Under the pieces are notes generated by a model that did no database searches, was not told where the DNA came from, and saw nothing but the letters and a program-made list of their open reading frames with translations. Made by a program: the position numbers and the translations under genes. From contig NZ_VHLG01000003.1 in assembly GCF_006516955.1 (NCBI RefSeq), positions 458,444 through 522,443 of the forward strand: a stretch of DNA of 64,000 bases. The letters run 5' to 3'. Position 1 is the first letter of the stretch. Every line of letters starts with the position of its first letter. The DNA comes from Martelella alba (GTDB lineage: Bacteria > Pseudomonadota > Alphaproteobacteria > Rhizobiales > Rhizobiaceae). Shown piece after piece: positions 1 through 64,000 of this stretch.

Positions 1-2821
1 TGGTCTTGGCGACGAAGGGAACGGTCCGCGACGCGCGCGGATTGACCTCAAGGATGAAAATCGTGCCGTCCTTGATGGCATATTGCACATTCATCAAGCC
101 CTTGACGTTCAGCGCCAGCGCCAGTTCGCGGGTCTGCACTTCCAGCTCATCGAGAATGGTGGCGGAAAGCGTATGCGGCGGCAACGAGCAGGCACTGTCA
201 CCGGAGTGGATACCGGCTTCTTCGATATGTTCCATGATGCCGGCAATGAAGACGTTCTTGCCATCGCAAAGGCAATCGACGTCCACTTCTGTGGCATTGG
301 TCAGGTAGCTGTCGAACAGGAGCGGGTTCTTGCCCAGCATCGTGTTGATCTGACCGGTCTTGTCGTTCGGATAGCGCTGCTTGATGTCTTCGGTCACCAG
401 TTCCGGCACGGTTTCCAGAAGATAGGTCGAAAGTCCGGCGTCGTCATGGACGATCTGCATGGCGCGGCCACCAAGAACGTAAGACGGGCGCACGACCAGC
501 GGGAAGCCGATCTCACCGGCGACGAGGCGCGCCTGCTCGACCGAATAGGCAATGCCATTTTCCGGCTGGTTCAGTTCCAGCTTGACCAGCAGTTTCTGGA
601 ACCGGTCGCGGTCTTCGGCGAGGTCGATCATGTCCGGCGCAGTGCCAAGGATCGGAATACCGTTCTTCTCCAGCGCTTCGGCAAGCTTCAGTGGTGTCTG
701 GCCGCCAAACTGGACAATCACCCCGACCACTTCGCCGTCTTCCTGCTCGGCGCGCATGATCTCGATCACGTCTTCGGCCGTCAGCGGCTCGAAATAGAGG
801 CGGTCGGATGTGTCGTAGTCGGTGGAAACCGTTTCCGGATTGCAGTTGACCATGATGGCTTCAAAGCCCGCATCCTTCAGCGCGAAGGCGGCATGGCAGC
901 AGCAATAGTCGAACTCGATACCCTGGCCGATCCGGTTCGGGCCGCCGCCGAGAATGACGACCTTTTTGCGATTGGAGATCTGGGCTTCTGACCGGGTGGC
1001 GCCGGCAAAGGGCAGTTCATAGGTCGAATACATGTATGCCGTCGGCGAGGCGAATTCGGCCGCGCAGGTGTCGATACGCTTGAAAACCGGGCGCACGCCG
1101 AGACGGTTGCGCAGCTGGGCCACTTCCTTCGGCCGGCCATGGGTGAGGCTGGCAAGCCGTTGGTCGGAAAAGCCCATCGATTTCAGCATGCGCATATTGT
1201 CGGCATCTTCCGGAAGGCCGTGCTTGCGGAGCTTTTCTTCCATATCGACGATGCCCTTGATCTGGGCCAGAAACCACGGGTCGATCTTGGAATGTTCGTG
1301 GACTTCTTCTTCGGAGAAGCCGAGGCGGAAGGCTTGGGCAACCATGCGCAGGCGCTCCGGCGTCGCCGTGCCGATGGCCGCGCGTACGGCGTTGAAGGGC
1401 TCGCCGGTGTCATAGCCGGGGATTTCGATCTCATCGAGACCGGTCAGACCGGTCTCCAGACCGCGCAGTGCCTTCTGCAGCGATTCCTGGAAGGTGCGGC
1501 CGATGGCCATGACTTCGCCGACCGACTTCATCGCCGTCGTCAGCGTATGTTCGGCGCCGGGGAATTTCTCAAAGGCAAAGCGCGGGATCTTGGTGACGAC
1601 ATAGTCGATCGACGGTTCGAAAGAGGCCGGTGTGGCGCCGCCTGTAATGTCGTTTTCCAGCTCGTCCAGCGTATAGCCGACGGCGAGCTTGGCCGCGACC
1701 TTGGCGATCGGGAAACCGGTTGCCTTGGAGGCGAGTGCGGAGGAGCGCGAAACGCGCGGGTTCATTTCGATAACGACCAGACGTCCGTCCTTCGGGTTAA
1801 CGGCGAACTGAACATTCGAGCCGCCGGTTTCAACGCCGATCTCACGCAGCACCGCAAGCGAGGCGTTGCGCATCATCTGGTATTCCTTGTCGGTCAAGGT
1901 CAGCGCCGGTGCAACGGTGATCGAATCGCCCGTATGGACACCCATCGGATCGATATTCTCGATCGAGCAAATGATGATGCAGTTGTCCGCCTTGTCGCGA
2001 ACAACTTCCATTTCATATTCCTTCCAGCCGAGGACTGATTCTTCGATCAGCACTTCGGTGGTGGGGGATGCATCGAGGCCGGAACCGACAATCTCGAAGA
2101 ATTCCGAGCGGTTATAGGCAATGCCGCCACCCGTGCCGCCAAGCGTGAAGGAGGGGCGGATAATCGCCGGCAGGCCGATCACGTCAAGCGCCTGGGCGGC
2201 AATCGCCATGGCATGCGCCATATAGCGCTGCTTGCGGTCGGTATTGCCGAGGTTCCACTTGTTTTCCAGCGCATCCAGCGCCGTGTCGAGAGCATCGCCG
2301 GACAGTGTGGTGCGCAGCTCTGCGCGTTCGGCCTCGTGTTCCTGGCGATCCTTGTCCTTGATCTCGGTGGCATTGGCGAGCATCGAACGCGGCGTTTCCA
2401 GCCCGATCTTGGCCATGGCCTCGCGGAACAGTGCGCGGTCCTCTGCCTTGTCGATGGCATCCGGCTTGGCGCCGATCATTTCGACATTGTAGCGCTCGAG
2501 AACGCCCATGCGGCGCAGCGATAGTGCGGTGTTGAGCGCGGTCTGGCCGCCCATGGTCGGCAGCAGCGCGTCAGGCCGTTCCTTGGCGATGATCTTGGCG
2601 ACGACTTCCGGTGTGATCGGCTCGACATAGGTCGCATCCGCAAGGCCGGGATCGGTCATGATCGTCGCCGGGTTGGAATTGACGAGGATCACACGATAGC
2701 CCTCGGCGCGCAGCGCCTTGCAGGCCTGTGCACCGGAATAGTCAAACTCACAGGCCTGGCCGATGACAATCGGCCCCGCGCCGATAATGAGGATGGACTT
2801 GATATCTTGGCGCTTTGGCAT
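1..2821 (-). CDS. carB: Carbamoyl-phosphate synthase large subunit, 3' end outside window
   Basis: Large subunit of carbamoyl-phosphate synthase. With CarA it makes carbamoyl phosphate from glutamine, bicarbonate and 2 ATP for pyrimidine and arginine synthesis. About 940 residues are present; the family is about 1,160, so the C-terminal oligomerisation/allosteric domain lies beyond the window edge. The start [22 protein letters not shown] is the family start. The first ATP-grasp half carries [12 protein letters not shown] and [18 protein letters not shown]. The second half begins near [21 protein letters not shown] and has [12 protein letters not shown] stretch of about 30 residues between the first-domain helices ([18 protein letters not shown]) is, from memory, typical of rhizobial CarB. 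carA lies 3.4 kb upstream on the same strand but is separated by plus-strand genes, so they are not one operon. Confidence 0.97.
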
Positions 2822-3168
2822 GGGTGCTTCCGTTTGTTCTCGTTCCTGCATCAAAAACCGGCACGGAAAACCGGCCGGCTTGAGCGTCGTCGCAAATTTC
2901 TAGGCTAGGAGGGCCTTATAGGCAAAACATTACCCGAACGGAACCCCGAAAATGGCCGAAATTGGGGATTGGGCAGGCAAATGCCGAACCGAAGCCTGTC
3001 CGACCGGGACTGAAACCGGGCAAATTTTCGTGAAAGTCGGATCTGACAAGCTTCGTGGCAAAGGGATGTGCAGAGTTGATCTGGGCGAAAAGAATCACAT
3101 TTGCCAAATCACAAATGAACCAAATCACCGCCAGCAACGTTTACAGAGCAAACAAGAGGAGTAACAAC
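2822..3168. other. Intergenic region between carB and the small membrane ORF
   Basis: A 347-bp stretch with no convincing gene. It must hold the leader and promoter of carB on the minus strand and of the small plus-strand ORF. On the minus strand a TATAAG lies near 2918-2923 but lacks a convincing -35. Short open frames here have no ribosome binding site and no family-like sequence. Confidence 0.5.
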
Positions 3169-3291
3169 ATGATGGAATATCTGCCTCTCATCGCTTTTCA
3201 GTCGCTGTTTGCCGCGGCCGGCCTCGGCGTGCTCTACCGCATCGTCGCTACGAAAAATACTGAAGCGGGGCGCGCACGCCACCTGCGCTGA
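3169..3291 (+). CDS. 40-residue single-span membrane peptide, unknown function
   Basis: Not recognised. The frame encodes 40 residues beginning MMEYLPLIAFQSLFAAAGLG, with one hydrophobic span of about 20 residues (5-24) and then a short basic tail ending RARHLR. A good ribosome binding site (AGGAGT, 3157-3162) precedes two adjacent ATG codons, and a stem-loop follows the stop. The site and the protein-like hydrophobic profile are the reasons to believe it is translated. The coding strand differs from carB upstream. It could be a small inner-membrane peptide; no function is inferred. Confidence 0.55.
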   Translation: MMEYLPLIAFQSLFAAAGLGVLYRIVATKNTEAGRARHLR

Positions 3292-3309
3292 TCCGGCCTG
3301 TGCTTTCGG

Positions 3310-3334
3310 ATGGCAGGTCGTTCCGGCCTGCCAT
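3310..3334 (+). terminator. Stem-loop after the small ORF
   Basis: Arms ATGGCAGG and CCTGCCAT pair perfectly around a 9-base loop, 18 bases after the stop codon. The following bases (TCTGCTTGAC) are only moderately T-rich, so it is a weak intrinsic terminator candidate. Confidence 0.45.
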
Positions 3335-3404
3335 TCTGCTTGACTTGACGCGAAGGCATCATGATCCCATCTCAGGCTTACCTGCCCATTGAAGGTTTCG
3401 CGTC

Positions 3405-4082
3405 ATGATCCTTGTTCATTATCTCGAAGATTCCCGCGCCCACCGCATTCTGTGGCTCCTGGAGGAACTTGGTGTCGATTACGACATCCGTGTCTATCGC
3501 CGGGCTGAAGACATGCGTGCGCCGGACGAGCTAAAGCAGGTGCATCCGCTCGGCAAATCACCGGTTATCGAGGACGGTGACCGGGTTATCGCCGAAAGCG
3601 GCGCGATCATTGAATATCTTCTCGATACCTATGGCCAGGCTTCCGGTCTCCGGCCTGAGCCGGGGAGTGAAGCTTTGCAGCGCTATCGCTACTGGCTGCA
3701 TTATTCGGAAGGCTCGGCCATGCCGCTCTTGGTCATGAAATTGGTCTTTTCCAGGCTGCCTGAGCGGGTTCCCTTCCTTTTGCGTCCGGTTGTCCGGGCG
3801 GTGTCGCGTGGCGTTATGGGAGCCTTGACGGATCCGCAACTGAAGGAACATGGCGGGTTCTGGGAAGAGACGCTTGCCCGCAGTGGCTGGTTTGCCGGTG
3901 ATCAGTTTTCGGCGGCTGATATTATGATGAGTTTCCCCGTCGAAGTTGGCATGGAGCGCGTCCCTTTCGATCAGCGCCCGCAGGCCGTTCTTGGCTGGCT
4001 GGCCGAAATCCATGCGCGGCCCGGCTATCGCCATGCGATCCAGCGTGGCGGTGCCTATCGCTATGGAGCAAAGGCAGAGTAG
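3405..4082 (+). CDS. Glutathione S-transferase family protein
   Basis: A 225-residue cytosolic GST-like protein. The N-terminal thioredoxin-like domain (about 1-80) begins MILVHYLEDSRAHRILWLLE and has the cis-Pro region SPVIEDGD followed by VIAESGAIIEYL, which matches the glutathione-binding E-S motif. The rest is helical C-terminal domain with GWFAGDQFSAADIMM, the usual N-capping region. The S/R-rich first turn (SRAHRILWLLEEL) suggests a bacterial beta- or related-class GST. Substrate cannot be told. A MATE exporter follows on the same strand within 90 bp, so co-transcription is likely and a detoxification role is a reasonable but unproven inference. Confidence 0.85.
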   Translation: MILVHYLEDSRAHRILWLLEELGVDYDIRVYRRAEDMRAPDELKQVHPLGKSPVIEDGDRVIAESGAIIEYLLDTYGQASGLRPEPGSEALQRYRYWLHYSEGSAMPLLVMKLVFSRLPERVPFLLRPVVRAVSRGVMGALTDPQLKEHGGFWEETLARSGWFAGDQFSAADIMMSFPVEVGMERVPFDQRPQAVLGWLAEIHARPGYRHAIQRGGAYRYGAKAE

Positions 4083-4167
4083 CTTTCGCAAAAGAAAAAG
4101 GATATGGGAGGGAGCCGCTCGGGCCCCGATATTGCCTGGCCCCTGCGTGTCAGTTTCAGGTGCTCTC

Positions 4168-5562
4168 ATGTCTGTCACAATGCCTCCTGCGCAAGCAGCC
4201 GGTCATTCGTGGTCTCGCCATTTTCGCGAAACGCTTTCCCTTGGTATTCCGCTTATCGGCGCGCAGCTTGCCCAGCAGGGAATCAACACCACCGATATCG
4301 TTATACTGGGCCAGTTGAGCGCCGTGGATCTGGCCGCTGCCGTCATCGCGACCCAGTATTTCTTCACGCTGTTCATTTTCGGCTGCGGTCTGGCGATTGC
4401 GGTGATGCCGATGGTGGCCCAGGCCTATGGGCGCGGCGATGAAGTGGCGGTGAGGCGTTCGCTGCGCATGGGCATGTGGGCATCGCTCGCCTTCGGACTG
4501 ATGGTGCTGCCGCTGTTTTGGTATTCAGAGCCGATCCTTTTGGCCATCGGCCAGGAGCCGGATGTTGCAGCAAGGGCGGCGATCTATTGCCGCATCGTCG
4601 CCTTTGCGATGTTTCCAGCGCTGCTGTTCAATGTGCTCAGAAGCCTTGTCAGCGCCACGGGCCGTGCCGGGATCGTGCTTTGGGCGACGATCCTGATGCT
4701 GCTGTTGAATGCGGCACTCGCCTATATCGTCGTGCTTGGCCATTTCGGCCTGCCGCGTTTCGGTATTGCCGGTGCGGCGGTGGTTGCCTTCACGGTGCAG
4801 CTTGCCGGTTTTCTGTTCCTGGCCATCTATATCGAGCGGGACGCAGAAATGCGGCGCTATCAGCTTTTCGTTCGTTTCTGGCGGCCCGACTGGGGAGCCC
4901 TGCGCGAAGTTGTGGCGCTCGGTCTGCCGATCGGTGTTGCCGTTCTGGCGGAAGTGTCGATGTTCACCGTTGCCTCGCTGATGATGGGCCGTTTCGGTGC
5001 GATTCCGCTTGCCGCCCACGGCATTGCCATGCAGCTTGCCGCGATCACCTTCATGGTGCCGCTCGGCCTGTCTCAGGCGGGAACCGTTCGGGTCGGGGTG
5101 TTTCACGGGCAGGGGGATTTCGCCAATCTGAAGCGGGCCGCCATCGCCGTTGTCGTGCTTGGCCTTTGCTTCGCCATGATTGGCACCATGGCCTTCGCCT
5201 TTCTGCCCGCACAGCTCGCCAGCCTGTTCATCGATACCAAATTGCCCGAAGCGGCCGCCGTCATCGCCTATGCCGTGCCGCTGATCATCATTTCCGGCAT
5301 GACACAGCTGGTCGATGGCACGCAGACGATGATGAGCGGTTTGTTGCGTGGGTTGAAGGATACGCGCATCCCGATGGTTCTGGTGCTGATTTCCTATTGG
5401 GGCATTGGTCTCGGCTTCGCCTTTGTTCTGGCATTTCCGTTTGATCTCAAAGGGATAGGAATCTGGATCGGCTTCATGTTCGGCCTCGCATCAGCGGCAG
5501 CGATGCTGGCCGCGCGCCTTTTGGTTCTGCTGCGGCGCGAGCGTAACGCGCTTCTTGCCTGA
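4168..5562 (+). CDS. MATE family efflux transporter
   Basis: A 464-residue inner-membrane exporter of the MATE (NorM-like) family, which uses Na+ or H+ gradients to expel cationic compounds. About 12 hydrophobic segments are visible. The start region has the family's GIPLIGAQLAQQGINTTDIV pattern, and the second half repeats it with ALGLPIGVAVLAEVSMFTVA, consistent with the two-bundle pseudo-repeat. The C-terminal half contains YWGIGLGFAFVLAF. The frame is open upstream to 3946, but that part overlaps the GST gene in another frame, so the ATG at 4168 is chosen. It lies 85 bp after the GST stop. Confidence 0.92.
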   Translation: MSVTMPPAQAAGHSWSRHFRETLSLGIPLIGAQLAQQGINTTDIVILGQLSAVDLAAAVIATQYFFTLFIFGCGLAIAVMPMVAQAYGRGDEVAVRRSLRMGMWASLAFGLMVLPLFWYSEPILLAIGQEPDVAARAAIYCRIVAFAMFPALLFNVLRSLVSATGRAGIVLWATILMLLLNAALAYIVVLGHFGLPRFGIAGAAVVAFTVQLAGFLFLAIYIERDAEMRRYQLFVRFWRPDWGALREVVALGLPIGVAVLAEVSMFTVASLMMGRFGAIPLAAHGIAMQLAAITFMVPLGLSQAGTVRVGVFHGQGDFANLKRAAIAVVVLGLCFAMIGTMAFAFLPAQLASLFIDTKLPEAAAVIAYAVPLIIISGMTQLVDGTQTMMSGLLRGLKDTRIPMVLVLISYWGIGLGFAFVLAFPFDLKGIGIWIGFMFGLASAAAMLAARLLVLLRRERNALLA

Positions 5563-5607
5563 GGTCCGTGTCACGGCTAGTCTCGCCGCTCTGACGGGAG
5601 GATAACG

Positions 5608-6204
5608 ATGCGTAACGACATCATCTTCGGGGCTTTGCTACCCTATCTGACCTTTGTGCTCGGCCAGCATTTCGGATTGTCGATCGTGCATGCGCTGGCG
5701 CTCGGATCTCTGTTTCCGATTGCGACGATCATGGTTTCCTATTTCGTCAGCCGTCGGATCGCCGCTGTCAGTATCATCACACTTTCGGCAACGCTGGCGT
5801 CGCTGGCGGGTAGCCTCTGGTTCAATAGCGCCTATCTGGCGCTGTTGAAGAATTCGCTGATTACCGGTCTGATCGGGCTTGTCTTTCTCGGTTCGCTGTT
5901 TGCGCCGAGGCCGCTGATTTTCTTTCTCGCCGCCGAGGGAAACCGGGAAAAGCAGGAAAAATATGAGGGTTTCTGGCAGACCCGTCCCGGCTTTCGTCGC
6001 ACCATGCGGGAAATGACGGGCATATGGGCAGCAGCCCTTCTTGGCGAGGCCATCCTGCGGGCGGTTTTGATCCCGCTTCTGCCGATCAATATTTTTCTGG
6101 TTGTCAGTGAGGTGATGTGGATTGCCGTTTTTGCCGGCATGATGACCTGGAGCATCCGCTACGGCAAACGCCGGTCGAAACAGCTGGAAGATCAATCTTC
6201 ATGA
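5608..6204 (+). CDS. VC0807-like polytopic membrane protein
   Basis: A 198-residue integral membrane protein with five or six hydrophobic segments. The N-terminal part (LLPYLTFVLGQHFGLS...LGSLFPIATIM) and the conserved middle with FGRP-like FAPRPLIFFLAAEG, then FWQTRPGFRRTMREMTGIWA, resemble the VC0807 family of uncharacterised membrane proteins. A strong ribosome binding site (GGGAGGA) sits just ahead of the ATG. It follows the MATE gene by 45 bp and ends at a bidirectional terminator shared with carA. Function is unknown. Confidence 0.75.
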   Translation: MRNDIIFGALLPYLTFVLGQHFGLSIVHALALGSLFPIATIMVSYFVSRRIAAVSIITLSATLASLAGSLWFNSAYLALLKNSLITGLIGLVFLGSLFAPRPLIFFLAAEGNREKQEKYEGFWQTRPGFRRTMREMTGIWAAALLGEAILRAVLIPLLPINIFLVVSEVMWIAVFAGMMTWSIRYGKRRSKQLEDQSS

Positions 6205-6208
6205 AAAA

Positions 6209-6232
6209 GGGCGCCAAAGCGGCGCCCTTCCT
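6209..6232. terminator. Bidirectional terminator between the VC0807-like gene and carA
   Basis: Perfect stem GGGCGCC/GGCGCCC with loop AAAGC. It is preceded by AAAAA and followed by TTCCTCT, so it can end transcription from both convergent genes. Confidence 0.8.
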
Positions 6233-6253
6233 CTATCACGGATCTGTCAGGCT

Positions 6254-7462
6254 TCAGGCGCGCTCGGTCAGAAGAGCCTCGCCCTTCTGCTCGCGTACCA
6301 TGTTGATGAAGCGGCGGAAGAGGTAGTGGCTGTCCTGCGGGCCGGGTGAGGCCTCGGGGTGATGCTGGACCGAGAAGACCGGCTTGCCGACAAGGCGAAG
6401 GCCGCAGTTCGAACCGTCAAACAGCGAGACGTGGGTTTCTTCCACGCCATTCGGCAGGGAAGCCTTGTCCACGGCAAAGCCGTGGTTCATCGACACGATC
6501 TCGACCTTGTTGGTGGTGAAATCCTTGACCGGATGGTTGGCGCCATGATGGCCCTGATGCATCTTCACCGTGGTGCCGCCGAGCGCCAGTGCCAGCATCT
6601 GGTGACCGAGGCAGATACCGAAGACCGGCAGGCCGCTGTCGATCAGCGCGCGGATGACCGGAACGGCGTATTCGCCCGTCGCTGCCGGGTCACCCGGGCC
6701 GTTGGACAGGAAAATGCCATCGGGGTTCAGCGCCAGGATGTCTTCGGCCGAGGTCTTGGCGGGAACCACCGTGACCTTGCAGTCGAGGCCGGAGAAGAGA
6801 CGCAGGATGTTGCGCTTGACGCCGTAATCGATGCAGACGATGTGATAGGCAGCAGCCGTATCTTCAAGGCTGCCATAACCTTCATTCCAGACCCAGGGCT
6901 TTTCACGCCACTGTGAGGACTGGCCTGAGGTTGCCTCGATGGCGAGATCCAGACCTTCCAGGCCGCTCCAGGCTTTTGCTTCCGCCTTCAGTGCTTCGAT
7001 GTCGAAATTGCCGGAAGGGTCGTGAGCGATAACGGCGTTCGGGGCGCCATGTTCGCGGATCCAGGCCGTCAGCGCCCGCGTATCGATGCCCGAAAGGCCG
7101 ATAATGCCACGTGCCTTCAGCCACTGGTCGAGATTTTCGCTGGCGCGGTAGTTGGATGGATCGGTGATATCGGCCTTGAAGATCGTGCCGACCGCGCCGC
7201 GTCGTGCGGCCGGTGTCAGGTCTTCAATATCCTCGGCATTGGTGCCGACATTGCCGATATGGGGAAAGGTGAAGGTAACGATCTGTCCGAGATAGGAGGG
7301 GTCGGTGAGGATTTCCTCATAGCCGGTGAGGGCGGTATTGAAGCAGACTTCCGCCTGCACCCGGCCCGCAGCGCCCATTCCCTTGCCAAAGATAACCGTT
7401 CCGTCTGCGAGAACCAGTACGGCGGTTGGCTTGTTGATCGTCCATGCGGATTGGCTAGTCAT
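6254..7462 (-). CDS. carA: Carbamoyl-phosphate synthase small subunit
   Basis: Glutamine amidotransferase subunit that delivers ammonia to CarB. About 402 residues, normal for the family. The N-terminal domain has LADGTVIFGKGMGA and FNTALTGYEEILTDPSY. The class I GATase domain has the nucleophile motif GICLGHQML (catalytic Cys) and the His/Glu pair in VQHHPEASPGPQD. Two adjacent ATG codons exist (7465 and 7462). AAGGA lies 5 bases upstream of the second and only 2 from the first, so 7462 is preferred. An extension open to 7525 is rejected as unlike family N-termini. It is convergent with the gene at 5608-6204 and has its own promoter. Confidence 0.96.
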   Translation of the reverse strand: MTSQSAWTINKPTAVLVLADGTVIFGKGMGAAGRVQAEVCFNTALTGYEEILTDPSYLGQIVTFTFPHIGNVGTNAEDIEDLTPAARRGAVGTIFKADITDPSNYRASENLDQWLKARGIIGLSGIDTRALTAWIREHGAPNAVIAHDPSGNFDIEALKAEAKAWSGLEGLDLAIEATSGQSSQWREKPWVWNEGYGSLEDTAAAYHIVCIDYGVKRNILRLFSGLDCKVTVVPAKTSAEDILALNPDGIFLSNGPGDPAATGEYAVPVIRALIDSGLPVFGICLGHQMLALALGGTTVKMHQGHHGANHPVKDFTTNKVEIVSMNHGFAVDKASLPNGVEETHVSLFDGSNCGLRLVGKPVFSVQHHPEASPGPQDSHYLFRRFINMVREQKGEALLTERA

Positions 7463-7605
7463 CATCGTCCTTTGCGCTTCCAGCTTATCCTTGCCGCTTG
7501 TTCTTCGCGGTGCGGATCGCCACATATTGGCCGCATGATCAGGGGCGTCCGGCTGCTTTTGCAGCGGCGCGTGGCAAACACGACCAATTCTGATGCGGTT
7601 GCCGG

Positions 7606-7634
7606 AAAATAGTCAAACCCGGCTTGCGGGTCAA
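7606..7634 (-). promoter_or_regulatory. Candidate sigma-70 promoter of carA
   Basis: Reading the minus strand, TTGACC (7634-7629) and TATTTT (7611-7606) are separated by exactly 17 bases, about 145 bases ahead of the carA start. This is inference from sequence match only. Confidence 0.5.
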
Positions 7635-7642
7635 TTGCCGAG

Positions 7643-7657
7643 GGTGCACAGTGCACC
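7643..7657. promoter_or_regulatory. 15-bp perfect palindrome between carA and yqeY
   Basis: GGTGCACAGTGCACC is a perfect palindrome around a central A. It lies 8 bases upstream of the carA -35 candidate and in the shared upstream region of divergent yqeY. The form is that of a dimeric repressor or activator site. The binding protein is unknown. Confidence 0.45.
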
Positions 7658-7785
7658 GATAGACAAAAAAACTTCGCTGACGAAAACATTTGATTTGATC
7701 GTGGACGCTGAATTCGCTACACGCCCCCGCTGTTCACGAGGAAATGCCGCTGCAATCAACCCCCCGGCTTTCCCAGGAGATATGT

Positions 7786-8238
7786 ATGTTGCGCGACAAG
7801 CTCGCTTCCGCTCTGAAAGATGCCACGAAATCCCAAAAACCGGTGTGCCTGTCGACCCTGCGTCTGGTCCAGGCGGCCATCAAGGATCGGGATATCGCCC
7901 ATCGCAGCTGCGGCAAGGATCCCGTCACCGACGAGGATATCACGGGTATTTTGGTCAAGATGGTCAAACAGCGCGAGGAATCGGCACGTCTTTACGATGA
8001 GGCCGGCCGGGCTGATCTGGCCGCGCAGGAGCGCGAAGAGATCTGTGTTATCAAGAGTTTTCTCCCCGCCCAGCTGTCGGAGGAGAAGGTGCGTGAGCTT
8101 TGCGCCTCCGTGGTTGAGGAAACCGGCGCCCAGGGGCTTCGCGATATGGGCAAGTGCATCAAGGCCCTGAAGGACCGCTATTCCGGGCAGATGGATTTTT
8201 CCAAGGCTTCCGGTGTTGTCAAGGAAATGCTGAAATAG
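7786..8238 (+). CDS. GatB/YqeY domain protein
   Basis: A 150-residue YqeY-family protein related to the tail domain of the amidotransferase GatB. It begins MLRDKLASALKDATKSQ and contains the family pattern RLVQAAIKDRDIAHR, then VKQREESARLYDEAGRADL and FLPAQLSEE. The ATG at 7786 has AGGAGA six bases upstream. The family is thought to act on tRNA-dependent amidation, but its role is poorly defined. In alphaproteobacteria it is commonly next to carA and dnaG, as here, which supports the call. Confidence 0.9.
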   Translation: MLRDKLASALKDATKSQKPVCLSTLRLVQAAIKDRDIAHRSCGKDPVTDEDITGILVKMVKQREESARLYDEAGRADLAAQEREEICVIKSFLPAQLSEEKVRELCASVVEETGAQGLRDMGKCIKALKDRYSGQMDFSKASGVVKEMLK

Positions 8239-8354
8239 CATTTCCGTTTCCGGCGGTTGTTTTCGCCGGTGATGGTACTTTTCCGGTATTATCGTTATGG
8301 TGATGGCTGCCCGTCTGGTGAAATGCAATCCGGATGGCGGGCCAAGAGGTATCA

Positions 8355-10325
8355 ATGCGTTTTCCGCCTTCCTTTCTTGACGAGATCCGCGATCGCGTTC
8401 CGATCTCGAACGTGATCGGAACGCGCGTGTCATGGGACCGCAAAAAGACCAATGCCGCGCGCGGTGATTACTGGGCCTGTTGCCCGTTCCATGGCGAAAA
8501 GACCCCGAGCTTTCACTGTGAGGATCGCAAGGGGCGCTACCATTGCTTTGGCTGTGGCGTGACGGGCGATCACTTTCGCTTTCTGACCGAGCTGGACGGC
8601 ATGAGCTTTCCCGAAGCCGTTCAGGCTGTCGCCGATCTTGCCGGCGTGCCGATGCCGGCCCCCGATCCGCAGGCAGAACGGCGCGAGCGCGAACGCCGCA
8701 GCCTTGTCGAGGTGATGGAGCTGGCGACAGCATTTTTTCAGGACCAGCTGCAATCTGCAAGCGGCAGCAGGGCACGGGCCTACCTGCGGGAACGCGGGCT
8801 TTCGGCGCGTACCATCGACACATTCCGTCTTGGCTTTGCCCCCGATAGCCGCAACGCGCTGAAGGAATATCTGGCCGGAAAGGGCGTGGAAAAGGAACAG
8901 ATCGAGGCCTGCGGTCTGGTGGTGCATGGCGCCGATATTCCGGTTTCCTATGACCGGTTCCGTGACCGGATCATGTTTCCCATCCTGTCGTCGCGCGAAC
9001 AGGTGATCGCCTTTGGCGGCCGCGCCATGCGGGCTGATGCGATGGCGAAATATCTCAATTCCAACGATACCGAACTGTTTCACAAGGGCAATGTCCTGTT
9101 CAACTTCGCTCGCGCCCGCAAGTCGCTTTCCGGCGCCGATGGCGCCAAGACGGTGATCGCTGTTGAAGGCTATATGGATGTGATTGCGCTCGCCCAGGCC
9201 GGTATCGGCAATGTCGTTGCGCCGCTTGGTACGGCGCTGACCGAGGCACAGCTCGCTCTGCTCTGGCGCATGACACCGGAGCCAGTGCTCTGTTTCGATG
9301 GCGATGGCGCTGGCATTCGTGCCGCCGAGCGTGCTGCCGGTCTGGCGCTGCCGCTGATCAAACCCGGCCATTCCTTGCGTTTTGCGCTGCTGCCGGACGG
9401 GCGTGACCCGGATGACCTGATCCGCGATGGCGGACGACAGGCCTTTGAGGCCGTCATGGGGCAGGCCCGGCCGCTCGCCGACATGGTGTTTGAACGCGAA
9501 GTGGGCTCTGCCCGCAGCGATACGCCGGAAAGCCGCGCCGCCATCGAGGCGCGGGTAAATCAGCTGGTTCAGTCGATCGCCGATGAGAATGTACGCCGCC
9601 ACTACCAGCAGGATTTCCGCAACCGGCTTTATGCTCGGTTTCGCGGCAATGGCGGCGGCGGGCAGCGCCGCGAGGATCGCGGCCGGCAGGGCGGGCGCAG
9701 CCGGGCAGGCGGCGCATCCTTTGCTGGGTCAGGGTCCTTTGCCGCATCCGACCGTCTTGCCCGCTCATCGCTTGCCAGCGCGCAGTTTCTGGCCAAGCCT
9801 TCGTTCCGTGAGTGCCAGATCGCGCTTTGCCTTCTGACCCATCCCGCTCTTGCGCGTGAGGAGTTTGACAATATCGCCACCCTGACCTTCGAAAGTGCGG
9901 ATATGCGTGCTTTCTGGGCTGCCTTCATCGCCAATGTCGCACGTCCCGGCATGGATTATCAAAGGCTGGACGAGCATTTGCGCGGTGCAGGCTTTGCCAT
10001 GATGCTGGATCATTTCCAGGTTCTGGTGCGCCAGAATGTGCCCTGGATTGCCAGTCCCGATGCGGCTCTCGATGATGTGCGCGAGGTCTTTCATCAGGCT
10101 TTGTCGTTTCATAATCGTTCGCGCTCGCTGGAGCGTCAGCGGCTGGAACTGGAGCGTGAAATTGCCGAGGCGATCGAGGAAAGCGATATCGAACGCCACG
10201 ACCGGCTGTTTGATGCACTGCGTGCCGTGCTGAATGAAATTTCCCGGATCGAGAATCAGGAAGCCGATATTGATGGCTTCGGTGTCATGTCCGGCCGAAA
10301 CGGCCAGGTGGGTGAGGCATCGTGA
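8355..10325 (+). CDS. dnaG: DNA primase
   Basis: 656-residue primase that makes RNA primers for replication. The N-terminal CHC2 zinc site is visible as C43, H46, C64 and C67 in CCPFHGEKTPSF and YHCFGCG. The TOPRIM core carries VEGYMDVIALAQAG and LCFDGDGAG (acidic metal ligands). The C-terminal third is the helicase-binding domain, joined by a Gly/Arg/Gln-rich low-complexity linker around residues 430-470. The start at 8355 gives MRFPPSFLDEIRDRVPIS, the usual alphaproteobacterial N-terminus. An in-frame ATG 7 codons earlier is less likely. It precedes rpoD, as in the macromolecular-synthesis arrangement. Confidence 0.96.
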   Translation: MRFPPSFLDEIRDRVPISNVIGTRVSWDRKKTNAARGDYWACCPFHGEKTPSFHCEDRKGRYHCFGCGVTGDHFRFLTELDGMSFPEAVQAVADLAGVPMPAPDPQAERRERERRSLVEVMELATAFFQDQLQSASGSRARAYLRERGLSARTIDTFRLGFAPDSRNALKEYLAGKGVEKEQIEACGLVVHGADIPVSYDRFRDRIMFPILSSREQVIAFGGRAMRADAMAKYLNSNDTELFHKGNVLFNFARARKSLSGADGAKTVIAVEGYMDVIALAQAGIGNVVAPLGTALTEAQLALLWRMTPEPVLCFDGDGAGIRAAERAAGLALPLIKPGHSLRFALLPDGRDPDDLIRDGGRQAFEAVMGQARPLADMVFEREVGSARSDTPESRAAIEARVNQLVQSIADENVRRHYQQDFRNRLYARFRGNGGGGQRREDRGRQGGRSRAGGASFAGSGSFAASDRLARSSLASAQFLAKPSFRECQIALCLLTHPALAREEFDNIATLTFESADMRAFWAAFIANVARPGMDYQRLDEHLRGAGFAMMLDHFQVLVRQNVPWIASPDAALDDVREVFHQALSFHNRSRSLERQRLELEREIAEAIEESDIERHDRLFDALRAVLNEISRIENQEADIDGFGVMSGRNGQVGEAS

Positions 10326-10766
10326 TTCGTTTCCTGCATGTCACAGAGCGTAAAAATTGCCGATGCCTGTCAGGATTGCAGCAAAGAGGGGCTTGTATTT
10401 GCCGGGTGCGATCCTAAATGAGTGTCTTGCGAGAAGCGCTCTATCTAAGGATGGAACCTGCTGCGCGGTCTGTTGCGTTGTGAATAGAGCGGATTTTTCG
10501 AATAAATCACGCGTGAAATGGATTGAACGCTTGACTGACAGTGAATTTCTGGGAATCACCATTTCAGATGGCAAAGCGCAGCGAAATTTCACGATAGGTA
10601 CTATGTGCACCCGGGGCCAAGGCTCCGCAAGGGTGCATTTTGTCCTGTTTCAGGGTTTGCGGATGAAATGACTGGCCGGATGCCGTTGTCTCCTTGGAGA
10701 CTTTGTTAAGCATTCGCCATTAAGCCGCTTCAGGCCAGCGGCAGAAACGTCAGGGAAGCAAAGTAC
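10326..10766. other. dnaG-rpoD intergenic region
   Basis: 441 bp without a convincing gene. It contains a strong terminator at 10606-10641 that would separate dnaG from rpoD, followed by about 125 bp that must hold the rpoD promoter. An open frame at 10357-10671 runs through the terminator and looks non-coding. Confidence 0.6.
10606..10641 (+). terminator. Intrinsic terminator between dnaG and rpoD
   Basis: Outer stem TGCACCC/GGGTGCA and inner stem GGGGCC/GGCTCC around an AA turn, followed by TTTTGT. It implies that rpoD is transcribed mainly from its own promoter. Confidence 0.7.
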
Positions 10767-12812
<2,046 letters not shown>

Positions 12813-12840
12813 TCCAGTAGAACGCTGATTTCGAATGAAG

Positions 12841-12873
12841 AAAACCCGGTCTTACGGCCGGGTTTTCGTTTTT
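12841..12873 (+). terminator. rpoD terminator
   Basis: Perfect stem AAAACCCGG/CCGGGTTTT followed by CGTTTTT, 28 bases after the rpoD stop. Confidence 0.88.
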
Positions 12874-13045
12874 ATCTCAGAACATCTATCGATACTGGGC
12901 GTTATCCTCGGGCTTGATCCGAGCTTCCAGACGTAAATTGCCGGTAACGCTTTTGCTGGCTTTCAAGTGGCAAATAAGGCGCTGAAACAATTGTCTTTAA
13001 CCCTGCTATGCGTAAGACTACCCACAAAAGCTATAGGGGCAGGCA

Positions 13046-15706
13046 ATGGCAAATGCTGGGGCATCGGGTTCTCGTGGAGATGGCAGACCGGCGTTGCCGG
13101 AATTTGGTGACGATGATCAAATCAATCAAAGACGTCTCGGAGAGTATTTGCAGAATTGCACGCGAGATGAAGTTTCTCTTGTCTCCTGGCGATCAACCTT
13201 GCGAGTCTTTCCTATTCTCTCGCTAGGAAGATACCCGGAGCCCCATAGTGACGGGCAGGATTCGGTGCGTTCCGGTCTTTTGGTGTTATTTAGATGGAAC
13301 TTTCTGTCTTGGGTTGGGCATTCATATCCAGATCAGAATATAGCTATTTCCACAAATGCTGGCTCGAATTTCGAAGGTTCCACCTTCGCGAATTTCACTT
13401 TCGCGGAGGCTGACGATTCCACTCCCGGCGGAGCGTCTCAAGCCGTAGCCCATCACGTATCTACTGCGAGGAGCTTTTTCTCGGGTTTTGATAAATCCTT
13501 CGGACCTGCGTTTGGTAGTTCCCGGTCTATCGCCATCGCTAAGGCAATTTGGGCACGCGTGCTGGCAGACCTAGAGCTGCTCCAATCCCGAACCACCACC
13601 GCTTTGCTTGCGGCGCCGCTTTGGCATGACGAAAAACCCGTATTTTTCGCGTCTGTCGAGGCGCAGCTTAACGACCGATGCCGAGAGCTTGGATCTGACT
13701 GGACGCTTGTTTATGCATTCTATATTGCCATGCGAGATGGAGTTGACCCCTTCGGGCTGCATGGCGATGACTTGGAGAATTTTGTCGTTTCGCTTGCAAG
13801 CGAAAATGATGCTTTCTGGGATCGCACCGAAAGCCGAGGCGGTCCGGATGCTGTGGTGGCTGATATTGCCGCGCGTTTGCAGTCTGCGCAGGCAGGTATG
13901 GGGTCTGCGCATTATCTGAATGCAGATGGGATTGATGCCTCTGTCGATGATCTTGACCGTGCCAGCCTGGCATTCGCGCTGGCCGGGCGGCTCAACCTGA
14001 TCTGGGATGCTTTGAATCCTGTTGAGGGCGGCAAGGAACAAAGTCTTCAGCCCGGATTTGTGGTTCATCTTGACGCGCCATGGGGTGGCGGCAAGACCAC
14101 ATTCGCGGGCTTCCTTGAATACATTCTCAATCCTTTCAAGCATTATGTATGGCCCGGTTGGCTTGAGAGAATACTCCTCCCACTGGATGGAAGTATCTGG
14201 CCAGCCAAGTTCCGGCGACCATGGCATATCGTTCATTTCAATGCCTGGCGACATCAGCATGTGAAGCCGCAATGGTGGACCTTTTCCGAGGCCATTCGCA
14301 AGCAATGCACCGAAGCGGATTATCGGGAGGTATGCAACAACAAGTGCAGGCTGGACATGCCCGTCGCGCCGTATGAGTATCGTGACGCTCCTGTTCCTTT
14401 TCTTCAGTATTGTTGGCGTTGGATTCGACAAAAATACTGGGAAATTTTTACGCCGGATGTGCTGAGCCAAGCGATCGCAGCAGTTCTTTTTCTCAGTGTA
14501 GCTGCAGGGCTGTATTTATTCGGTTTTCTGGGTGATGAAAAATGCAGATTCAACCTTTCTGTCAATGCAACGGTGTTTGCTTTTTTCGCGTTTTTGGGTG
14601 GTGCATCTGGCGTCTGGGCAATCTTCAAAACGGTCACCCGTAGCTTGTTTCCCGGTACGCCTGCAGCAGCCAAGGCTTATGCGCTTGGTGCAGGTGACCC
14701 ACTGGACCGGTTTCGGACTCACTTTGCGAAAACGATCAAAGGATTTCGTCGCCCAGTTCTGGTTATCGTTGACGATCTGGACCGCTGTGATCCGGAATAT
14801 GTTGTTTCGCTGCTTCATGGCATGCAGACAATCCTCACCAGCCCCCGCGTGATCTATCTGTTGCTTGGTGATAAGGACTGGATCGAGCAGGCCTTCACCC
14901 AGGTTTACAAGAAGCTTGGAGACATTGAAGTCGGTTGCGAGCACACGTTAGGTGCGCGCTTCGTGGAAAAAGGGATTCAGTTATCGCTTGTCTTGCCGGA
15001 TTTCGGAGAGAAGGAGAAAGTGAGCTATGTTCGCAGATTGCTCGGTGTGAGTGCCCAAGTTGATCCCGAAGATAGGTCAGAGAAAGATCTGAGCCTGACC
15101 GATGAGCTGAATGGGGTTCTGAATGAGAGATCTCTCATACTGCGTGAGCAGAAAGCGAAAGAATTCGCCAATAACCGTGGGATCAGCTCCCAGCAAAAGC
15201 GTGAGCTTAACCGTCAGCTCTCGATCAAGGCTGCCTATGATGAACAGAGCGAGCAATTAACCCGTCATGAGCTTGAAGGGCTGGTTCCGTTGTTGCCTCC
15301 CAATCCACGACAAATCAAGCGGATTATCAACACTGTCTCTCTGATGACCGAAGTGGGGCGATTGGGCCGCGCGTCCATTTCGTTGGGTTCCCGCGACTGG
15401 AAAATTCTGGCGCGCTGGGTGGTCCTGTCGGTCGAATGGCCGCGTTCGTGGTTTACGCTCAGTAAGCATCCAGAACTGGCGGATCATCTCGCAACGAACG
15501 ATATTGATGCGCTTGAGGGTATCAGCGCACGCGACAAGGCAATCGTGAAAACTCTTCAGAACTCGGACTTTGTGCGACGAATTCTGGTTCCTGAAAACAG
15601 CACGTCCGAGTGGTCCCCCGAGCCAATCCTCTCTGAACATGTCAGATGGCTGCGCGAGCTGATGCCACCGACCAGCGGCGCGGAATTGGATGTCGATTCA
15701 AAATGA
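13046..15706 (+). CDS. KAP family P-loop NTPase with two internal membrane spans
   Basis: 886-residue predicted membrane-anchored NTPase of the KAP group. Walker A is APWGGGKTT (344-352). The KAP signature HFNAWRHQ is at 397-404. Two hydrophobic spans (about 473-493 and 508-528) are inserted between Walker A and Walker B. Walker B with acidic pair is VLVIVDDLDRC (571-581), and PPNPRQIKRIIN (751-762) is the sensor/arginine-type motif. This order is the hallmark of KAP proteins. The first 340 residues match no family I recognise and may be the sensor or effector part. Base composition is clearly more AT-rich than neighbouring rpoD and purN, which suggests transfer. It stands alone between the rpoD terminator and purN, with its stop overlapping the end of purN by 9 bases. 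Some KAP proteins sit in bacterial defence loci; that role here is only a hypothesis. Confidence 0.85.
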   Translation: MANAGASGSRGDGRPALPEFGDDDQINQRRLGEYLQNCTRDEVSLVSWRSTLRVFPILSLGRYPEPHSDGQDSVRSGLLVLFRWNFLSWVGHSYPDQNIAISTNAGSNFEGSTFANFTFAEADDSTPGGASQAVAHHVSTARSFFSGFDKSFGPAFGSSRSIAIAKAIWARVLADLELLQSRTTTALLAAPLWHDEKPVFFASVEAQLNDRCRELGSDWTLVYAFYIAMRDGVDPFGLHGDDLENFVVSLASENDAFWDRTESRGGPDAVVADIAARLQSAQAGMGSAHYLNADGIDASVDDLDRASLAFALAGRLNLIWDALNPVEGGKEQSLQPGFVVHLDAPWGGGKTTFAGFLEYILNPFKHYVWPGWLERILLPLDGSIWPAKFRRPWHIVHFNAWRHQHVKPQWWTFSEAIRKQCTEADYREVCNNKCRLDMPVAPYEYRDAPVPFLQYCWRWIRQKYWEIFTPDVLSQAIAAVLFLSVAAGLYLFGFLGDEKCRFNLSVNATVFAFFAFLGGASGVWAIFKTVTRSLFPGTPAAAKAYALGAGDPLDRFRTHFAKTIKGFRRPVLVIVDDLDRCDPEYVVSLLHGMQTILTSPRVIYLLLGDKDWIEQAFTQVYKKLGDIEVGCEHTLGARFVEKGIQLSLVLPDFGEKEKVSYVRRLLGVSAQVDPEDRSEKDLSLTDELNGVLNERSLILREQKAKEFANNRGISSQQKRELNRQLSIKAAYDEQSEQLTRHELEGLVPLLPPNPRQIKRIINTVSLMTEVGRLGRASISLGSRDWKILARWVVLSVEWPRSWFTLSKHPELADHLATNDIDALEGISARDKAIVKTLQNSDFVRRILVPENSTSEWSPEPILSEHVRWLRELMPPTSGAELDVDSK

Positions 15707-16354
15707 GACGATCTTCTGCGTCTCATTCAGTCCGAAGCCCTTTCCAAACACCGCCCTCTCACCCTCCATCCGGACCTTGCCCTCGGCGAAGCGCTTCAGT
15801 GCTGCCGGGTAGAGCTGGTGCTCGACGGTGAGGATGCGGGCGGCGAGCGTTTCGGCGTCGTCGCCGGGGAGGATCGGCACGGCGGCCTGGCCGATGACCG
15901 GGCCTTCATCCATGCCTTCGGTGACGAAATGCACTGTGCAGCCAGCAATCCGCATGCCGGCATCGATGGCGCGTTGATGCGTGTGGAGGCCCGGGAAAAG
16001 CGGCAGAAGTGACGGGTGGATATTGATGATCCGTCCTTCATAGGCGCGGATGAAATCGCCGGAGAGAATGCGCATAAAGCCGGCAAGGCAGATGATGTCC
16101 GGATTGAGGGCTGCCAGTGCTGTCAGCATGGCGGCTTCGTGGGCGGCCTTGCTGTCGAACTGCTTTCGCGGGAAGGCGAAGGTTTCAAGGCCAAGCGCTG
16201 CTGCTTTTTGCAGGCCTCCTGCGTCGGGCTTGTCGGCAATGACAGCGACGATTTCGGCCGGAAAATCCGGCGACTGACAGGCTTCGGCAAGCTTCACCAT
16301 ATTGGAGCCGCTTCCGGAAATAAAAACGACAACCCGTTTTTTCGACCCGCTCAT
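15698..16354 (-). CDS. purN: Phosphoribosylglycinamide formyltransferase
   Basis: 218-residue GAR transformylase, which uses 10-formyl-THF to formylate GAR in purine synthesis. The N-terminus [18 protein letters not shown] is the family P-loop. [16 protein letters not shown] and [20 protein letters not shown] carry the catalytic Asn/His region, with the later Asp in DEGPVIGQA. It overlaps purM by four bases (ATGA), so they form one operon purM-purN. The 3' end overlaps the convergent KAP gene tail to tail. Confidence 0.96.
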
Positions 16355-17424
16355 AGGTTGATCATGCCCTTATAGACCGTTCCGGCTATATCGCCGCTGC
16401 GTGGCACGATCTGACCAAGCCTGAAGGCGGTTTCACCTTCATCGGTCAGAACCGCAAGCACGACATCAAGCTTGTCTGCGGGGCAGACGCCAATCATGCC
16501 GACGCCGCAATTGAAGGTGCGCAGCATTTCCGCAGGCGCCACGCCGCCAGTGCGCGCCAGCCATGAGAAGACGGCTGGAACCGGAATGGACGCAAGGTCA
16601 ATCTCGGCGGAAAGATGGGCAGGCAGGACGCGCGGAATATTTTCCGGGAACCCACCACCGGTGATATGGGCCAGTGCCTTGATGCCGCCGGTCTGGCGGA
16701 TGGCCGCCAAAAGCGGCTTCACATAGATTTTGGTCGGCTCCAGCAGGGCTTCGCCGAAGGTCTTGCCCGGCGCGAACGGGGCGGGGGCCAGCCAGCCGAT
16801 ATTGGCCAGTTCGGCAATGCGGCGCACCAGCGAAAAACCGTTGGAGTGAACACCGGATGAGGCCAGCCCAAAGATCACATCGCCCACCGCGAGGTCTTCT
16901 GACGGCAGCAGGGTGCCGCGTTCGGCAGCCCCTACGGCAAAGCCGGCAAGGTCATAATCGCCCTTGGCATACATGCCCGGCATTTCGGCGGTTTCGCCGC
17001 CGATCAGTGCGCAACCGGCCTGGCGGCAACCTTCGGCAATGCCTTCAACAATGGCAGCGCCCTGATCGGGATCGAGTGCGCCGGTTGCGAAATAATCGAG
17101 GAAGAACAGTGGTTCAGCGCCTTGCACCACCAGGTCGTTGACGCACATGGCGACGAGATCGACACCGACCGTATCATGCTTGCCGGCTTCGATCGCGACC
17201 TTGAGCTTGGTGCCGACACCGTCATTGGCGGCAACGAGAACCGGATCGGAAAAACCGGCGGCCTTGAGGTCGAACAGGCCGCCAAAACCGCCGATCTCGC
17301 TGTCGGAGCCAGGGCGGCGGGTCGATTTGACCGCGGGCTTGATCTTTTCCACCATCAGGCTTCCGGCATCGATATCAACACCGGCATCACGATAGGTCAG
17401 TCCGTTCTTTCTCGTATCGGTCAT
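16351..17424 (-). CDS. purM: Phosphoribosylformylglycinamidine cyclo-ligase
   Basis: 357-residue AIR synthetase of purine synthesis, of the PurM/ATP-binding superfamily. The start [20 protein letters not shown] is the family start. [31 protein letters not shown] and [14 protein letters not shown] are diagnostic. An in-frame ATG 20 codons upstream exists, but GAGGGATG lies just ahead of 17424, and family N-termini begin there. First gene of the purM-purN operon. Confidence 0.96.
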
Positions 17425-17540
17425 GGGCGCATCCCTCATGAAAATATCAGAAGTGGGCATTGCATGGCGCGCAAGGTGTTGCAAGAGCGCGACCGCATTC
17501 GCAGGGCGATATTGACAGTTTGAAAGGCGCTTTTGCGGCT

Positions 17541-17996
17541 TCAGCGGGCAAAATCAGCGGATTGGCCTCTTTTTGCCGCCAGTCGCAGTCCGGCGCGCAT
17601 ATTGGCTGTCAGAAGAGTAAGCTGTATCAGCCCGGCCGCAATCTCAAGGAACTGGACGGTTACAAAGGCCAGGTCGAACTGCTGCGCTTCGGCTTTGTGG
17701 TCAAGATAGATTGCAGCCGGCAGGAGGATCAACACGCCATTGGCGGCGATCAGGCGCATGCGGATCAGCTTGGCCCGGATTGCCGGTCCCTTCATCCTTC
17801 GCGCCAGCGACAGTCCGGACGTGCCTGTGATGATCAAGAGCGGTATCAGCAGGGCAATGCCGAACAGGATGGCACGCTTGACGCCCGGCACGGCGGTCTG
17901 GCCGATCAACAGTTCGCTCGTCAGCGTTGCTGTCAGAAACATGGCGACGAGCAGCATCGCGCCGCCGCCTGCAAGGCGGTGAGCAATTTTGGGCAT
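17541..17996 (-). CDS. Small polytopic membrane protein in a MarR operon
   Basis: 151 residues with four hydrophobic segments (about 12-32, 40-60, 83-103, 110-132), so an integral inner-membrane protein. It begins [21 protein letters not shown] do not recognise the family. It starts 23 bases after the end of the MarR-type gene on the same strand, so the two are very likely co-transcribed and the membrane protein is the likely target of that regulator. purM follows 116 bases further on. Confidence 0.75.
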
Positions 17997-18019
17997 GATA
18001 TGGTCCTCCCGGTCTCGGT

Positions 18020-18475
18020 CTATTGCGCTGGAAGGGGTGTCTTTTGAAGCGTTTCACCGAGCTTTTTAAGGGTTGTCAGTGTCGTTTGAAGGTCTTCGCC
18101 GGCAATGGTTTCGACCAGCGCATCGGCCCAGATGGTTTCAAGCGCCATCACCCGGGCATAGGTCGTGGCCCCCAGCTCTGTCAGAATGTAAAAGGGTGAA
18201 CGCATATTGCGCGGATTGGCGCGGGCCTCGATCATCTTCTCTTCCACGAGAAGATTGATCTGTCGCTGCACCCCTTGACGGGTCATGCCCATCATGTCGC
18301 CGATCTGCGGCGCAGTCGGCCTTTCCGTTGAAAGCGCGATGGCGCCGAGGATCTGCCAGCGTGTGCTGGTCAGGCCGAGTGGCTCGCTGAGGCGGTTGCC
18401 CTTGTCGATCAGCGCACCGTTGAGATGAAAGATGGCCAGCATGATGGCGGTCGCTGTGTCTGACTTTTCAACCAT
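18020..18475 (-). CDS. MarR-family transcriptional regulator
   Basis: 151-residue winged-helix regulator of the MarR type. The core has LTSTRWQILGAIAL (helix 2), TAPQIGDMMGMTRQGVQRQI (recognition helix region), then LVEEKMIEARANPRNMRSPFYILTELG (the wing). MarR proteins usually repress their own operon until a small ligand binds. It is divergent from the AI-2E transporter gene and cotranscribed with the small membrane protein at 17541-17996. A perfect inverted repeat sits over its likely promoter. Confidence 0.9.
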   Translation of the reverse strand: MVEKSDTATAIMLAIFHLNGALIDKGNRLSEPLGLTSTRWQILGAIALSTERPTAPQIGDMMGMTRQGVQRQINLLVEEKMIEARANPRNMRSPFYILTELGATTYARVMALETIWADALVETIAGEDLQTTLTTLKKLGETLQKTPLPAQ

Positions 18476-18491
18476 CTCGTTGCTTCCATGT

Positions 18492-18532
18492 TTGGTAAAA
18501 TATTGTCTTGTTGGAAACTTATTACCAATATT
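18492..18532. promoter_or_regulatory. Candidate MarR operator overlapping the marR promoter
   Basis: TTGGTAA (18492-18498) and TTACCAA (18522-18528) form a perfect inverted repeat. A second pair AATATTG (18499-18505) and CAATATT (18526-18532) overlaps it. On the minus strand, TTGGTA and CAATAT are 17 bases apart and could be the -35 and -10 of the regulator gene, so binding would block it. Confidence 0.45.
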
Positions 18533-18727
18533 CTGACTTTGTCAACAGATGCTCTTTGACGCGCTCCCCGCGGAAGGCCCTTGGCCGCAGCGCGAAAGCT
18601 CTGTTTGTGCACACTGTCCACAGCCTTGCCGTTGTCTCGCCGTATTCCTTTGTCGCAGCCGATAAGGAGTGTTGGAAGGGGCCGGGTTTGCCGGTATAAG
18701 CCAGACAGGTTGATCGGGGAGTTTTCC

Positions 18728-19873
18728 ATGTCGGAACGCATGACGGGCGCAGGCCTGAAAAGACAGATTTATTTCTGGCTGCTATTTGCCGTTGGTGTCG
18801 CCATTTTCCTGTTTGTGTTCCGCAGCATTTTGCTGCCCTTCGTCGCTGGCATGGCGCTTGCCTATTTCCTTGATCCCCTGGCGGACCGGCTGGAGCGGAT
18901 GGGGCTTGGACGCGCCACGGCGACCAGTCTGATCATGCTCTTGTTTATTGTGCTGTTCATCGCCGTCTTGCTGGTGGTCATTCCACTGCTTGTCAGCCAG
19001 GCGGCAGAGGTGGCGCAGAAGCTGCCGCAATATGTCGCCCAGCTTGAGCACTTTGTGCAGACTTCGCGGCTGCATAATCTTGTTGACTGGGGCAATAGCC
19101 AGATTTCCGAGTTGAGCCAGAATATCGGCAAGGTGCTCTCAAGCGGCGTTTCCTTTGCCGGCACGCTGTTTGGCGGCATCTGGAGTTCGTCGATGGCGGT
19201 CATCAATGTGGTGTCCTTCGTCGTTCTGACGCCGGTTATCGCCTTTTATCTTCTGCTCGACTGGGACCGGATGATTGCCAAGCTCGATCGCTGGACGCCG
19301 CGTGCCTATGTCAAGGATGTGCGGTATCTGACAACGGAGATCAACAAGGTCATTTCCGGTTTTGTCCGCGGGCAGGGCTCGCTCTGCATCATTCTTGGTG
19401 TGTATTATGCCGGTGCGCTGTCGCTTGCGGGGCTCAATTTCGGGGCTCTGATCGGCCTTTTCGCTGGCTTTGTCAGCTTTATTCCCTATCTCGGTTCGTC
19501 ATCGGGCTTTGTTTTGTCGATGGGCGTGGCGCTGGTGCAGTTCTGGCCGGAATATGGCCGTATCGCCATCGTGCTCGGCATCTATCTTTTCGGTCAGTTT
19601 CTTGAAGGCAATGTGCTGCAACCGAAGCTGGTCGGGTCGAGTGTGCGGCTGCATCCGGTCTGGCTGATGTTCGCCCTGTTTGCTTTCGGCGTCCTGTTCG
19701 GCTTTGTCGGTCTTCTGGTTGCTGTTCCCGTATCGGCGGCTGTTGGCGTTCTGGTGCGCTTTGCCATTGACCGGTATCTCGAAAGCGATCTTTACTGGGG
19801 TGACAAGGAACAGAGAATTGCCGCCACGGATCTGGCCGATGGCCAGGAGGGAAAGGCTAAGGGCAAGCCCTGA
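18728..19873 (+). CDS. AI-2E family transporter (PerM-like)
   Basis: 381-residue membrane protein of the AI-2E/PerM exporter family. Eight or so hydrophobic segments are visible. The N-terminal signature FVAGMALAYFLDPLADRLERMG, the middle LTPVIAFYLLLDWDRM and the later GLFAGFVSFIPYLGSSSGFVLS with GNVLQPKLVG are typical. The start at 18728 is preferred over an in-frame ATG 49 codons upstream because the family begins near the first span. It ends one base before the hdaA start, so the two genes are tightly coupled. Substrate is unknown; family names do not prove AI-2 export. Confidence 0.9.
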   Translation: MSERMTGAGLKRQIYFWLLFAVGVAIFLFVFRSILLPFVAGMALAYFLDPLADRLERMGLGRATATSLIMLLFIVLFIAVLLVVIPLLVSQAAEVAQKLPQYVAQLEHFVQTSRLHNLVDWGNSQISELSQNIGKVLSSGVSFAGTLFGGIWSSSMAVINVVSFVVLTPVIAFYLLLDWDRMIAKLDRWTPRAYVKDVRYLTTEINKVISGFVRGQGSLCIILGVYYAGALSLAGLNFGALIGLFAGFVSFIPYLGSSSGFVLSMGVALVQFWPEYGRIAIVLGIYLFGQFLEGNVLQPKLVGSSVRLHPVWLMFALFAFGVLFGFVGLLVAVPVSAAVGVLVRFAIDRYLESDLYWGDKEQRIAATDLADGQEGKAKGKP

Positions 19874-19874
19874 A

Positions 19875-20564
19875 ATGGAAAAGCGCAGTCTGCAATTGCC
19901 ACTTGATCTTGGTGCTCACGAAATGTCGGGGCGCGATGATCTTCTGGTGTCGCCGTCGTTGGCGCCTGCGGTGGAAATCATCGATCATTGGCCGGACTGG
20001 CCGGGACCGGTTGTTGTGCTTGTCGGCCCACCAGGATCCGGCAAATCGCACATTGCCAATATCTGGCGTCTTTTGAGTGGCGCAACCGATGCCGGTGCCG
20101 CGGTCGTCTCCGGTCGGGTGCTGACGCCGGCCAAGGCTTTTCTGGTTGAAGATGCCGACCGGATCGGCATTGACGAAACGGCGCTGTTCCATCTCATCAA
20201 TACGGTGCGCCAGCATAAAAGCCATCTGCTTTTGACCGCGCGCGGCATGCCATCATCATGGAGGGTGAAGCTGCCGGATCTGCGCTCGCGTCTTGCTGGC
20301 GCCACGATCGTGGAAATCGGCGCCCCGGATGATGTGCTGTTATGGCAGGTCGTGTTTAAACTGTTCGCCGATCGCCAGATTGAGGTGGATGACCGGGTTG
20401 TCGCCTACATTATCGCGCGCATGGAGCGCTCGCTGGAGGCGGCACGGCTTATCGTTGAGGCAATCGACCGGCATGCTCTGGCAAAGGGCAGGCGGATTAC
20501 GCGGGCTCTGGCGGCTGAGGTGATGGAAACGCTTGACCTCGACCACGACCGCAAGGAGCCTTGA
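19875..20564 (+). CDS. hdaA: DnaA regulatory inactivator HdaA
   Basis: 229-residue DnaA-related AAA+ protein. The N-terminus MEKRSLQLPLDLG contains QLPLDL, the expected beta-clamp binding motif of Hda/HdaA. Walker A is GPPGSGKS (51-58), and the degenerate Walker B region is AFLVEDADRIG. It lacks a DnaA-type DNA-binding domain. In Caulobacter, HdaA with the DNA polymerase clamp promotes hydrolysis of DnaA-ATP to prevent over-initiation. It starts one base after the AI-2E transporter stop codon, an arrangement seen in related genomes. Confidence 0.88.
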   Translation: MEKRSLQLPLDLGAHEMSGRDDLLVSPSLAPAVEIIDHWPDWPGPVVVLVGPPGSGKSHIANIWRLLSGATDAGAAVVSGRVLTPAKAFLVEDADRIGIDETALFHLINTVRQHKSHLLLTARGMPSSWRVKLPDLRSRLAGATIVEIGAPDDVLLWQVVFKLFADRQIEVDDRVVAYIIARMERSLEAARLIVEAIDRHALAKGRRITRALAAEVMETLDLDHDRKEP

Positions 20565-20624
20565 ACGCGGCGCAAGTGCACGCATTCAGTGTCCAGCGGC
20601 TGCTTTGGACGTGAGAGTGGCATT

Positions 20625-20642
20625 CTGTCATCGTTCCGTCGC
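20625..20642 (+). promoter_or_regulatory. Candidate PHO box upstream of ppk
   Basis: CTGTCAT, four bases, then CCGTCGC. The first half matches the PhoB half-site CTGTCAT exactly and the second in five of seven positions at the correct 11-base period. It lies 57 bases ahead of the ppk start, a sensible place for PhoB activation of polyphosphate metabolism. Confidence 0.5.
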
Positions 20643-20698
20643 CAAGTTCGGGTAGTCGGTTGCAAGAGTTGAATGTTTGGAGAGGTTGACTTTAGCTT

Positions 20699-22882
20699 AT
20701 GGAAAACACGGCTTCGATGATGTCTGGCGATGGTTTTACCGGTGGTGGCGAGGATTTGCGCACAAGTCCGCAGCGCTTCGTCAATCGCGAATTTTCCTGG
20801 CTGCAGTTTAACCGCCGTGTGCTCGAGGAAACCCTCAATCCGGCGCATCCGCTGCTGGAGCGGGTCCGCTTCCTCTCCATTTCGGCGGCCAATCTCGATG
20901 AATTCTTCATGGTCCGTGTGGCCGGGCTGGAAGGTCAGGTGCGGCAGGGCGTGACGATGATCTCCGCCGATGGCAAGACGCCCGCAGAACAGCTTTCCGA
21001 TATTCTGCGCGAAGTCGATAATCTGCAGATGGAGCAGCAGGCGGCCCTTGCCGTTCTGCAGCAATACCTGACCAATGAAGGCATCCAGATCGTTCGCCCG
21101 GGCGCCCTTTCCGAAGAGGACCGGATCTCGCTGACGAGTGAATTCGAACAGGGGATCTTTCCGGTTCTGACGCCGCTGTCGATTGATCCGGCCCATCCTT
21201 TCCCCTTCATTCCCAATCTCGGATTCTCCATGGGGCTGCAGCTGGTCAGCCGTGTCGGCCGCAACCCGATGAATGCGCTTCTGCGCATGCCGCCGGCACT
21301 GAACCGCTTCGTCCGCCTGCCGGATATCGACGGTGTCATCCGCTTCATCACCATGGAAGATCTGATCGGCATGTTCATTCACCGGCTCTATCCGGGCTAT
21401 GAGGTGCAGGGTTACGGCACGTTCCGCATCATCCGCGACAGTGATATTGAAATCGAGGAAGAAGCCGAAGATCTGGTGCGCTATTTCGAGACGGCGCTGA
21501 AGCAGCGTCGCCGCGGCTCGGTGATCCGCGTCGAGACGGATTCGGAGATGCCGGCTTCGCTGCGCCGTTTCGTGGTGGAGGAACTTGGTGTTGGTGAAGA
21601 TCGTGTTGCGGTTCTACCCGGGCTTCTGGCGCTCAACACCTTGTCGGAAATCACCAAGGTGCCGCGGCTGGATCTCCTGTTCAAGCCGTTCAACCCGCGC
21701 TTTCCCGAGCGGGTGCGTGAGCATGTCGGCGACAGTTTCGCCGCCATCCGCGAAAAGGACTTTGTGGTTCACCACCCTTATGAATCTTTCGACGTTGTGG
21801 TGCAGTTCCTGATCCAGGCTGCGCGTGACCCGAATGTTCTGGCGATCAAGCAGACGCTTTACCGCACCTCCAATGACAGCCCGATCGTGCGGGCGCTGAT
21901 TGATGCGGCAGAAGCTGGCAAGTCAGTGACGGCGCTGGTGGAACTGAAGGCGCGCTTCGATGAAGAGGCCAATATCCGCTGGGCGCGCGATCTGGAACGC
22001 GCCGGCGTGCAGGTGGTCTTCGGCTTCGTTGAACTGAAAACCCATGCCAAGCTTTCCATGGTGGTCCGGCGCGAAGACGGCAATCTGAGGACCTATTGCC
22101 ATCTGGGCACCGGCAACTATCACCCGATCACGGCGAAGATCTATACGGACCTGTCCTATTTCACCTGCAATCCGAAGATTGCCCATGACGTGGCGGAAGT
22201 GTTCAACTTCATCACCGGTTATGGTGAGCTGGAAGAGAATATGAACCTCGCCGTCTCGCCCTATACGCTGCGGCCGCGCATCCTCCAGCATATCGAGGAG
22301 GAGATTGAGCATGTGAAGAACGGTCTGCCCGGCGCGATCTGGATGAAGATGAATTCGCTGGTCGATCCGAAGATCATCGATGCACTTTACCGCGCCAGCG
22401 GCGAAGGCGTCGAGATTGACCTGGTGGTGCGCGGCATCTGCTGCCTCAGGCCGCAGGTTCCGGGTTTGTCGGAGAATATCCGCGTCAAGTCGATTGTCGG
22501 CCGCTTCCTTGAGCACAGCCGTATTTACTGCTTTGGCAATGGCCACGGTCTGCCGTCGGAAAATGCCCGAGTCTATCTCGGTTCGGCCGATCTGATGCCG
22601 CGCAATCTCGACCGGCGGGTCGAAGTGATTGTTCCGTTGACCAATCCGACTGTGCATGAACAGGTGCTCTCACAGATCATGCTGGGCAATGTGATTGACA
22701 ACCAACAGAGCTACGAGATACTCCCGGATGGTACTTCCCGCCGGATCGAACCGCGTGAGGGCGAGGAGCCGTTCAACGCGCAGGAGTATTTCATGACCAA
22801 TCCCAGCCTTTCCGGCCGTGGTGAGGCGTTGAAATCAAGTGCGCCAAAGCTGATCGCCGGACGTATGTCCGGCCCACAATAG
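20699..22882 (+). CDS. ppk: Polyphosphate kinase 1
   Basis: 727-residue PPK1, which polymerises the gamma-phosphate of ATP into polyphosphate. The N-terminal domain starts [19 protein letters not shown]. The head and catalytic parts include ERGTRLD-like segments, [20 protein letters not shown], the autophosphorylated His in [14 protein letters not shown] and the second PLD-like His in [11 protein letters not shown]. Length fits PPK1. The start lies 14 bases after GGAGAGG, a rather long spacing; an internal ATG at 20717 is an alternative. It is followed 13 bases later by ppx, forming a synthesis-degradation operon. Confidence 0.96.
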
Positions 22883-22895
22883 TAGCCGGGTCTCA

Positions 22896-24416
22896 ATGGT
22901 GGAATCTGAAGCACAGGGACGGCTTCCGGGCATTTCCCCTGTCTCCGTGGTCGATATCGGATCAAACTCTGTTCGTATCGTCATTTATGAGGGATTGTCG
23001 CGCTCGCCGACAATCCTGTTCAACGAAAAGGTCCTGTGCGGGCTTGGACGTGGCATTGCCGTCTCCGGCAAGATGGATGAGGACGGGGTGGAGCGGGCGC
23101 TGAAAGCGCTGAAACGCTTCGCGGCACTTTCCCGTCAGGCCGGTGCGGTGAAAATGTATGTGCTGGCCACCGCTGCTGCCCGCGAGGCGTCGAACGGGCC
23201 GGGTTTTATTTCGGCCGCAGAAGCAATCCTTGGTGAGGAAATTCGCGTTCTCACAGGCCGCGAGGAAGCGCTTTATTCCGCCTATGGCATTATCTCCGGC
23301 TTTTTCGAACCGGACGGGATTGCTGGCGATCTCGGTGGTGGTTCGCTGGAGCTCGTCGACATTTCCGGCAATGCCTCAGGGCAGGGGATCACGCTGCCGC
23401 TCGGTGGCATCAGGCTTTCAGAACTGTCAGAAGGTTCACTAGTCAAGGCGCGTGCCTTTGCCCGTAAGCAGGTCAAGAAGGTTGAATTTCTTGAGACCGG
23501 CAAGGGCCGCATCTTTTATGCTGTCGGTGGTACCTGGCGTAATATTGCCCGCCTGCATATGGAAATGACCGGCTATCCGTTGACCATGATGCAGGGCTAT
23601 GAACTGCCGACGGAAACTGTTCTTGCCTTTCTTGACCGGATTGGTGAGGACGAGGACCAGAAGGATCCGGCCTGGTCTGTCATCTCCAAGAACCGCCGTC
23701 AGCTTTTGCCTTTCGGTGCCATCGCCATGCGCGAAGTGCTGAATATCATGCAGCCGAAAAGCGTCTGTTTTTCCTCGCAGGGCGTGCGCGAAGGCTGGCT
23801 CTATTCGCTTCTGAATGTCGAAGAGAAACGGCAGGATCCGCTGATCGTGGCCGCGCAGCAGCTGGCGATCCTCAGAGCACGCTCGCCGCGTCACGCCAGC
23901 GAGATTGCCGAATGGACCGGCCGCATGGTGCGGCGCTTCGGCATTGAGGAGACCGTGGAGGAAATGCGTTACCGCGAGGCGGCCTGTCTGCTGGCAGATA
24001 TTAGCTGGCGGGCCCATCCTGATTTTCGCGGTCCCCAGTCGCTGAATGTGATCGCCCATTCCTCGCTGGTGGGTATCACCCATCCTGGCCGCGTGTTCAT
24101 CGCCCTGGCCAACTACTACCGTTTTGAAGGGTTGCGTGACGATCACATGACCGATGGTCTTGTGGCGATCACGACACCGACCTTTCTCGAACGGGCCAAG
24201 CTTCTGGGCGGGCTCCTGCGGGTGGCCTATCTCTTCTCCGCCTCCATGCCCGGTATCGTCGGCGATCTGGATTTCGTGCCGAGCCAGAACCCGGATCTCG
24301 ATCTGGAACTGGTGGTGCCGGAAAGATACGCCGATTTCGTCGGCGAACGTGTCGAGGGCCGGTTGCAGCAGCTGGCCAAGCTGACCAATAAACGGCTGGC
24401 CGTTGCCAGCGCCTGA
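22896..24416 (+). CDS. ppx: Exopolyphosphatase (Ppx/GppA family)
   Basis: 506 residues. The enzyme removes terminal phosphate from polyphosphate. Domain I has VVDIGSNSVRIVIYEG and the phosphate-loop GDLGGGSLELVDI; TGREEALYSAYG contains the catalytic Glu. The C-terminal half contains an HD-like helical region (RYREAACLLADISWRAHPDF). It is co-transcribed with ppk and likely shares its phosphate control. The gene ends just before a hairpin and the repeat element described below. Confidence 0.94.
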   Translation: MVESEAQGRLPGISPVSVVDIGSNSVRIVIYEGLSRSPTILFNEKVLCGLGRGIAVSGKMDEDGVERALKALKRFAALSRQAGAVKMYVLATAAAREASNGPGFISAAEAILGEEIRVLTGREEALYSAYGIISGFFEPDGIAGDLGGGSLELVDISGNASGQGITLPLGGIRLSELSEGSLVKARAFARKQVKKVEFLETGKGRIFYAVGGTWRNIARLHMEMTGYPLTMMQGYELPTETVLAFLDRIGEDEDQKDPAWSVISKNRRQLLPFGAIAMREVLNIMQPKSVCFSSQGVREGWLYSLLNVEEKRQDPLIVAAQQLAILRARSPRHASEIAEWTGRMVRRFGIEETVEEMRYREAACLLADISWRAHPDFRGPQSLNVIAHSSLVGITHPGRVFIALANYYRFEGLRDDHMTDGLVAITTPTFLERAKLLGGLLRVAYLFSASMPGIVGDLDFVPSQNPDLDLELVVPERYADFVGERVEGRLQQLAKLTNKRLAVASA

Positions 24417-24439
24417 CGGTTGTTTTCGGACCTGAAAAA

Positions 24440-24462
24440 AGCCCGGGTGTCGCACCCGGGCT
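24440..24462. terminator. Left hairpin flanking repeat element copy 1
   Basis: Perfect 10-bp stem AGCCCGGGTG/CACCCGGGCT with loop TCG. It is preceded by AAAAA(A), so it is a proper terminator when read from the minus strand but has no T-run on the plus side. The same hairpin recurs in near-identical form at 24670-24692. Confidence 0.7.
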
Positions 24463-24670
24463 GAGCTTGCTGACAAAGTCTAAGCCCCTCTCTAACGTCA
24501 TGCCTGTGCTTGTCACAGGCATCCAGCCGACGCGCGTCCGCGCGGCGAAAGACTCCGCTTATTCAAATCCTTAAGAGTATGGATCCCCGTGACAAGCACG
24601 GGGATGACGACGGAGGCAATGGCTATTCTACCCCAAACAGACAAGCTGAATGGCTTTGTCAGCAGGCTGA
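24463..24670. repeat. MITE-like intergenic repeat element, copy 1 (about 208 bp)
   Basis: The ends form an imperfect terminal inverted repeat (CTTGCTGACAAAG near 24466; CTTTGTCAGCAG near 24655). Inside are two palindromes, CCTGTG..CACAGG near 24503 and CCCCGTG..CACGGGG near 24585. The whole is clearly homologous to 47705-47908, sharing GTCATGCC, CACAGGCATCCAG, ATGGATCCCCGTGAC and GCACGGGGATGACGA in the same order. There is no coding capacity. It looks like a non-autonomous mobile or rhizobial RIME-type mosaic element; the exact family is not known to me. Confidence 0.75.
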
Positions 24671-24695
24671 GCCCGGGAGTTACACCCGGGCTTTT
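24670..24695. terminator. Right hairpin flanking repeat element copy 1 (ppx-side terminator)
   Basis: Stem AGCCCGGG/CCCGGGCT with a 7-base loop, followed by TTTCG on the plus strand. It matches the left hairpin at 20 of 23 positions. Together the two would make one bidirectional terminator split by the element. Confidence 0.7.
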
Positions 24696-24701
24696 CGCGT
24701 A

Positions 24702-25694
24702 TCAGCGGCGCTTGTGCAGGCCGGTATCGGCATCGCGCATGGCGGACTGGATGAAGGAGATCGAAGCGTTGAGCTTTTCCGTTTCCCACGCATTGAGCGT
24801 GACCGGCAGCTGGCGCAGTATACCCTCGCGACCGATCATGCAGGGCATGCTGAGCGCGACATCGCCATCATGGCCATACTGGCCGGACAGTGTCGTTGAG
24901 GCAGGATAGATACTGCGCTCGTCGAGAAGGACCGCACGCGCCATGGTGATTGCCGATTGCGCCACGCCCGCATTGGTCCAGCCCTTGCCGTTCAGAACAT
25001 CATAGGCTGCCGAAATAATCTTTGCCTTGACCACATCCGGATCGGAAATATCCGCAGCGGGTTCAAGATAGTCATTGAGCTGGGCGAAAGGAATACCGGC
25101 GACATTGACATGGCTCAGAACCGGGAAGGCGGTGCTGCCATGTTCTCCCATCATGAAGCCGGTCACCGATTTCGGGTCGATCTGATAGGTCTCGGCGATG
25201 AGTTTGCGCAGCCGCGCTGAATCCAGCATCGTGCCGGTGCCGAAAACGCGGCCCTTGGGGTAGCCGAATTCGTTCTCGGCGATATAGACCATGGTATCGA
25301 GCGGATTGGTGATCAGAATGACGATTGCATCGCGGGTATATTGCGTGATGCCGGCCATGACCTCGCGAATGACGGCGCAATTGGTTTTGGTCAGCGTGGT
25401 GCGGTCCGGTTCGCCCTTGGGATCGTTCGGATCCGGCATAACGCTTGGGCCTGCTGCAACGATGATGACATCGGCATCTGCGCATTGTTCATAACCGCCG
25501 GAGGTGACCGTGACATTGGTCATATAGGTGAGTGCGGTGGCCTGGGCCTGATCGAGCGCCTCGCCAAAGGCTACATTCTTCAAAATGTCGATCACGCCGA
25601 TCTCGGCAAACAGGCCGATTTTCATGGCATCGGCCAGGACATAGGAACCGACATGTCCAACACCGACGACGACGAGCTTGTTCTTGTGCATCAT
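24702..25694 (-). CDS. Lactate/malate dehydrogenase family protein, probably L-lactate dehydrogenase
   Basis: 330-residue NAD-dependent 2-hydroxyacid oxidoreductase. The NAD fold has VVVGVGHVGSYVL (8-20) and Asp36 (VIDI), which favours NAD. The catalytic set is Asn130 in ITNPLD, Asp158/Arg161 in GTGTMLDSARLR and His185 in MGEHGSTAFP. The substrate loop (about 82-100, AAGPSVMPDPNDPKGEPDR) is several residues longer than in ordinary LDH or MDH. The GEHG motif points to lactate rather than malate, but the odd loop leaves the substrate open (another 2-oxoacid is possible). Two adjacent ATG codons mark the start. It is monocistronic and convergent with ppx across the repeat element. Confidence 0.82.
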   Translation of the reverse strand: MMHKNKLVVVGVGHVGSYVLADAMKIGLFAEIGVIDILKNVAFGEALDQAQATALTYMTNVTVTSGGYEQCADADVIIVAAGPSVMPDPNDPKGEPDRTTLTKTNCAVIREVMAGITQYTRDAIVILITNPLDTMVYIAENEFGYPKGRVFGTGTMLDSARLRKLIAETYQIDPKSVTGFMMGEHGSTAFPVLSHVNVAGIPFAQLNDYLEPAADISDPDVVKAKIISAAYDVLNGKGWTNAGVAQSAITMARAVLLDERSIYPASTTLSGQYGHDGDVALSMPCMIGREGILRQLPVTLNAWETEKLNASISFIQSAMRDADTGLHKRR

Positions 25695-25917
25695 TTTCTC
25701 TTCGTATTTTACGCAGCTGAGCCCGGCGGACCACGCACCACCGCGCGTCGGGCTTTCAGCCTTTGCCGTCTTCAGTCAGGCGGCTTGCTGTTCGGGAACT
25801 GACGGGTGAGCGAATGCCATCCGGGCCTGACGATCAGGTCGGGGGGAACCTAGCACAGTGCGGGCGCGACAACATTGACTATTCAGGAATTTTGCGCGTT
25901 TGCCGGCGGGCGGGCTT

Positions 25918-26811
25918 TCAGAGTGCGTATCGCGAAACCAGCTTTTCCAGCGTTTCGTAAAACAGGCCATAGCCGCCGCTACGCCAGCCAAGTGCATTGA
26001 GCCGCGTTGTCGTCATCAGGCTGACCGTGTCATGGGCAGCGCGCGCGGGCAGGGGATGCGGGCAGGCTGTCGCTGCCTTGAGTGGCGCCAGAATGGCATG
26101 GGTATCGGTGACGATATCGGTGGCATTGAAGCTCAAGCCGGAGACCTTGTGCGCTGGTGCCTGCGACAAAAGCAGGGCGGCGCTGGCGAGATCGGCGCCA
26201 TGAACCTCGCTTGCCGCGCGCGGCGTGATCATCTCACCGGCGAGATAACGGGCAAAGAGATCATCCCATTTATTGGGGCTGAGATGACCATAGACACCGG
26301 TTGCCCTGAGGCTTGCGGTGACGAATTGCGGGGTGGAAAGCGCGGCGAGCGCCTGCTCCGCCTGATATTTGATCTGGCCATACAGGCTGGTCGGTGCCGG
26401 TATGAGACTGTCATTGAGTTCCGTGCCGGGCGCAAAGCCGTCATAGACGGCGCGGCTTGATAAAAACAGGCAGCGCTGAACACCTGCGGCGCGGGCAGTC
26501 TCGAACAGCGCGACACTGCCATCGAGATTGGCGCGGATAAAGCCGGCCGGGTCGTCGCCCTCACCGCCGCGATAGCGGCCCGGTTCATGCAGAAAAGCGG
26601 CATGGATGAAGATATCCACGCCGTCGAAGATACCTGATTGATCGCGGTCTGGATCAAGGGTGAGCGGGCGATAAGCGGCAGCGGCGGCGAACGTCTCCGG
26701 CGGTGGCGGTGTTCTGCCGGCCACGCTGACAAGGTGGCCGCCAGCGCGAAAGGCTTCCACCATATAACGGCCGACAAGGCCGGTACCGCCGGAGATGAGG
26801 ATATGCGTCAT
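25918..26811 (-). CDS. sqdC: Sulfolipid biosynthesis reductase-like protein SqdC
   Basis: 297-residue extended short-chain dehydrogenase/epimerase-like protein. The NAD(P) motif ISGGTGLVGRYMVEAF starts at residue 6, and the catalytic Tyr-Lys pair is YGQIKYQAE. It is third in an operon with a clear SqdB and a GT8 glycosyltransferase, the sqdB-sqdD-sqdC order known from Rhodobacter and Sinorhizobium sulfoquinovosyl diacylglycerol loci. Its precise role there is not settled. The start at 26811 overlaps the sqdD stop by four bases (ATGA). An in-frame ATG 22 codons upstream lies inside sqdD and is not chosen. Confidence 0.8.
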   Translation of the reverse strand: MTHILISGGTGLVGRYMVEAFRAGGHLVSVAGRTPPPPETFAAAAAYRPLTLDPDRDQSGIFDGVDIFIHAAFLHEPGRYRGGEGDDPAGFIRANLDGSVALFETARAAGVQRCLFLSSRAVYDGFAPGTELNDSLIPAPTSLYGQIKYQAEQALAALSTPQFVTASLRATGVYGHLSPNKWDDLFARYLAGEMITPRAASEVHGADLASAALLLSQAPAHKVSGLSFNATDIVTDTHAILAPLKAATACPHPLPARAAHDTVSLMTTTRLNALGWRSGGYGLFYETLEKLVSRYAL

Positions 26812-27668
26812 GGCGTCGTCGGATTTTTCAGGCTGGCAATTTCGGGGATATCCTCGCCGTCGAAATAGGCCCACCACAGATCGATCAGCGGCTTGAGCTG
26901 CTCGGCACGGGGATGGTCGTCTTCCCAGGGCTTTTCATACTGATAATGTAGCACGCCGATCTCGTCCCAGCACCACAGCTCCGGCAGGTTGAACCAGACA
27001 TATTGCAGCATGTTCATGAAGACCGGCAGGCCGTGCCAGTCAGGAAAGAATTCCTGCAGGAAGGTCTGGTCGGTGCGCCGCCAGAAGGCATCCGGCGCAT
27101 CAAGGGCTTCCAGCATGGCGTTGAAGGTTTCAAGATCCGGCCGGGCGACGAAGACGCCGGAATTCAGCCGGTGGAAATCGGCGATCGTCTCATAGACATT
27201 CGGGGCGGCGGAGAATTCCGGGTAGAAGAACAGCTTGTCGATATTCTTCAGCACCAGCGCATCGGCATCAATGAAGATGCAGGCGTGATATTCAATGAGC
27301 TGCCAGAGCCTCAGCTTGCAGAAATTGTCGAGCGGCGTGTGGAAATCCGGTTTGCGACCCTTGGTGAAGGGGGCGTTGTCATGGACCTTTTTGCGGGCGT
27401 GGCGCTCATTGAAGCCATCGGAAAGCGGCAGGTGATCGACGGCGATCATCCGGCAACCGATGATTTCCAGCTGCTCCAGTGCGGCATCCGGCGTGCCGCC
27501 GGTATAAAGCACGACGATATCGGCGGGCGTTCCCGAAAGCTGGATCGAGCGGGCAAGCGCCAGTGCGCCCATGGCATAATCGCTGTTGGTAACCAGCGTG
27601 ACATAGGCAAAGGCATATCCGGCATCCGCACTGCGGCGGATGCCATTTTCACTATCGGCTTTGATCAT
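26808..27668 (-). CDS. sqdD: Sulfolipid glycosyltransferase SqdD (GT8, glycogenin-like)
   Basis: 286-residue family 8 glycosyltransferase. The fold begins AFAYVTLVTNSDYAMGALALARS. The metal-binding DxD is in CIFIDADALVLKN, and LNSGVFVARPDLETFNAM is the usual second motif. SqdD transfers sulfoquinovose from UDP-SQ to diacylglycerol to make the sulfolipid SQDG at the membrane. It sits four bases after the sqdB stop and overlaps sqdC, so all three are translationally coupled. The family call is firm; the acceptor is inferred from context. Confidence 0.85.
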   Translation of the reverse strand: MIKADSENGIRRSADAGYAFAYVTLVTNSDYAMGALALARSIQLSGTPADIVVLYTGGTPDAALEQLEIIGCRMIAVDHLPLSDGFNERHARKKVHDNAPFTKGRKPDFHTPLDNFCKLRLWQLIEYHACIFIDADALVLKNIDKLFFYPEFSAAPNVYETIADFHRLNSGVFVARPDLETFNAMLEALDAPDAFWRRTDQTFLQEFFPDWHGLPVFMNMLQYVWFNLPELWCWDEIGVLHYQYEKPWEDDHPRAEQLKPLIDLWWAYFDGEDIPEIASLKNPTTP

Positions 27669-27672
27669 GGTG

Positions 27673-28893
27673 TCAGGAAACAGATTTCAGCGACTTGCCT
27701 TCGGGATCGTGATTGATCGTCTTGGCAATGTCCTTGGTCCATGCCGAGATGGCCGGAACGCGTTTGCGATCGACGCGATAGGCGAATTTCTTGGCGACAT
27801 CGACGATTTCGCCCAGAAGCCCTTCCTTCAGCGTGATCGGGTTGAGGCCAAGCCCGATGAACTTGTCGTTCTTGACGATCAGGTCGTTTTCTGCGGCCTC
27901 CTTGCGTGGGTTTGGCAGCCAGGCGATTTCAACGCCGGTCATCTCCGAGATCATCTTGGCCAGATCGCGCACGCGGTGGGTTTCTGTCATCTGGTTGAAG
28001 ATCTCGACGCGGGAATTGCGGGCCGGCGGGTTTTTGAGCGCCAGTTCGATACAGCGGACCGAATCCTGAATATGGATGAAGGCGCGAGTCTGGCCGCCGA
28101 CGCCATGCACCGTCAGCGGATAGCCGATCGCGGCCTGGATCAGGAAGCGGTTCAAAACCGTGCCGTAATCGCCATCATAGTCGAAGCGGTTGATCAGCTG
28201 CGGATGGCGCTTGGTCTGTTCGGTATGCGTGCCCCAGACAATACCCTGATGCAGATCAGTAATCCTCAGCCCGTCATTCTTGGCATAGAAAGCAAAGAGC
28301 AGCTGATCGAGGCACTTGGTCATGTGGTAGATCGAGCCGGGATTGGAGGGGTAGAGGATTTCCTGGCCGACCATATCGCCGTTGGAGGCCTCGAACTGGA
28401 CGGGCAGATAGCCTTCCGGGATCGCCGCACCAACGGTGGAATAGCCATAGACGCCCATGGTGCCGAGATGGATCAGATGCGAATCAAGCCCGAGTTCCAC
28501 CAGCGCATTCAGAAGGTTATGTGTGGCGTTGACGTTGTTGTTGACCGTGTAATTCTTGTGGCGGTCGGTTTTCATCGAATAGGGCGCGGCGCGCTGTTCG
28601 GCAAAATGGATGATGGCATCCGGGCGCTCTTCGGCGAGCCACTGCTTGAGGATCTCGTAATCCCCGGCCAGATCAATCAGGTGGAAATGAATGCGGCGGC
28701 CGGTTTCGGCATGCCAGATACGGGTACGTTCCTGGATCGAATCCATCGGCGTCAGCGACTGAACACCGAGCTCGGTATCGATCCAGCGTCGCGACAGATT
28801 GTCGAGAATATGGATCTCATGGCCAGCATCCGACAGATGAAGCGATGTCGGCCAGCCGATGAAGCCGTCGCCGCCCATAACCGCAATTTTCAT
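27673..28893 (-). CDS. sqdB: UDP-sulfoquinovose synthase SqdB
   Basis: 406-residue NAD-dependent enzyme that makes UDP-sulfoquinovose from UDP-glucose and sulfite, the head-group donor for SQDG. The N-terminus MKIAVMGGDGFIGWPTSLHL and the family hallmarks DNLSRRWIDTELG, HFAEQRAAPYSM, LHLGTMGVYG and YHMTKCLDQLLF (catalytic YxxxK) are all present. HQGIVWGTHTEQT follows. A ribosome binding site (GGGAGT) precedes the ATG. SQDG replaces phospholipid under phosphate starvation in rhizobia; only a weak PHO-like half-site is visible upstream. Confidence 0.95.
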   Translation of the reverse strand: MKIAVMGGDGFIGWPTSLHLSDAGHEIHILDNLSRRWIDTELGVQSLTPMDSIQERTRIWHAETGRRIHFHLIDLAGDYEILKQWLAEERPDAIIHFAEQRAAPYSMKTDRHKNYTVNNNVNATHNLLNALVELGLDSHLIHLGTMGVYGYSTVGAAIPEGYLPVQFEASNGDMVGQEILYPSNPGSIYHMTKCLDQLLFAFYAKNDGLRITDLHQGIVWGTHTEQTKRHPQLINRFDYDGDYGTVLNRFLIQAAIGYPLTVHGVGGQTRAFIHIQDSVRCIELALKNPPARNSRVEIFNQMTETHRVRDLAKMISEMTGVEIAWLPNPRKEAAENDLIVKNDKFIGLGLNPITLKEGLLGEIVDVAKKFAYRVDRKRVPAISAWTKDIAKTINHDPEGKSLKSVS

Positions 28894-29225
28894 GGATTAA
28901 CTCCCGTCCGATTCAAACACAGATATGCCTAAGGTCTGCATTAGTATGACACGATTGCAATGATTTTGTTACGGGCTATCGGAAGAGGACGCGATACACG
29001 GCGTGTGCAGTGCACCGCGAGGATGGTGCCGAAGGGGGCTCAGTTTCATTCGGTGAGGGTCGCCCACGTGCCCGGCAGGCCGCGCCGTCAATGCCAGTTC
29101 CGTGAACCGCGTCGAGGGGAGGTTTCGACATGGTCTGAAAGCGGGATGTGGTTCATTGCCTTGCAATTGCCTATGCTGTCTGGCATCGCCGGTTTCGAGC
29201 CAGCGGCGGTGAAGACAGGATGAGA
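28894..29225. other. Divergent intergenic region sqdB / ybgC
   Basis: 332 bp holding the promoters of sqdB (minus) and ybgC (plus). On the minus strand GTGTCAT near 28947-28953 resembles one PhoB half-site, but the second half is poor. GTGTGCAGTGCACC near 29003-29016 is an imperfect relative of the palindrome at 7643. No credible gene is seen. Confidence 0.4.
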
Positions 29226-29705
29226 ATGAGCATGACCGAAGACATCATAGATAATGAACTTTCCGCAGCATTCGGCGGACGTCTCGAGAACGGGCTTCAT
29301 CGCCTTGTGCAGCGGGTTTACTATGAGGATACCGATTTTTCCGGCGTGGTTTATCACGCGCGTTACCTGCAATTTCTGGAACGCGGCCGGACGGAGTTTC
29401 TGCGTTGTCTCGGCGTTGGTCAGGCAAAACTCAGGGAGATCGATGAAGAGGGACTGGCCTTTGCCGTGCACCACATGGACATCACCTTCAAATGGCCCGC
29501 GCGAATGGACGACATTGTCGAGATCCGAACGACCACGCGAAAGACGACCGGTGCGCGCATGGTGCTCGATCAGGAGATCCGGGCCAATGGTGTGACGCTC
29601 ATTCTGGCGACCGTCACCGTTGTGGCTGTCAACGCGAAGGGCAGGGCACGCCGTCTGCCGGATGACCTCGCCGCGACCATGGCGCGCGGTGCAGGTCTTG
29701 ATTAA
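29226..29705 (+). CDS. ybgC: Tol-Pal system acyl-CoA thioesterase YbgC
   Basis: 159-residue hotdog-fold thioesterase. RVYYEDTDFSGVVYHARYLQFLERGR contains the active-site Asp and the His region of 4-hydroxybenzoyl-CoA thioesterase-like enzymes. VEIRTTTRKTTGARMVLDQEI is the central strand region. The start at 29226 is set by AGGA five bases upstream; ATGs at 29220 and 29232 are alternatives. It leads the Tol-Pal cluster as in many proteobacteria. Its likely substrates are acyl-CoA or acyl-ACP thioesters tied to envelope lipid metabolism. Confidence 0.92.
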   Translation: MSMTEDIIDNELSAAFGGRLENGLHRLVQRVYYEDTDFSGVVYHARYLQFLERGRTEFLRCLGVGQAKLREIDEEGLAFAVHHMDITFKWPARMDDIVEIRTTTRKTTGARMVLDQEIRANGVTLILATVTVVAVNAKGRARRLPDDLAATMARGAGLD

Positions 29706-30014
29706 ACCTGAGTATTGTGTGAAGGATTTTTTGCTTCGAGTCCGGGGCGAAAAAGGCCCTTATTGCTCCAAAATCCGGACATAATCCTGTCTCGGCGGTG
29801 CAACAAAGTAATGATCCCTTAACCATAATGTAGTTTTATGGTGAATACGGGATTTGCCGGCCTTGTGCCTCCCTTTCACCACGATTCCGGTGAAAGAAGG
29901 TCTGAGAAACTGGGCAATCCGGTACATGCCGGATTTCCGGCCCGGACTTGCAGGCGACCTTAAACTGTACCCACGCCCGGGTGAACGGGCTTCTTATCAA
30001 GGACTTGGATTTAA
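29706..30014. other. Intergenic region ahead of tolQ
   Basis: 309 bp with no gene. It should hold the tolQ promoter, since ybgC and tolQ are too far apart for tight coupling. No clear -35/-10 pair or terminator could be assigned. AAGGA near 29999 serves as the tolQ ribosome binding site. Confidence 0.45.
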
Positions 30015-30734
30015 ATGGAACAGCTTGGGTTGGACGCGACGACGGCGAATATCGGCCTTTTGGCGCTCTTCTGGCAGGCGGGGCTGATCGTAAAGATCGT
30101 GATGCTGGGATTGATCGCAGCGTCGATCTGGACATGGGCGATCGTGATCGAGAAATTCATCGCCTATAACAAGGAAAAGCGCGCCTATAACCAGTTTGAA
30201 GATTCATTCTGGTCAGGAAATTCGCTGGAAAAGCTTTATGGCAGTCTGGCGGAGCGCAAGACCAGTGGCATGGCGGCGATCTTTGTTTCGGCCATGCGCG
30301 AATGGAAGAAATCCTTTGAGCGCGGTGCACGCGCGCCGGTCGGTCTGCAGATGCGTGTTGAAAAGGCGATGGATGTTGCCATTCAGCGTGAAAGTGAAGC
30401 GCTCGAAGCACGGCTTGGCTTTCTCGCCAGCGTCGGTTCGGCCGCGCCTTTCATCGGCCTGTTCGGCACGGTTGTCGGCATCATGACCTCATTTCAGGCG
30501 ATTGCCGGTTCTAAATCGACCAATCTTGCCGTCGTTGCACCGGGTATTGCCGAGGCGCTGCTGGCAACGGCGATCGGCCTTGTCGCCGCTATTCCGGCGG
30601 TTATTGCCTATAACAAATTCTCAAGTGATGCCGGCAAGCTGACGGCGCGGATGGAAGGTTTCGCGGATGAATTTGCCGCGATCCTCTCCCGCCAGATCGA
30701 TGAGAAACTGCAGCCGCGCCAGGCCGCTGAGTGA
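30015..30734 (+). CDS. tolQ: Tol-Pal proton channel subunit TolQ
   Basis: 239-residue inner-membrane protein of the MotA/TolQ/ExbB family. Three hydrophobic spans are seen: one near 20-45 and two in the conserved tail (FLASVGSAAPFIGLFGTVVG and GIAEALLATAIGLVAAIPAV). TolQ with TolR makes the proton-driven motor that energises TolA at the division site. tolR starts 27 bases after the stop. Confidence 0.96.
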   Translation: MEQLGLDATTANIGLLALFWQAGLIVKIVMLGLIAASIWTWAIVIEKFIAYNKEKRAYNQFEDSFWSGNSLEKLYGSLAERKTSGMAAIFVSAMREWKKSFERGARAPVGLQMRVEKAMDVAIQRESEALEARLGFLASVGSAAPFIGLFGTVVGIMTSFQAIAGSKSTNLAVVAPGIAEALLATAIGLVAAIPAVIAYNKFSSDAGKLTARMEGFADEFAAILSRQIDEKLQPRQAAE

Positions 30735-30761
30735 CGACCAAGCGATAGAAAGGCTTTAACT

Positions 30762-31214
30762 ATGGCAATGTCCGTAGGAGCGGGTGGAGCAGGCGGCGGT
30801 CGCCGCGGCCGCCGTCGCGGTCGCAAGCGGCCGATGAGCGAGATCAATGTGACGCCGCTCGTCGACGTCATGCTCGTTTTGCTGATCATTTTCATGGTCG
30901 CTGCACCGATGATGACGGTGGGTGTGCCGATTGACCTGCCTGAAACCCAGGCTCAGGCGCTGAATTCGGATACGCAGCCGATCACCGTATCGGTCAATTC
31001 CGACGGCAAGGTCTATCTTCAGGAAACCGAAATCCCGATTGATGAAGTGGTGGCCAAGCTCGAGGCCATTTCCAAGACAGGGTACAATGAGCGTATCTAT
31101 GTGCGCGGCGACGCCAATGCCGATTATGGTACCGTCATGAAGGTGATGGCGCGGATCTCGGCTGCCGGTTTCAAGAATATCGGCCTCGTCACGCTGCAGG
31201 AAAAGGACAGCTGA
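30762..31214 (+). CDS. tolR: Tol-Pal motor subunit TolR
   Basis: 150-residue ExbD/TolR protein. A cytosolic N-terminus rich in Gly and Arg (GRRGRRRGRKRPM) is followed by EINVTPLVDVMLVLLIIFMV, where the Asp is the proton-carrying residue of the single span. A periplasmic domain follows with the family's YVRGDANADYGTVMKVM. It works with TolQ and lies eight bases ahead of tolA. Confidence 0.96.
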   Translation: MAMSVGAGGAGGGRRGRRRGRKRPMSEINVTPLVDVMLVLLIIFMVAAPMMTVGVPIDLPETQAQALNSDTQPITVSVNSDGKVYLQETEIPIDEVVAKLEAISKTGYNERIYVRGDANADYGTVMKVMARISAAGFKNIGLVTLQEKDS

Positions 31215-31222
31215 GCGTCGCC

Positions 31223-32377
31223 ATGAAGCGCAGTGTCGCCATTTCGTTTATATTGCACTGTCTTGTGATCGGGATGGCCGTGCTCGCGCTCGGCTCTCCC
31301 GATGCATTCGAAGTGGCAGACGTCAATGCCCTGCCGGTGGAGCTTATCCCCGTTCAGGAGATTACCCAGATTCAGCAGGGTGACGACAAGGCTGATCTCG
31401 CCGATATCGCCGCACCCGTGCCGACCAAACGGCCGGACCCGGTCGAGGATGCGCAGAATGTCGGCGACAATACCGTTGATCTGAGCACGCAGAAAAATGC
31501 CCAGGCGGCAACGCATGAGCAGAAGGCTGCCGCCCCGCCTAAGCCTTCCGAGGCACCGGCGCCCGAGCCGCAGCCGACGCCTGAGCCAGAGCCTGCACCG
31601 GCGCCAGCCCCGACGCCGGAGCCCGCACCTGCACCAAAGCCAGCACCTGCACCGGCGCCGAAACCTGCCCCTGAACCTCAGCCCGAGCCCAAACCGGAAC
31701 CGGCGCCTCAGGCGGTGGAGACGCCTGATCCTGCACCCGCTCCGGCGGAGCAGACGCCAGACGATCTGGTTTTCCCTGATCAGGCGCCATTGCCGCAGAA
31801 GCGCCCTGATACGCAGGTCGCGGAAGCAAAACCAAAGACCGAGCCGCCGAAAACCGAGCCCGTGAAAACCCCGGATCAGGCTGAAAAGCCAACGCCGAAG
31901 CCGACGGAAAAGCCGAAGGCCGAGAAGAGCGAAACGGCGACCGACAATACCGAGAATTTCGACGTCGATCAGATCGCGGCCCTGCTGAACCGTGATGCAG
32001 CCCAGGGCGGCGGCGCCAAGCGATCCGAGACGCCGGCAGCGCTTGGTGGCCAGAAGACGACAACCGGTGCTCAGTTGACCCAGAGCGAGCTTGATGCGCT
32101 GCGCGGCCAGATCCAGCGCAACTGGTCAATCCTGGCCGGTCTTGACGGTGCTGATGGCGTGCGGATCCGCATCCAGATGAGCCTGGACCAGAATGGTGCG
32201 ATCATCGGCGAGCCGCAGGTCACGGCGACCGGTGGTTCCGATACGGCCCGTCAGATCCTTGCCAGCGGTGCCCGGCGTGCGGTGATGAAGGCTTCACCCT
32301 TCACCCAACTTCCGCCTGAAAAATATGAAGCTTGGAAAGAAGTCGTTGTGAATTTCGACCCAAGTCAGATGCTATGA
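31223..32377 (+). CDS. tolA: TolA-like envelope protein with Pro/Ala/Glu-rich linker
   Basis: 384 residues. One N-terminal span (about 5-23) is followed by a very long low-complexity linker (about 90-240) made of P, A, E, K and Q in short repeats (PAPAP, PEPEP). The C-terminal domain of about 110 residues has ELDALRGQIQRNWSILAGLDG and SPFTQLPPEKYEAWKEVVVNF, the TonB/TolA C-terminal pattern. TolA links the TolQR motor to TolB-Pal. The linker differs from the Ala/Lys helix of enterobacterial TolA and is likely extended rather than helical. Confidence 0.9.
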   Translation: MKRSVAISFILHCLVIGMAVLALGSPDAFEVADVNALPVELIPVQEITQIQQGDDKADLADIAAPVPTKRPDPVEDAQNVGDNTVDLSTQKNAQAATHEQKAAAPPKPSEAPAPEPQPTPEPEPAPAPAPTPEPAPAPKPAPAPAPKPAPEPQPEPKPEPAPQAVETPDPAPAPAEQTPDDLVFPDQAPLPQKRPDTQVAEAKPKTEPPKTEPVKTPDQAEKPTPKPTEKPKAEKSETATDNTENFDVDQIAALLNRDAAQGGGAKRSETPAALGGQKTTTGAQLTQSELDALRGQIQRNWSILAGLDGADGVRIRIQMSLDQNGAIIGEPQVTATGGSDTARQILASGARRAVMKASPFTQLPPEKYEAWKEVVVNFDPSQML

Positions 32378-32460
32378 TTTTCACCGCCGGTGTCAGCGGG
32401 GGAGGGACCCGCTGCCCCTGAATGCGATCACCGGTCAAAAGCTGAAAGGCCCGTCCGATT

Positions 32461-33768
32461 ATGCTAAAACGCTGCCTACTTCTCATCTCGCTTGCCTATG
32501 CCGGGTTGAGCATGATGTTTGTCGCACCCGCCAATGCTTTGGTCGAAATCGATATTTCTCAAGGCAATGTCGCTCCGCTTCCGATCGCGATCACCGATTT
32601 TGCCTCCGATGACGGCATCGGCGCGCAGATCTCCGATGTGGTGAGCGCGGATCTGAAGCGGTCGGGGCTCTTCGCTCCGATCGACAAGGCGGCCTTTATT
32701 CAGAATATGACCGGTCCTGACGAGACGCCCCGTTTCCAGGACTGGCAGTTGATCAATGCCTCGGCGCTTGTCGTCGGCCGGATATCGAAGGAACCGGATG
32801 GCCGTTTGCGTGCCGAGTTCCGCCTGTGGGATACCTATGCCGGCCAGCAGATTGTCGGCCAGCAGTTCTTCACCAAGCCGGATAACTGGCGACGTGTGGC
32901 GCATATCATCGCGGACCAGATCTACAAGGCGCTGACCGGTGAGGACGGCTATTTCGACAGCCGGGTTGTCTTCGTCTCCGAAAGCGGCCCGAAGAATGAT
33001 CGCAAGCGCCAGCTGGCAATCATGGATCAGGACGGCGCCAATGTGGAGATGCTGACCAGCGGCGACTATATGGTGCTGACGCCGCGCTTCTCGCCGAACC
33101 GGCAGGAGCTCACCTATATGTCCTACGAGAACGACCAGCCGCGCGTCTATCTTCTGCAGCTGGATTCCGGTCAGCGCGAAGTTGTCGGCAATTTCCCCGG
33201 CATGACCTTTGCGCCGCGCTTCTCACCGGATGGCCAGCGGATCATCATGAGCCTGCAGCAGGATGGCAATGCCAATATCTACACGATGGATCTCAGAACG
33301 CGTGCAACGACGCGGCTGACCAGCACGGCGGCAATCGATACCTCACCATCCTACTCACCCAATGGCCAGCAGATCGTGTTCGAGAGTGACCGCGGCGGCC
33401 GCCAGCAGCTTTATGTCATGAACGCGGATGGTTCGAATCAGCACCGCATTTCCTTTGGCGACGGCTCCTATTCGACACCTGTCTGGTCACCGCGCGCCGA
33501 TCTGATCGCCTTCACTAAACAGTCGGGCAACACCTTTTCCATCGGCGTCATGAAGCCGGATGGCAGCGGCGAGCGTATCCTGACCTCAGGCTTCCACAAT
33601 GAAGGCCCGACCTGGTCACCAAATGGCCGCGTGCTGATGTTCTTCCGGCAAAATGCCGGAGAGGGCGGCCCGCATCTCTATACGATCGACCTGAGTGGCT
33701 ATAATGAGCAGGAAGTTCCAACCCCGCAATTCGCATCGGATCCGGCCTGGTCACCGGTGCTTGACTGA
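32461..33768 (+). CDS. tolB: Tol-Pal system periplasmic protein TolB
   Basis: 435-residue exported beta-propeller. A signal peptide (1-26, ending APANA) is followed by the N-terminal domain with [20 protein letters not shown]. Six propeller blades then show the repeated pattern FSPDGQRI and [13 protein letters not shown] (seen about five times). TolB binds Pal at the outer membrane and receives TolA. It follows tolA by 83 bases. Confidence 0.96.
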
Positions 33769-34133
33769 TGCTGATGCCGGGCGCGCTGTCTTGTGGAAAG
33801 CCTGCGCGCAGGCGTGACTGGTGTTGAATAGAGGCGGCCTGAACCTGAGAGATGCATGCTGTTAACCATCTTTCTTGAGCAGGCGTTAACGCCAGAATGC
33901 GATAGAGGGAACGGAAAATTTACTGTCTTTCTTTCGCAGAAACGGACTATGCGTTAACCCCGGGCAAATCAGTGCCGGCGGGTTGACGCGGACTGAAACG
34001 GTTTTGGAAGGGCGTGCGGAGTTCTTTCCTTCTGATCCGGGAGATGGTGATGATACGTTCCGGCCTTACCGGCTGGCGGCGGTGTCGATCCGAATTTGGA
34101 ACGAGGATCCTATTCGTTAAGGAGTGCGGCGAT
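33769..34133. other. tolB-pal intergenic region
   Basis: 365 bp without a credible gene. It contains three copies of GTTAAC (33861, 33885 and 33953) and a TTGACG near 33982 that could be a -35 for pal. AAGGAG at 34119-34124 is the pal ribosome binding site. No clear terminator for tolB is seen. Confidence 0.45.
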
Positions 34134-34670
34134 ATGAGCCGAGCAATCATCGGGGCTTCCAGCCCGCATATGAAATTCTTCAAGCCGACGGTCATGGCTA
34201 TCTGTGCTGTCGTCGCACTGGGGCTTGCCGGCTGCGCCTCCAAGGACCAGAACCTGCCCGGCAATGGCGCAAATGGCGCTTACGGCACGGCCGGGTCGGC
34301 GACGCCCGGCTCTTCGCAGGACTTCGATCTGAATGTCGGTGACACGATCTATTTCGAAACCGATTCGACCTCGATCACGCCCGTTGCCGCAGAAACGCTG
34401 AACAAGCAGGCGCAGTGGCTGCAGCGTTACCCGCAATATGGCATTCGCGTCGAAGGTCATGCCGACGAGCGCGGCACCCGCGAATATAACCTCGCACTTG
34501 GTGCGCGCCGTGCAACCGCGACCAAGAACTATCTGATTTCGCGCGGTATTCCGGCCAATCGCATCAGCACGATTTCCTACGGCAAGGAACGCCCCGTCGC
34601 GACCTGCGACAATATCAGCTGCTGGTCGCAGAACCGCCGTACCGTTACGGATCTTCTCGGCGGCAACTGA
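34134..34670 (+). CDS. pal: Peptidoglycan-associated lipoprotein Pal
   Basis: 178-residue outer-membrane lipoprotein. The N-terminal signal ends in the lipobox LAGC (about 32-35). The OmpA-like peptidoglycan-binding domain has VEGHADERGTREYNLALGARRA and ISYGKERPVATCDN, with the Asp and Arg that bind diaminopimelate. The start at 34134 follows AAGGAG by nine bases; the frame is open 40 codons further up, but that part lacks protein character. It completes the Tol-Pal bridge to the cell wall. Confidence 0.95.
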   Translation: MSRAIIGASSPHMKFFKPTVMAICAVVALGLAGCASKDQNLPGNGANGAYGTAGSATPGSSQDFDLNVGDTIYFETDSTSITPVAAETLNKQAQWLQRYPQYGIRVEGHADERGTREYNLALGARRATATKNYLISRGIPANRISTISYGKERPVATCDNISCWSQNRRTVTDLLGGN

Positions 34671-34691
34671 TCTCGTTGCGTTACAGAAATG

Positions 34692-34720
34692 GCGCCGGCT
34701 GTGATGGCCGGCGCTTTTTT
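34692..34720 (+). terminator. pal terminator
   Basis: Stem GCGCCGGC/GCCGGCGC with loop TGTGATG followed by six T, 22 bases after the pal stop. Confidence 0.9.
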
Positions 34721-34854
34721 GTCTTCTGGCGGCCGCAAAACGCACTCAGAGGTTAAAAATAATTTGAATCGTTCCTATAAAGGCCAGAATGTCTTCCTAG
34801 CTATAGGCTAGGGATATTCGGATATATGTTTTATTGATTGGGACGAAGGACGAC

Positions 34855-35724
34855 ATGAGGAAGACACTTCTCGCCCTGCTTGCCTGTTCGGTTCTGGCGA
34901 TTTCGCAGCAACAGGTCATGGCGCAGGGCTTTTCACTGTTTCCGAACCGGCATGCAAGCGAGACGGCCGCAACACAGCCAGTGACCAAGGTGCAGGCAAC
35001 CGATCCAAGCATGCAGATCGATGAACTCCAGCAGCAGGTGCGTGATCTTACCGGGCAGGTGGAAGATCTGAGTTACCAGATGCTGCAGATGGAAGAAAAG
35101 ATCCGCAAGATGCAGGAAGATATCGAGTTCCGTTTGCAGGACCTCGAAAATGGCGGTGGCGGATCGTCAGCCCCGGCAGGCGGCAAGACTGGTGCTGCCG
35201 AACCGGCAACGCCGCCGAGCCAGGACAGTGCTGCGGCCGCAACCCCCAGCCTGACATTTCCCGATAACACCGGCACAGGCACTGGCTCGGGCAACGGAGA
35301 TGCGGCTCAGGCGCAGTTGCCGGCTGCAGCCGAAAGTGATTCCAGCGATGCCCAGTTTTACAAGGTCGCGTATGATCTGATCCTTTCGGGAGACTATCCC
35401 CAGGCAGAACAGGCCTTTGGCGAATTCGTTCTCAGCTATCCCAACAGTGCACTTCTGCCGGATGCGAGCTTCTGGCTTGGCGAGGCAATGCTGGCGCAGC
35501 AGAAATATAATGATGCCGCCAAGACCTTCCTGAATGCCTACAAGGCCTATGGCTCTTCCGACAAGGCGCCGGAAATGCTGCTGAAACTCGGTGAATCGCT
35601 GGCGGGCCTCGACAACAAGGAGACAGCCTGCGCCACCTTCAAGCAGGTTCCTTCCCGCTATCCCGATGCCGCACCAGCCGTTTTGAGCAAGGCTGCAGCC
35701 GATATGAAGAAGCTTGGCTGCTGA
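34855..35724 (+). CDS. cpoB: Cell division coordinator CpoB (YbgF)
   Basis: 289-residue periplasmic protein. The signal peptide is about 1-26 (ends VMAQG). A coiled coil (about 50-100, IDELQQQVRDLTGQVEDLSY) allows trimerisation. A Pro/Ala/Gly/Ser-rich linker (about 100-165) follows. C-terminal TPR repeats include FYKVAYDLILSGDYPQAEQAF and PDASFWLGEAMLAQQKYNDA. CpoB couples Tol-Pal to PBP1b activity during constriction. The start at 34855 follows GAAGGA; a start 7 codons earlier is possible. Confidence 0.93.
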   Translation: MRKTLLALLACSVLAISQQQVMAQGFSLFPNRHASETAATQPVTKVQATDPSMQIDELQQQVRDLTGQVEDLSYQMLQMEEKIRKMQEDIEFRLQDLENGGGGSSAPAGGKTGAAEPATPPSQDSAAAATPSLTFPDNTGTGTGSGNGDAAQAQLPAAAESDSSDAQFYKVAYDLILSGDYPQAEQAFGEFVLSYPNSALLPDASFWLGEAMLAQQKYNDAAKTFLNAYKAYGSSDKAPEMLLKLGESLAGLDNKETACATFKQVPSRYPDAAPAVLSKAAADMKKLGC

Positions 35725-35729
35725 TTGCG

Positions 35730-37103
35730 ATGGACATGAGTGAAACCATTGGCCCGCGTGATCCTGATGCGGTGGCCGATGCGTTCATCGCAAGCCTCAG
35801 GCCTGCGGCCTCATCATCGGTGACCACTCTGTTGGTCGGCGTTTCGGGCGGCAGTGACTCCGTCGGCCTGATGATTGCCCTGAAATCTGCGATAGGGCGC
35901 CTGAAGCGTGATGATATCAGGCTCGTTGCGGCCACAGTTGATCACCGGTTGCGCGCCGAATCTGCCGATGAGGCAAAGGCCGTCAGCGAAATTTGCCGGC
36001 AGATGCAGATCGAACATGAAACCCTTGTCTGGAACGATGCTGCCTCTGGTGCGAGCGTCTCGGACAGGGCGCGCAATGCGCGCTATCAGCTGTTGCAGGA
36101 TCTGGCCTCGCGGATAAAGGCGCAGGCAATCATCGTTGCCCATACATTCAACGATCAGGCTGAAACCGTTGCCATGCGCCAGATGCGCGCGCGTGAAGGC
36201 GAGGGGCTCGCCGGTATGGCGCCTGCCGTGCTGGTCGGTGGCCGGCACTGGTTGTTGCGGCCGTTTCTATCGGTTTCGCGTCAGGACATTCGCGACGGAC
36301 TGATAGCGCGCGGTCAGGCCTGGATCGATGATCCGACCAATGATGATTGCCATTATGAGCGGGTGCGTATGCGCCAGAGGCTTGATGAGGCCGCGCGGAC
36401 GAAACTGGTGGCGGTGGCCCGGCGACAGGCAAAGGAACGCCAGGATGTGGCCGAACGCGCTGCCCGGTTGATCGAACAGGCTGTGACGGTTCATGGGGCC
36501 GTGCTGGCCGAGGTTGATCTTTCGGTTCTGGGAACCGCCGATGCGGGTGTTGGCAGCCTTGTGCTGAGAAGCCTCGTTGCGGTTTGCGGCGGCCGGAGCT
36601 TTGCTGCGGGCCGTGATGTTCGTGAGCGGCTGATGGACGTGGCGATGTCTGCCGGTGATGGCAGGATGACGGCGGGGCGCTGTGTGATCACCAAAAAGCG
36701 CGACCGGCTCTTTATTGTCAGGGAAAACCGCAATCTTCCCGTGCTGACACTCGATGCCGGCGAAAGCGGTTGCTGGGATGCGCGTTTCATCATCACGAAT
36801 CGCACGGCGTCGCCGGTGCGGATTGCCGCAGGGCAAATTACCCCGGAAGAGGGGGATGGCTGCGGATTGCCGGCTTCTGTTGCGGGGCAGTTGCGATGCG
36901 CGACCCCCAACCTATCCATCGGTGGTGGTATGGCGGAAGGGCAGGGATGCCGTGATATTGTGGTGGAGCCCTATCTCGCTCCTTACGAAAAATTTCTTCC
37001 GCTCTTTGATCTTGCGCTCGCCAATGCTATCGCGACCTTGTTTCGTCGCACGTCATTTGCGGAGGCCGCAATGGTTGAACATACCGTGGAAATTGCCTCT
37101 TGA
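35730..37103 (+). CDS. tilS: tRNA(Ile)-lysidine synthetase
   Basis: 457 residues. TilS modifies the wobble cytidine of tRNA-Ile(CAU) to lysidine using ATP. The N-type ATP pyrophosphatase loop SGGSDS is at 39-44. ATVDHRLRAESADEA and VAHTFNDQAETVAMR (second half-motif) are typical, as is RPFLSVSRQDIRDGLIARG. It starts five bases after the cpoB stop. The second half is more divergent and rich in Gly and Arg, as is usual. Confidence 0.93.
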   Translation: MDMSETIGPRDPDAVADAFIASLRPAASSSVTTLLVGVSGGSDSVGLMIALKSAIGRLKRDDIRLVAATVDHRLRAESADEAKAVSEICRQMQIEHETLVWNDAASGASVSDRARNARYQLLQDLASRIKAQAIIVAHTFNDQAETVAMRQMRAREGEGLAGMAPAVLVGGRHWLLRPFLSVSRQDIRDGLIARGQAWIDDPTNDDCHYERVRMRQRLDEAARTKLVAVARRQAKERQDVAERAARLIEQAVTVHGAVLAEVDLSVLGTADAGVGSLVLRSLVAVCGGRSFAAGRDVRERLMDVAMSAGDGRMTAGRCVITKKRDRLFIVRENRNLPVLTLDAGESGCWDARFIITNRTASPVRIAAGQITPEEGDGCGLPASVAGQLRCATPNLSIGGGMAEGQGCRDIVVEPYLAPYEKFLPLFDLALANAIATLFRRTSFAEAAMVEHTVEIAS

Positions 37104-37115
37104 AACAATGGTTGT

Positions 37116-37145
37116 CTTGGCAATAGCTGATGGCGACCCTATGTT
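37116..37145 (+). promoter_or_regulatory. Candidate RpoH (heat-shock) promoter of ftsH
   Basis: CTTGGCA (37116-37122) and CCTATGTTAGG (37138-37148) are 15 bases apart, about 50 bases before the ftsH start. The pair resembles the rhizobial RpoH pattern CTTGAA/CYTATNT. Supported by motif resemblance and the known heat-shock control of ftsH. Confidence 0.45.
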
Positions 37146-37198
37146 AGGCCTAATTCCACGGCGGATATGACGCCGAACTTATGATTTCGGGGATTTTG

Positions 37199-39154
37199 AT
37201 GAACCCAAACTTACGTAACATCGCGCTCTGGGCGATTATCGCGCTGCTGCTTATCGCGCTGTTCAGCATGTTTCAGTCGACGCCATCACATAATGCGTCG
37301 AGCCAGATAGCCTATTCCCAATTTGTCAGCGATGTGGATTCCGGCCAGGTTCACGATGTGACGATTACCGGCAACACGATCACGGGGACCTATTCGCAAA
37401 AGGCGGGGCAAACCTTCCAGTCCTATGCGCCGGTGATCGATGACACGCTTTTGAACAAGCTGGAAGCCAATAACGTCATCGTGGTGGCACGTCCTGTCAG
37501 CGATGGTTCGGGCGGGTTCCTGAGCTATGTCGGCACACTTCTGCCCATGCTGCTGATCCTCGGTGTCTGGCTTTTCTTCATGCGTCAGATGCAGGGCGGT
37601 TCGCGCGGGGCGATGGGTTTCGGCAAGTCGAAGGCCAAGCTTCTGACGGAAGCCCATGGCCGGGTGACCTTTGAGGATGTCGCCGGTGTCGATGAGGCCA
37701 AGCAGGATCTTGAGGAAATCGTTGAGTTCCTCCGTGATCCGCAGAAGTTTCAGCGCCTTGGCGGACGCATTCCGCGCGGCGTTCTGCTGGTCGGCCCGCC
37801 TGGTACCGGCAAGACGCTTCTTGCCCGCTCGGTAGCAGGCGAGGCCAATGTGCCCTTCTTCACCATTTCCGGTTCGGACTTTGTCGAAATGTTCGTCGGT
37901 GTCGGCGCATCGCGTGTGCGTGACATGTTCGAACAGGCCAAGAAGAACGCACCCTGCATCATCTTCATTGACGAAATCGATGCGGTTGGCCGTCATCGCG
38001 GAGCCGGTCTCGGCGGCGGCAATGACGAGCGCGAGCAGACGCTGAACCAGCTTCTGGTCGAGATGGATGGTTTCGAGGCCAATGAGGGCGTGATCCTGAT
38101 AGCTGCCACCAACCGTCCCGATGTTCTTGATCCCGCCCTTCTGCGTCCCGGCCGTTTTGACCGTCAGGTCGTTGTGCCGAACCCGGATATTGTCGGCCGT
38201 GAACGCATCCTCAAGGTTCATGCCCGCAATGTTCCGCTGGCACCGAATGTCGATCTCAAGGTGCTGGCCCGCGGCACGCCCGGATTTTCCGGTGCTGATT
38301 TGATGAACCTCGTCAATGAGGCGGCCCTGATGGCGGCTCGGCGCAACAAGCGTCTGGTGACGATGCAGGAATTCGAGGACGCCAAGGACAAGATCATGAT
38401 GGGCGCAGAGCGCCGTTCCTCGGCCATGACCGAAGCGGAAAAGAAGCTCACCGCCTATCACGAGGCCGGTCACGCCATCGTGGCGATGAAGGTGGCGGTT
38501 GCCGATCCAGTCCACAAGGCGACGATCATTCCGCGCGGCCGTGCGCTTGGCATGGTCATGCAGCTGCCGGAAGGCGACCGCTACTCGATGAGCTACAAGT
38601 GGATGGTCTCGCGTCTTGCCATCATGATGGGTGGCCGCGTTGCCGAGGAAATCACCTTCGGCAAGGAAAATATCACCTCCGGCGCGTCGTCCGATATCGA
38701 GCAGGCCACCAAGCTTGCCCGCGCCATGGTGACGCAGTGGGGCTTTTCCGATGAGCTTGGTCATGTCGCCTATGGCGAAAACCAGCAGGAACTGTTCCTC
38801 GGCCATTCGGTATCGCAGTCGAAGAATGTTTCGGAAGCCACCGCCCAGAAGATCGACAGCGAAGTCCGCCGTCTGATCGATACGGCCTATCGTGAGGCGA
38901 CCGATATTCTGAAGGACAATCACGAGGGTTTTGTTCAGCTGGCGGAAGGCCTGCTGGAATATGAGACGCTCTCCGGCGACGAGATCAAGGCGCTTCTTCA
39001 GGGTCAAAAGCCCTCGCGCGATATGGGCGACGATACGCCGCCGTCACGCGGATCCGCCGTTCCGACCATGGGCGGGCAGAAGAAGGAAAGCGACAAGCCT
39101 GCCGGTGACGGTGATGCTGACAGCAAGGGCGGTTTTGAACCCCAGCCTCACTGA
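37199..39154 (+). CDS. ftsH: ATP-dependent zinc metalloprotease FtsH
   Basis: 651-residue membrane-bound AAA+ protease. Two spans (about 8-25 and 110-130) flank a periplasmic domain. The AAA domain has Walker A GPPGTGKT (about 199-206), Walker [12 protein letters not shown] and the second-region homology [19 protein letters not shown]. The zinc site is HEAGH (421-425). FtsH degrades misfolded membrane proteins and regulators such as RpoH and LpxC. The start at 37199 gives [18 protein letters not shown], the family form. It ends in a hydrophilic, low-complexity tail. Confidence 0.97.
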
Positions 39155-39183
39155 CCTGTTTGTCTGTGTTGACAAGAGTTTGG

Positions 39184-39211
39184 AAAACGCCGGCCTTGTG
39201 CCGGCGTTTTT
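39184..39211 (+). terminator. ftsH terminator
   Basis: Perfect 11-bp stem AAAACGCCGGC/GCCGGCGTTTT with loop CTTGT, followed by T. Confidence 0.9.
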
Positions 39212-39286
39212 GCTGACTGGGTTCAATAGTCCTGCTTCCGCCATAATCGGCGGGTCAATGCTTCTGGTAACGTGATGTTAGCGACG

Positions 39287-39314
39287 TTGACGTTAATTTA
39301 AGTGTCGCTAAGCG
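39287..39314 (+). promoter_or_regulatory. Candidate glmM promoter
   Basis: TTGACG and TAAGCG are separated by 16 bases, about 115 bases ahead of glmM. Motif match only. Confidence 0.35.
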
Positions 39315-39430
39315 ATAAATCTGTCAGAAAATGACGAGTTACGATGTGAAGGCGCGTTGCGCGAGACCTGCTACATCACAGATATAAGATGATGGAGCTT
39401 ACGGGCTCCCTGCAGTGAAACGGAAGAACA

Positions 39431-40789
39431 ATGGCACGCAAATATTTCGGAACAGACGGTATTCGCGGACAGTCCAACAGCTTCCCGATGACCCCTGACA
39501 TTGCCATGCGGGTCGGGATTGCCGTTGGTACGGTTCTGCGTCGTGGTGATCACACCCATCGGGTTGTCATCGGCAAGGATACGCGCCTTTCGGGCTATAT
39601 GCTGGAAAATGCCTTGGTGGCGGGCTTCACCGCAGCCGGGCTCAACGTCTATCTGCTCGGCCCGATCCCGACACCGGCCGTTGCCATGCTGACGCGCTCT
39701 CTGCGCGCCGACGTGGGCGTGATGATCTCGGCATCACATAATCCTTTTGCCGATAACGGCATCAAGCTTTTCGGCCCCGACGGTTACAAAATGTCGGATG
39801 AGCTGGAAGCCCGGATTGAAGCTTTGCTCGATCGCGACGATTTTTATCCGCAGCTGGCCAGTTCCAATAAAATTGGCCGTGCCCAGCGCGTCGACGGCGA
39901 TATCTATCGCTATATCGAATTTGTGAAGCGCACGCTGCCGCGTGATGTGACGCTGCATGGGTTGCGTGTTGTCATCGACTGCGCCAACGGCGCCGCCTAT
40001 AAGGCCGCACCGACGGCGCTGTGGGAACTAGGCGCCGATGTGGTGACCATCGGCACGGAGCCGAACGGTCTCAACATCAACAAGGAATGCGGCTCGACCT
40101 ATCCCAAGACCTTGCAGCAGAAGGTGCATGAAGTGCGCGCCGATATCGGTATCGCGCTTGATGGCGATGCCGACCGGGTGATCATTGTCGATGAGAAGGG
40201 TAATATCATCGATGGTGACCAGCTGATGGCGGTGATTGCCTCGATCTTCCACGAAGATGGATTATTGCAGGGCGGTGGCGTTGTTGCGACTGTCATGTCC
40301 AATCTCGGCTTTGAGCGCTATCTGAAAAAACAGAAGCTTGATTTGGTGCGCACCAAGGTCGGCGATCGCTATGTGGTCGAGCATATGCGCAACCACGGCT
40401 ACAATGTTGGTGGTGAACAGTCCGGCCATATTGTCCTGTCGGATTTCGGCACGACGGGCGACGGTCTCGTGGCCGCGCTGCAGATCCTTGCTGCCGTCAA
40501 GCGCTACGGCAAGCCGGTGAGTGAAGTGTGCAACCGCTTCGAGCCTGTGCCGCAGCTCCTGCGCAATGTTCGCATCAGTGCTGGCACCAACCCGCTTGGT
40601 GAAGCGCTTGTGCAGGAAGCGATCCGTGATGCCGAGGCCGAGCTTGGCGAGAAGGGCCGTGTGCTGATCCGTCCCTCGGGTACCGAGCCGCTGATCCGCG
40701 TGATGGCTGAAGGTGATGATCGCGGCCAGGTCGAGCGGATTGTATCCAGTCTGATCGATGTGATTGGCAGTGTACGCGACGCGGCCTGA
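39431..40789 (+). CDS. glmM: Phosphoglucosamine mutase
   Basis: 452 residues. GlmM converts glucosamine-6-phosphate to glucosamine-1-phosphate for UDP-GlcNAc, needed for peptidoglycan and LPS. The N-terminus [15 protein letters not shown] is diagnostic. The phosphoserine is Ser102 in [15 protein letters not shown]. The metal loop is [10 protein letters not shown], and the C-terminal phosphate-binding loop is [13 protein letters not shown]. Neighbour order ftsH-glmM is common in proteobacteria. Confidence 0.97.
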
Positions 40790-40816
40790 GGCTGGCGGAT
40801 CAAAACGGACAATTTG

Positions 40817-40848
40817 AAAGGCGCGTCTGCAATCCGGACGCGCCTTTT
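40817..40848. terminator. Bidirectional terminator between glmM and lysR
   Basis: Perfect stem AAAGGCGCGTC/GACGCGCCTTT with a 9-base loop; T follows on the plus side and AAA precedes. It serves both convergent genes. Confidence 0.88.
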
Positions 40849-40857
40849 CCATGCGCT

Positions 40858-41784
40858 TCATTCAGCCGCAATCGGCGGTCCGGTTCGTTCCACTGTCGTG
40901 CGGATCAGCTCGATGAATTTTGCGACATTGGGATCAGACCGCCGTTCGGGCAACACATAGATGCCGAGCAGCCATTGCGGCACCATTTCGCCGTCAAGCG
41001 GTTCGACCCTGCCGAGCCCCTGGTCGAGAAAGCTATCGGCAAGCAGGGCGCTGTGGATCAGCACGGTATCGGTGTTGCGGATGAAGTCCGTGCAGGCACG
41101 CATCGAGTTCGAGGTAAAGGACAGGCCTTCGCGATTGGGCTGCGGGCCTTCGAAGCCGGCATCAACCAAAAGCCGCTTCAGTCGCGCCTCCGGCGGAAAG
41201 GCCATCGCCGTCGGCCAGGCAAAGATTTCCGACAGCCGACGCGGCGCTTCAAGCAAAGGATGTCCCGGCCGGGTGAAATAGCCGTCACGCGCCGAACAGA
41301 GCGGTATGAAATCAATATCCACCTCGCGCGCCAGATTGGCGATCTGGTGGCCGACAAACAGCGAGATATCACCGGCCCACAGCTGATCCATGCAGCGCAT
41401 CGCATCGCCGATCGAAACATTGATCGGCGCATTGGGGTGCTGGCGGAAATGCTCAAGGACAAAGTCCTTCAGAAACAGCGTCCAGGACGAATAGCCGGTG
41501 CCGATGGAAATGCCATGATCGATCTCGGCCTGCTGGCGTTCGATGGTCTCCAGCGCATTGTCGTAGAGGCGGCGCATCAGAGCGGCATTCTTGTAGAGTG
41601 TTTCACCAAAACGCGTCAGACGGACCCCGCGGGACGAGCGCTCGAACAATTTGGCGCCAACCGTCCGCTCCAGCTTCTTCATGGCGTAGGTCAATGCTGG
41701 TTGAGAGACAAGTAATCGTTCGGATGCAGCTACGAATGACCCCATTTCTGTCACCGCGAGAAATTGCTCCAGCGCCTTGTCCAT
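40858..41784 (-). CDS. LysR-family transcriptional regulator
   Basis: 308 residues. The N-terminal HTH (about 4-62) has LEQFLAVTEMGSFVAASERL and VSQPALTYAMKKLERTVGAKLFER. The rest is the periplasmic-binding-like effector domain. It is divergent from a sugar ABC transporter operon with a 260-bp gap, the usual arrangement for a LysR regulator and its target. The ligand is probably related to the transported sugar or its oxidised product; that is inference. Confidence 0.92.
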   Translation of the reverse strand: MDKALEQFLAVTEMGSFVAASERLLVSQPALTYAMKKLERTVGAKLFERSSRGVRLTRFGETLYKNAALMRRLYDNALETIERQQAEIDHGISIGTGYSSWTLFLKDFVLEHFRQHPNAPINVSIGDAMRCMDQLWAGDISLFVGHQIANLAREVDIDFIPLCSARDGYFTRPGHPLLEAPRRLSEIFAWPTAMAFPPEARLKRLLVDAGFEGPQPNREGLSFTSNSMRACTDFIRNTDTVLIHSALLADSFLDQGLGRVEPLDGEMVPQWLLGIYVLPERRSDPNVAKFIELIRTTVERTGPPIAAE

Positions 41785-41906
41785 TTCATCTCCTCCGTGC
41801 CGTTATCAAGCCGGTCGATTTCTCAATGCCAATATTGATATAAAATACACTTATAGAAGTCGACATTTTTTGTATTTGTTTTCGAGTTTTGGCCTCGCTA
41901 GGTTTT

Positions 41907-41933
41907 CCACATCAACCGGTCCGCATCATGTGG
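41907..41933. promoter_or_regulatory. Inverted repeat ahead of the sugar ABC operon
   Basis: CCACAT and ATGTGG are separated by 15 bases (21 bases centre to centre, two helical turns). It lies 111 bases upstream of the substrate-binding protein start and is a candidate regulator site. The rest of the 260-bp gap is AT-rich near 41835-41880. Confidence 0.35.
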
Positions 41934-42044
41934 CGATGCCCTGCAGGGAGGTTTGCAGGTGAGCCCGGTTGGGCTGCTGCGCTGGTGAGTGGCGTAGCTA
42001 TTGAGTGACATTTCAACCGTTGAATTGCGAATGGGAGGAGAATC

Positions 42045-43337
42045 ATGAGCAATTTGGTAATGAACAGGCGTCGTTTTCTCGGTGCGAGTGCAGGTCTTGC
42101 ATCCATGCCGCTCTGGGCACCGGGTTTGGGGCTTGCCGCTGACGCTGCCAATATCCGCATGGTGTGGTGGGGCTCGGAGGAGCGTGCGCGGCGCACCACG
42201 GATGCGGTGAAGGCGTTTGAGGCAGCCAATGCCGGTATCAGCGTCGAAACCGAATCCATGGGCTGGGACGATTACTGGACCCGCCTTGCGACCCAGGTTG
42301 CCGGTGGCAATGCGCCCGATTTCATGCAGATGGATTATCGGTACGTCTCGGAATATGCCCGGCGCGGCGCAATCCTGCCGCTGGATGACTATCTCGGTTC
42401 GGTGCTGAAGATTGAGGACTTCGGCAAGGTCAATCTGGATTCCTGTTCCGTCGACGGTAAGCTTTACGGCGGCAATGTCGGTGTCAATTCCTTCGGCACC
42501 ATTCTGGACCCGCAGCTGTGGCAGGATGCCGGTGTTGAGCCGCCGACCTATGGCACGAGCTGGGATGAATTTACCGAGAAGTGCAAGGCCTACAGCGCCG
42601 CCACCAAGGCCAAGGCCAAATATGCAACGGCTGACGCCAGCGGCAGTGAGAACCTGTTCGAGGGCTGGTTGCGCGAAAACGGCAAGGCGCTTTACACCGG
42701 CGATGGCGAAATCGGTTATGATGCCGATGATGCGGCGAAGTGGTTCACCTACTGGGCGGATATGCGCAAGGCCAAGGCCTGCGTTCCGGCTGATATTCAG
42801 GGGCTCTACAAGAATTCGATCGAAACATCGCCGTTGACGCTCGGCTATTCGGCCTCCGACTTTGCCTTCTCGAACCAGTTTGTCGGCTTTCAGAAGCTGA
42901 ACCAGCCGACGCTTGAGATCACGGCGCAGCCGGTGACCCCGGATGGCAAGCCTGCGCATTATCTGAAACCGTCGCAGATGTTCTCGATCTACACCAAGTC
43001 CAAGGTTCCCGAACAGACGGCGATGCTGATCAATTTTCTGATTGCCGATCCGGCAGGCGCGCTGATCCTCGGTGTTGAGCGCGGCGTACCGGCGTCGCCT
43101 GCTATTCGTGAGGCTTTGATGCCGACACTGGACGCGCCAAGCGCCAAAGCGGTTCAGTTCATTTCTGATCTTTCGCCCTATGTCGGTGATCTGCCGCCCG
43201 CTCCACCGCAGGGTGCCGGCGAAATGAATGCAGTCCTTATCCGCATCAGCCAGGAGGTCGCATTCGAGGCCTCGTCGCCGGAAGATGCCGGCAAGGCGCT
43301 GGTCGCCGAAGCACAATCCGTGCTGAAGAGGGGGTGA
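42045..43337 (+). CDS. Sugar ABC transporter substrate-binding protein
   Basis: 430-residue periplasmic binding protein of family 1 (carbohydrate). The twin-arginine-like signal NRRRFLGASAGLASM ends near residue 32, so export may be by Tat. IRMVWWGSEERARRTTDAVKAFEA and GNAPDFMQMDYRYVSEYARRGAILPLDDYL are typical of CUT1 binding proteins. The substrate cannot be read from sequence. It is first in an operon with two permeases, an ATPase and a dehydrogenase. Confidence 0.92.
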   Translation: MSNLVMNRRRFLGASAGLASMPLWAPGLGLAADAANIRMVWWGSEERARRTTDAVKAFEAANAGISVETESMGWDDYWTRLATQVAGGNAPDFMQMDYRYVSEYARRGAILPLDDYLGSVLKIEDFGKVNLDSCSVDGKLYGGNVGVNSFGTILDPQLWQDAGVEPPTYGTSWDEFTEKCKAYSAATKAKAKYATADASGSENLFEGWLRENGKALYTGDGEIGYDADDAAKWFTYWADMRKAKACVPADIQGLYKNSIETSPLTLGYSASDFAFSNQFVGFQKLNQPTLEITAQPVTPDGKPAHYLKPSQMFSIYTKSKVPEQTAMLINFLIADPAGALILGVERGVPASPAIREALMPTLDAPSAKAVQFISDLSPYVGDLPPAPPQGAGEMNAVLIRISQEVAFEASSPEDAGKALVAEAQSVLKRG

Positions 43338-43342
43338 GGCAT

Positions 43343-44293
43343 ATGGCGATCAGCGAGCAATCGCGCGCCACGGTCCTTGAGGGCGGGGGAAATCCCCCCG
43401 CCCGTTCCATCGCAGGCGTCTTCAGAAAAAACGCATCGGGCTATTTCTTCCTTGCCCCCTGGCTGATCGGTTTTTTCTGTCTGACGATCGGACCGGCACT
43501 GGTGTCGCTCTATCTGTCCTTCACGGATTTCGATCTCTTGCAGAGCCCGCATTGGGTCGGCATGGCAAATTATGTCCGCATGGCCACGGCAGATCCGAAA
43601 TTTACCGCGGCCATGCATGTCACCTTCATCTATGTCATTTTATCGGTGCCGCTGAAGCTTGCTTTCGCGCTGGCGGTTGCCATGGCGCTCAACCGCGGCC
43701 TGAAGGGGCTGACGGTCTATCGGGCAATCTTCTATCTGCCCTCGTTGCTCGGCGCCTCGGTCGCCATTGCTGTTCTGTGGCGGCAGCTTTTTGCCGCTGA
43801 TGGTATGGTCAACAGCGTGCTTGCCATCTTCGGCATCGAGGGGCCCAGCTGGATCTCCAATCCGCATTATGCGCTCTACACGTTGGTGATCCTGTCGGTG
43901 TGGCAGTTCGGCTCGCCGATGATCATCTTTCTGGCCGGTCTCAGGCAGATCCCGACGGATATGTATGAAGCGGCAAGTCTCGATGGCGCATCGGCCTTCC
44001 GGCAGTTTTACCGCATTACCCTGCCGCTTCTGTCGCCGGTGGTTTTCTTCAACTTCGTCATCCAGACGATCGAGGCCTTCAAGGCGTTCACGCCAGCCTT
44101 CATCGTCTCCGGGGGAAGCGGCGGGCCGATCAATTCGACGCTTTTCTACACGCTTTATCTCTATCAGGAGGCTTTCGGCTATTTCCGCATGGGCTATGCC
44201 TCGGCGCTGGCCTGGGTGCTGGTGGTCATCATCGCGATCTTCACCGCCTTTTCCTTCCTGACGACAAAATACTGGGTGCACTACGATGAGTGA
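43343..44293 (+). CDS. Sugar ABC transporter permease (MalF-like)
   Basis: 316-residue inner-membrane permease with six spans. The EAA loop reads MYEAASLDGASAFRQFYRITLPLLSPV. The conserved N-terminal region is YFFLAPWLIGFFCLTIGPAL. The ATG at 43343 has AGAGGGGG eight bases upstream; a GTG at 43334 overlaps the previous stop and is an alternative. It pairs with the next permease to form the channel. Confidence 0.93.
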   Translation: MAISEQSRATVLEGGGNPPARSIAGVFRKNASGYFFLAPWLIGFFCLTIGPALVSLYLSFTDFDLLQSPHWVGMANYVRMATADPKFTAAMHVTFIYVILSVPLKLAFALAVAMALNRGLKGLTVYRAIFYLPSLLGASVAIAVLWRQLFAADGMVNSVLAIFGIEGPSWISNPHYALYTLVILSVWQFGSPMIIFLAGLRQIPTDMYEAASLDGASAFRQFYRITLPLLSPVVFFNFVIQTIEAFKAFTPAFIVSGGSGGPINSTLFYTLYLYQEAFGYFRMGYASALAWVLVVIIAIFTAFSFLTTKYWVHYDE

Positions 44294-45161
44294 TGAAGCC
44301 CGCATTCTTCCCGGTCAGCAAAGCGATCATCCCTATCTCCGCTCGACACTTCTTCATGCCGTGCTGATGGCGGTGTCTTTCGTGATGCTCTATCCGATCC
44401 TGTGGATGCTCGCCGGGTCACTGAGGCCTGCCTCGGAACTGTTCGGTGGCAATACCTCGCTGATCCCCTCACAGGTGACGCTCTCGGCCTATCCGGATGG
44501 CTGGTTCGGCCTGCAGGTGAATTTCGGCCGGTTTTTCTTCAATTCGCTGGCGATTGCCACTCTTGCCACGCTTGGCAATGTGTTCGCGGCATCGCTGGCC
44601 GCCTTCGCCTTTGCCCGGCTCAACTTTTTCGGGCGCAGTTTCTGGTTCGCGCTGATGCTCGGCACGTTGATGCTGCCCTATCACGTGACGCTGATCCCGC
44701 AATATGTGCTGTTCTTGAACCTCGGCTGGGTGAATACCTGGCTGCCGCTGATCCTGCCGAAATATTTCGCGGTCGATGCCTTCTTCATCTTCCTGATGGT
44801 GCAGTTCTTCCGCGGTATTCCGAAGGAACTGGACGAGGCGGCGCAGATGGATGGCTGTTCGCCCTGGCGGATCTACCGCAAGGTGATACTGCCGCTGTCG
44901 ATGCCGGTTCTGGCAACAGCGGCGATCTTCTCCTTCATCTGGACCTGGGAGGATTTCTTCGGTCCGTTGATCTACATCTCCGACATGAAGAAATACACCG
45001 TGCAGCTTGGCCTCAGATCCTTTGTGGATTCCAGCGGCACATCGAGCTGGAACGAGCTTTTCGCCATGTCGATCCTGTCCCTGATCCCGATCTTCCTGAT
45101 CTTCCTGTTCTTCCAGCGGTTGCTGATTGAAGGCATCGCCACCACCGGAATGAAGAGATGA
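44286..45161 (+). CDS. Sugar ABC transporter permease (MalG-like)
   Basis: 291-residue permease with six spans. The EAA loop reads LDEAAQMDGCSPWRIYRKVILPLSMPV, the MalG type. It overlaps the previous permease by 8 bases, so translation is coupled. The C-terminus ends with the usual QRLLIEGIATTGMKR (ITAGAVKG-like) pattern of CUT1 permeases. Confidence 0.94.
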   Translation: MSDEARILPGQQSDHPYLRSTLLHAVLMAVSFVMLYPILWMLAGSLRPASELFGGNTSLIPSQVTLSAYPDGWFGLQVNFGRFFFNSLAIATLATLGNVFAASLAAFAFARLNFFGRSFWFALMLGTLMLPYHVTLIPQYVLFLNLGWVNTWLPLILPKYFAVDAFFIFLMVQFFRGIPKELDEAAQMDGCSPWRIYRKVILPLSMPVLATAAIFSFIWTWEDFFGPLIYISDMKKYTVQLGLRSFVDSSGTSSWNELFAMSILSLIPIFLIFLFFQRLLIEGIATTGMKR

Positions 45162-45227
45162 GGATCACGCGGTCATCGCCAGACCCTGATGGGCAGCAGT
45201 GATGCCGCGACGAGAAAGAGAGTAACT

Positions 45228-46307
45228 ATGTCAACGAGCATTCAACTCAGCAAGGTGACGAAGCGGTTCGGGTCGCTTGATGTGATCCGCGGCATCGATC
45301 TTGATATTCGCCCCGGTGAATTCACCGTCTTCGTTGGCCCTTCCGGTTGCGGGAAGTCGACGCTTTTGCGGATGATCGCAGGCCTTGAGACCATTTCCGG
45401 CGGCGATCTTCTGATCGCCGGAACAAGGATGAATGATGTCATGGCCTCGAAACGCGGCATCGCCATGGTGTTCCAGTCCTATGCACTCTATCCGCATATG
45501 ACGGTCTACAAGAACCTCGCTTTCGGTCTGGAGACCGCCGGTCTCAAGCGTGACGAGATCGACCGCCGGGTCAAGGAAGCCGCCGAAACCCTTCGCATCA
45601 GCGAATATCTCTCCCGCCGGCCCAAGGCACTGTCCGGCGGCCAGCGCCAGCGTGTGGCGATCGGCCGGTCGATCGTGCGCGATCCGAATATTTTTCTGTT
45701 CGACGAGCCCTTGTCCAATCTCGACGCCGAGCTTCGGGTGCAGATGCGCGTCGAGATTGCCAAGCTGCATGAGCGGCTGGGTAATACCATGATTTACGTG
45801 ACCCATGATCAGGTTGAGGCCATGACCATGGCGGACCGGATCGTGGTCTTGAAGAGCGGGCAGGTGATGCAGGTCGGCACGCCGCTCGAGCTCTACAATA
45901 CGCCTGCCAACCAGTTCGTTGCCGGCTTTATCGGCTCGCCGAAGATGAACTTCCTTGAAGGCAGGCTTGGCAGCAATGGCACGCTTTCCGTTGCCGGAAC
46001 AACGGTCAGGCTAAGCGGGGCAGCGGCAGGACTTTCGGTGAGCGGCGAGACGGTCACGTTCGGCATCCGGCCGGAACATATCGTTCTCGGCGAAAGTGCC
46101 GGTGAAGCGCTCGGCGAGGCTCGGGTCGAGCTGGTCGAGCATCTTGGCGGCACGACGGCACTTCATGCAACGACGTCAACGGGTGAGAGCCTGACCGTTG
46201 TTGCACCTGGTCAGTCAAGGATCGCCCATGGCGATCTGGTTCCCATCGGTTTCGATGCGGAAAACGGCCATGTCTTTTCGAAGGACGGGGCAGCGCTCCG
46301 TCATTGA
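45228..46307 (+). CDS. Sugar ABC transporter ATP-binding protein (MalK/UgpC type)
   Basis: 359-residue ABC ATPase. Walker A is GPSGCGKST, the signature [14 protein letters not shown], Walker [13 protein letters not shown], and the H-loop [11 protein letters not shown]. The C-terminal TOBE/regulatory domain (GRLGSNG... FGIRPEHI) marks the MalK class. The start at 45228 gives [20 protein letters not shown] after an AGAAAGAGAG site. The next gene follows 53 bases later after a stem-loop. Confidence 0.95.
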
Positions 46308-46321
46308 AACGCAGTTAATTC

Positions 46322-46341
46322 CCCGGCCATGTGAGGCCGGG
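46322..46341. promoter_or_regulatory. Intergenic stem-loop between ATPase and dehydrogenase genes
   Basis: CCCGGCC/GGCCGGG stem with a 6-base loop and no T-run. It is more likely an mRNA stability or processing element than a terminator. Confidence 0.4.
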
Positions 46342-46360
46342 CCATCAAAAGGGCAAGACA

Positions 46361-47671
46361 ATGAAATACGCAATCGTTGGTACGGGATCGCGGCACAAGA
46401 TGTTTCGTGGCGCCGTTGCCGATACCTATGCTGACAAGAACGACCTCGTGGGCCTGTGCGACATCAACGAGAAGCGACTGGCGCTCTCGGCTCTGGCCGT
46501 CGACAAGGGAGGCAACGGCATTGCAACCTATCGCGCTGAACAATTCGGCGAGATGATCGACGAGCAGAAGCCGAATACCGTCATCGTCACCGTGCCGGAT
46601 TATCTCCATCACGACTACATCATCGATGCCATGCGGCGCGGTTGCGATGTGATGACCGAAAAGCCGATGACCATCGATCTGTCCAAGCTGAAGGCCATTC
46701 TCGATGTGCAGAAGGAGACTGGCCGCAAGGTGACCGTCACCTTCAACTATCGCTACACACCGGCCCGCACGCAGATCAAGGACATATTGATGTCGGGTGC
46801 GATTGGTGATGTGACGGCGGTTTCCTTCCGCTGGTATCTCGACCGCGTTCACGGCGCCGACTATTTCCGTCGCTGGCATCGCTACAAAAATCAGTCCGGC
46901 GGTCTGCTGGTGCACAAGTCGACGCATCATTTCGATCTCGTCAACTGGTGGCTCGGTTCGTCGCCGACAAATGTCACCGCCCATGGCAGCCGGGCCTTCT
47001 ATCAGCCGGAGATGGCCAAACAGATGGGGCTCAGCGAACGCGGTCCGCGCTGCTACGGCTGTCCCGTGGCGGAAAAATGCGATCTGAGGCTGGATCTGAC
47101 GGCCGATGATGCCCTGCGCGAGCTCTATCTGGAAGCCGAGGATGATGATGGCTATCTGCGCGATCGCTGCGTCTTTGACGAAGATATCACCATCGAGGAC
47201 ACGATGCAGGTTCACGCCACCTATGCCAATGGGGCGATGCTGAACTACACGCTTTGCGCCTACAGCCCCTGGGAGGGGCTTGAGGTGAAGTTCTACGGCA
47301 CCAAGGGCGAACTGTCGCATCGCCATGTCGAGGTGCATGGCGTTTTCGGCGGCGAACGGGCCAAGGCGGAAGGTTCCGAAGCCATGACCACGACGCTTTA
47401 TGTCGCCGGCAAGCCCGCGGAAGATATTCCGGTGTGGGAAGGGGCAGGGGCCCATGGCGGCGCTGATCCGGTCATGCTTGGCTATCTGTTCGATCCGGAG
47501 ATGGGGCATGACCGCTATGGGCGCGGATCGACCCATATTGACGGCGCCTGGTCGATCCTCACCGGCATTGCTGCCAATGCCTCGATCGAACGCAACGAAA
47601 CCGTGCATATCGACAGTTTCCTGTCCGAGCACGGTATCGTCCTGCCGAAGAAGGAATGGAAATTCGGCTGA
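46361..47671 (+). CDS. Gfo/Idh/MocA family oxidoreductase
   Basis: 436-residue NAD(P)-dependent sugar dehydrogenase-like protein. The Rossmann start is KYAIVGTGSRHKMF. The EKP motif is TEKPMT (99-104), and the region with the catalytic His/Asp is KSTHHFDLVNWW (186-197). Three cysteines (231, 234 and 240 in RCYGCPVAEKC) form a cluster in the middle of the C-terminal domain. In an operon with a sugar ABC transporter it probably oxidises the imported sugar or derivative. It is followed by a hairpin and repeat element copy 2. Confidence 0.88.
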   Translation: MKYAIVGTGSRHKMFRGAVADTYADKNDLVGLCDINEKRLALSALAVDKGGNGIATYRAEQFGEMIDEQKPNTVIVTVPDYLHHDYIIDAMRRGCDVMTEKPMTIDLSKLKAILDVQKETGRKVTVTFNYRYTPARTQIKDILMSGAIGDVTAVSFRWYLDRVHGADYFRRWHRYKNQSGGLLVHKSTHHFDLVNWWLGSSPTNVTAHGSRAFYQPEMAKQMGLSERGPRCYGCPVAEKCDLRLDLTADDALRELYLEAEDDDGYLRDRCVFDEDITIEDTMQVHATYANGAMLNYTLCAYSPWEGLEVKFYGTKGELSHRHVEVHGVFGGERAKAEGSEAMTTTLYVAGKPAEDIPVWEGAGAHGGADPVMLGYLFDPEMGHDRYGRGSTHIDGAWSILTGIAANASIERNETVHIDSFLSEHGIVLPKKEWKFG

Positions 47672-47680
47672 TTTGAAAAA

Positions 47681-47704
47681 GGCCGGCGGAGCGATCCGCC
47701 GGCC
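47681..47704. terminator. Left hairpin flanking repeat element copy 2
   Basis: GGCCGGCGGA and its complement TCCGCCGGCC pair around GCGA, preceded by AAAAA. It recurs with one mismatch at 47909-47932. Confidence 0.75.
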
Positions 47705-47908
47705 TTCTGACTGCTGACAAACCGCATCCCTTTTCGCTGACGTCATGCCAGTGCTTGGTCCACAGGCATCCAGACGCACGGCGAAAGGCTCTTATAATCA
47801 ATGCTATGAAGAGCATGGATCCCCGTGACGAGCACGGGGATGACGAAGGAGGGCGCGGCTATTCCGCCCCGAACAGGCATTCTGAACGACTATTGTCAAC
47901 AGTCTGAG
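47705..47908. repeat. MITE-like intergenic repeat element, copy 2 (about 204 bp)
   Basis: Homologous to 24463-24670 over its whole length: CGTCATGCC, CACAGGCATCCAG, CGGCGAAAG, ATGGATCCCCGTGAC and GCACGGGGATGACGA are shared in order. Ends are CTGCTGACAA and TTGTCAACAG, an imperfect terminal inverted repeat. No coding capacity. It lies between the convergent Gfo/Idh and lytic transglycosylase genes. Confidence 0.75.
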
Positions 47909-47932
47909 GGCCGGTGGAGCGATCCGCCGGCC
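47909..47932. terminator. Right hairpin flanking repeat element copy 2
   Basis: GGCCGGTGGA/TCCGCCGGCC stem with one G-T pair; it repeats the left hairpin except for one base. It lacks a T-run on either side, so it may act only with the element. Confidence 0.6.
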
Positions 47933-47952
47933 CTGATCAAACTGCTCTGAAG

Positions 47953-48546
47953 CTAGTTCAGGCAGCGGCGCAGCTGCAATTCGTAGGCACGGGCCATTTT
48001 CTGGGCGCGGGCAGCGCCATTAAGCGCAACCGGGCGGTTTTTGTAGGCGCCGCGGGCATAGCCCGTCTGGCCGCTGTGATAGGCGAGGTAAAGGTCGTAG
48101 GCATCATTGAGCGGAATGCCGTTCCTGACATGGCTCTGATAGTGATACCAGGCAATGAATGTGATCGAATCGCCGAAATCGGTGCGGCTTGCACCGCGGT
48201 TTCCGGTCTGACGCTTGTAGTCATCCCAGGTGCCGTCAAGCGCCTGGGAAAAACCGAGCGCGCTGGAGGGGCGGGGACCGGGAAAAATACCGAAATACCA
48301 TTTGCGCGGCGGGCGGGCATTGGAATCGTAGGACGATTCCACATAGACCGTCGCCATGAGAACCGAGACGGGCACGCCATACTGGTTGGATGCACGCTTG
48401 ACGTCGCGTGACCAGTTCTCGAAAATTCCGTTCTTCTGCGCCAAAACGGCGCAGCTGTTTTCGGTATTGCTGATCGTAGTCGAGCAGCTCGACAGAACAG
48501 CAAGGCTGAGCAGGGCAAAAATGGCCGACAGAACCGATCTCTTCAT
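47953..48546 (-). CDS. Lytic transglycosylase-type lipoprotein
   Basis: 197 residues. The signal ends in the lipobox LSSC (Cys about 21), so it is a lipoprotein. SVLMATVYVESSYDSNARPP holds the catalytic Glu of SLT-domain transglycosylases (E-S motif). ALGFSQALDGTWDDYK and ITFIAWYHYQSHVR match the later motifs. It would cleave peptidoglycan with 1,6-anhydro product. It is monocistronic and convergent with the Gfo/Idh gene. Confidence 0.88.
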   Translation of the reverse strand: MKRSVLSAIFALLSLAVLSSCSTTISNTENSCAVLAQKNGIFENWSRDVKRASNQYGVPVSVLMATVYVESSYDSNARPPRKWYFGIFPGPRPSSALGFSQALDGTWDDYKRQTGNRGASRTDFGDSITFIAWYHYQSHVRNGIPLNDAYDLYLAYHSGQTGYARGAYKNRPVALNGAARAQKMARAYELQLRRCLN

Positions 48547-48800
48547 GCTTGCTGCTAATAGGTAACAGACCTTAAAAAACCGTTGGGAAACACGGTTAAT
48601 GCCACATCCGGCGATCCGGCACTTGATCTTGGCGCCCGCTCGTGCTGAAGCTTGCGCCAGGCTTGCCTGAAGCGGGGAAAGTTTGGCTTTGACATACGTC
48701 CCCCCGCACTATAAGGGGACCGCCTGATAACCAGAGCTGTAAATTTCGGCTCGACGGCTTGAATGCCGGTCTTCATCCGGAGAATCACGAGGGTATTGAC

Positions 48801-49199
48801 GTGGCCAAAGCGGAACTTGGAACCAAGAGAACCTGCCCCGATACGGGCAAGAAATTCTATGACCTGAACAAGGACCCGATCGTGTCGCCCTATTCGGGCA
48901 ATTCGTGGCCGCGGTCCTTCTTTGACGACACGGCCATCAGCAAGGTCCTTGAGAAGGAAGAGGAAGAAAGCGACGTCCAGGAAGTCGACACCGAAAACGG
49001 TGATGTCGAACTGGTTTCGCTTGAGGCATCGGACGACGACAGCCCCTCTGACAACATGCCGGACATTGATGGCGACGAAGATGATGATGTCGATATCGGC
49101 GATGACGACGACGACACCTTCCTCGAAGAAGACGATGATGACGATGATGACGATGTTTCGGGTATTATCGGCGTATCGGATGACGACGAGGAAAACTGA
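48801..49199 (+). CDS. FYDLN acid-domain protein (TIGR02300 family)
   Basis: 132 residues. The start GTG at 48801 gives (M)AKAELGTKRTCPDTGKKF, then YDLNKDPIVSPYSG, the FYDLN family signature with a CPxTG knuckle. GAGG lies eight bases upstream. Residues about 60-132 are almost all Asp and Glu with Ser and Val, so the C-terminal half is a highly acidic tail. The family is restricted to alphaproteobacteria and its function is unknown. An upstream ATG at 48759 is not chosen because family members begin at this Ala-Lys. In related genomes it is followed by tRNA-Ala and aroA; here two other genes intervene. Confidence 0.93.
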   Translation: MAKAELGTKRTCPDTGKKFYDLNKDPIVSPYSGNSWPRSFFDDTAISKVLEKEEEESDVQEVDTENGDVELVSLEASDDDSPSDNMPDIDGDEDDDVDIGDDDDDTFLEEDDDDDDDDVSGIIGVSDDDEEN

Positions 49200-49233
49200 T
49201 CGCGCATGGGCGTGAACAGATCAGGCGTTTTTG

Positions 49234-49260
49234 AAAACCCGCGCATCGGCGCGGGTTTTT
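49234..49260. terminator. Terminator of the FYDLN gene
   Basis: AAAACCCGCGC/GCGCGGGTTTT stem with loop ATCG and five T. The last T bases are also part of the stop codon of the convergent kinase-like gene, and the A-run would serve that gene. Confidence 0.88.
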
Positions 49261-49906
49261 ACATTCGGGTGGCGTGACGTCTGGCAAGTGCGGGAAAGGC
49301 CGTGCCGAAGCCATGACAACGGTTCAGTTGCGCGGCCAGCAGTGCGGCGGCGGCTTTCGGCTGGTGGATTGCCGTATCAATCTCGATATCGTAAAGCCTG
49401 TGAGCGTGGACCGCATCCTGCCAGGCAAGCACCGGGGCAGGGATCTCTCCACTGTCATCAGAGACGAGATAACTGTTGCCTGCCATGGCGCTTTGCCGGC
49501 GTCGGCGCATGATCTCGGCAAGCGGGCAGAAAATGCCTGCGAACAGAACCGGCAGCCCCGTGAGCCGGTTTGCGCAATCGTTCAATATGCCGAGTGGCTG
49601 GCTGTAGCCATCGTGATGGCCGACATCGACAACCACGTTGAGACCCTGCCTGCTATGGGCGGCAATCGTCTCATAAAGGGCCGCATAGAGGGCAGGAAGC
49701 CGGGGTTCCAGTGCGGGCATCTCGCCGCCGGGGCGCAGGCCGATGCCGGGCAGGAGCCGTTTCGGCAGTGTCTGCATGTGGCTGTCGACACCGAGATTGA
49801 TCCAGTCCCCGTCAAAACTGTCCTGTATGGCGCGGGCGATGCTGGTTTTGCCGGAACGTGGTGCCCCGTTCAAAATGACGATCCGGCCCTGCTTGTTCGG
49901 GGTCAT
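49259..49906 (-). CDS. Chloramphenicol phosphotransferase-like kinase
   Basis: 215 residues. The P-loop GRIVILNGAPRSGKTSIARAIQ and the following GDWINLGVDSHMQTLP match the CPT family (Streptomyces chloramphenicol 3-O-phosphotransferase fold). VVVDVGHHDGYSQPLGIL and CPLAEIMRRRRQ are the family's later motifs. Most bacterial relatives are of unknown substrate, so resistance is not implied. It starts four bases inside the end of the racemase-like gene (ATGA), so the two are coupled. Confidence 0.8.
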   Translation of the reverse strand: MTPNKQGRIVILNGAPRSGKTSIARAIQDSFDGDWINLGVDSHMQTLPKRLLPGIGLRPGGEMPALEPRLPALYAALYETIAAHSRQGLNVVVDVGHHDGYSQPLGILNDCANRLTGLPVLFAGIFCPLAEIMRRRRQSAMAGNSYLVSDDSGEIPAPVLAWQDAVHAHRLYDIEIDTAIHQPKAAAALLAAQLNRCHGFGTAFPALARRHATRM

Positions 49907-50547
49907 CGCGCCTGCGCAGCCTTGACGGCTGCAAGCAGGCCCGCCGATGGGCTGGTGAAAGCCCTCGGGCCCGCTGCGGTGCGTTCAGCTGCCGCCGCCA
50001 TGGTGGCCTGGGCAAGGGCCACATGGTCGGCGCCTTGCGCATAGGCCCTGTCTATCGCGGCGGCGATGTCGCCTAAATAGCCATCGAGATCGCCCGCCTT
50101 GCGCTTGTCCCAGGCGCCTTCGACGAGCAGAATTGCAAAGTCGCGGCCGGATGGTTCAGCGATATGGGCAAAGAGCGCGCGTGTTGGCTCCATCGTGGTC
50201 GGTGCGGCGCAGAGAACGACAAGGTTGCCACCGGCGGCAAGGGCTTCAACGGCCAGGGCCTCGTCGACGCGCAGGACAGGACTTGCGGCCTGCCTTGCCG
50301 CCGCGCTTGCCGGCCCAAGCGTCGAACAGGTCAGCAGGACGGCATCGGCAGAGCGTGACAGCGCTTCGAGCGCACGGGCCGCTTCGTCGCGGATCGGCGT
50401 GGTCAGCGCACCCTCTTCTTCGGCCCGCTGCAGAAGATCGGGACGCACCGTATGGCTCAGCGTCAGGCCATCGATGCCGAGCGCGGTTGCCGCCGCGTCA
50501 AAAACGGCGATATTGCTTTCAACGGTATGGAGGCAGGCGACATGCAT
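49903..50547 (-). CDS. Asp/Glu racemase-superfamily protein
   Basis: 214 residues. It begins MHVACLHTVESNIAVFDAAA after GGAGAAG; the frame runs open 103 codons upstream without protein character. ADAVLLTCSTLGPAS contains the C-terminal catalytic-type Cys of the Asp/Glu/hydantoin racemase superfamily. The N-terminal Cys5 may be part of the second site, but I cannot place it with certainty. Substrate is unknown. It is upstream of, and overlaps, the CPT-like kinase. Confidence 0.75.
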   Translation of the reverse strand: MHVACLHTVESNIAVFDAAATALGIDGLTLSHTVRPDLLQRAEEEGALTTPIRDEAARALEALSRSADAVLLTCSTLGPASAAARQAASPVLRVDEALAVEALAAGGNLVVLCAAPTTMEPTRALFAHIAEPSGRDFAILLVEGAWDKRKAGDLDGYLGDIAAAIDRAYAQGADHVALAQATMAAAAERTAAGPRAFTSPSAGLLAAVKAAQAR

Positions 50548-50823
50548 TTTCTTCTCCGCTCGAATCGTCAGTGACAGGTGAACGCTATAGCAGCGCGATG
50601 ACGGTTTCATGGCCCATCTTTTCGATCGTCCCGCAGAGTGGATAAACTTTCTTGCGAAGCAGAGTGCCTGCGTTTCGGCACTTTTTCCTCCGCCGATGAA
50701 TTTTTTGCGACGCAAGCTATTTTTGGGGCTTGCATCCGTCCAGAAAGCAAAGTAACAAGCCGCCATCCGACGCGAACAAGCGCCGGGCGGGTCGAAAAGA
50801 AACCAGCTTTCGATCTGTTTCGT

Positions 50824-50899
50824 GGGGCTATAGCTCAGCTGGGAGAGCGCCTGCATGGCATGCAGGAGGTCAGCGGTTCGATCCCGCTTAGCTCCACCA
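50824..50899 (+). tRNA. tRNA-Ala (anticodon GGC)
   Basis: 76 nt including encoded CCA. Acceptor GGGGCTA/TAGCTCC, D arm AGCTCAGCTGGGAGAGC, anticodon stem CCTGC/GCAGG with loop ATGGCAT (anticodon GGC), and T arm with GGTTCGATCC. It reads GCC and GCU alanine codons. It sits at the left edge of the accessory stretch that follows. Confidence 0.95.
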
Positions 50900-51420
50900 A
50901 ATTCCTTTCTCTCTGTAAAACATCATATAGTTTGAACCTTCCGGACGGGCTTTGACCGTTTTGGTCACGTCGCTTGAGCTTTTTCGCACCTAAAGCCCTG
51001 ATGTGTTTTGGCTATCTGGCATTCGGCAAGAGGAGCGGCGCGTTCATCCGCCGTTCGAGACCGGCGCGATTTTGGCGCAAACAGCGCTCTGCAGAAGAAA
51101 AGATTGTGGTCAAAGCCCAAGGGAGGCTTCGTCCGTTACATGACTGCAATGCGCCCCCATTTCCGACGTTCAGCGCCCTTCGTACCAGCTCCCGAAAGCG
51201 GACGCTATGTTTGCGCTCTGCACTGTTCTCTGCCTCACCAGCCGTCGCGAAACCACATACAATATATGCTTTGGCCAAATCAAAACGCAGTTTCAACCTC
51301 GCGGAAACCTACATCTTCTATATTATTCCTTCAAATAGATTGACACAACCTCTCATTTCCCCAAATAATATTTTCATTCGATCAAACAAGTACAGTGAAA
51401 ATTCGCCAGGAGGGCGGATT
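50900..51420. other. Region between tRNA-Ala and the exported heme-motif gene
   Basis: 521 bp without a convincing gene. Long open frames on both strands lack ribosome binding sites. The last 100 bp is markedly AT-rich and must contain the promoter for the following gene. AGGAGGG at 51408-51414 sets that start. No copy of the tRNA 3' end was found nearby. Confidence 0.5.
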
Positions 51421-53814
51421 ATGGAATATTTAAAACTATTTATAAAAATTTCTTCATGCATATTAATTTTCGGCTTATTTATTGCCTCTCAGGCAATAAG
51501 TGAAGTCGTGGATAAGCCGGAGATTTGGGCCCCTGAAATTCCCAAGGCGTTGGCGGGGCCTTATATTTCCGACCCGGCAGTAATGGTTCGGCTCGACCGA
51601 CCCGCCAGTGGAGGAGATTGCAGCGATGCTGGCCCTTTGAACTTTCAGTGCCTCGTGTTTAGGGACCGCCGTGCTACGATGAGTGCTGACGATCTCTCGA
51701 ACAACCCATTTATGCTTTCGGTCTTCGAGACTGTTCGTGACGTCGTCAGAAATGACCTCAAGGATCAGACCGCAGATCACCTATCGCCCAAATTCCTTGA
51801 TTTTCCCGGAGCCAAGATCGAACTGGTCGGTGTGGTTAACCGCATGGACCGGCAGTTCAACAGGGATATCGTGCCGGAGCGCGGCACGCGCCTTGCTTGC
51901 GGTGAAATAAGTGCGATCTATCGCTTTGCCTATCAGGGCGAGCTGAACAGCGGACCCGTGGAAGATCGGCGCTATCAGTCTCGCCTTCCCGTCACACTCA
52001 ATGTTGTGTTTCCTGCGCAACCTTGGTCCGGTTCGCCGGACTGCAGGACGGTTGCCGGCTTGTGGCGCAACTATGTCAATGCAGTCAAAGCCGGTGCGAC
52101 ACCTGCGGACCTCTCCGAGCAAATCGATCTGCTAGTTTCGTCGCTCCGCCCGGCGGATATAGACCGGATCGAATTGAATATGCAGGGTTCCCGCATTCCC
52201 GCGTCTGTCGACAAAACCGGCTTTGGTACGTTGGCGACCTACATTATCCGCGTGTTCCGGTGGCAGTCAGGCAACGACGGCAAGGGATATTGGGCGGTCA
52301 GCTATCTTTCGAACCAAATCGATCGTGCGCGGCTATTGGGAAACCCTAAGGGTGACGAGAATACTTGTCCAGACCGGCGCGGAAAAGCGATCTCTCGCTC
52401 GGCTCTCGCGAAATACCTGCTTGCCGATGCTGGCATAGCCGACGTCGATCTCGGGCTAGTTAATATCCCCGTCGAATTCCTCGCATGCAGGGCGGTTTCC
52501 ATCTCTCCAGGCGGCGCCAGCCGGTCTGCCAACCAGCCGTTCTGGAACGATAGAAAACATCCCATTCTGAGCGATCAGGAAATCACGGCCGCACTGGCTA
52601 GATACAGCAAGCGTCACCCCGATACCCTCAACTTTGTCGGCAATTCCGACGAATTCCGGATGCGCCTGAACGAGGCATCCTGTTCCGGCTGCCACCAGAG
52701 CCGGTCGATCGCGGGCTTTCATTTTCCCGGCGCCGACAGGCCGGGAACCGCAAGCGTCAATGCCATCTACCTACCCGCTTCCGCGCATTTCTTTGGCGAC
52801 CAGCCGCGCCGCGTCAAAATTATCGAGGCATTGGCATCGCTCATGGACGATAAGACAGTCGCCCGGCGCTTGGTGGCCACGAGCTATGCCATTCGTCCGC
52901 AAAACATCTACCGGGAGCTGAGGCCCTCAGGCAGAGACAATATCCAGCTGTTGGCCGGGTGGGGTGGCGCCTGCCTGATGGTGGCCCCGCCGGGCGGCCG
53001 GCGGCAATGGGGGTGCGATGGAAATCTGCGCTGCGAACCCGTTTTCGCATCCGTTAACCAGCCCGGTATCGGCATGTGCGTGGGATCACAGGCCGTTCCC
53101 ATGGTCGGCGAAGTAATGCAGTTAGGCACCGTGAGCAGTTCGAGGTTCGGTTCGGACGAATACCATAGAACGCCGAAAAATACCGATCCCGAGGATACGA
53201 CAATCTCGATCGATCATCTGCCTCCGCTTGCCACCAACGAATACATTAGCTCTCATCAGGAATATTATAAAGGAATCGGCGACCTTGACCGAAACCCGGG
53301 CGAGTCCGACGAAACCTATGCCCGACGTGTTCTCGAGCAGCAGACGGGCGGTTTTCCGGGCGGCGCCCTTCGGCTTGGGCAATGCCGGGACCTGCCCGAA
53401 GAAGCAACCTGCGGCCTGCTGGCCTCGACAGGCTTTTCCCGATGCATGAGCGACGCAGGCGGCGGCAAGCGCACGGTGGAAAGCTGTTTCCGGATCTACA
53501 CAAGCTATTCCGGTGTACGCGCCTGTGACCCCGCCAGTCCGTGCCGTGACGACTACATCTGCATGAGCCCGCTGGGATACACCAAGGAAAATGCCAAGAT
53601 ACTGTTTGATCGTCGCGCCGCAGCACGCAAGGCCGAGCAGCTTTCATTTCAGGCGAGCGACAGCAGGCGCAACTACTTCGCATCGACCTTCTTTGGCCAA
53701 GACATGCCTGACGACGCATGGTTGAACCGAGAAGATCATCGCGGCGTCTGTATCCCGCCTTACTTCGTTTTCCAGTTCAAGGCGGACGGCCATGTCGTAC
53801 CGCCTAATCCGTAG
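51421..53814 (+). CDS. Large exported protein with one c-type heme motif and cysteine-rich tail
   Basis: 797 residues, not recognised as a named family. A signal peptide (about 1-28, MEYLKLFIKISSCILIFGLF) directs export. A single CXXCH heme-binding motif, CSGCH (421-425), sits in NEASCSGCHQSRSIAGFHFP. The second half is rich in paired cysteines (CDGNLRCEPV, RDLPEEATCG, RACDPASPCRDDYIC), as expected for a disulfide-bonded periplasmic or secreted protein. A strong ribosome binding site six bases upstream fixes the start, although the frame is open to 50974. AT-rich start and codon use differ from the housekeeping genes. It lies 116 bp upstream of a GH75-like exported protein and is probably co-transcribed. 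Confidence 0.8.
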   Translation: MEYLKLFIKISSCILIFGLFIASQAISEVVDKPEIWAPEIPKALAGPYISDPAVMVRLDRPASGGDCSDAGPLNFQCLVFRDRRATMSADDLSNNPFMLSVFETVRDVVRNDLKDQTADHLSPKFLDFPGAKIELVGVVNRMDRQFNRDIVPERGTRLACGEISAIYRFAYQGELNSGPVEDRRYQSRLPVTLNVVFPAQPWSGSPDCRTVAGLWRNYVNAVKAGATPADLSEQIDLLVSSLRPADIDRIELNMQGSRIPASVDKTGFGTLATYIIRVFRWQSGNDGKGYWAVSYLSNQIDRARLLGNPKGDENTCPDRRGKAISRSALAKYLLADAGIADVDLGLVNIPVEFLACRAVSISPGGASRSANQPFWNDRKHPILSDQEITAALARYSKRHPDTLNFVGNSDEFRMRLNEASCSGCHQSRSIAGFHFPGADRPGTASVNAIYLPASAHFFGDQPRRVKIIEALASLMDDKTVARRLVATSYAIRPQNIYRELRPSGRDNIQLLAGWGGACLMVAPPGGRRQWGCDGNLRCEPVFASVNQPGIGMCVGSQAVPMVGEVMQLGTVSSSRFGSDEYHRTPKNTDPEDTTISIDHLPPLATNEYISSHQEYYKGIGDLDRNPGESDETYARRVLEQQTGGFPGGALRLGQCRDLPEEATCGLLASTGFSRCMSDAGGGKRTVESCFRIYTSYSGVRACDPASPCRDDYICMSPLGYTKENAKILFDRRAAARKAEQLSFQASDSRRNYFASTFFGQDMPDDAWLNREDHRGVCIPPYFVFQFKADGHVVPPNP

Positions 53815-53930
53815 CCGTTGGCGGCGAAGAAAGAGACGTCGCCAAACCGTTCTGAAAATCGAATTCATATCAACCAGTCAACTCTGGCCGTTACTATGCC
53901 CTATGCGCGCCGATACAAGTGGAGAACAAT

Positions 53931-54986
53931 ATGAAAATCGCATCAAAGAGCATCTGTGTGGCCTCACTTGTCGCCGTCTCCCTGTCGTCAGGCGGCAGCA
54001 TGGCGATAGGCTGCGATGACAAACCCTACAATGGGAAATTCGCCGATGGCTCGCTGATCATGACGACACGAATGAACGTCAATCCGGACGGAACGAGCGC
54101 ATCCTACACGGTTGGCGACCACGGCTATACCTATATCGCTAACGGCGTAAACCTTCACCTCGACGGTAAGAAGATCGCCTGTTCCATAAAGGAAAAAAAC
54201 CGGCTTTGTCGGAAAAGGTGGATCGAGGCGGAACGCGCAGATTTCCTGGCTGGCTCTCCCGAATTCTGTGTCTTTGCCCTAGAAGTGGAACCGATCATTC
54301 CCGGGACAAAGCTTGAGGAATGCGAGGAGAAAGATGCGGGCGGCCGCTACATCGTTGGAAACGGCAAGGGGCGCCCCAAGCTAGGGAAGCTGGTTCCTCA
54401 CAGTATCAACGGAGACGTTCAGACCTATGTCTCGACAACGGCCCTGACGCACATCGTTGATGGCAAAGTCGTCTCGATCGACGCCGCAACAGTGCCTGGC
54501 CTTGTCGTGCCCAAGGGGAAATCGTCCTTGCTCGGATCGGTTGCCTGGGTTCGGTACGGTGACCACAGTGTTTTCGCGATCGTAACGGATATCGGACCCG
54601 GCTTTGGAGAAGGGTCCATAGCCCTCCATGAAATGCTGCGATACGGCGCACTTCAGAGCAAGCGCCCGATCGGCCCGATCTCTAGGGAGCAGCGATGCAC
54701 TAAAGCTGAGACCAATCTCAAGGCGCCATATCAATCACGGCCGGACTACGGGGACGACGACAAGTGCAGGAAGGGACATAAGCCGAAAGGCGGCACGGAT
54801 ATCCGCGCCTACGGCGGTATCAAGAGCGGGGTGACATCGATCATTCTTCCCCTCAAACCAGAGATGAATGGCCGCACCGTTCGGGCAAATCTGAACACTC
54901 TTTCTCTAAGAGAGATCGCTGACACAGCAGGCTACAGCGAGGAAAAGCTAAGGCAGATGGCTGCGTGTGGTGCCAGGGTGCAGTGA
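53931..54986 (+). CDS. Exported protein resembling GH75 chitosanases
   Basis: 351 residues with a signal peptide (about 1-26). Near residue 190, VPGLVVPKGKSSLLGSVAWV begins a stretch that continues FAIVTDIGPGFGEGSIALHEML. Asp220 and Glu227 there match the acid pair in the GEGS region of bacterial family 75 chitosanases, though at a shorter spacing than the fungal enzymes. The N-terminal 180 residues with six cysteines (CSIKEKNRLCRKR, EFCVFALEVE) are not recognised. GTGGAGA before the ATG at 53931 sets the start. Activity on chitosan or another polysaccharide is a hypothesis. Next to the heme-motif protein, it may be part of a secreted polymer-degrading or envelope system. Confidence 0.6.
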   Translation: MKIASKSICVASLVAVSLSSGGSMAIGCDDKPYNGKFADGSLIMTTRMNVNPDGTSASYTVGDHGYTYIANGVNLHLDGKKIACSIKEKNRLCRKRWIEAERADFLAGSPEFCVFALEVEPIIPGTKLEECEEKDAGGRYIVGNGKGRPKLGKLVPHSINGDVQTYVSTTALTHIVDGKVVSIDAATVPGLVVPKGKSSLLGSVAWVRYGDHSVFAIVTDIGPGFGEGSIALHEMLRYGALQSKRPIGPISREQRCTKAETNLKAPYQSRPDYGDDDKCRKGHKPKGGTDIRAYGGIKSGVTSIILPLKPEMNGRTVRANLNTLSLREIADTAGYSEEKLRQMAACGARVQ

Positions 54987-55199
54987 TCGGAACCTCCTGA
55001 TTGCGAACTAGATCAGCACCGTGGACAGCGGTTGATAGATGCCTTTCTGATGTGCAGACCATGACCGCTTTCGTCGGGCTCAAACCGAAAGCTGCCAGTC
55101 CGCTCCCGGCCCCTTAGCCGTCGTTCAAATCTGAAACCTTGAAGCCCGCTTTGCGCTTATTAAATCGGGCGATACGTTAGGCATGAGCCCGCAAGAGAT

Positions 55200-55402
55200 C
55201 CGTATTCGTGACCTGATCCCCGTCGTCTTTCCTCCAGCCATTGGGAGAATTCGAGGGGCGATTTTTGGTCTTGTGCGGCTTGTTTTCCCCACGCTATTTT
55301 CATTGCGAATTCGTTGGCTGTGATGTTGTCCGGCGATGCGTGTGGTCTTTCTCCGTCGTCGTCGTGCCATGCGTGGATTTCTGCGCGTGCGTGTTTAATT
55401 TC
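55200..55402 (-). pseudogene. Decayed transposase C-terminus (IS3-like)
   Basis: On the minus strand HARAEIHAWHDDDGERPHAS, then DNITANEFAMKIAW, matches the C-terminal end of IS3-type integrase cores (EAWRxDYNxxRPHSSLGxxTPxEFA) with several changed residues (WHDDDGE for WRxDYNx). No N-terminal domains or DDE catalytic core remain and no terminal repeats are visible. It is a remnant at the right edge of the accessory stretch. Confidence 0.55.
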
Positions 55403-56180
55403 CCGATGGTGCCGGACTGATGGTTGGTTGGTGCCGGACAAACCAGGCGCCCCAGAACAGGCTGGCGAAAAAGCGTAAAGGGGCGCTGAAGCCCGCATCG
55501 TTCAAAAGGCTGGCGAGCGCATCCTCGGAGCGGGGCGGCTCGGCGCCCTTCAGGATGCGCGCCATCTTCTCCTGAATTTCCGCATCGCCAGCGCCATGCA
55601 TGCGCCAGCGATTGGCCCAGGCGGCCATGAAAAGGGGCTCTGAGCCATAGGCGCGGGCATTGCCGGCGATGATCATGGGGGCTTCCGGCTTCAGCCTTGC
55701 GGCGATGTCGCGCAATAAGGCGCGCTTGGCCGCATCGCCTGGAAGGTGGTGGATCACGCCGATCATGATTGCTGCATCGAAGGGCTGCGATTGCGGCAGG
55801 TCGCAAACCAGTCCTTCGACGAAGCTGACCCGTTTGCCGAGGTTCTCCCCGGCAATCTGTCGCTTCGCCAGTTCAAGCATTGGCGGTGAGGGATCAACCG
55901 CGACAAAGGACCAGTGCGGCTCCAATGCTGCGGCCGCTGTGATCTCGCCCGCAGTGCCGCCAGCGCCAACCACCAGCAGGCGCGCTTGTTTACCTGGCGC
56001 CAGCGCGGCGGACAGCATGCAGGCTGACAAGGCATGGCAGGCATCGTAGCCAGCCAGCGCAATACGGCTCTGGCGGGCATATTCTCCGGCGCGATCAGCA
56101 TCGAATTTGGCGGCGGGGAATTTGGCGGCGGGTGTCTGGCTCACGGGGACGCTCCTGATCTCAAGGGTTCTGGTGTGCAT
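55395..56180 (-). CDS. SAM-dependent methyltransferase, possibly with altered C-terminus
   Basis: 261 residues. The class I fold is shown by ARLLVVGAGGTAGEITAAAA (motif I), FVAVDPSPPMLELAKRQI (motif II acid) and FDAAIMIGVIHHLPGDAAKR. GGAGGAAAC immediately precedes the ATG. The last six residues (PAPSGN) run into the transposase remnant across a 10-bp direct repeat GGTGCCGGAC (55408-55417, 55430-55439), so the natural C-terminus may be lost. It is divergent from an AraC regulator with a 47-bp gap. Substrate is unknown. Confidence 0.85.
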   Translation of the reverse strand: MHTRTLEIRSVPVSQTPAAKFPAAKFDADRAGEYARQSRIALAGYDACHALSACMLSAALAPGKQARLLVVGAGGTAGEITAAAALEPHWSFVAVDPSPPMLELAKRQIAGENLGKRVSFVEGLVCDLPQSQPFDAAIMIGVIHHLPGDAAKRALLRDIAARLKPEAPMIIAGNARAYGSEPLFMAAWANRWRMHGAGDAEIQEKMARILKGAEPPRSEDALASLLNDAGFSAPLRFFASLFWGAWFVRHQPTISPAPSGN

Positions 56181-56227
56181 GTTTCCTCCAGGGTAGAGTA
56201 TTTTGAGCCAGGATATTGTGAGAATGC

Positions 56228-56998
56228 ATGATCGAACGTTCTGAAATGCGAGAAAGATATGATCGGTTGTCGGCCTTCCTGAAGGCCTTTGCGCTCAGTG
56301 CCTCCTATCTGGAGGCGGCGGACGAGGCCAATCTTCTGATTGTCGACACGCTCGGGGAGGGGTACCCGACGGAACTCGTCTATCGTGCCCGATCTTCCGG
56401 GCCTCTGCCTGAGGGCGCACATCTGCTTGCTGCCGCGCGGGTGGAATTCGGCGGCAGTGCCAATCCTCTGATTGGTGCGCTGCCGGATCAGCTATGCTTT
56501 TCTCTGGCCGGGGCGCCGCAGCTTTACGGATTGTCCGAGCTGATCGTGGCGGAGGTTGCGACGGCCCGTTGTGGCGGCGGAACGATCAAGGCGCGTCTAT
56601 GCGAGGTCATTGTCGTTCTTGCGATCAGAAGAGCGATTGCGATTGGCACGGTCAATGCGGGTCTGCTGGCCGGTCTGGCGCATCCCGCGCTCCACAAGAG
56701 CCTCGTTGCCATGCATGATGCGCCAGAGCGGCGATGGCTGGTGTCAGACCTTGCCGCCATCGCCGGCATGTCACGCGGGACATTCACATCGCTTTTCAGC
56801 ATGGTCGTGGGTGAAACGCCAGCGGCCTATCTGAATGGCTGGCGTCTGGCGCTCGGGCGTGCCGAATTGCTGTCGGGGCGCAGCGTCAAGACGGCCGCAG
56901 CCCGTGTCGGCTTTGGCAGTGCGGCGGCATTCTCCCGCGCGTTCACCCGCAAATACGGCTATCCGCCAGGTCGCACAGTGGCAGACGGGGTATTGTGA
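56228..56998 (+). CDS. AraC-family transcriptional regulator
   Basis: 256 residues. The C-terminal two-helix-turn-helix domain has WLVSDLAAIAGMSRGTFTSLF and VKTAAARVGFGSAAAFSRAFTRKYGYPPG. The N-terminal part is a cupin-type sensor (AraC_binding/cupin_6-like) with GPLPEGAHLLAAARVEFGG. It probably regulates the divergent methyltransferase gene; their starts are 47 bp apart, so promoters overlap. Inducer is unknown. Confidence 0.9.
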   Translation: MIERSEMRERYDRLSAFLKAFALSASYLEAADEANLLIVDTLGEGYPTELVYRARSSGPLPEGAHLLAAARVEFGGSANPLIGALPDQLCFSLAGAPQLYGLSELIVAEVATARCGGGTIKARLCEVIVVLAIRRAIAIGTVNAGLLAGLAHPALHKSLVAMHDAPERRWLVSDLAAIAGMSRGTFTSLFSMVVGETPAAYLNGWRLALGRAELLSGRSVKTAAARVGFGSAAAFSRAFTRKYGYPPGRTVADGVL

Positions 56999-57065
56999 TC
57001 CGGCCGGCAGTGCAGGCGTCTTTCTGTCGTCTGGCAAGGCCTGCTTTGGCCGCCGGTTTTCTGTC

Positions 57066-57881
57066 TCAACGGAAGAGTATGGTCCTGATGGCAACGCCAT
57101 TTTGCCAGCGCGCGATGGCATTGCGTATCTTGGCTGATCTGCGCTTCAGTTTCCGCATCACGAAATTGCCTTCGTAGCGCGCCTTGCCACCGGTTACCGA
57201 GCCGCGTTCGTCAACCGATTTCGTGATTTCGGAAGCAATCTCCATGCGCCGGGGGTCATTTGCGGGCAGATAGAAATCCTGAATACAGATCGCCGGATCA
57301 AGCTGGTAGATAACCAGCTTCGAGAAGACTGAAGACCCTGGGAAAAACATGAATTCATCGACTGGTTGACGCAGCTTGTCGCTGGCCGCCGAGAGTGTTT
57401 CCATGCCTTTCCGGGTAATGATGTAGCCGGCCGTTCCCCAATGGAAATCATGAAGCCGTCGCAGACCGCGTGTCTTCGTGACCCTTTCGCGCTTGCGGCC
57501 CACGGTTGTTTTCCACCGGGTCGTTTCAATCTTTACCAGATCGCAATCCTTCGGGATCCAGCGGTCTGCACTGTCCAGCACGGTTGCGGCGTCGTCGCTC
57601 AAGTGAATATCGTCTTCAAAAATACAGATCCATGGCAGGTTTCGTTCAAGTCCTTCACGCCACAATCTGAGGTGGCTGAGGTAACAGGCAACTTCACCGG
57701 CATGGAGCGAGCGTCCGCGGGTCTGAAGCGAATCGGTGATGTCGCTGATTTCATCGGGAGCGAGTGTCTTGGCGTCGACGGCGGCAAATCGCTCGAATGT
57801 GAGAGACTGAGCGGACAACAGCCGTTCCATACGGGCCATGCGGTCCGGGCTGCGGTCCAGGTTAATCACAAAAATCGTCAT
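57066..57881 (-). CDS. Glycosyltransferase family 25 (LPS type)
   Basis: 271 residues of GT25, a cytosolic enzyme of LPS or other envelope sugar assembly. The N-terminus MTIFVINLDRSPDRMARMER is the family start. GEVACYLSHLRLWREGLERN and the acidic IFEDDIHL are the conserved core, followed by GTAGYIITRKGMETL. It is convergent with the AraC gene and divergent from the GT2 pair, so it is part of a small glycosyltransferase cluster. Confidence 0.9.
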   Translation of the reverse strand: MTIFVINLDRSPDRMARMERLLSAQSLTFERFAAVDAKTLAPDEISDITDSLQTRGRSLHAGEVACYLSHLRLWREGLERNLPWICIFEDDIHLSDDAATVLDSADRWIPKDCDLVKIETTRWKTTVGRKRERVTKTRGLRRLHDFHWGTAGYIITRKGMETLSAASDKLRQPVDEFMFFPGSSVFSKLVIYQLDPAICIQDFYLPANDPRRMEIASEITKSVDERGSVTGGKARYEGNFVMRKLKRRSAKIRNAIARWQNGVAIRTILFR

Positions 57882-58120
57882 GCTCAGTGCACATCTCCAG
57901 CGCCTGTTGATGCGATCATATTATCTGAATGTGCCTGAAATGATATTGATAAATATTGTAATTTACCTGTATTCGTCGTCGCATTTGCCCGTCTGGTAAT
58001 GTGCCGTTTATATTTGCCTTCTCGATTTGCGAGTGCTAGCTGGGCCACCGTGTCCGGTGCGCTTTCAGTGAGCGCCGGGCGTTTGAGCGGACGCGATTTT
58101 CGGGGTGTTGAGGAGCGTGC

Positions 58121-59062
58121 ATGGGAAAGCGCTTTACCGTGATGATCTGTACACGTCGCCGCCAGGAACAGCTTTATGCCTGTCTTCGCTCTTTGCTTCC
58201 GCAGCTGGATGGGTCGGGCCATGTCGTGGTCGTGGTCGAGAATGACAGTGCTGAATACAGTCGCCGGGTTGTGGATGAATGTTCACGGGCTCGGCCTGAT
58301 GTAACCTTCATCTATGCGCTTGAGACAGAGGTAGGCCTGTCTTCGGTGCGCAATAAGTGCCTGACGCTGGCCCTTGAGCAGGCACCCGAATGGCTTGTTT
58401 TCATTGATGATGACGAAACGGCCCGGCCGGGCTGGCTTGAGGCTGTGGCGCGCGGGATTGACACCTTCGATGCTGATGTTCTGGCAGGACCTGTGCAATA
58501 TGTCCTGCCAAAGGAACTGCCACTTTTCTATCAGCCGCCGAAACCTTTACGCAACGCTCATGGCAAGGTCATGAAAAGTGCAGCAACCCACAATGCCGCA
58601 ATGCGCAAGGCTTTCCTGGGCGGTCAGGCGGAGGGCCTGCGGTTTGATCCGCTATTCCAGTTTCTCGGCGGCGAAGATGTTGCATTTTTCCGCCGTGTGA
58701 CGGCTGTCGGTGGCCGCATCATCTGGCTTGATGATGCCGTGGTTGAGGAGATCGTGGTTCCGTCCCGTATCTGCCTGTCCCACAATTTCGCCTGCTGGCA
58801 GAGAGGCGCGTCGTCTGTCATGGTCGAAATCATCGCTGAGAAGGGCCGTTTGAGCGCGCTTTTCAGATTTATGCCGCGCATCGTTGAAGCGACGGTTTTC
58901 GGTTTTGCCATGACGCTTGCGGGAGCGGTCATCATGATATTCACGCGCCGCAAGGGCGTAGACATCATTTTGCGGGGCCTGAAGAAGGTTGTGGCTATTG
59001 TCGGCTGGTTTCGTGGCTTTTTCGGCCTTTCACCGCAGCCCTATCGACGCGACGCAGCCTAG
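58121..59062 (+). CDS. Glycosyltransferase family 2, paralog A
   Basis: 313 residues. The GT-A fold starts FTVMICTRRRQEQLYACLRS. The nucleotide site has VVVENDSAEYS, and the metal/catalytic region is WLVFIDDDETARPGWLE. FLGGEDVAFFRRV is the acceptor-side acid. The C-terminal part has a hydrophobic stretch (about 250-275) and an amphipathic tail (LRGLKKVVAIVGWFRGFFG) that would bind the membrane. It is clearly homologous to the gene at 59685-60665 over its whole length. Confidence 0.88.
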   Translation: MGKRFTVMICTRRRQEQLYACLRSLLPQLDGSGHVVVVVENDSAEYSRRVVDECSRARPDVTFIYALETEVGLSSVRNKCLTLALEQAPEWLVFIDDDETARPGWLEAVARGIDTFDADVLAGPVQYVLPKELPLFYQPPKPLRNAHGKVMKSAATHNAAMRKAFLGGQAEGLRFDPLFQFLGGEDVAFFRRVTAVGGRIIWLDDAVVEEIVVPSRICLSHNFACWQRGASSVMVEIIAEKGRLSALFRFMPRIVEATVFGFAMTLAGAVIMIFTRRKGVDIILRGLKKVVAIVGWFRGFFGLSPQPYRRDAA

Positions 59063-59684
59063 TCTTTCAAAGGCGGTATGCACTCCATATGTCCGCTCAG
59101 CATTCCCGCTTGCTTCGGCTCCCATATGCAAACATATCCGGACTGGCGAAGGTTGTGGATATGCAGCACCGCCGTCATATGCCGACAACCTGTTGTGGGC
59201 GGCCTGCCCTAAACTGGGAAATTCAACCGTTGCTGGTCACCATTTCCGGTGACGCCGATGACCGTCACTGTGCCGGCAAACGCGGAATTCAGCCCTTGTG
59301 CTTAGGCTCCCCCCTTCCTTCGTACCCGAATTTCAGGGGTTTTCGAGGCGCTGTTTCCAACTCGATAAAAGTCTTGCCCGTCACGGTCGTCGCCACTTGG
59401 CTGCACGCCATGCGTTGTCGGTGGCCAGCCTGACTGATCACGAAATGCACTTGCCGTGTGTCAAACAGTGATTATCGCTTCTGTATCATATATTATCTGT
59501 CTATTGATCTATAGATATTTGTTATTATTATCAATTATCTGAGGTGCCCCGATCTGCCCAGGTGCGCATGGCTTCGGTTCGGCCGTTCGCTCCTGCCGGG
59601 GTTAGCTGCCGATTTGTCCTGTGCGTTTCCCGTAAATGCCTGGTGATTTGGGCGTAACTGATTGTCCGCGCGAATGGGGCGTGA
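59063..59684. other. Intergenic region between the two GT2 paralogs
   Basis: 622 bp without a credible gene. The part 59470-59540 is very AT-rich and likely holds the promoter of paralog B. Short open frames here have no ribosome binding site and no recognisable protein sequence. Confidence 0.5.
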
Positions 59685-60665
59685 ATGGAAAAACGTTTTA
59701 CGATCATGGTTTGCACGCGTCGTCGCCAGGCGCAGCTTCAAACCTGTCTTCGCTCGCTTCTGCCGCAGTTGGACGGATCTGGCCATGTCGTGGTCGTGGT
59801 TGAGAATGATAGTGCTGAATATAGTCGCGACGTTGTGGAACGGATTGCCGAGACCCGGCCTGACGTGACCTTCATTTACGCGCTTGAGACGGAAATTGGC
59901 CTGTCTTCGGCCCGGAACCGGGTTTTGTCCATTGCGCTCGAGCAGGTCCCGGAATGGCTTGTCTTCATTGATGATGACGAGACGGCGCGGCCGGACTGGC
60001 TTGCTGCTACGGCCCGCGGTATCGATACCTTTGATGCCGATGTCTTGACCGGGCCGGTGCATTATGTCCTGCCGGAAGAACTGCCGCTTTTCTACCAGCC
60101 GCCGAAACTTGCGCGCAATGCTTATGGTGACGCGATGGAAAGTGCCGCGACCAACAATGCGGTCATGCGCAAGGCCTTTATGCATGAAGAGGGCCGGGGC
60201 TTGCGGTTCGATCCGCAATATCAGTTCCTTGGTGGGGAGGACACCGAGTTCTTTCGCCGTGTTACGTCTGCGGGCGGACGTATTGTCTGGCTTGATGACG
60301 CTGTTGTCGAAGAGATTGTCGCGCCGTCTCGTATCGGCCTGTCTTATAATCTTGCTTCCTGGCAGCGGGTGACGTCGGCTGAAATGGTCGATTTCATGCG
60401 CAAGCATGGCCGGCTGAAGGCGTTGCGCCGCTTTCTGCCGCGCGCTGTCGAGCGCGGTGTCTCTGCAGTTGTCATGCTGGGATTTGGCGCGGTGGCAATG
60501 GTATTTTCACGCAGGAGAGGTGTTCAGACCATTATGCGCGGCCTGAAGAAGGCCATGGCGGTTGTCGGCTGGTTTCGCGGCTTCTTTGACCTGTTGCCGC
60601 AACCTTATCGGGAGAAGACAACGCCGGCCATCCATGTCGGCAAGGCCAGTCGTTCGCTCAGATGA
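59685..60665 (+). CDS. Glycosyltransferase family 2, paralog B
   Basis: 326 residues, a paralog of the preceding gene. The same motifs are present: FTIMVCTRRRQAQLQTCLRS, VVVENDSAEYS, WLVFIDDDETARPDWLA and FLGGEDTEFFRRV, with the same C-terminal amphipathic end (LKKAMAVVGWFRGFFDLLPQ). Identity is high in the N-terminal 230 residues and lower after. The two probably arose by tandem duplication and may add related sugars to an envelope polymer. It is convergent with the sensor kinase gene five bases on. Confidence 0.88.
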   Translation: MEKRFTIMVCTRRRQAQLQTCLRSLLPQLDGSGHVVVVVENDSAEYSRDVVERIAETRPDVTFIYALETEIGLSSARNRVLSIALEQVPEWLVFIDDDETARPDWLAATARGIDTFDADVLTGPVHYVLPEELPLFYQPPKLARNAYGDAMESAATNNAVMRKAFMHEEGRGLRFDPQYQFLGGEDTEFFRRVTSAGGRIVWLDDAVVEEIVAPSRIGLSYNLASWQRVTSAEMVDFMRKHGRLKALRRFLPRAVERGVSAVVMLGFGAVAMVFSRRRGVQTIMRGLKKAMAVVGWFRGFFDLLPQPYREKTTPAIHVGKASRSLR

Positions 60666-60669
60666 TGTG

Positions 60670-62535
60670 TCAGAGACGCAGCGTCCGGGGAAGGTGCAGT
60701 GTGAGCCTGGCTATTCCGGCTCTTCGTTCGAAGCTGATTTCTGCCCCGATACTGCGTGCCCGTTTGGTCATGTTGGCGAGACCGTAACCTTTTGAGAGGG
60801 TGGCCTCCGTGGCGACATCGTTCTCAACAACCAGAATGGCTTCCCCCATTGCATCGGTTTCCGCACGGATCGCTATGTTGGTTGCAGGGCCGTGCTTGAC
60901 CGCATTGGTGACGGCTTCCTGAAGAATGCGCAATATTGTGAGTGCACTTGACGGTGTAATGCCCGAAACCGGCGGCATGGCCTCGGTGGACCAGTCCAGA
61001 ACAACGCCGATCCGCCGCAATTGTGGCTCGCAGCGCTCTCTAAAGCCGGCGAGGGCCACGCGCAGGTCGTCGTCACCGAGATCAAGCGATTGTACGACCA
61101 GGCGGAGATCGTCCAGTGCTTCCCGCGCCGAAACGGTGATGGCTCTGCGGTCGGCATCCGATTTTTCCGATTGTGCGATAATCGAGACAAGATGGCCGCT
61201 CAACCCGTCATGGAGGTCGCTCATCAGCCGAGCGCGCTCCTGGTCCAGAATGGCCAGGGCGTTGCTTTCACGCTCTTTTTCGTGCAGGCGGCGCAGTTCG
61301 TTTTCCTGTTCGGCCAATTGGTGCTGAAGCGATGTATTGGCACTGTCAACCTGCCGCAGGCTCAGAACAAGTCTGCCTGTGAGAATCGACATGATCGCCA
61401 GAGGAGCAACTGCCGGAATATAGGGCGAGAGCATGCGGGTGCCCTGAGTGATGCCGAACATCATGCCGAGATCATTCAGGCCGAACAGGATGGCGAGGCC
61501 AAACGGGATGGCAATAATGCCCGAGATCCAGTCCCGTGTGCGTACATAATGTTCCAGCACGATAACCGACGAGAGTACCATAATGGCAATGCTCAGAAGT
61601 GCAGCCAGAAGGATTGTGACCGGGACCGCCAGAAGTTTCTGGCTGGCCAGAACGAGAAGCATGGCGGGCAGGGCAACAATCGCAATCGAGAGTTTGACGG
61701 GGCGTGGGCGTTCGGCAAGTGCCAGCGCCAGGCCAATGGTCAGCAGACTGACAGTCATCTGGGTCAGCCCCAGATAGAGCCGCATGGCTTCGGTTTCTCT
61801 GGCGGGCAGGAGATAGCTGACAATGTTGGACAGGACGCTTACCAGCGTCATCAGGCTGAACCAGAAAAAGACCTTGTCGTGCGGACGCAACATGGTCACG
61901 GCGATGACGCTGACCATGATCATGGCCTGCAGTGCCAGTGAGGCGGCTCGCCATTGCTCGATGATGAAATCGTAGTATTTCCTATAGGGATGCAGTGCCT
62001 CGGCCGTGGTCAGGTAGACGGGTGAAAGATAGGCAGAAATCCAGCCATCGACACGTTTCTGGCTGATATCAAGTCTGTTGCTGTCTGGCCGTAACAAATC
62101 TTGCGGGATCGCCGCCAGATAGTAGCTGCCATTGCGCTCGGTGGCGAAGATGCTGCTGGCCTGTGGCTCAAGCAGGGTGCCGTTCAGCCGCACCTCTACA
62201 GCCTGACGTATCGAGGGGATGAAGATAACGGCATCGGCTTTGGGAACCAATGCTGCCGGCAGAGCCAGCTGATAGGTGATGGTGGCATTCTTTGCCTGGC
62301 CAAATAATATCCAGCTTTGCGGCAGGACGACGGTCGCCGGCTGGCCGACTGCCTTTTCGATGGTTGCCTGGCTGAGAACGGCGGCTCCTGGTGGCAACGG
62401 CAACGCAATGATATGGGGGAGGGCTGCAAGAAACAGGGTGGCGAGAATGACTGGCAAAAGGGTGTAGACCATGCTGCCGCGAAATGCGCGCCAGCTTGCC
62501 CGGATTGGCTGAGCGGCTGTGATCAGTGTATTCAC
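60670..62535 (-). CDS. Sensor histidine kinase (NarX/DesK type) with extracytoplasmic domain
   Basis: 621 residues. One span at about 22-42 is followed by an extracytoplasmic domain (about 46-195, beta-rich, with WILFGQ and VEVRLNGTLL resembling jelly-roll/7TMR-DISM ligand domains). Seven hydrophobic segments follow (about 198-395). Then comes the HisKA_3 box ERARLMSDLHDGLSGHLVSI with His442, N-box ILQEAVTNAVKH and G-box GYGLANM. It phosphorylates the regulator encoded upstream in the same operon, whose stop it overlaps by four bases. Confidence 0.9.
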   Translation of the reverse strand: MNTLITAAQPIRASWRAFRGSMVYTLLPVILATLFLAALPHIIALPLPPGAAVLSQATIEKAVGQPATVVLPQSWILFGQAKNATITYQLALPAALVPKADAVIFIPSIRQAVEVRLNGTLLEPQASSIFATERNGSYYLAAIPQDLLRPDSNRLDISQKRVDGWISAYLSPVYLTTAEALHPYRKYYDFIIEQWRAASLALQAMIMVSVIAVTMLRPHDKVFFWFSLMTLVSVLSNIVSYLLPARETEAMRLYLGLTQMTVSLLTIGLALALAERPRPVKLSIAIVALPAMLLVLASQKLLAVPVTILLAALLSIAIMVLSSVIVLEHYVRTRDWISGIIAIPFGLAILFGLNDLGMMFGITQGTRMLSPYIPAVAPLAIMSILTGRLVLSLRQVDSANTSLQHQLAEQENELRRLHEKERESNALAILDQERARLMSDLHDGLSGHLVSIIAQSEKSDADRRAITVSAREALDDLRLVVQSLDLGDDDLRVALAGFRERCEPQLRRIGVVLDWSTEAMPPVSGITPSSALTILRILQEAVTNAVKHGPATNIAIRAETDAMGEAILVVENDVATEATLSKGYGLANMTKRARSIGAEISFERRAGIARLTLHLPRTLRL

Positions 62536-63248
62536 AGTTTGATCAGTCCCTGACGCGCGGCTTCAAACACCGCTTCGGAGCGATTGGAAACCTGTAATTT
62601 GCGATAGATGTTGCGAATGTGAACCGGCACGGTCTGACGGGAGATTTCCAGTCGCTGGGCGAGTTCAGCATAGGTGAAGCCTTTTGAAATCCCCCAGAGA
62701 ATGTCCATCTCCCGGTCGGTCAGTCGCGGACCGCCCTCCGGTATACTTGCTTCCGGTGACGTTGCGGAAAGGCGCTTCACCAATATGCGGGCGATGCGGG
62801 AAGAAATCGGCGAACGGCCAGCCATCAGGTCCGTGATCGCTTCGATGAGATCGGTGAAATCCGCATCTTTCAGCAGATAGCCGGTGGCGCCAGCCTCGAT
62901 CGAGTTGAGAACAGTCCTCTCGTCTGCAAGGACCGAGATGACCATGGCCTGTGCTTCCGGCCGTGCTGTCCGAAGCGCCTGAATAGCCTCAATGCCGTTG
63001 CCATCGGGCAGATTGAGGTCGGTGATCAGCAGGTCCAATTCATGGTTGTTGATCGCATCGATCGTCTCTGCGAGCGTGCCGCAGGAGGCGAGCAGCATGC
63101 CGTCCTTCCAGGCCGAAATCAGATTTGACAGCCGCTCCCGGATTGCCGGCTCATCTTCGCTGAGAACGATCCTGCACGGGGACCGTTCCCGCGCCTCCCG
63201 GGGCGAAGGTGAAGGATGTCTATCACGCTCTTCCGGTTTGATTGTCAT
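62532..63248 (-). CDS. LuxR/NarL-type response regulator
   Basis: 238 residues. The receiver has acids in LSEDEPAIRERL, phosphoacceptor Asp77 in LLITDLNLPDG and Lys127 in GYLLKDAD. The LuxR-type HTH is at the C-terminus (LTDREMDILWGISKGFTYAELAQRLEISRQTVPVHIRNIYRKL). A long basic, Pro/Ser/Arg-rich head (1-24) precedes the receiver. The start at 63248 is chosen; the frame is open 46 codons further. It is the partner of the sensor kinase overlapping its 3' end. Confidence 0.92.
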   Translation of the reverse strand: MTIKPEERDRHPSPSPREARERSPCRIVLSEDEPAIRERLSNLISAWKDGMLLASCGTLAETIDAINNHELDLLITDLNLPDGNGIEAIQALRTARPEAQAMVISVLADERTVLNSIEAGATGYLLKDADFTDLIEAITDLMAGRSPISSRIARILVKRLSATSPEASIPEGGPRLTDREMDILWGISKGFTYAELAQRLEISRQTVPVHIRNIYRKLQVSNRSEAVFEAARQGLIKL

Positions 63249-63501
63249 CCTGGAACACTCGGCGTCATACCTTGCGTGCCGGCTAAGGGGGAATGTCGCA
63301 TCGGCACCGATGTCTCGCGTCTTTCGCCGATCGTTGTGACACGCAGAGCCTCCGCCGCCAATACCATAAACATGGTATTTTATCAATTTTGCGGCGGGCC
63401 TATCTCTTTACATGTCGCAGCCTTCTGGCGCGCCATTGCCGCCCTGTTCACGGACGGCAGGTGCCGTCACAACCGGGCAAATCAATCGAGGAATGAATGT
63501 C

Positions 63502-63714
63502 ATGACATCTGCTGTCAGGACCAGACAGACAAGTTCTGGCGTGTCGAAGAAAACGACGAAACGCCTGTTTGGTTGTGAATGCGGGCATAAGCTACGCCTT
63601 GGCGCATCGCGTTGCGGACGGTGTTACCGTCCCACACCTATTTATAATCGGCGCTGGTTTTATCTTCTTGCTGTCTTCGGTGCCGTGCTTGGCGTTTTCA
63701 TCGTCAAATTGTGA
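63502..63714 (+). CDS. 70-residue zinc-ribbon membrane peptide
   Basis: Not recognised. The sequence has a basic Ser/Thr head (1-22), then GCECGHKLRLGASRCGRCYR with four cysteines in two pairs (CxC and CxxC), a plausible zinc knuckle. A C-terminal hydrophobic span (RWFYLLAVFGAVLGVFIVKL) follows. GAGGA about nine bases upstream supports the ATG at 63502 (another ATG at 63493). It is divergent from the two-component operon. It might be a small membrane-tethered zinc-binding protein; function is unknown. Confidence 0.6.
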   Translation: MTSAVRTRQTSSGVSKKTTKRLFGCECGHKLRLGASRCGRCYRPTPIYNRRWFYLLAVFGAVLGVFIVKL

Positions 63715-63837
63715 GCGGTGCTGTCTCCGAATACTAAAGCTATTTTCAAAAAAACATATCAAACCTGATACCCATTGAAACAATAACCACTATCAATATT
63801 AGCTCCTGAAGATTGGACTATTCATACTGCAGTGCGT

Positions 63838-63885
63838 CTCCGCCGGCCGGAAGCTTTTATATCTTCCGACCGGCGGAGGCTTTTT
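63838..63885. terminator. Strong hairpin between the zinc-ribbon and outer-membrane genes
   Basis: A 16-bp stem, CTCCGCCGGCCGGAAG with CTTCCGACCGGCGGAG (one mismatch), followed by GCTTTTT. It can terminate the plus-strand small gene and, from the other side, the outer-membrane gene. Confidence 0.85.
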
Positions 63886-63896
63886 GGCGCTGCGGT

Positions 63897-64000
63897 TTAG
63901 AACCGGTAGCCGAGCCGGATGGAGCCGACATGGGACTGATAGCCATCGGCGAAGCTGCCGTCATATTCGAGCTTCACCTGCAATCCGTGAATGGCCTGGA
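63897..64000 (-). CDS. C-terminal end of an outer-membrane beta-barrel protein (5' part outside window)
   Basis: Only the last 34 residues are present, reading LEYDGSFADGYQSHVGSIRL, then GYRF and a stop. Alternating hydrophobic residues and the terminal aromatic Phe fit the last strand of an outer-membrane barrel (BAM recognition signal). It could be an autotransporter barrel or an OmpA/Omp25-like porin; the fragment is too short to decide. Confidence 0.6.
   Translation of the reverse strand, partial: QAIHGLQVKLEYDGSFADGYQSHVGSIRLGYRF

Follow-up and report, generated by a model that had tools for sequence, protein, structure and literature searches.

A KAP NTPase gene behind rpoD in Martelella alba: a helical N-terminal module with exchangeable C-terminal partners as a candidate immune switch

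The stretch of DNA analysed here (the window; 64,000 nucleotides of Martelella alba, contig NZ_VHLG01000003.1) encodes, between rpoD and purN, a KAP NTPase that is predicted to be membrane-anchored and that begins with a helical module of its own. In Alphaproteobacteria, this module is fused to KAP NTPases of two divergent groups, to TIR, to DUF6161, and to unclassified tails, and in two same-genus pairs the C-terminal part has been exchanged in place. We cautiously lean towards reading the window gene as a one-gene immune switch, i.e., an exchangeable antiviral gene whose module would detect infection while its KAP part would turn on the membrane of the infected cell itself.

The gene is an uninterrupted open reading frame with an ATG start, and its features are as follows.

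13046..15706, + strand: KAP NTPase gene with N-terminal helical module, 886 aa
14036..15349, + strand: KAP_NTPase domain, residues 331-768
14084..14098, + strand: Walker A, GGGKT, residues 347-351
14237..14251, + strand: FNAWR motif, residues 398-402
14444..14500, + strand: predicted membrane helix 1, residues 467-485 by hydropathy (model helix 470-491)
14570..14626, + strand: predicted membrane helix 2, residues 509-527 by hydropathy (model helix 504-534)
14771..14785, + strand: Walker B, DDLDR, residues 576-580
15299..15322, + strand: PNPRQIKR, residues 752-759

A sequence-only reading of this DNA had described an 886-residue KAP NTPase between rpoD and purN, and this is borne out by the intact frame and by the Pfam family KAP_NTPase (PF07693), which scores 102.6 bits (cut-off 20; E 3.1e-29). 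The motifs it had listed (Walker A, NAWR, the DDLDR Walker B, and PNPRQIKR) were all located in the protein, and its two membrane spans between Walker A and Walker B recur, as predictions, both as hydropathy peaks (1.74 and 1.81, thus of moderate hydrophobicity only) and as model helices. Membrane helices inserted at this position are typical of KAP NTPases. An extra copy of DDLDR is found at residues 301-305, within the linker that precedes the KAP domain. With a GC content of 0.526 and a GC3 of 0.534, compared with GC3 values of 0.668-0.742 for eight neighbouring genes, the gene also departs in composition from its housekeeping neighbours, as had been noted. It is the sole KAP match of its genome.

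RpoD, PurN, PurM, DnaG, and CarA of the window were each identified over NCBIfam cut-offs, with RpoD and DnaG upstream of the KAP gene and PurN and PurM downstream on the opposite strand. No other gene was called in the rpoD-purN interval, and the neighbours are housekeeping genes, with no defence island. No sigma-70-type promoter was found in 12780-15850. None of 60 relatives (12 congeners, with 24 genomes each from the family and the order) carries the KAP protein at E <= 1e-10, so that general presence at the locus among relatives, which the sequence-only reading had named as a refutation, does not apply; relatives in Cucumibacter and Rhizobium halophytocola do, however, lie behind rpoD as well. 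The gene, present in one of the 61 genomes searched, is patchily distributed. Comparison with the nearest sampled congener delimits the segment that differs.

12840..12867, + strand: terminator-like hairpin 3' of rpoD (12-pair stem, T run), left edge of the replaced segment
12865..15745, no strand: segment of ~2.9 kb replaced relative to the nearest sampled congener (genome G005, locus L094)
15698..15745, - strand: purN 3' end inside the replaced segment, last ~15 codons

In this blastn comparison, homology breaks off within the rpoD terminator hairpin (at 12864) and is regained at 15746, in the last part of purN; accordingly, the window PurN matches that of L094 over residues 1-203 only and the last ~15 codons differ, whereas RpoD is 99% identical. 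The stop codons of the KAP gene and purN overlap tail to tail by 9 nt. Between rpoD and purN, L094 carries HXXEE-like and TetR genes (L094 11575-12856) in place of the KAP gene, the HXXEE-like match lying below cut-off at E 4.6e-4. Together with the absence from all relatives and the atypical composition, this other cargo between the same genes upholds the earlier view of an accessory gene. In two further congeners (L095 and L102) the interval measures ~257 and ~105 nt. Nine of the 12 congeners have rpoD and purN apart from each other in the stretches fetched, and one of these nine (L119) has a YcxB-like gene (2521-3675) immediately 3' of rpoD. The stretch 3' of rpoD thus varies between species of the genus, as its cargo differs among them. 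Such variety is what would be expected if the DNA after the rpoD terminator merely tolerated insertions, so that the KAP gene was one of many unrelated cargoes and its linkage functionally meaningless. We hold this possible though doubtful, for reasons given below with the linkage data.

Regarding the N-terminal 340 residues that the sequence-only reading could not place, the extent has to be corrected: the N-terminal part runs to ~285 residues, one module accounting for ~265 of them, and is followed by a linker at ~291-325. The part can also be placed, as a module that recurs in other proteins, although no Pfam family and no convincing PDB counterpart were found for it.

13106..13900, + strand: N-terminal helical module, residues 21-285 (profile A3, E 1.4e-89; the nine rows of A3 are eight relatives and the window sequence)
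13343..13519, + strand: low-confidence middle of the module, residues 100-158 (pLDDT <50, full model)
13916..14020, + strand: linker/helix N-terminal to the KAP domain, residues 291-325, conserved within this KAP group

Modelled alone (54 rows), the module is all-helical with a pLDDT of 81.2 and a pTM of 0.81, and the PDB gave no convincing match to a solved structure. No Pfam family was found for it: the query matches KAP alone, and 33 KAP relatives compared with Pfam match P-loop families alone at E < 0.02. A match to a well-known non-defence domain, which the sequence-only reading had named in advance as speaking against its proposal, was found in none of the libraries searched. The middle of the module (~100-158) corresponds to an alanine-rich stretch that varies in length in many relatives (alignment A1), and the near-invariant positions R49, R53, D175, W193, W225, and W258 are kept in the window protein.

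The homology search scored the 7994 candidates sharing most words and gave 131 proteins at E <= 1e-3, the best 120 of which were used. The 75 closest KAP relatives (P0002-P0076) are 32-46% identical to the window protein and keep the KAP motifs. The module profile matches 46 of these 75 (eight of the 46 being rows of the profile itself) and 48 among the 120 best of the 131 homologues, the query included. Closest KAP relatives without the module are either short or have other content in the N-terminal slot. In P0052, P0054, and P0063, the three with a caspase label, this is Peptidase_C14 (caspase-like) over the cut-off; by eye, GHG is present in two of the three and the region of the catalytic cysteine is apparently altered in all three, and these caspase-like N-termini are possibly inactive. 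Several other KAP relatives have LuxR-type helix-turn-helix labels at the same slot. That the window gene is a decaying or neutral passenger, as its low GC3 and its presence in a single genome might suggest, has a very slim chance in our estimate, given the full-length frame and the retention of the KAP motifs and near-invariant module positions at such divergence.

Searching with the N-terminal profile among proteins of about the size of the module gave 12 matches. Three of them contain TIR (P0123, P0127, and P0132, in the last of which TIR stands in front), four (P0121, P0128, P0130, and P0131) end, by eye, in a tail with a hydrophobic segment, and five are mainly the module alone, one of these (P0129) with the module halves in reverse order. 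A GHNxPP- or NHPP-like motif was also seen by eye between module and hydrophobic tail in P0121, P0128, P0130, and L218. Because the module is common to many proteins with different outputs, it is more likely a common sensor or adaptor than an effector. The earlier suggestion of a new sensor or effector thus keeps its novelty, as no library entry was found, and loses some weight on the side of the effector.

Across genome samples that overlap one another, and with the own genome counted in each, the module was detected in 45 of 397 order genomes (E limit 1e-5) and, at a limit of 1e-8, in 26 of 394 family, eight of 385 class-sample, and seven of 299 phylum-sample genomes, with all of the phylum-sample matches belonging to the same class. 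In the window genome, the module profile matches the KAP gene alone at E <= 10. Most genomes likewise gave one module gene, G1313, G1147, G1056, and G623 being among those with at least two; as at most 6-8 candidates per genome were scored in these group searches, the copy numbers are lower bounds. A scheme in which partners recognise each other via shared modules is accordingly not general.

Inspection of the loci revealed 13 cases among 40 order loci (seven genera and six families) in which rpoD is followed by a module gene in the same orientation, with the open reading frame beginning 104-3230 nt past rpoD, these gaps being measured to the stop-to-stop frame and not to the start codon. The 13 loci are not independent, since g99 supplies four of them. 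The same arrangement is seen in nine of 20 family regions (eight genera), in one of which the module is 6.9 kb past an rpoD cut by the contig end, and in one of nine regions from other orders (G623, with the order carA-yqeY-dnaG-rpoD-module); in L196, the module gene sits in the same neighbourhood, between carA and carB. The 40 order regions come from 44 non-own genomes with the module (G177, G239, G382, and G407 were left out), and the 20 family regions cover 17 of 25 non-own genomes (without G1076, G1165, G1184, G1207, G1209, G1220, G1243, and G1355). As some regions are cut by contig ends (e.g., L165, L168, L177, L185, L187, and L190), these linkage counts are lower bounds. For a site of ~3 kb in multi-megabase genomes, chance would by our arithmetic place far less than one in 40 loci there, although related genomes are not independent.

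It is the module, and not KAP as such, that is linked to rpoD, since module-bearing KAP genes are mostly elsewhere. Of 18 named loci with a module-bearing KAP gene, just two (L005 and L008) are linked, and the other 16 are not beside rpoD within the flanks examined; two named KAP relatives, in Cucumibacter marinus and Rhizobium halophytocola, sit behind dnaG-rpoD. Away from rpoD are also three of the four motif-found module-KAP genes of the order set (L165, L177, and L178, two of them cut by contig ends), all three of the family set (L250, L255, and L267), and L212 from the other orders, with L177, L250, and L267 being repeats of named loci. As controls, eight loci of the KAP group that lack the module and 52 further KAP loci were inspected, and no RpoD was found in the flanks examined. 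With regard to a mere insertion site, the predominance of module-bearing KAP genes at other places is in its favour, as is tRNA-Met downstream of the module gene in ten of the 25 rpoD-linked loci scanned (L158, L159, L160, L163, L164, L169, L172, L253, L268, and L008). Against it, the cargo is not random, for the same module recurs behind rpoD in seven genera of the order set, eight of the family set, and another order, and KAP genes without the module were never met there (0/60 loci examined).

What follows the module behind rpoD differs from locus to locus: KAP in the window, L005, L008, and L161; TIR in L180, L189, and L268; DUF6161 in L169; and elsewhere a trailing sequence without a Pfam match over the cut-off. 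Here, C-terminal clusters are single-linkage and merged as loci were added, and the TIR and KAP labels rest on Pfam. Two same-genus pairs are instructive. L161 (KAP) and L167 (no KAP) have RpoD proteins 99% identical and flanking DNA that agrees by 92.5% in the 8.4 kb preceding the gene and by 95.2% in the 5.5 kb following it. Their modules are 92% identical at the start, 32% in the middle, and 70% at the end, and the similarity of their C-termini is not significant (best E 0.28). In the second pair, L166 and L180 (TIR), RpoD is again 99% identical and the flanks agree overall by 88-93%, with 93.3% over 6.9 kb in front and 89-93% in long collinear pieces behind, shorter repeat matches being lower. 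Module identity is 61% at the start, 30% in the middle, and 80% at the end, and the C-termini again lack significant similarity (best E 1.1). Flanks this similar around unlike C-termini and unlike module middles show directly that exchange took place at the locus. In L166 and L180, paralogous repeats of ~500 nt also lie on both sides of the module gene, with one open reading frame being Uma2-like by eye. Outputs also occur together, L268 having both a TIR domain and a tail of the L166 type (29% over 293 columns). At least two KAP groups have become fused to the module, since the KAP of L161 is ~26% identical to that of the window, as measured on locus L132.

Module distances track RpoD distances (Mantel r 0.61, with 0 of 2000 shuffles as high) in a set of 17 loci, comprising 16 behind rpoD (the window, L005, and L008 included) and L196, the bounds being rough for L172, L189, and L196. 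The locus is partly inherited and partly remodelled. The window module is about equally far from the 16 others (14-25% identity), and its donor is thus absent from the sample. Inheritance of part of the family with the locus would fit resident genes of any function, among them a housekeeping-like regulator of membrane or stress, whose KAP version would tune membrane or division physiology with no role against phage. The position of the KAP gene among housekeeping genes agrees with such a regulator; however, its absence from every relative searched, the 12 congeners included, does not, and the in-place exchange of C-termini for TIR and other modules fits poorly with a single physiological role, so that we consider a regulator of this kind unlikely. 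Swappable C-terminal modules resemble, on the other hand, those of polymorphic toxins, and the gene might accordingly be a toxin for strain conflict or an addiction module rather than antiphage. To this we assign a small chance, as the KAP gene is the only one called between rpoD and purN, which leaves no evident candidate for an immunity or antitoxin gene next to it.

As for known systems, the window protein shares with the KAP family (PF07693) the Walker A, NAWR, two predicted membrane helices, DDLDR, and late PNPRQIKR, and differs in that the N-terminal module and the conserved linker (291-325) fall outside the Pfam match. The closest fold to its KAP core is that of RdrA from the RADAR defence system (8hr8, 8fnt, and others), with which it has the RdrA-like NTPase fold in common at 13% identity; the match covers residues 286..669 and leaves the N-terminal module uncovered. 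In RADAR, RdrA has a partner gene in the same system, whereas none lies beside the window KAP gene, the adjacent genes being rpoD and purN. PifA, which mediates the exclusion of T7 by the F plasmid, gave a weak match in PADLOC (E 3.6e-10) that is confined to the Walker B region (residues 548-652). QatA of QatABCD also has a KAP domain and is matched weakly, at 62.8 bits, far below the NCBIfam equivalog cut-off of 600, and the flanking genes of the window are rpoD and purN and not qat genes. According to a preprint, defence by QatABCD is not fully disrupted when QatA is mutated or deleted (PMC12424860).

A further parallel is offered by systems with effector-associated domains (EADs), in which, according to a published survey, KAP ATPases displace STAND NTPases and a genome holds several copies of the domain, the NTPase carrying one and effectors the rest (PMC8195603). 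Compared with these EAD-NTPase systems, the window-type module similarly precedes an NTPase and, in other proteins, further effectors such as TIR; it differs in its ~265 residues, its variable middle, and its frequent place behind rpoD, and in that most sampled genomes, the window genome among them, have one module gene rather than several copies. With regard to the described EAD and death-like domains, Pfam gave P-loop families alone for the 33 KAP relatives and the PDB gave no match. KAP NTPases are known, as is their role against phage, and conflict systems built around modular NTPases have likewise been described; no description of the module, its placement at rpoD, its hypervariable core, or the in-place exchange of outputs was found in the libraries and open-access papers searched. 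The module, its link to rpoD, and the in-place swapping hence look new within these sources.

The immune reading draws on the sharing of one module by several outputs, its recurrence behind rpoD, the in-place swaps, the patchy distribution, the RdrA-like fold of the KAP core, and the KAP ATPases of EAD systems; an anti-phage role, as suggested earlier, is consistent with these observations. Weighing against it are the housekeeping neighbours, the many module-bearing KAP genes away from rpoD, the failure to find a sigma-70-type promoter, the moderate hydrophobicity of the membrane helices, the QatA result, the partial inheritance of the family with its locus, and the rarity of genomes with several module genes. 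If the gene is indeed an immune switch, infection would be the trigger and the variable middle of the module may help to recognise it. Thereupon, the KAP part would become able to bind ATP and would assemble in the manner of the RdrA rings, whose fold is similar, and the two inserted helices would permeabilise or remodel the inner membrane, such that the infected cell would be stopped before phage release. TIR versions could reach the same end by another route, as many TIR domains destroy NAD+. A more far-reaching version, which we regard as improbable, would have an undescribed immune family of Alphaproteobacteria, in which a helical sensor, constant but for its hypervariable core, resides behind rpoD and guards sigma-70 or RNA polymerase from phage takeover, while its killing module (KAP membrane ATPase, TIR, or others) is swapped in place between close relatives. 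Were the immune reading true, such genes could be found in many Alphaproteobacteria by inspecting the DNA behind rpoD, and close relatives with a common sensor and common flanks but unlike effectors would amount to natural domain-swap experiments. It would also provide a testable single-gene system for KAP NTPases, whose defence role is poorly understood, and raise the question of why an immune gene stays beside a sigma-factor gene.

Lastly, a PADLOC scan of 104 neighbour genes, run without a matched control, returned matches to MzaA, which are apparently RpoD itself (the window RpoD also matches MzaA, below the cut-off), and to a primase-like RT, which are probably dnaG. One locus, L252, has two module genes behind rpoD on the same strand (410-2542 and 11312-13498), the farther of which carries TIR.
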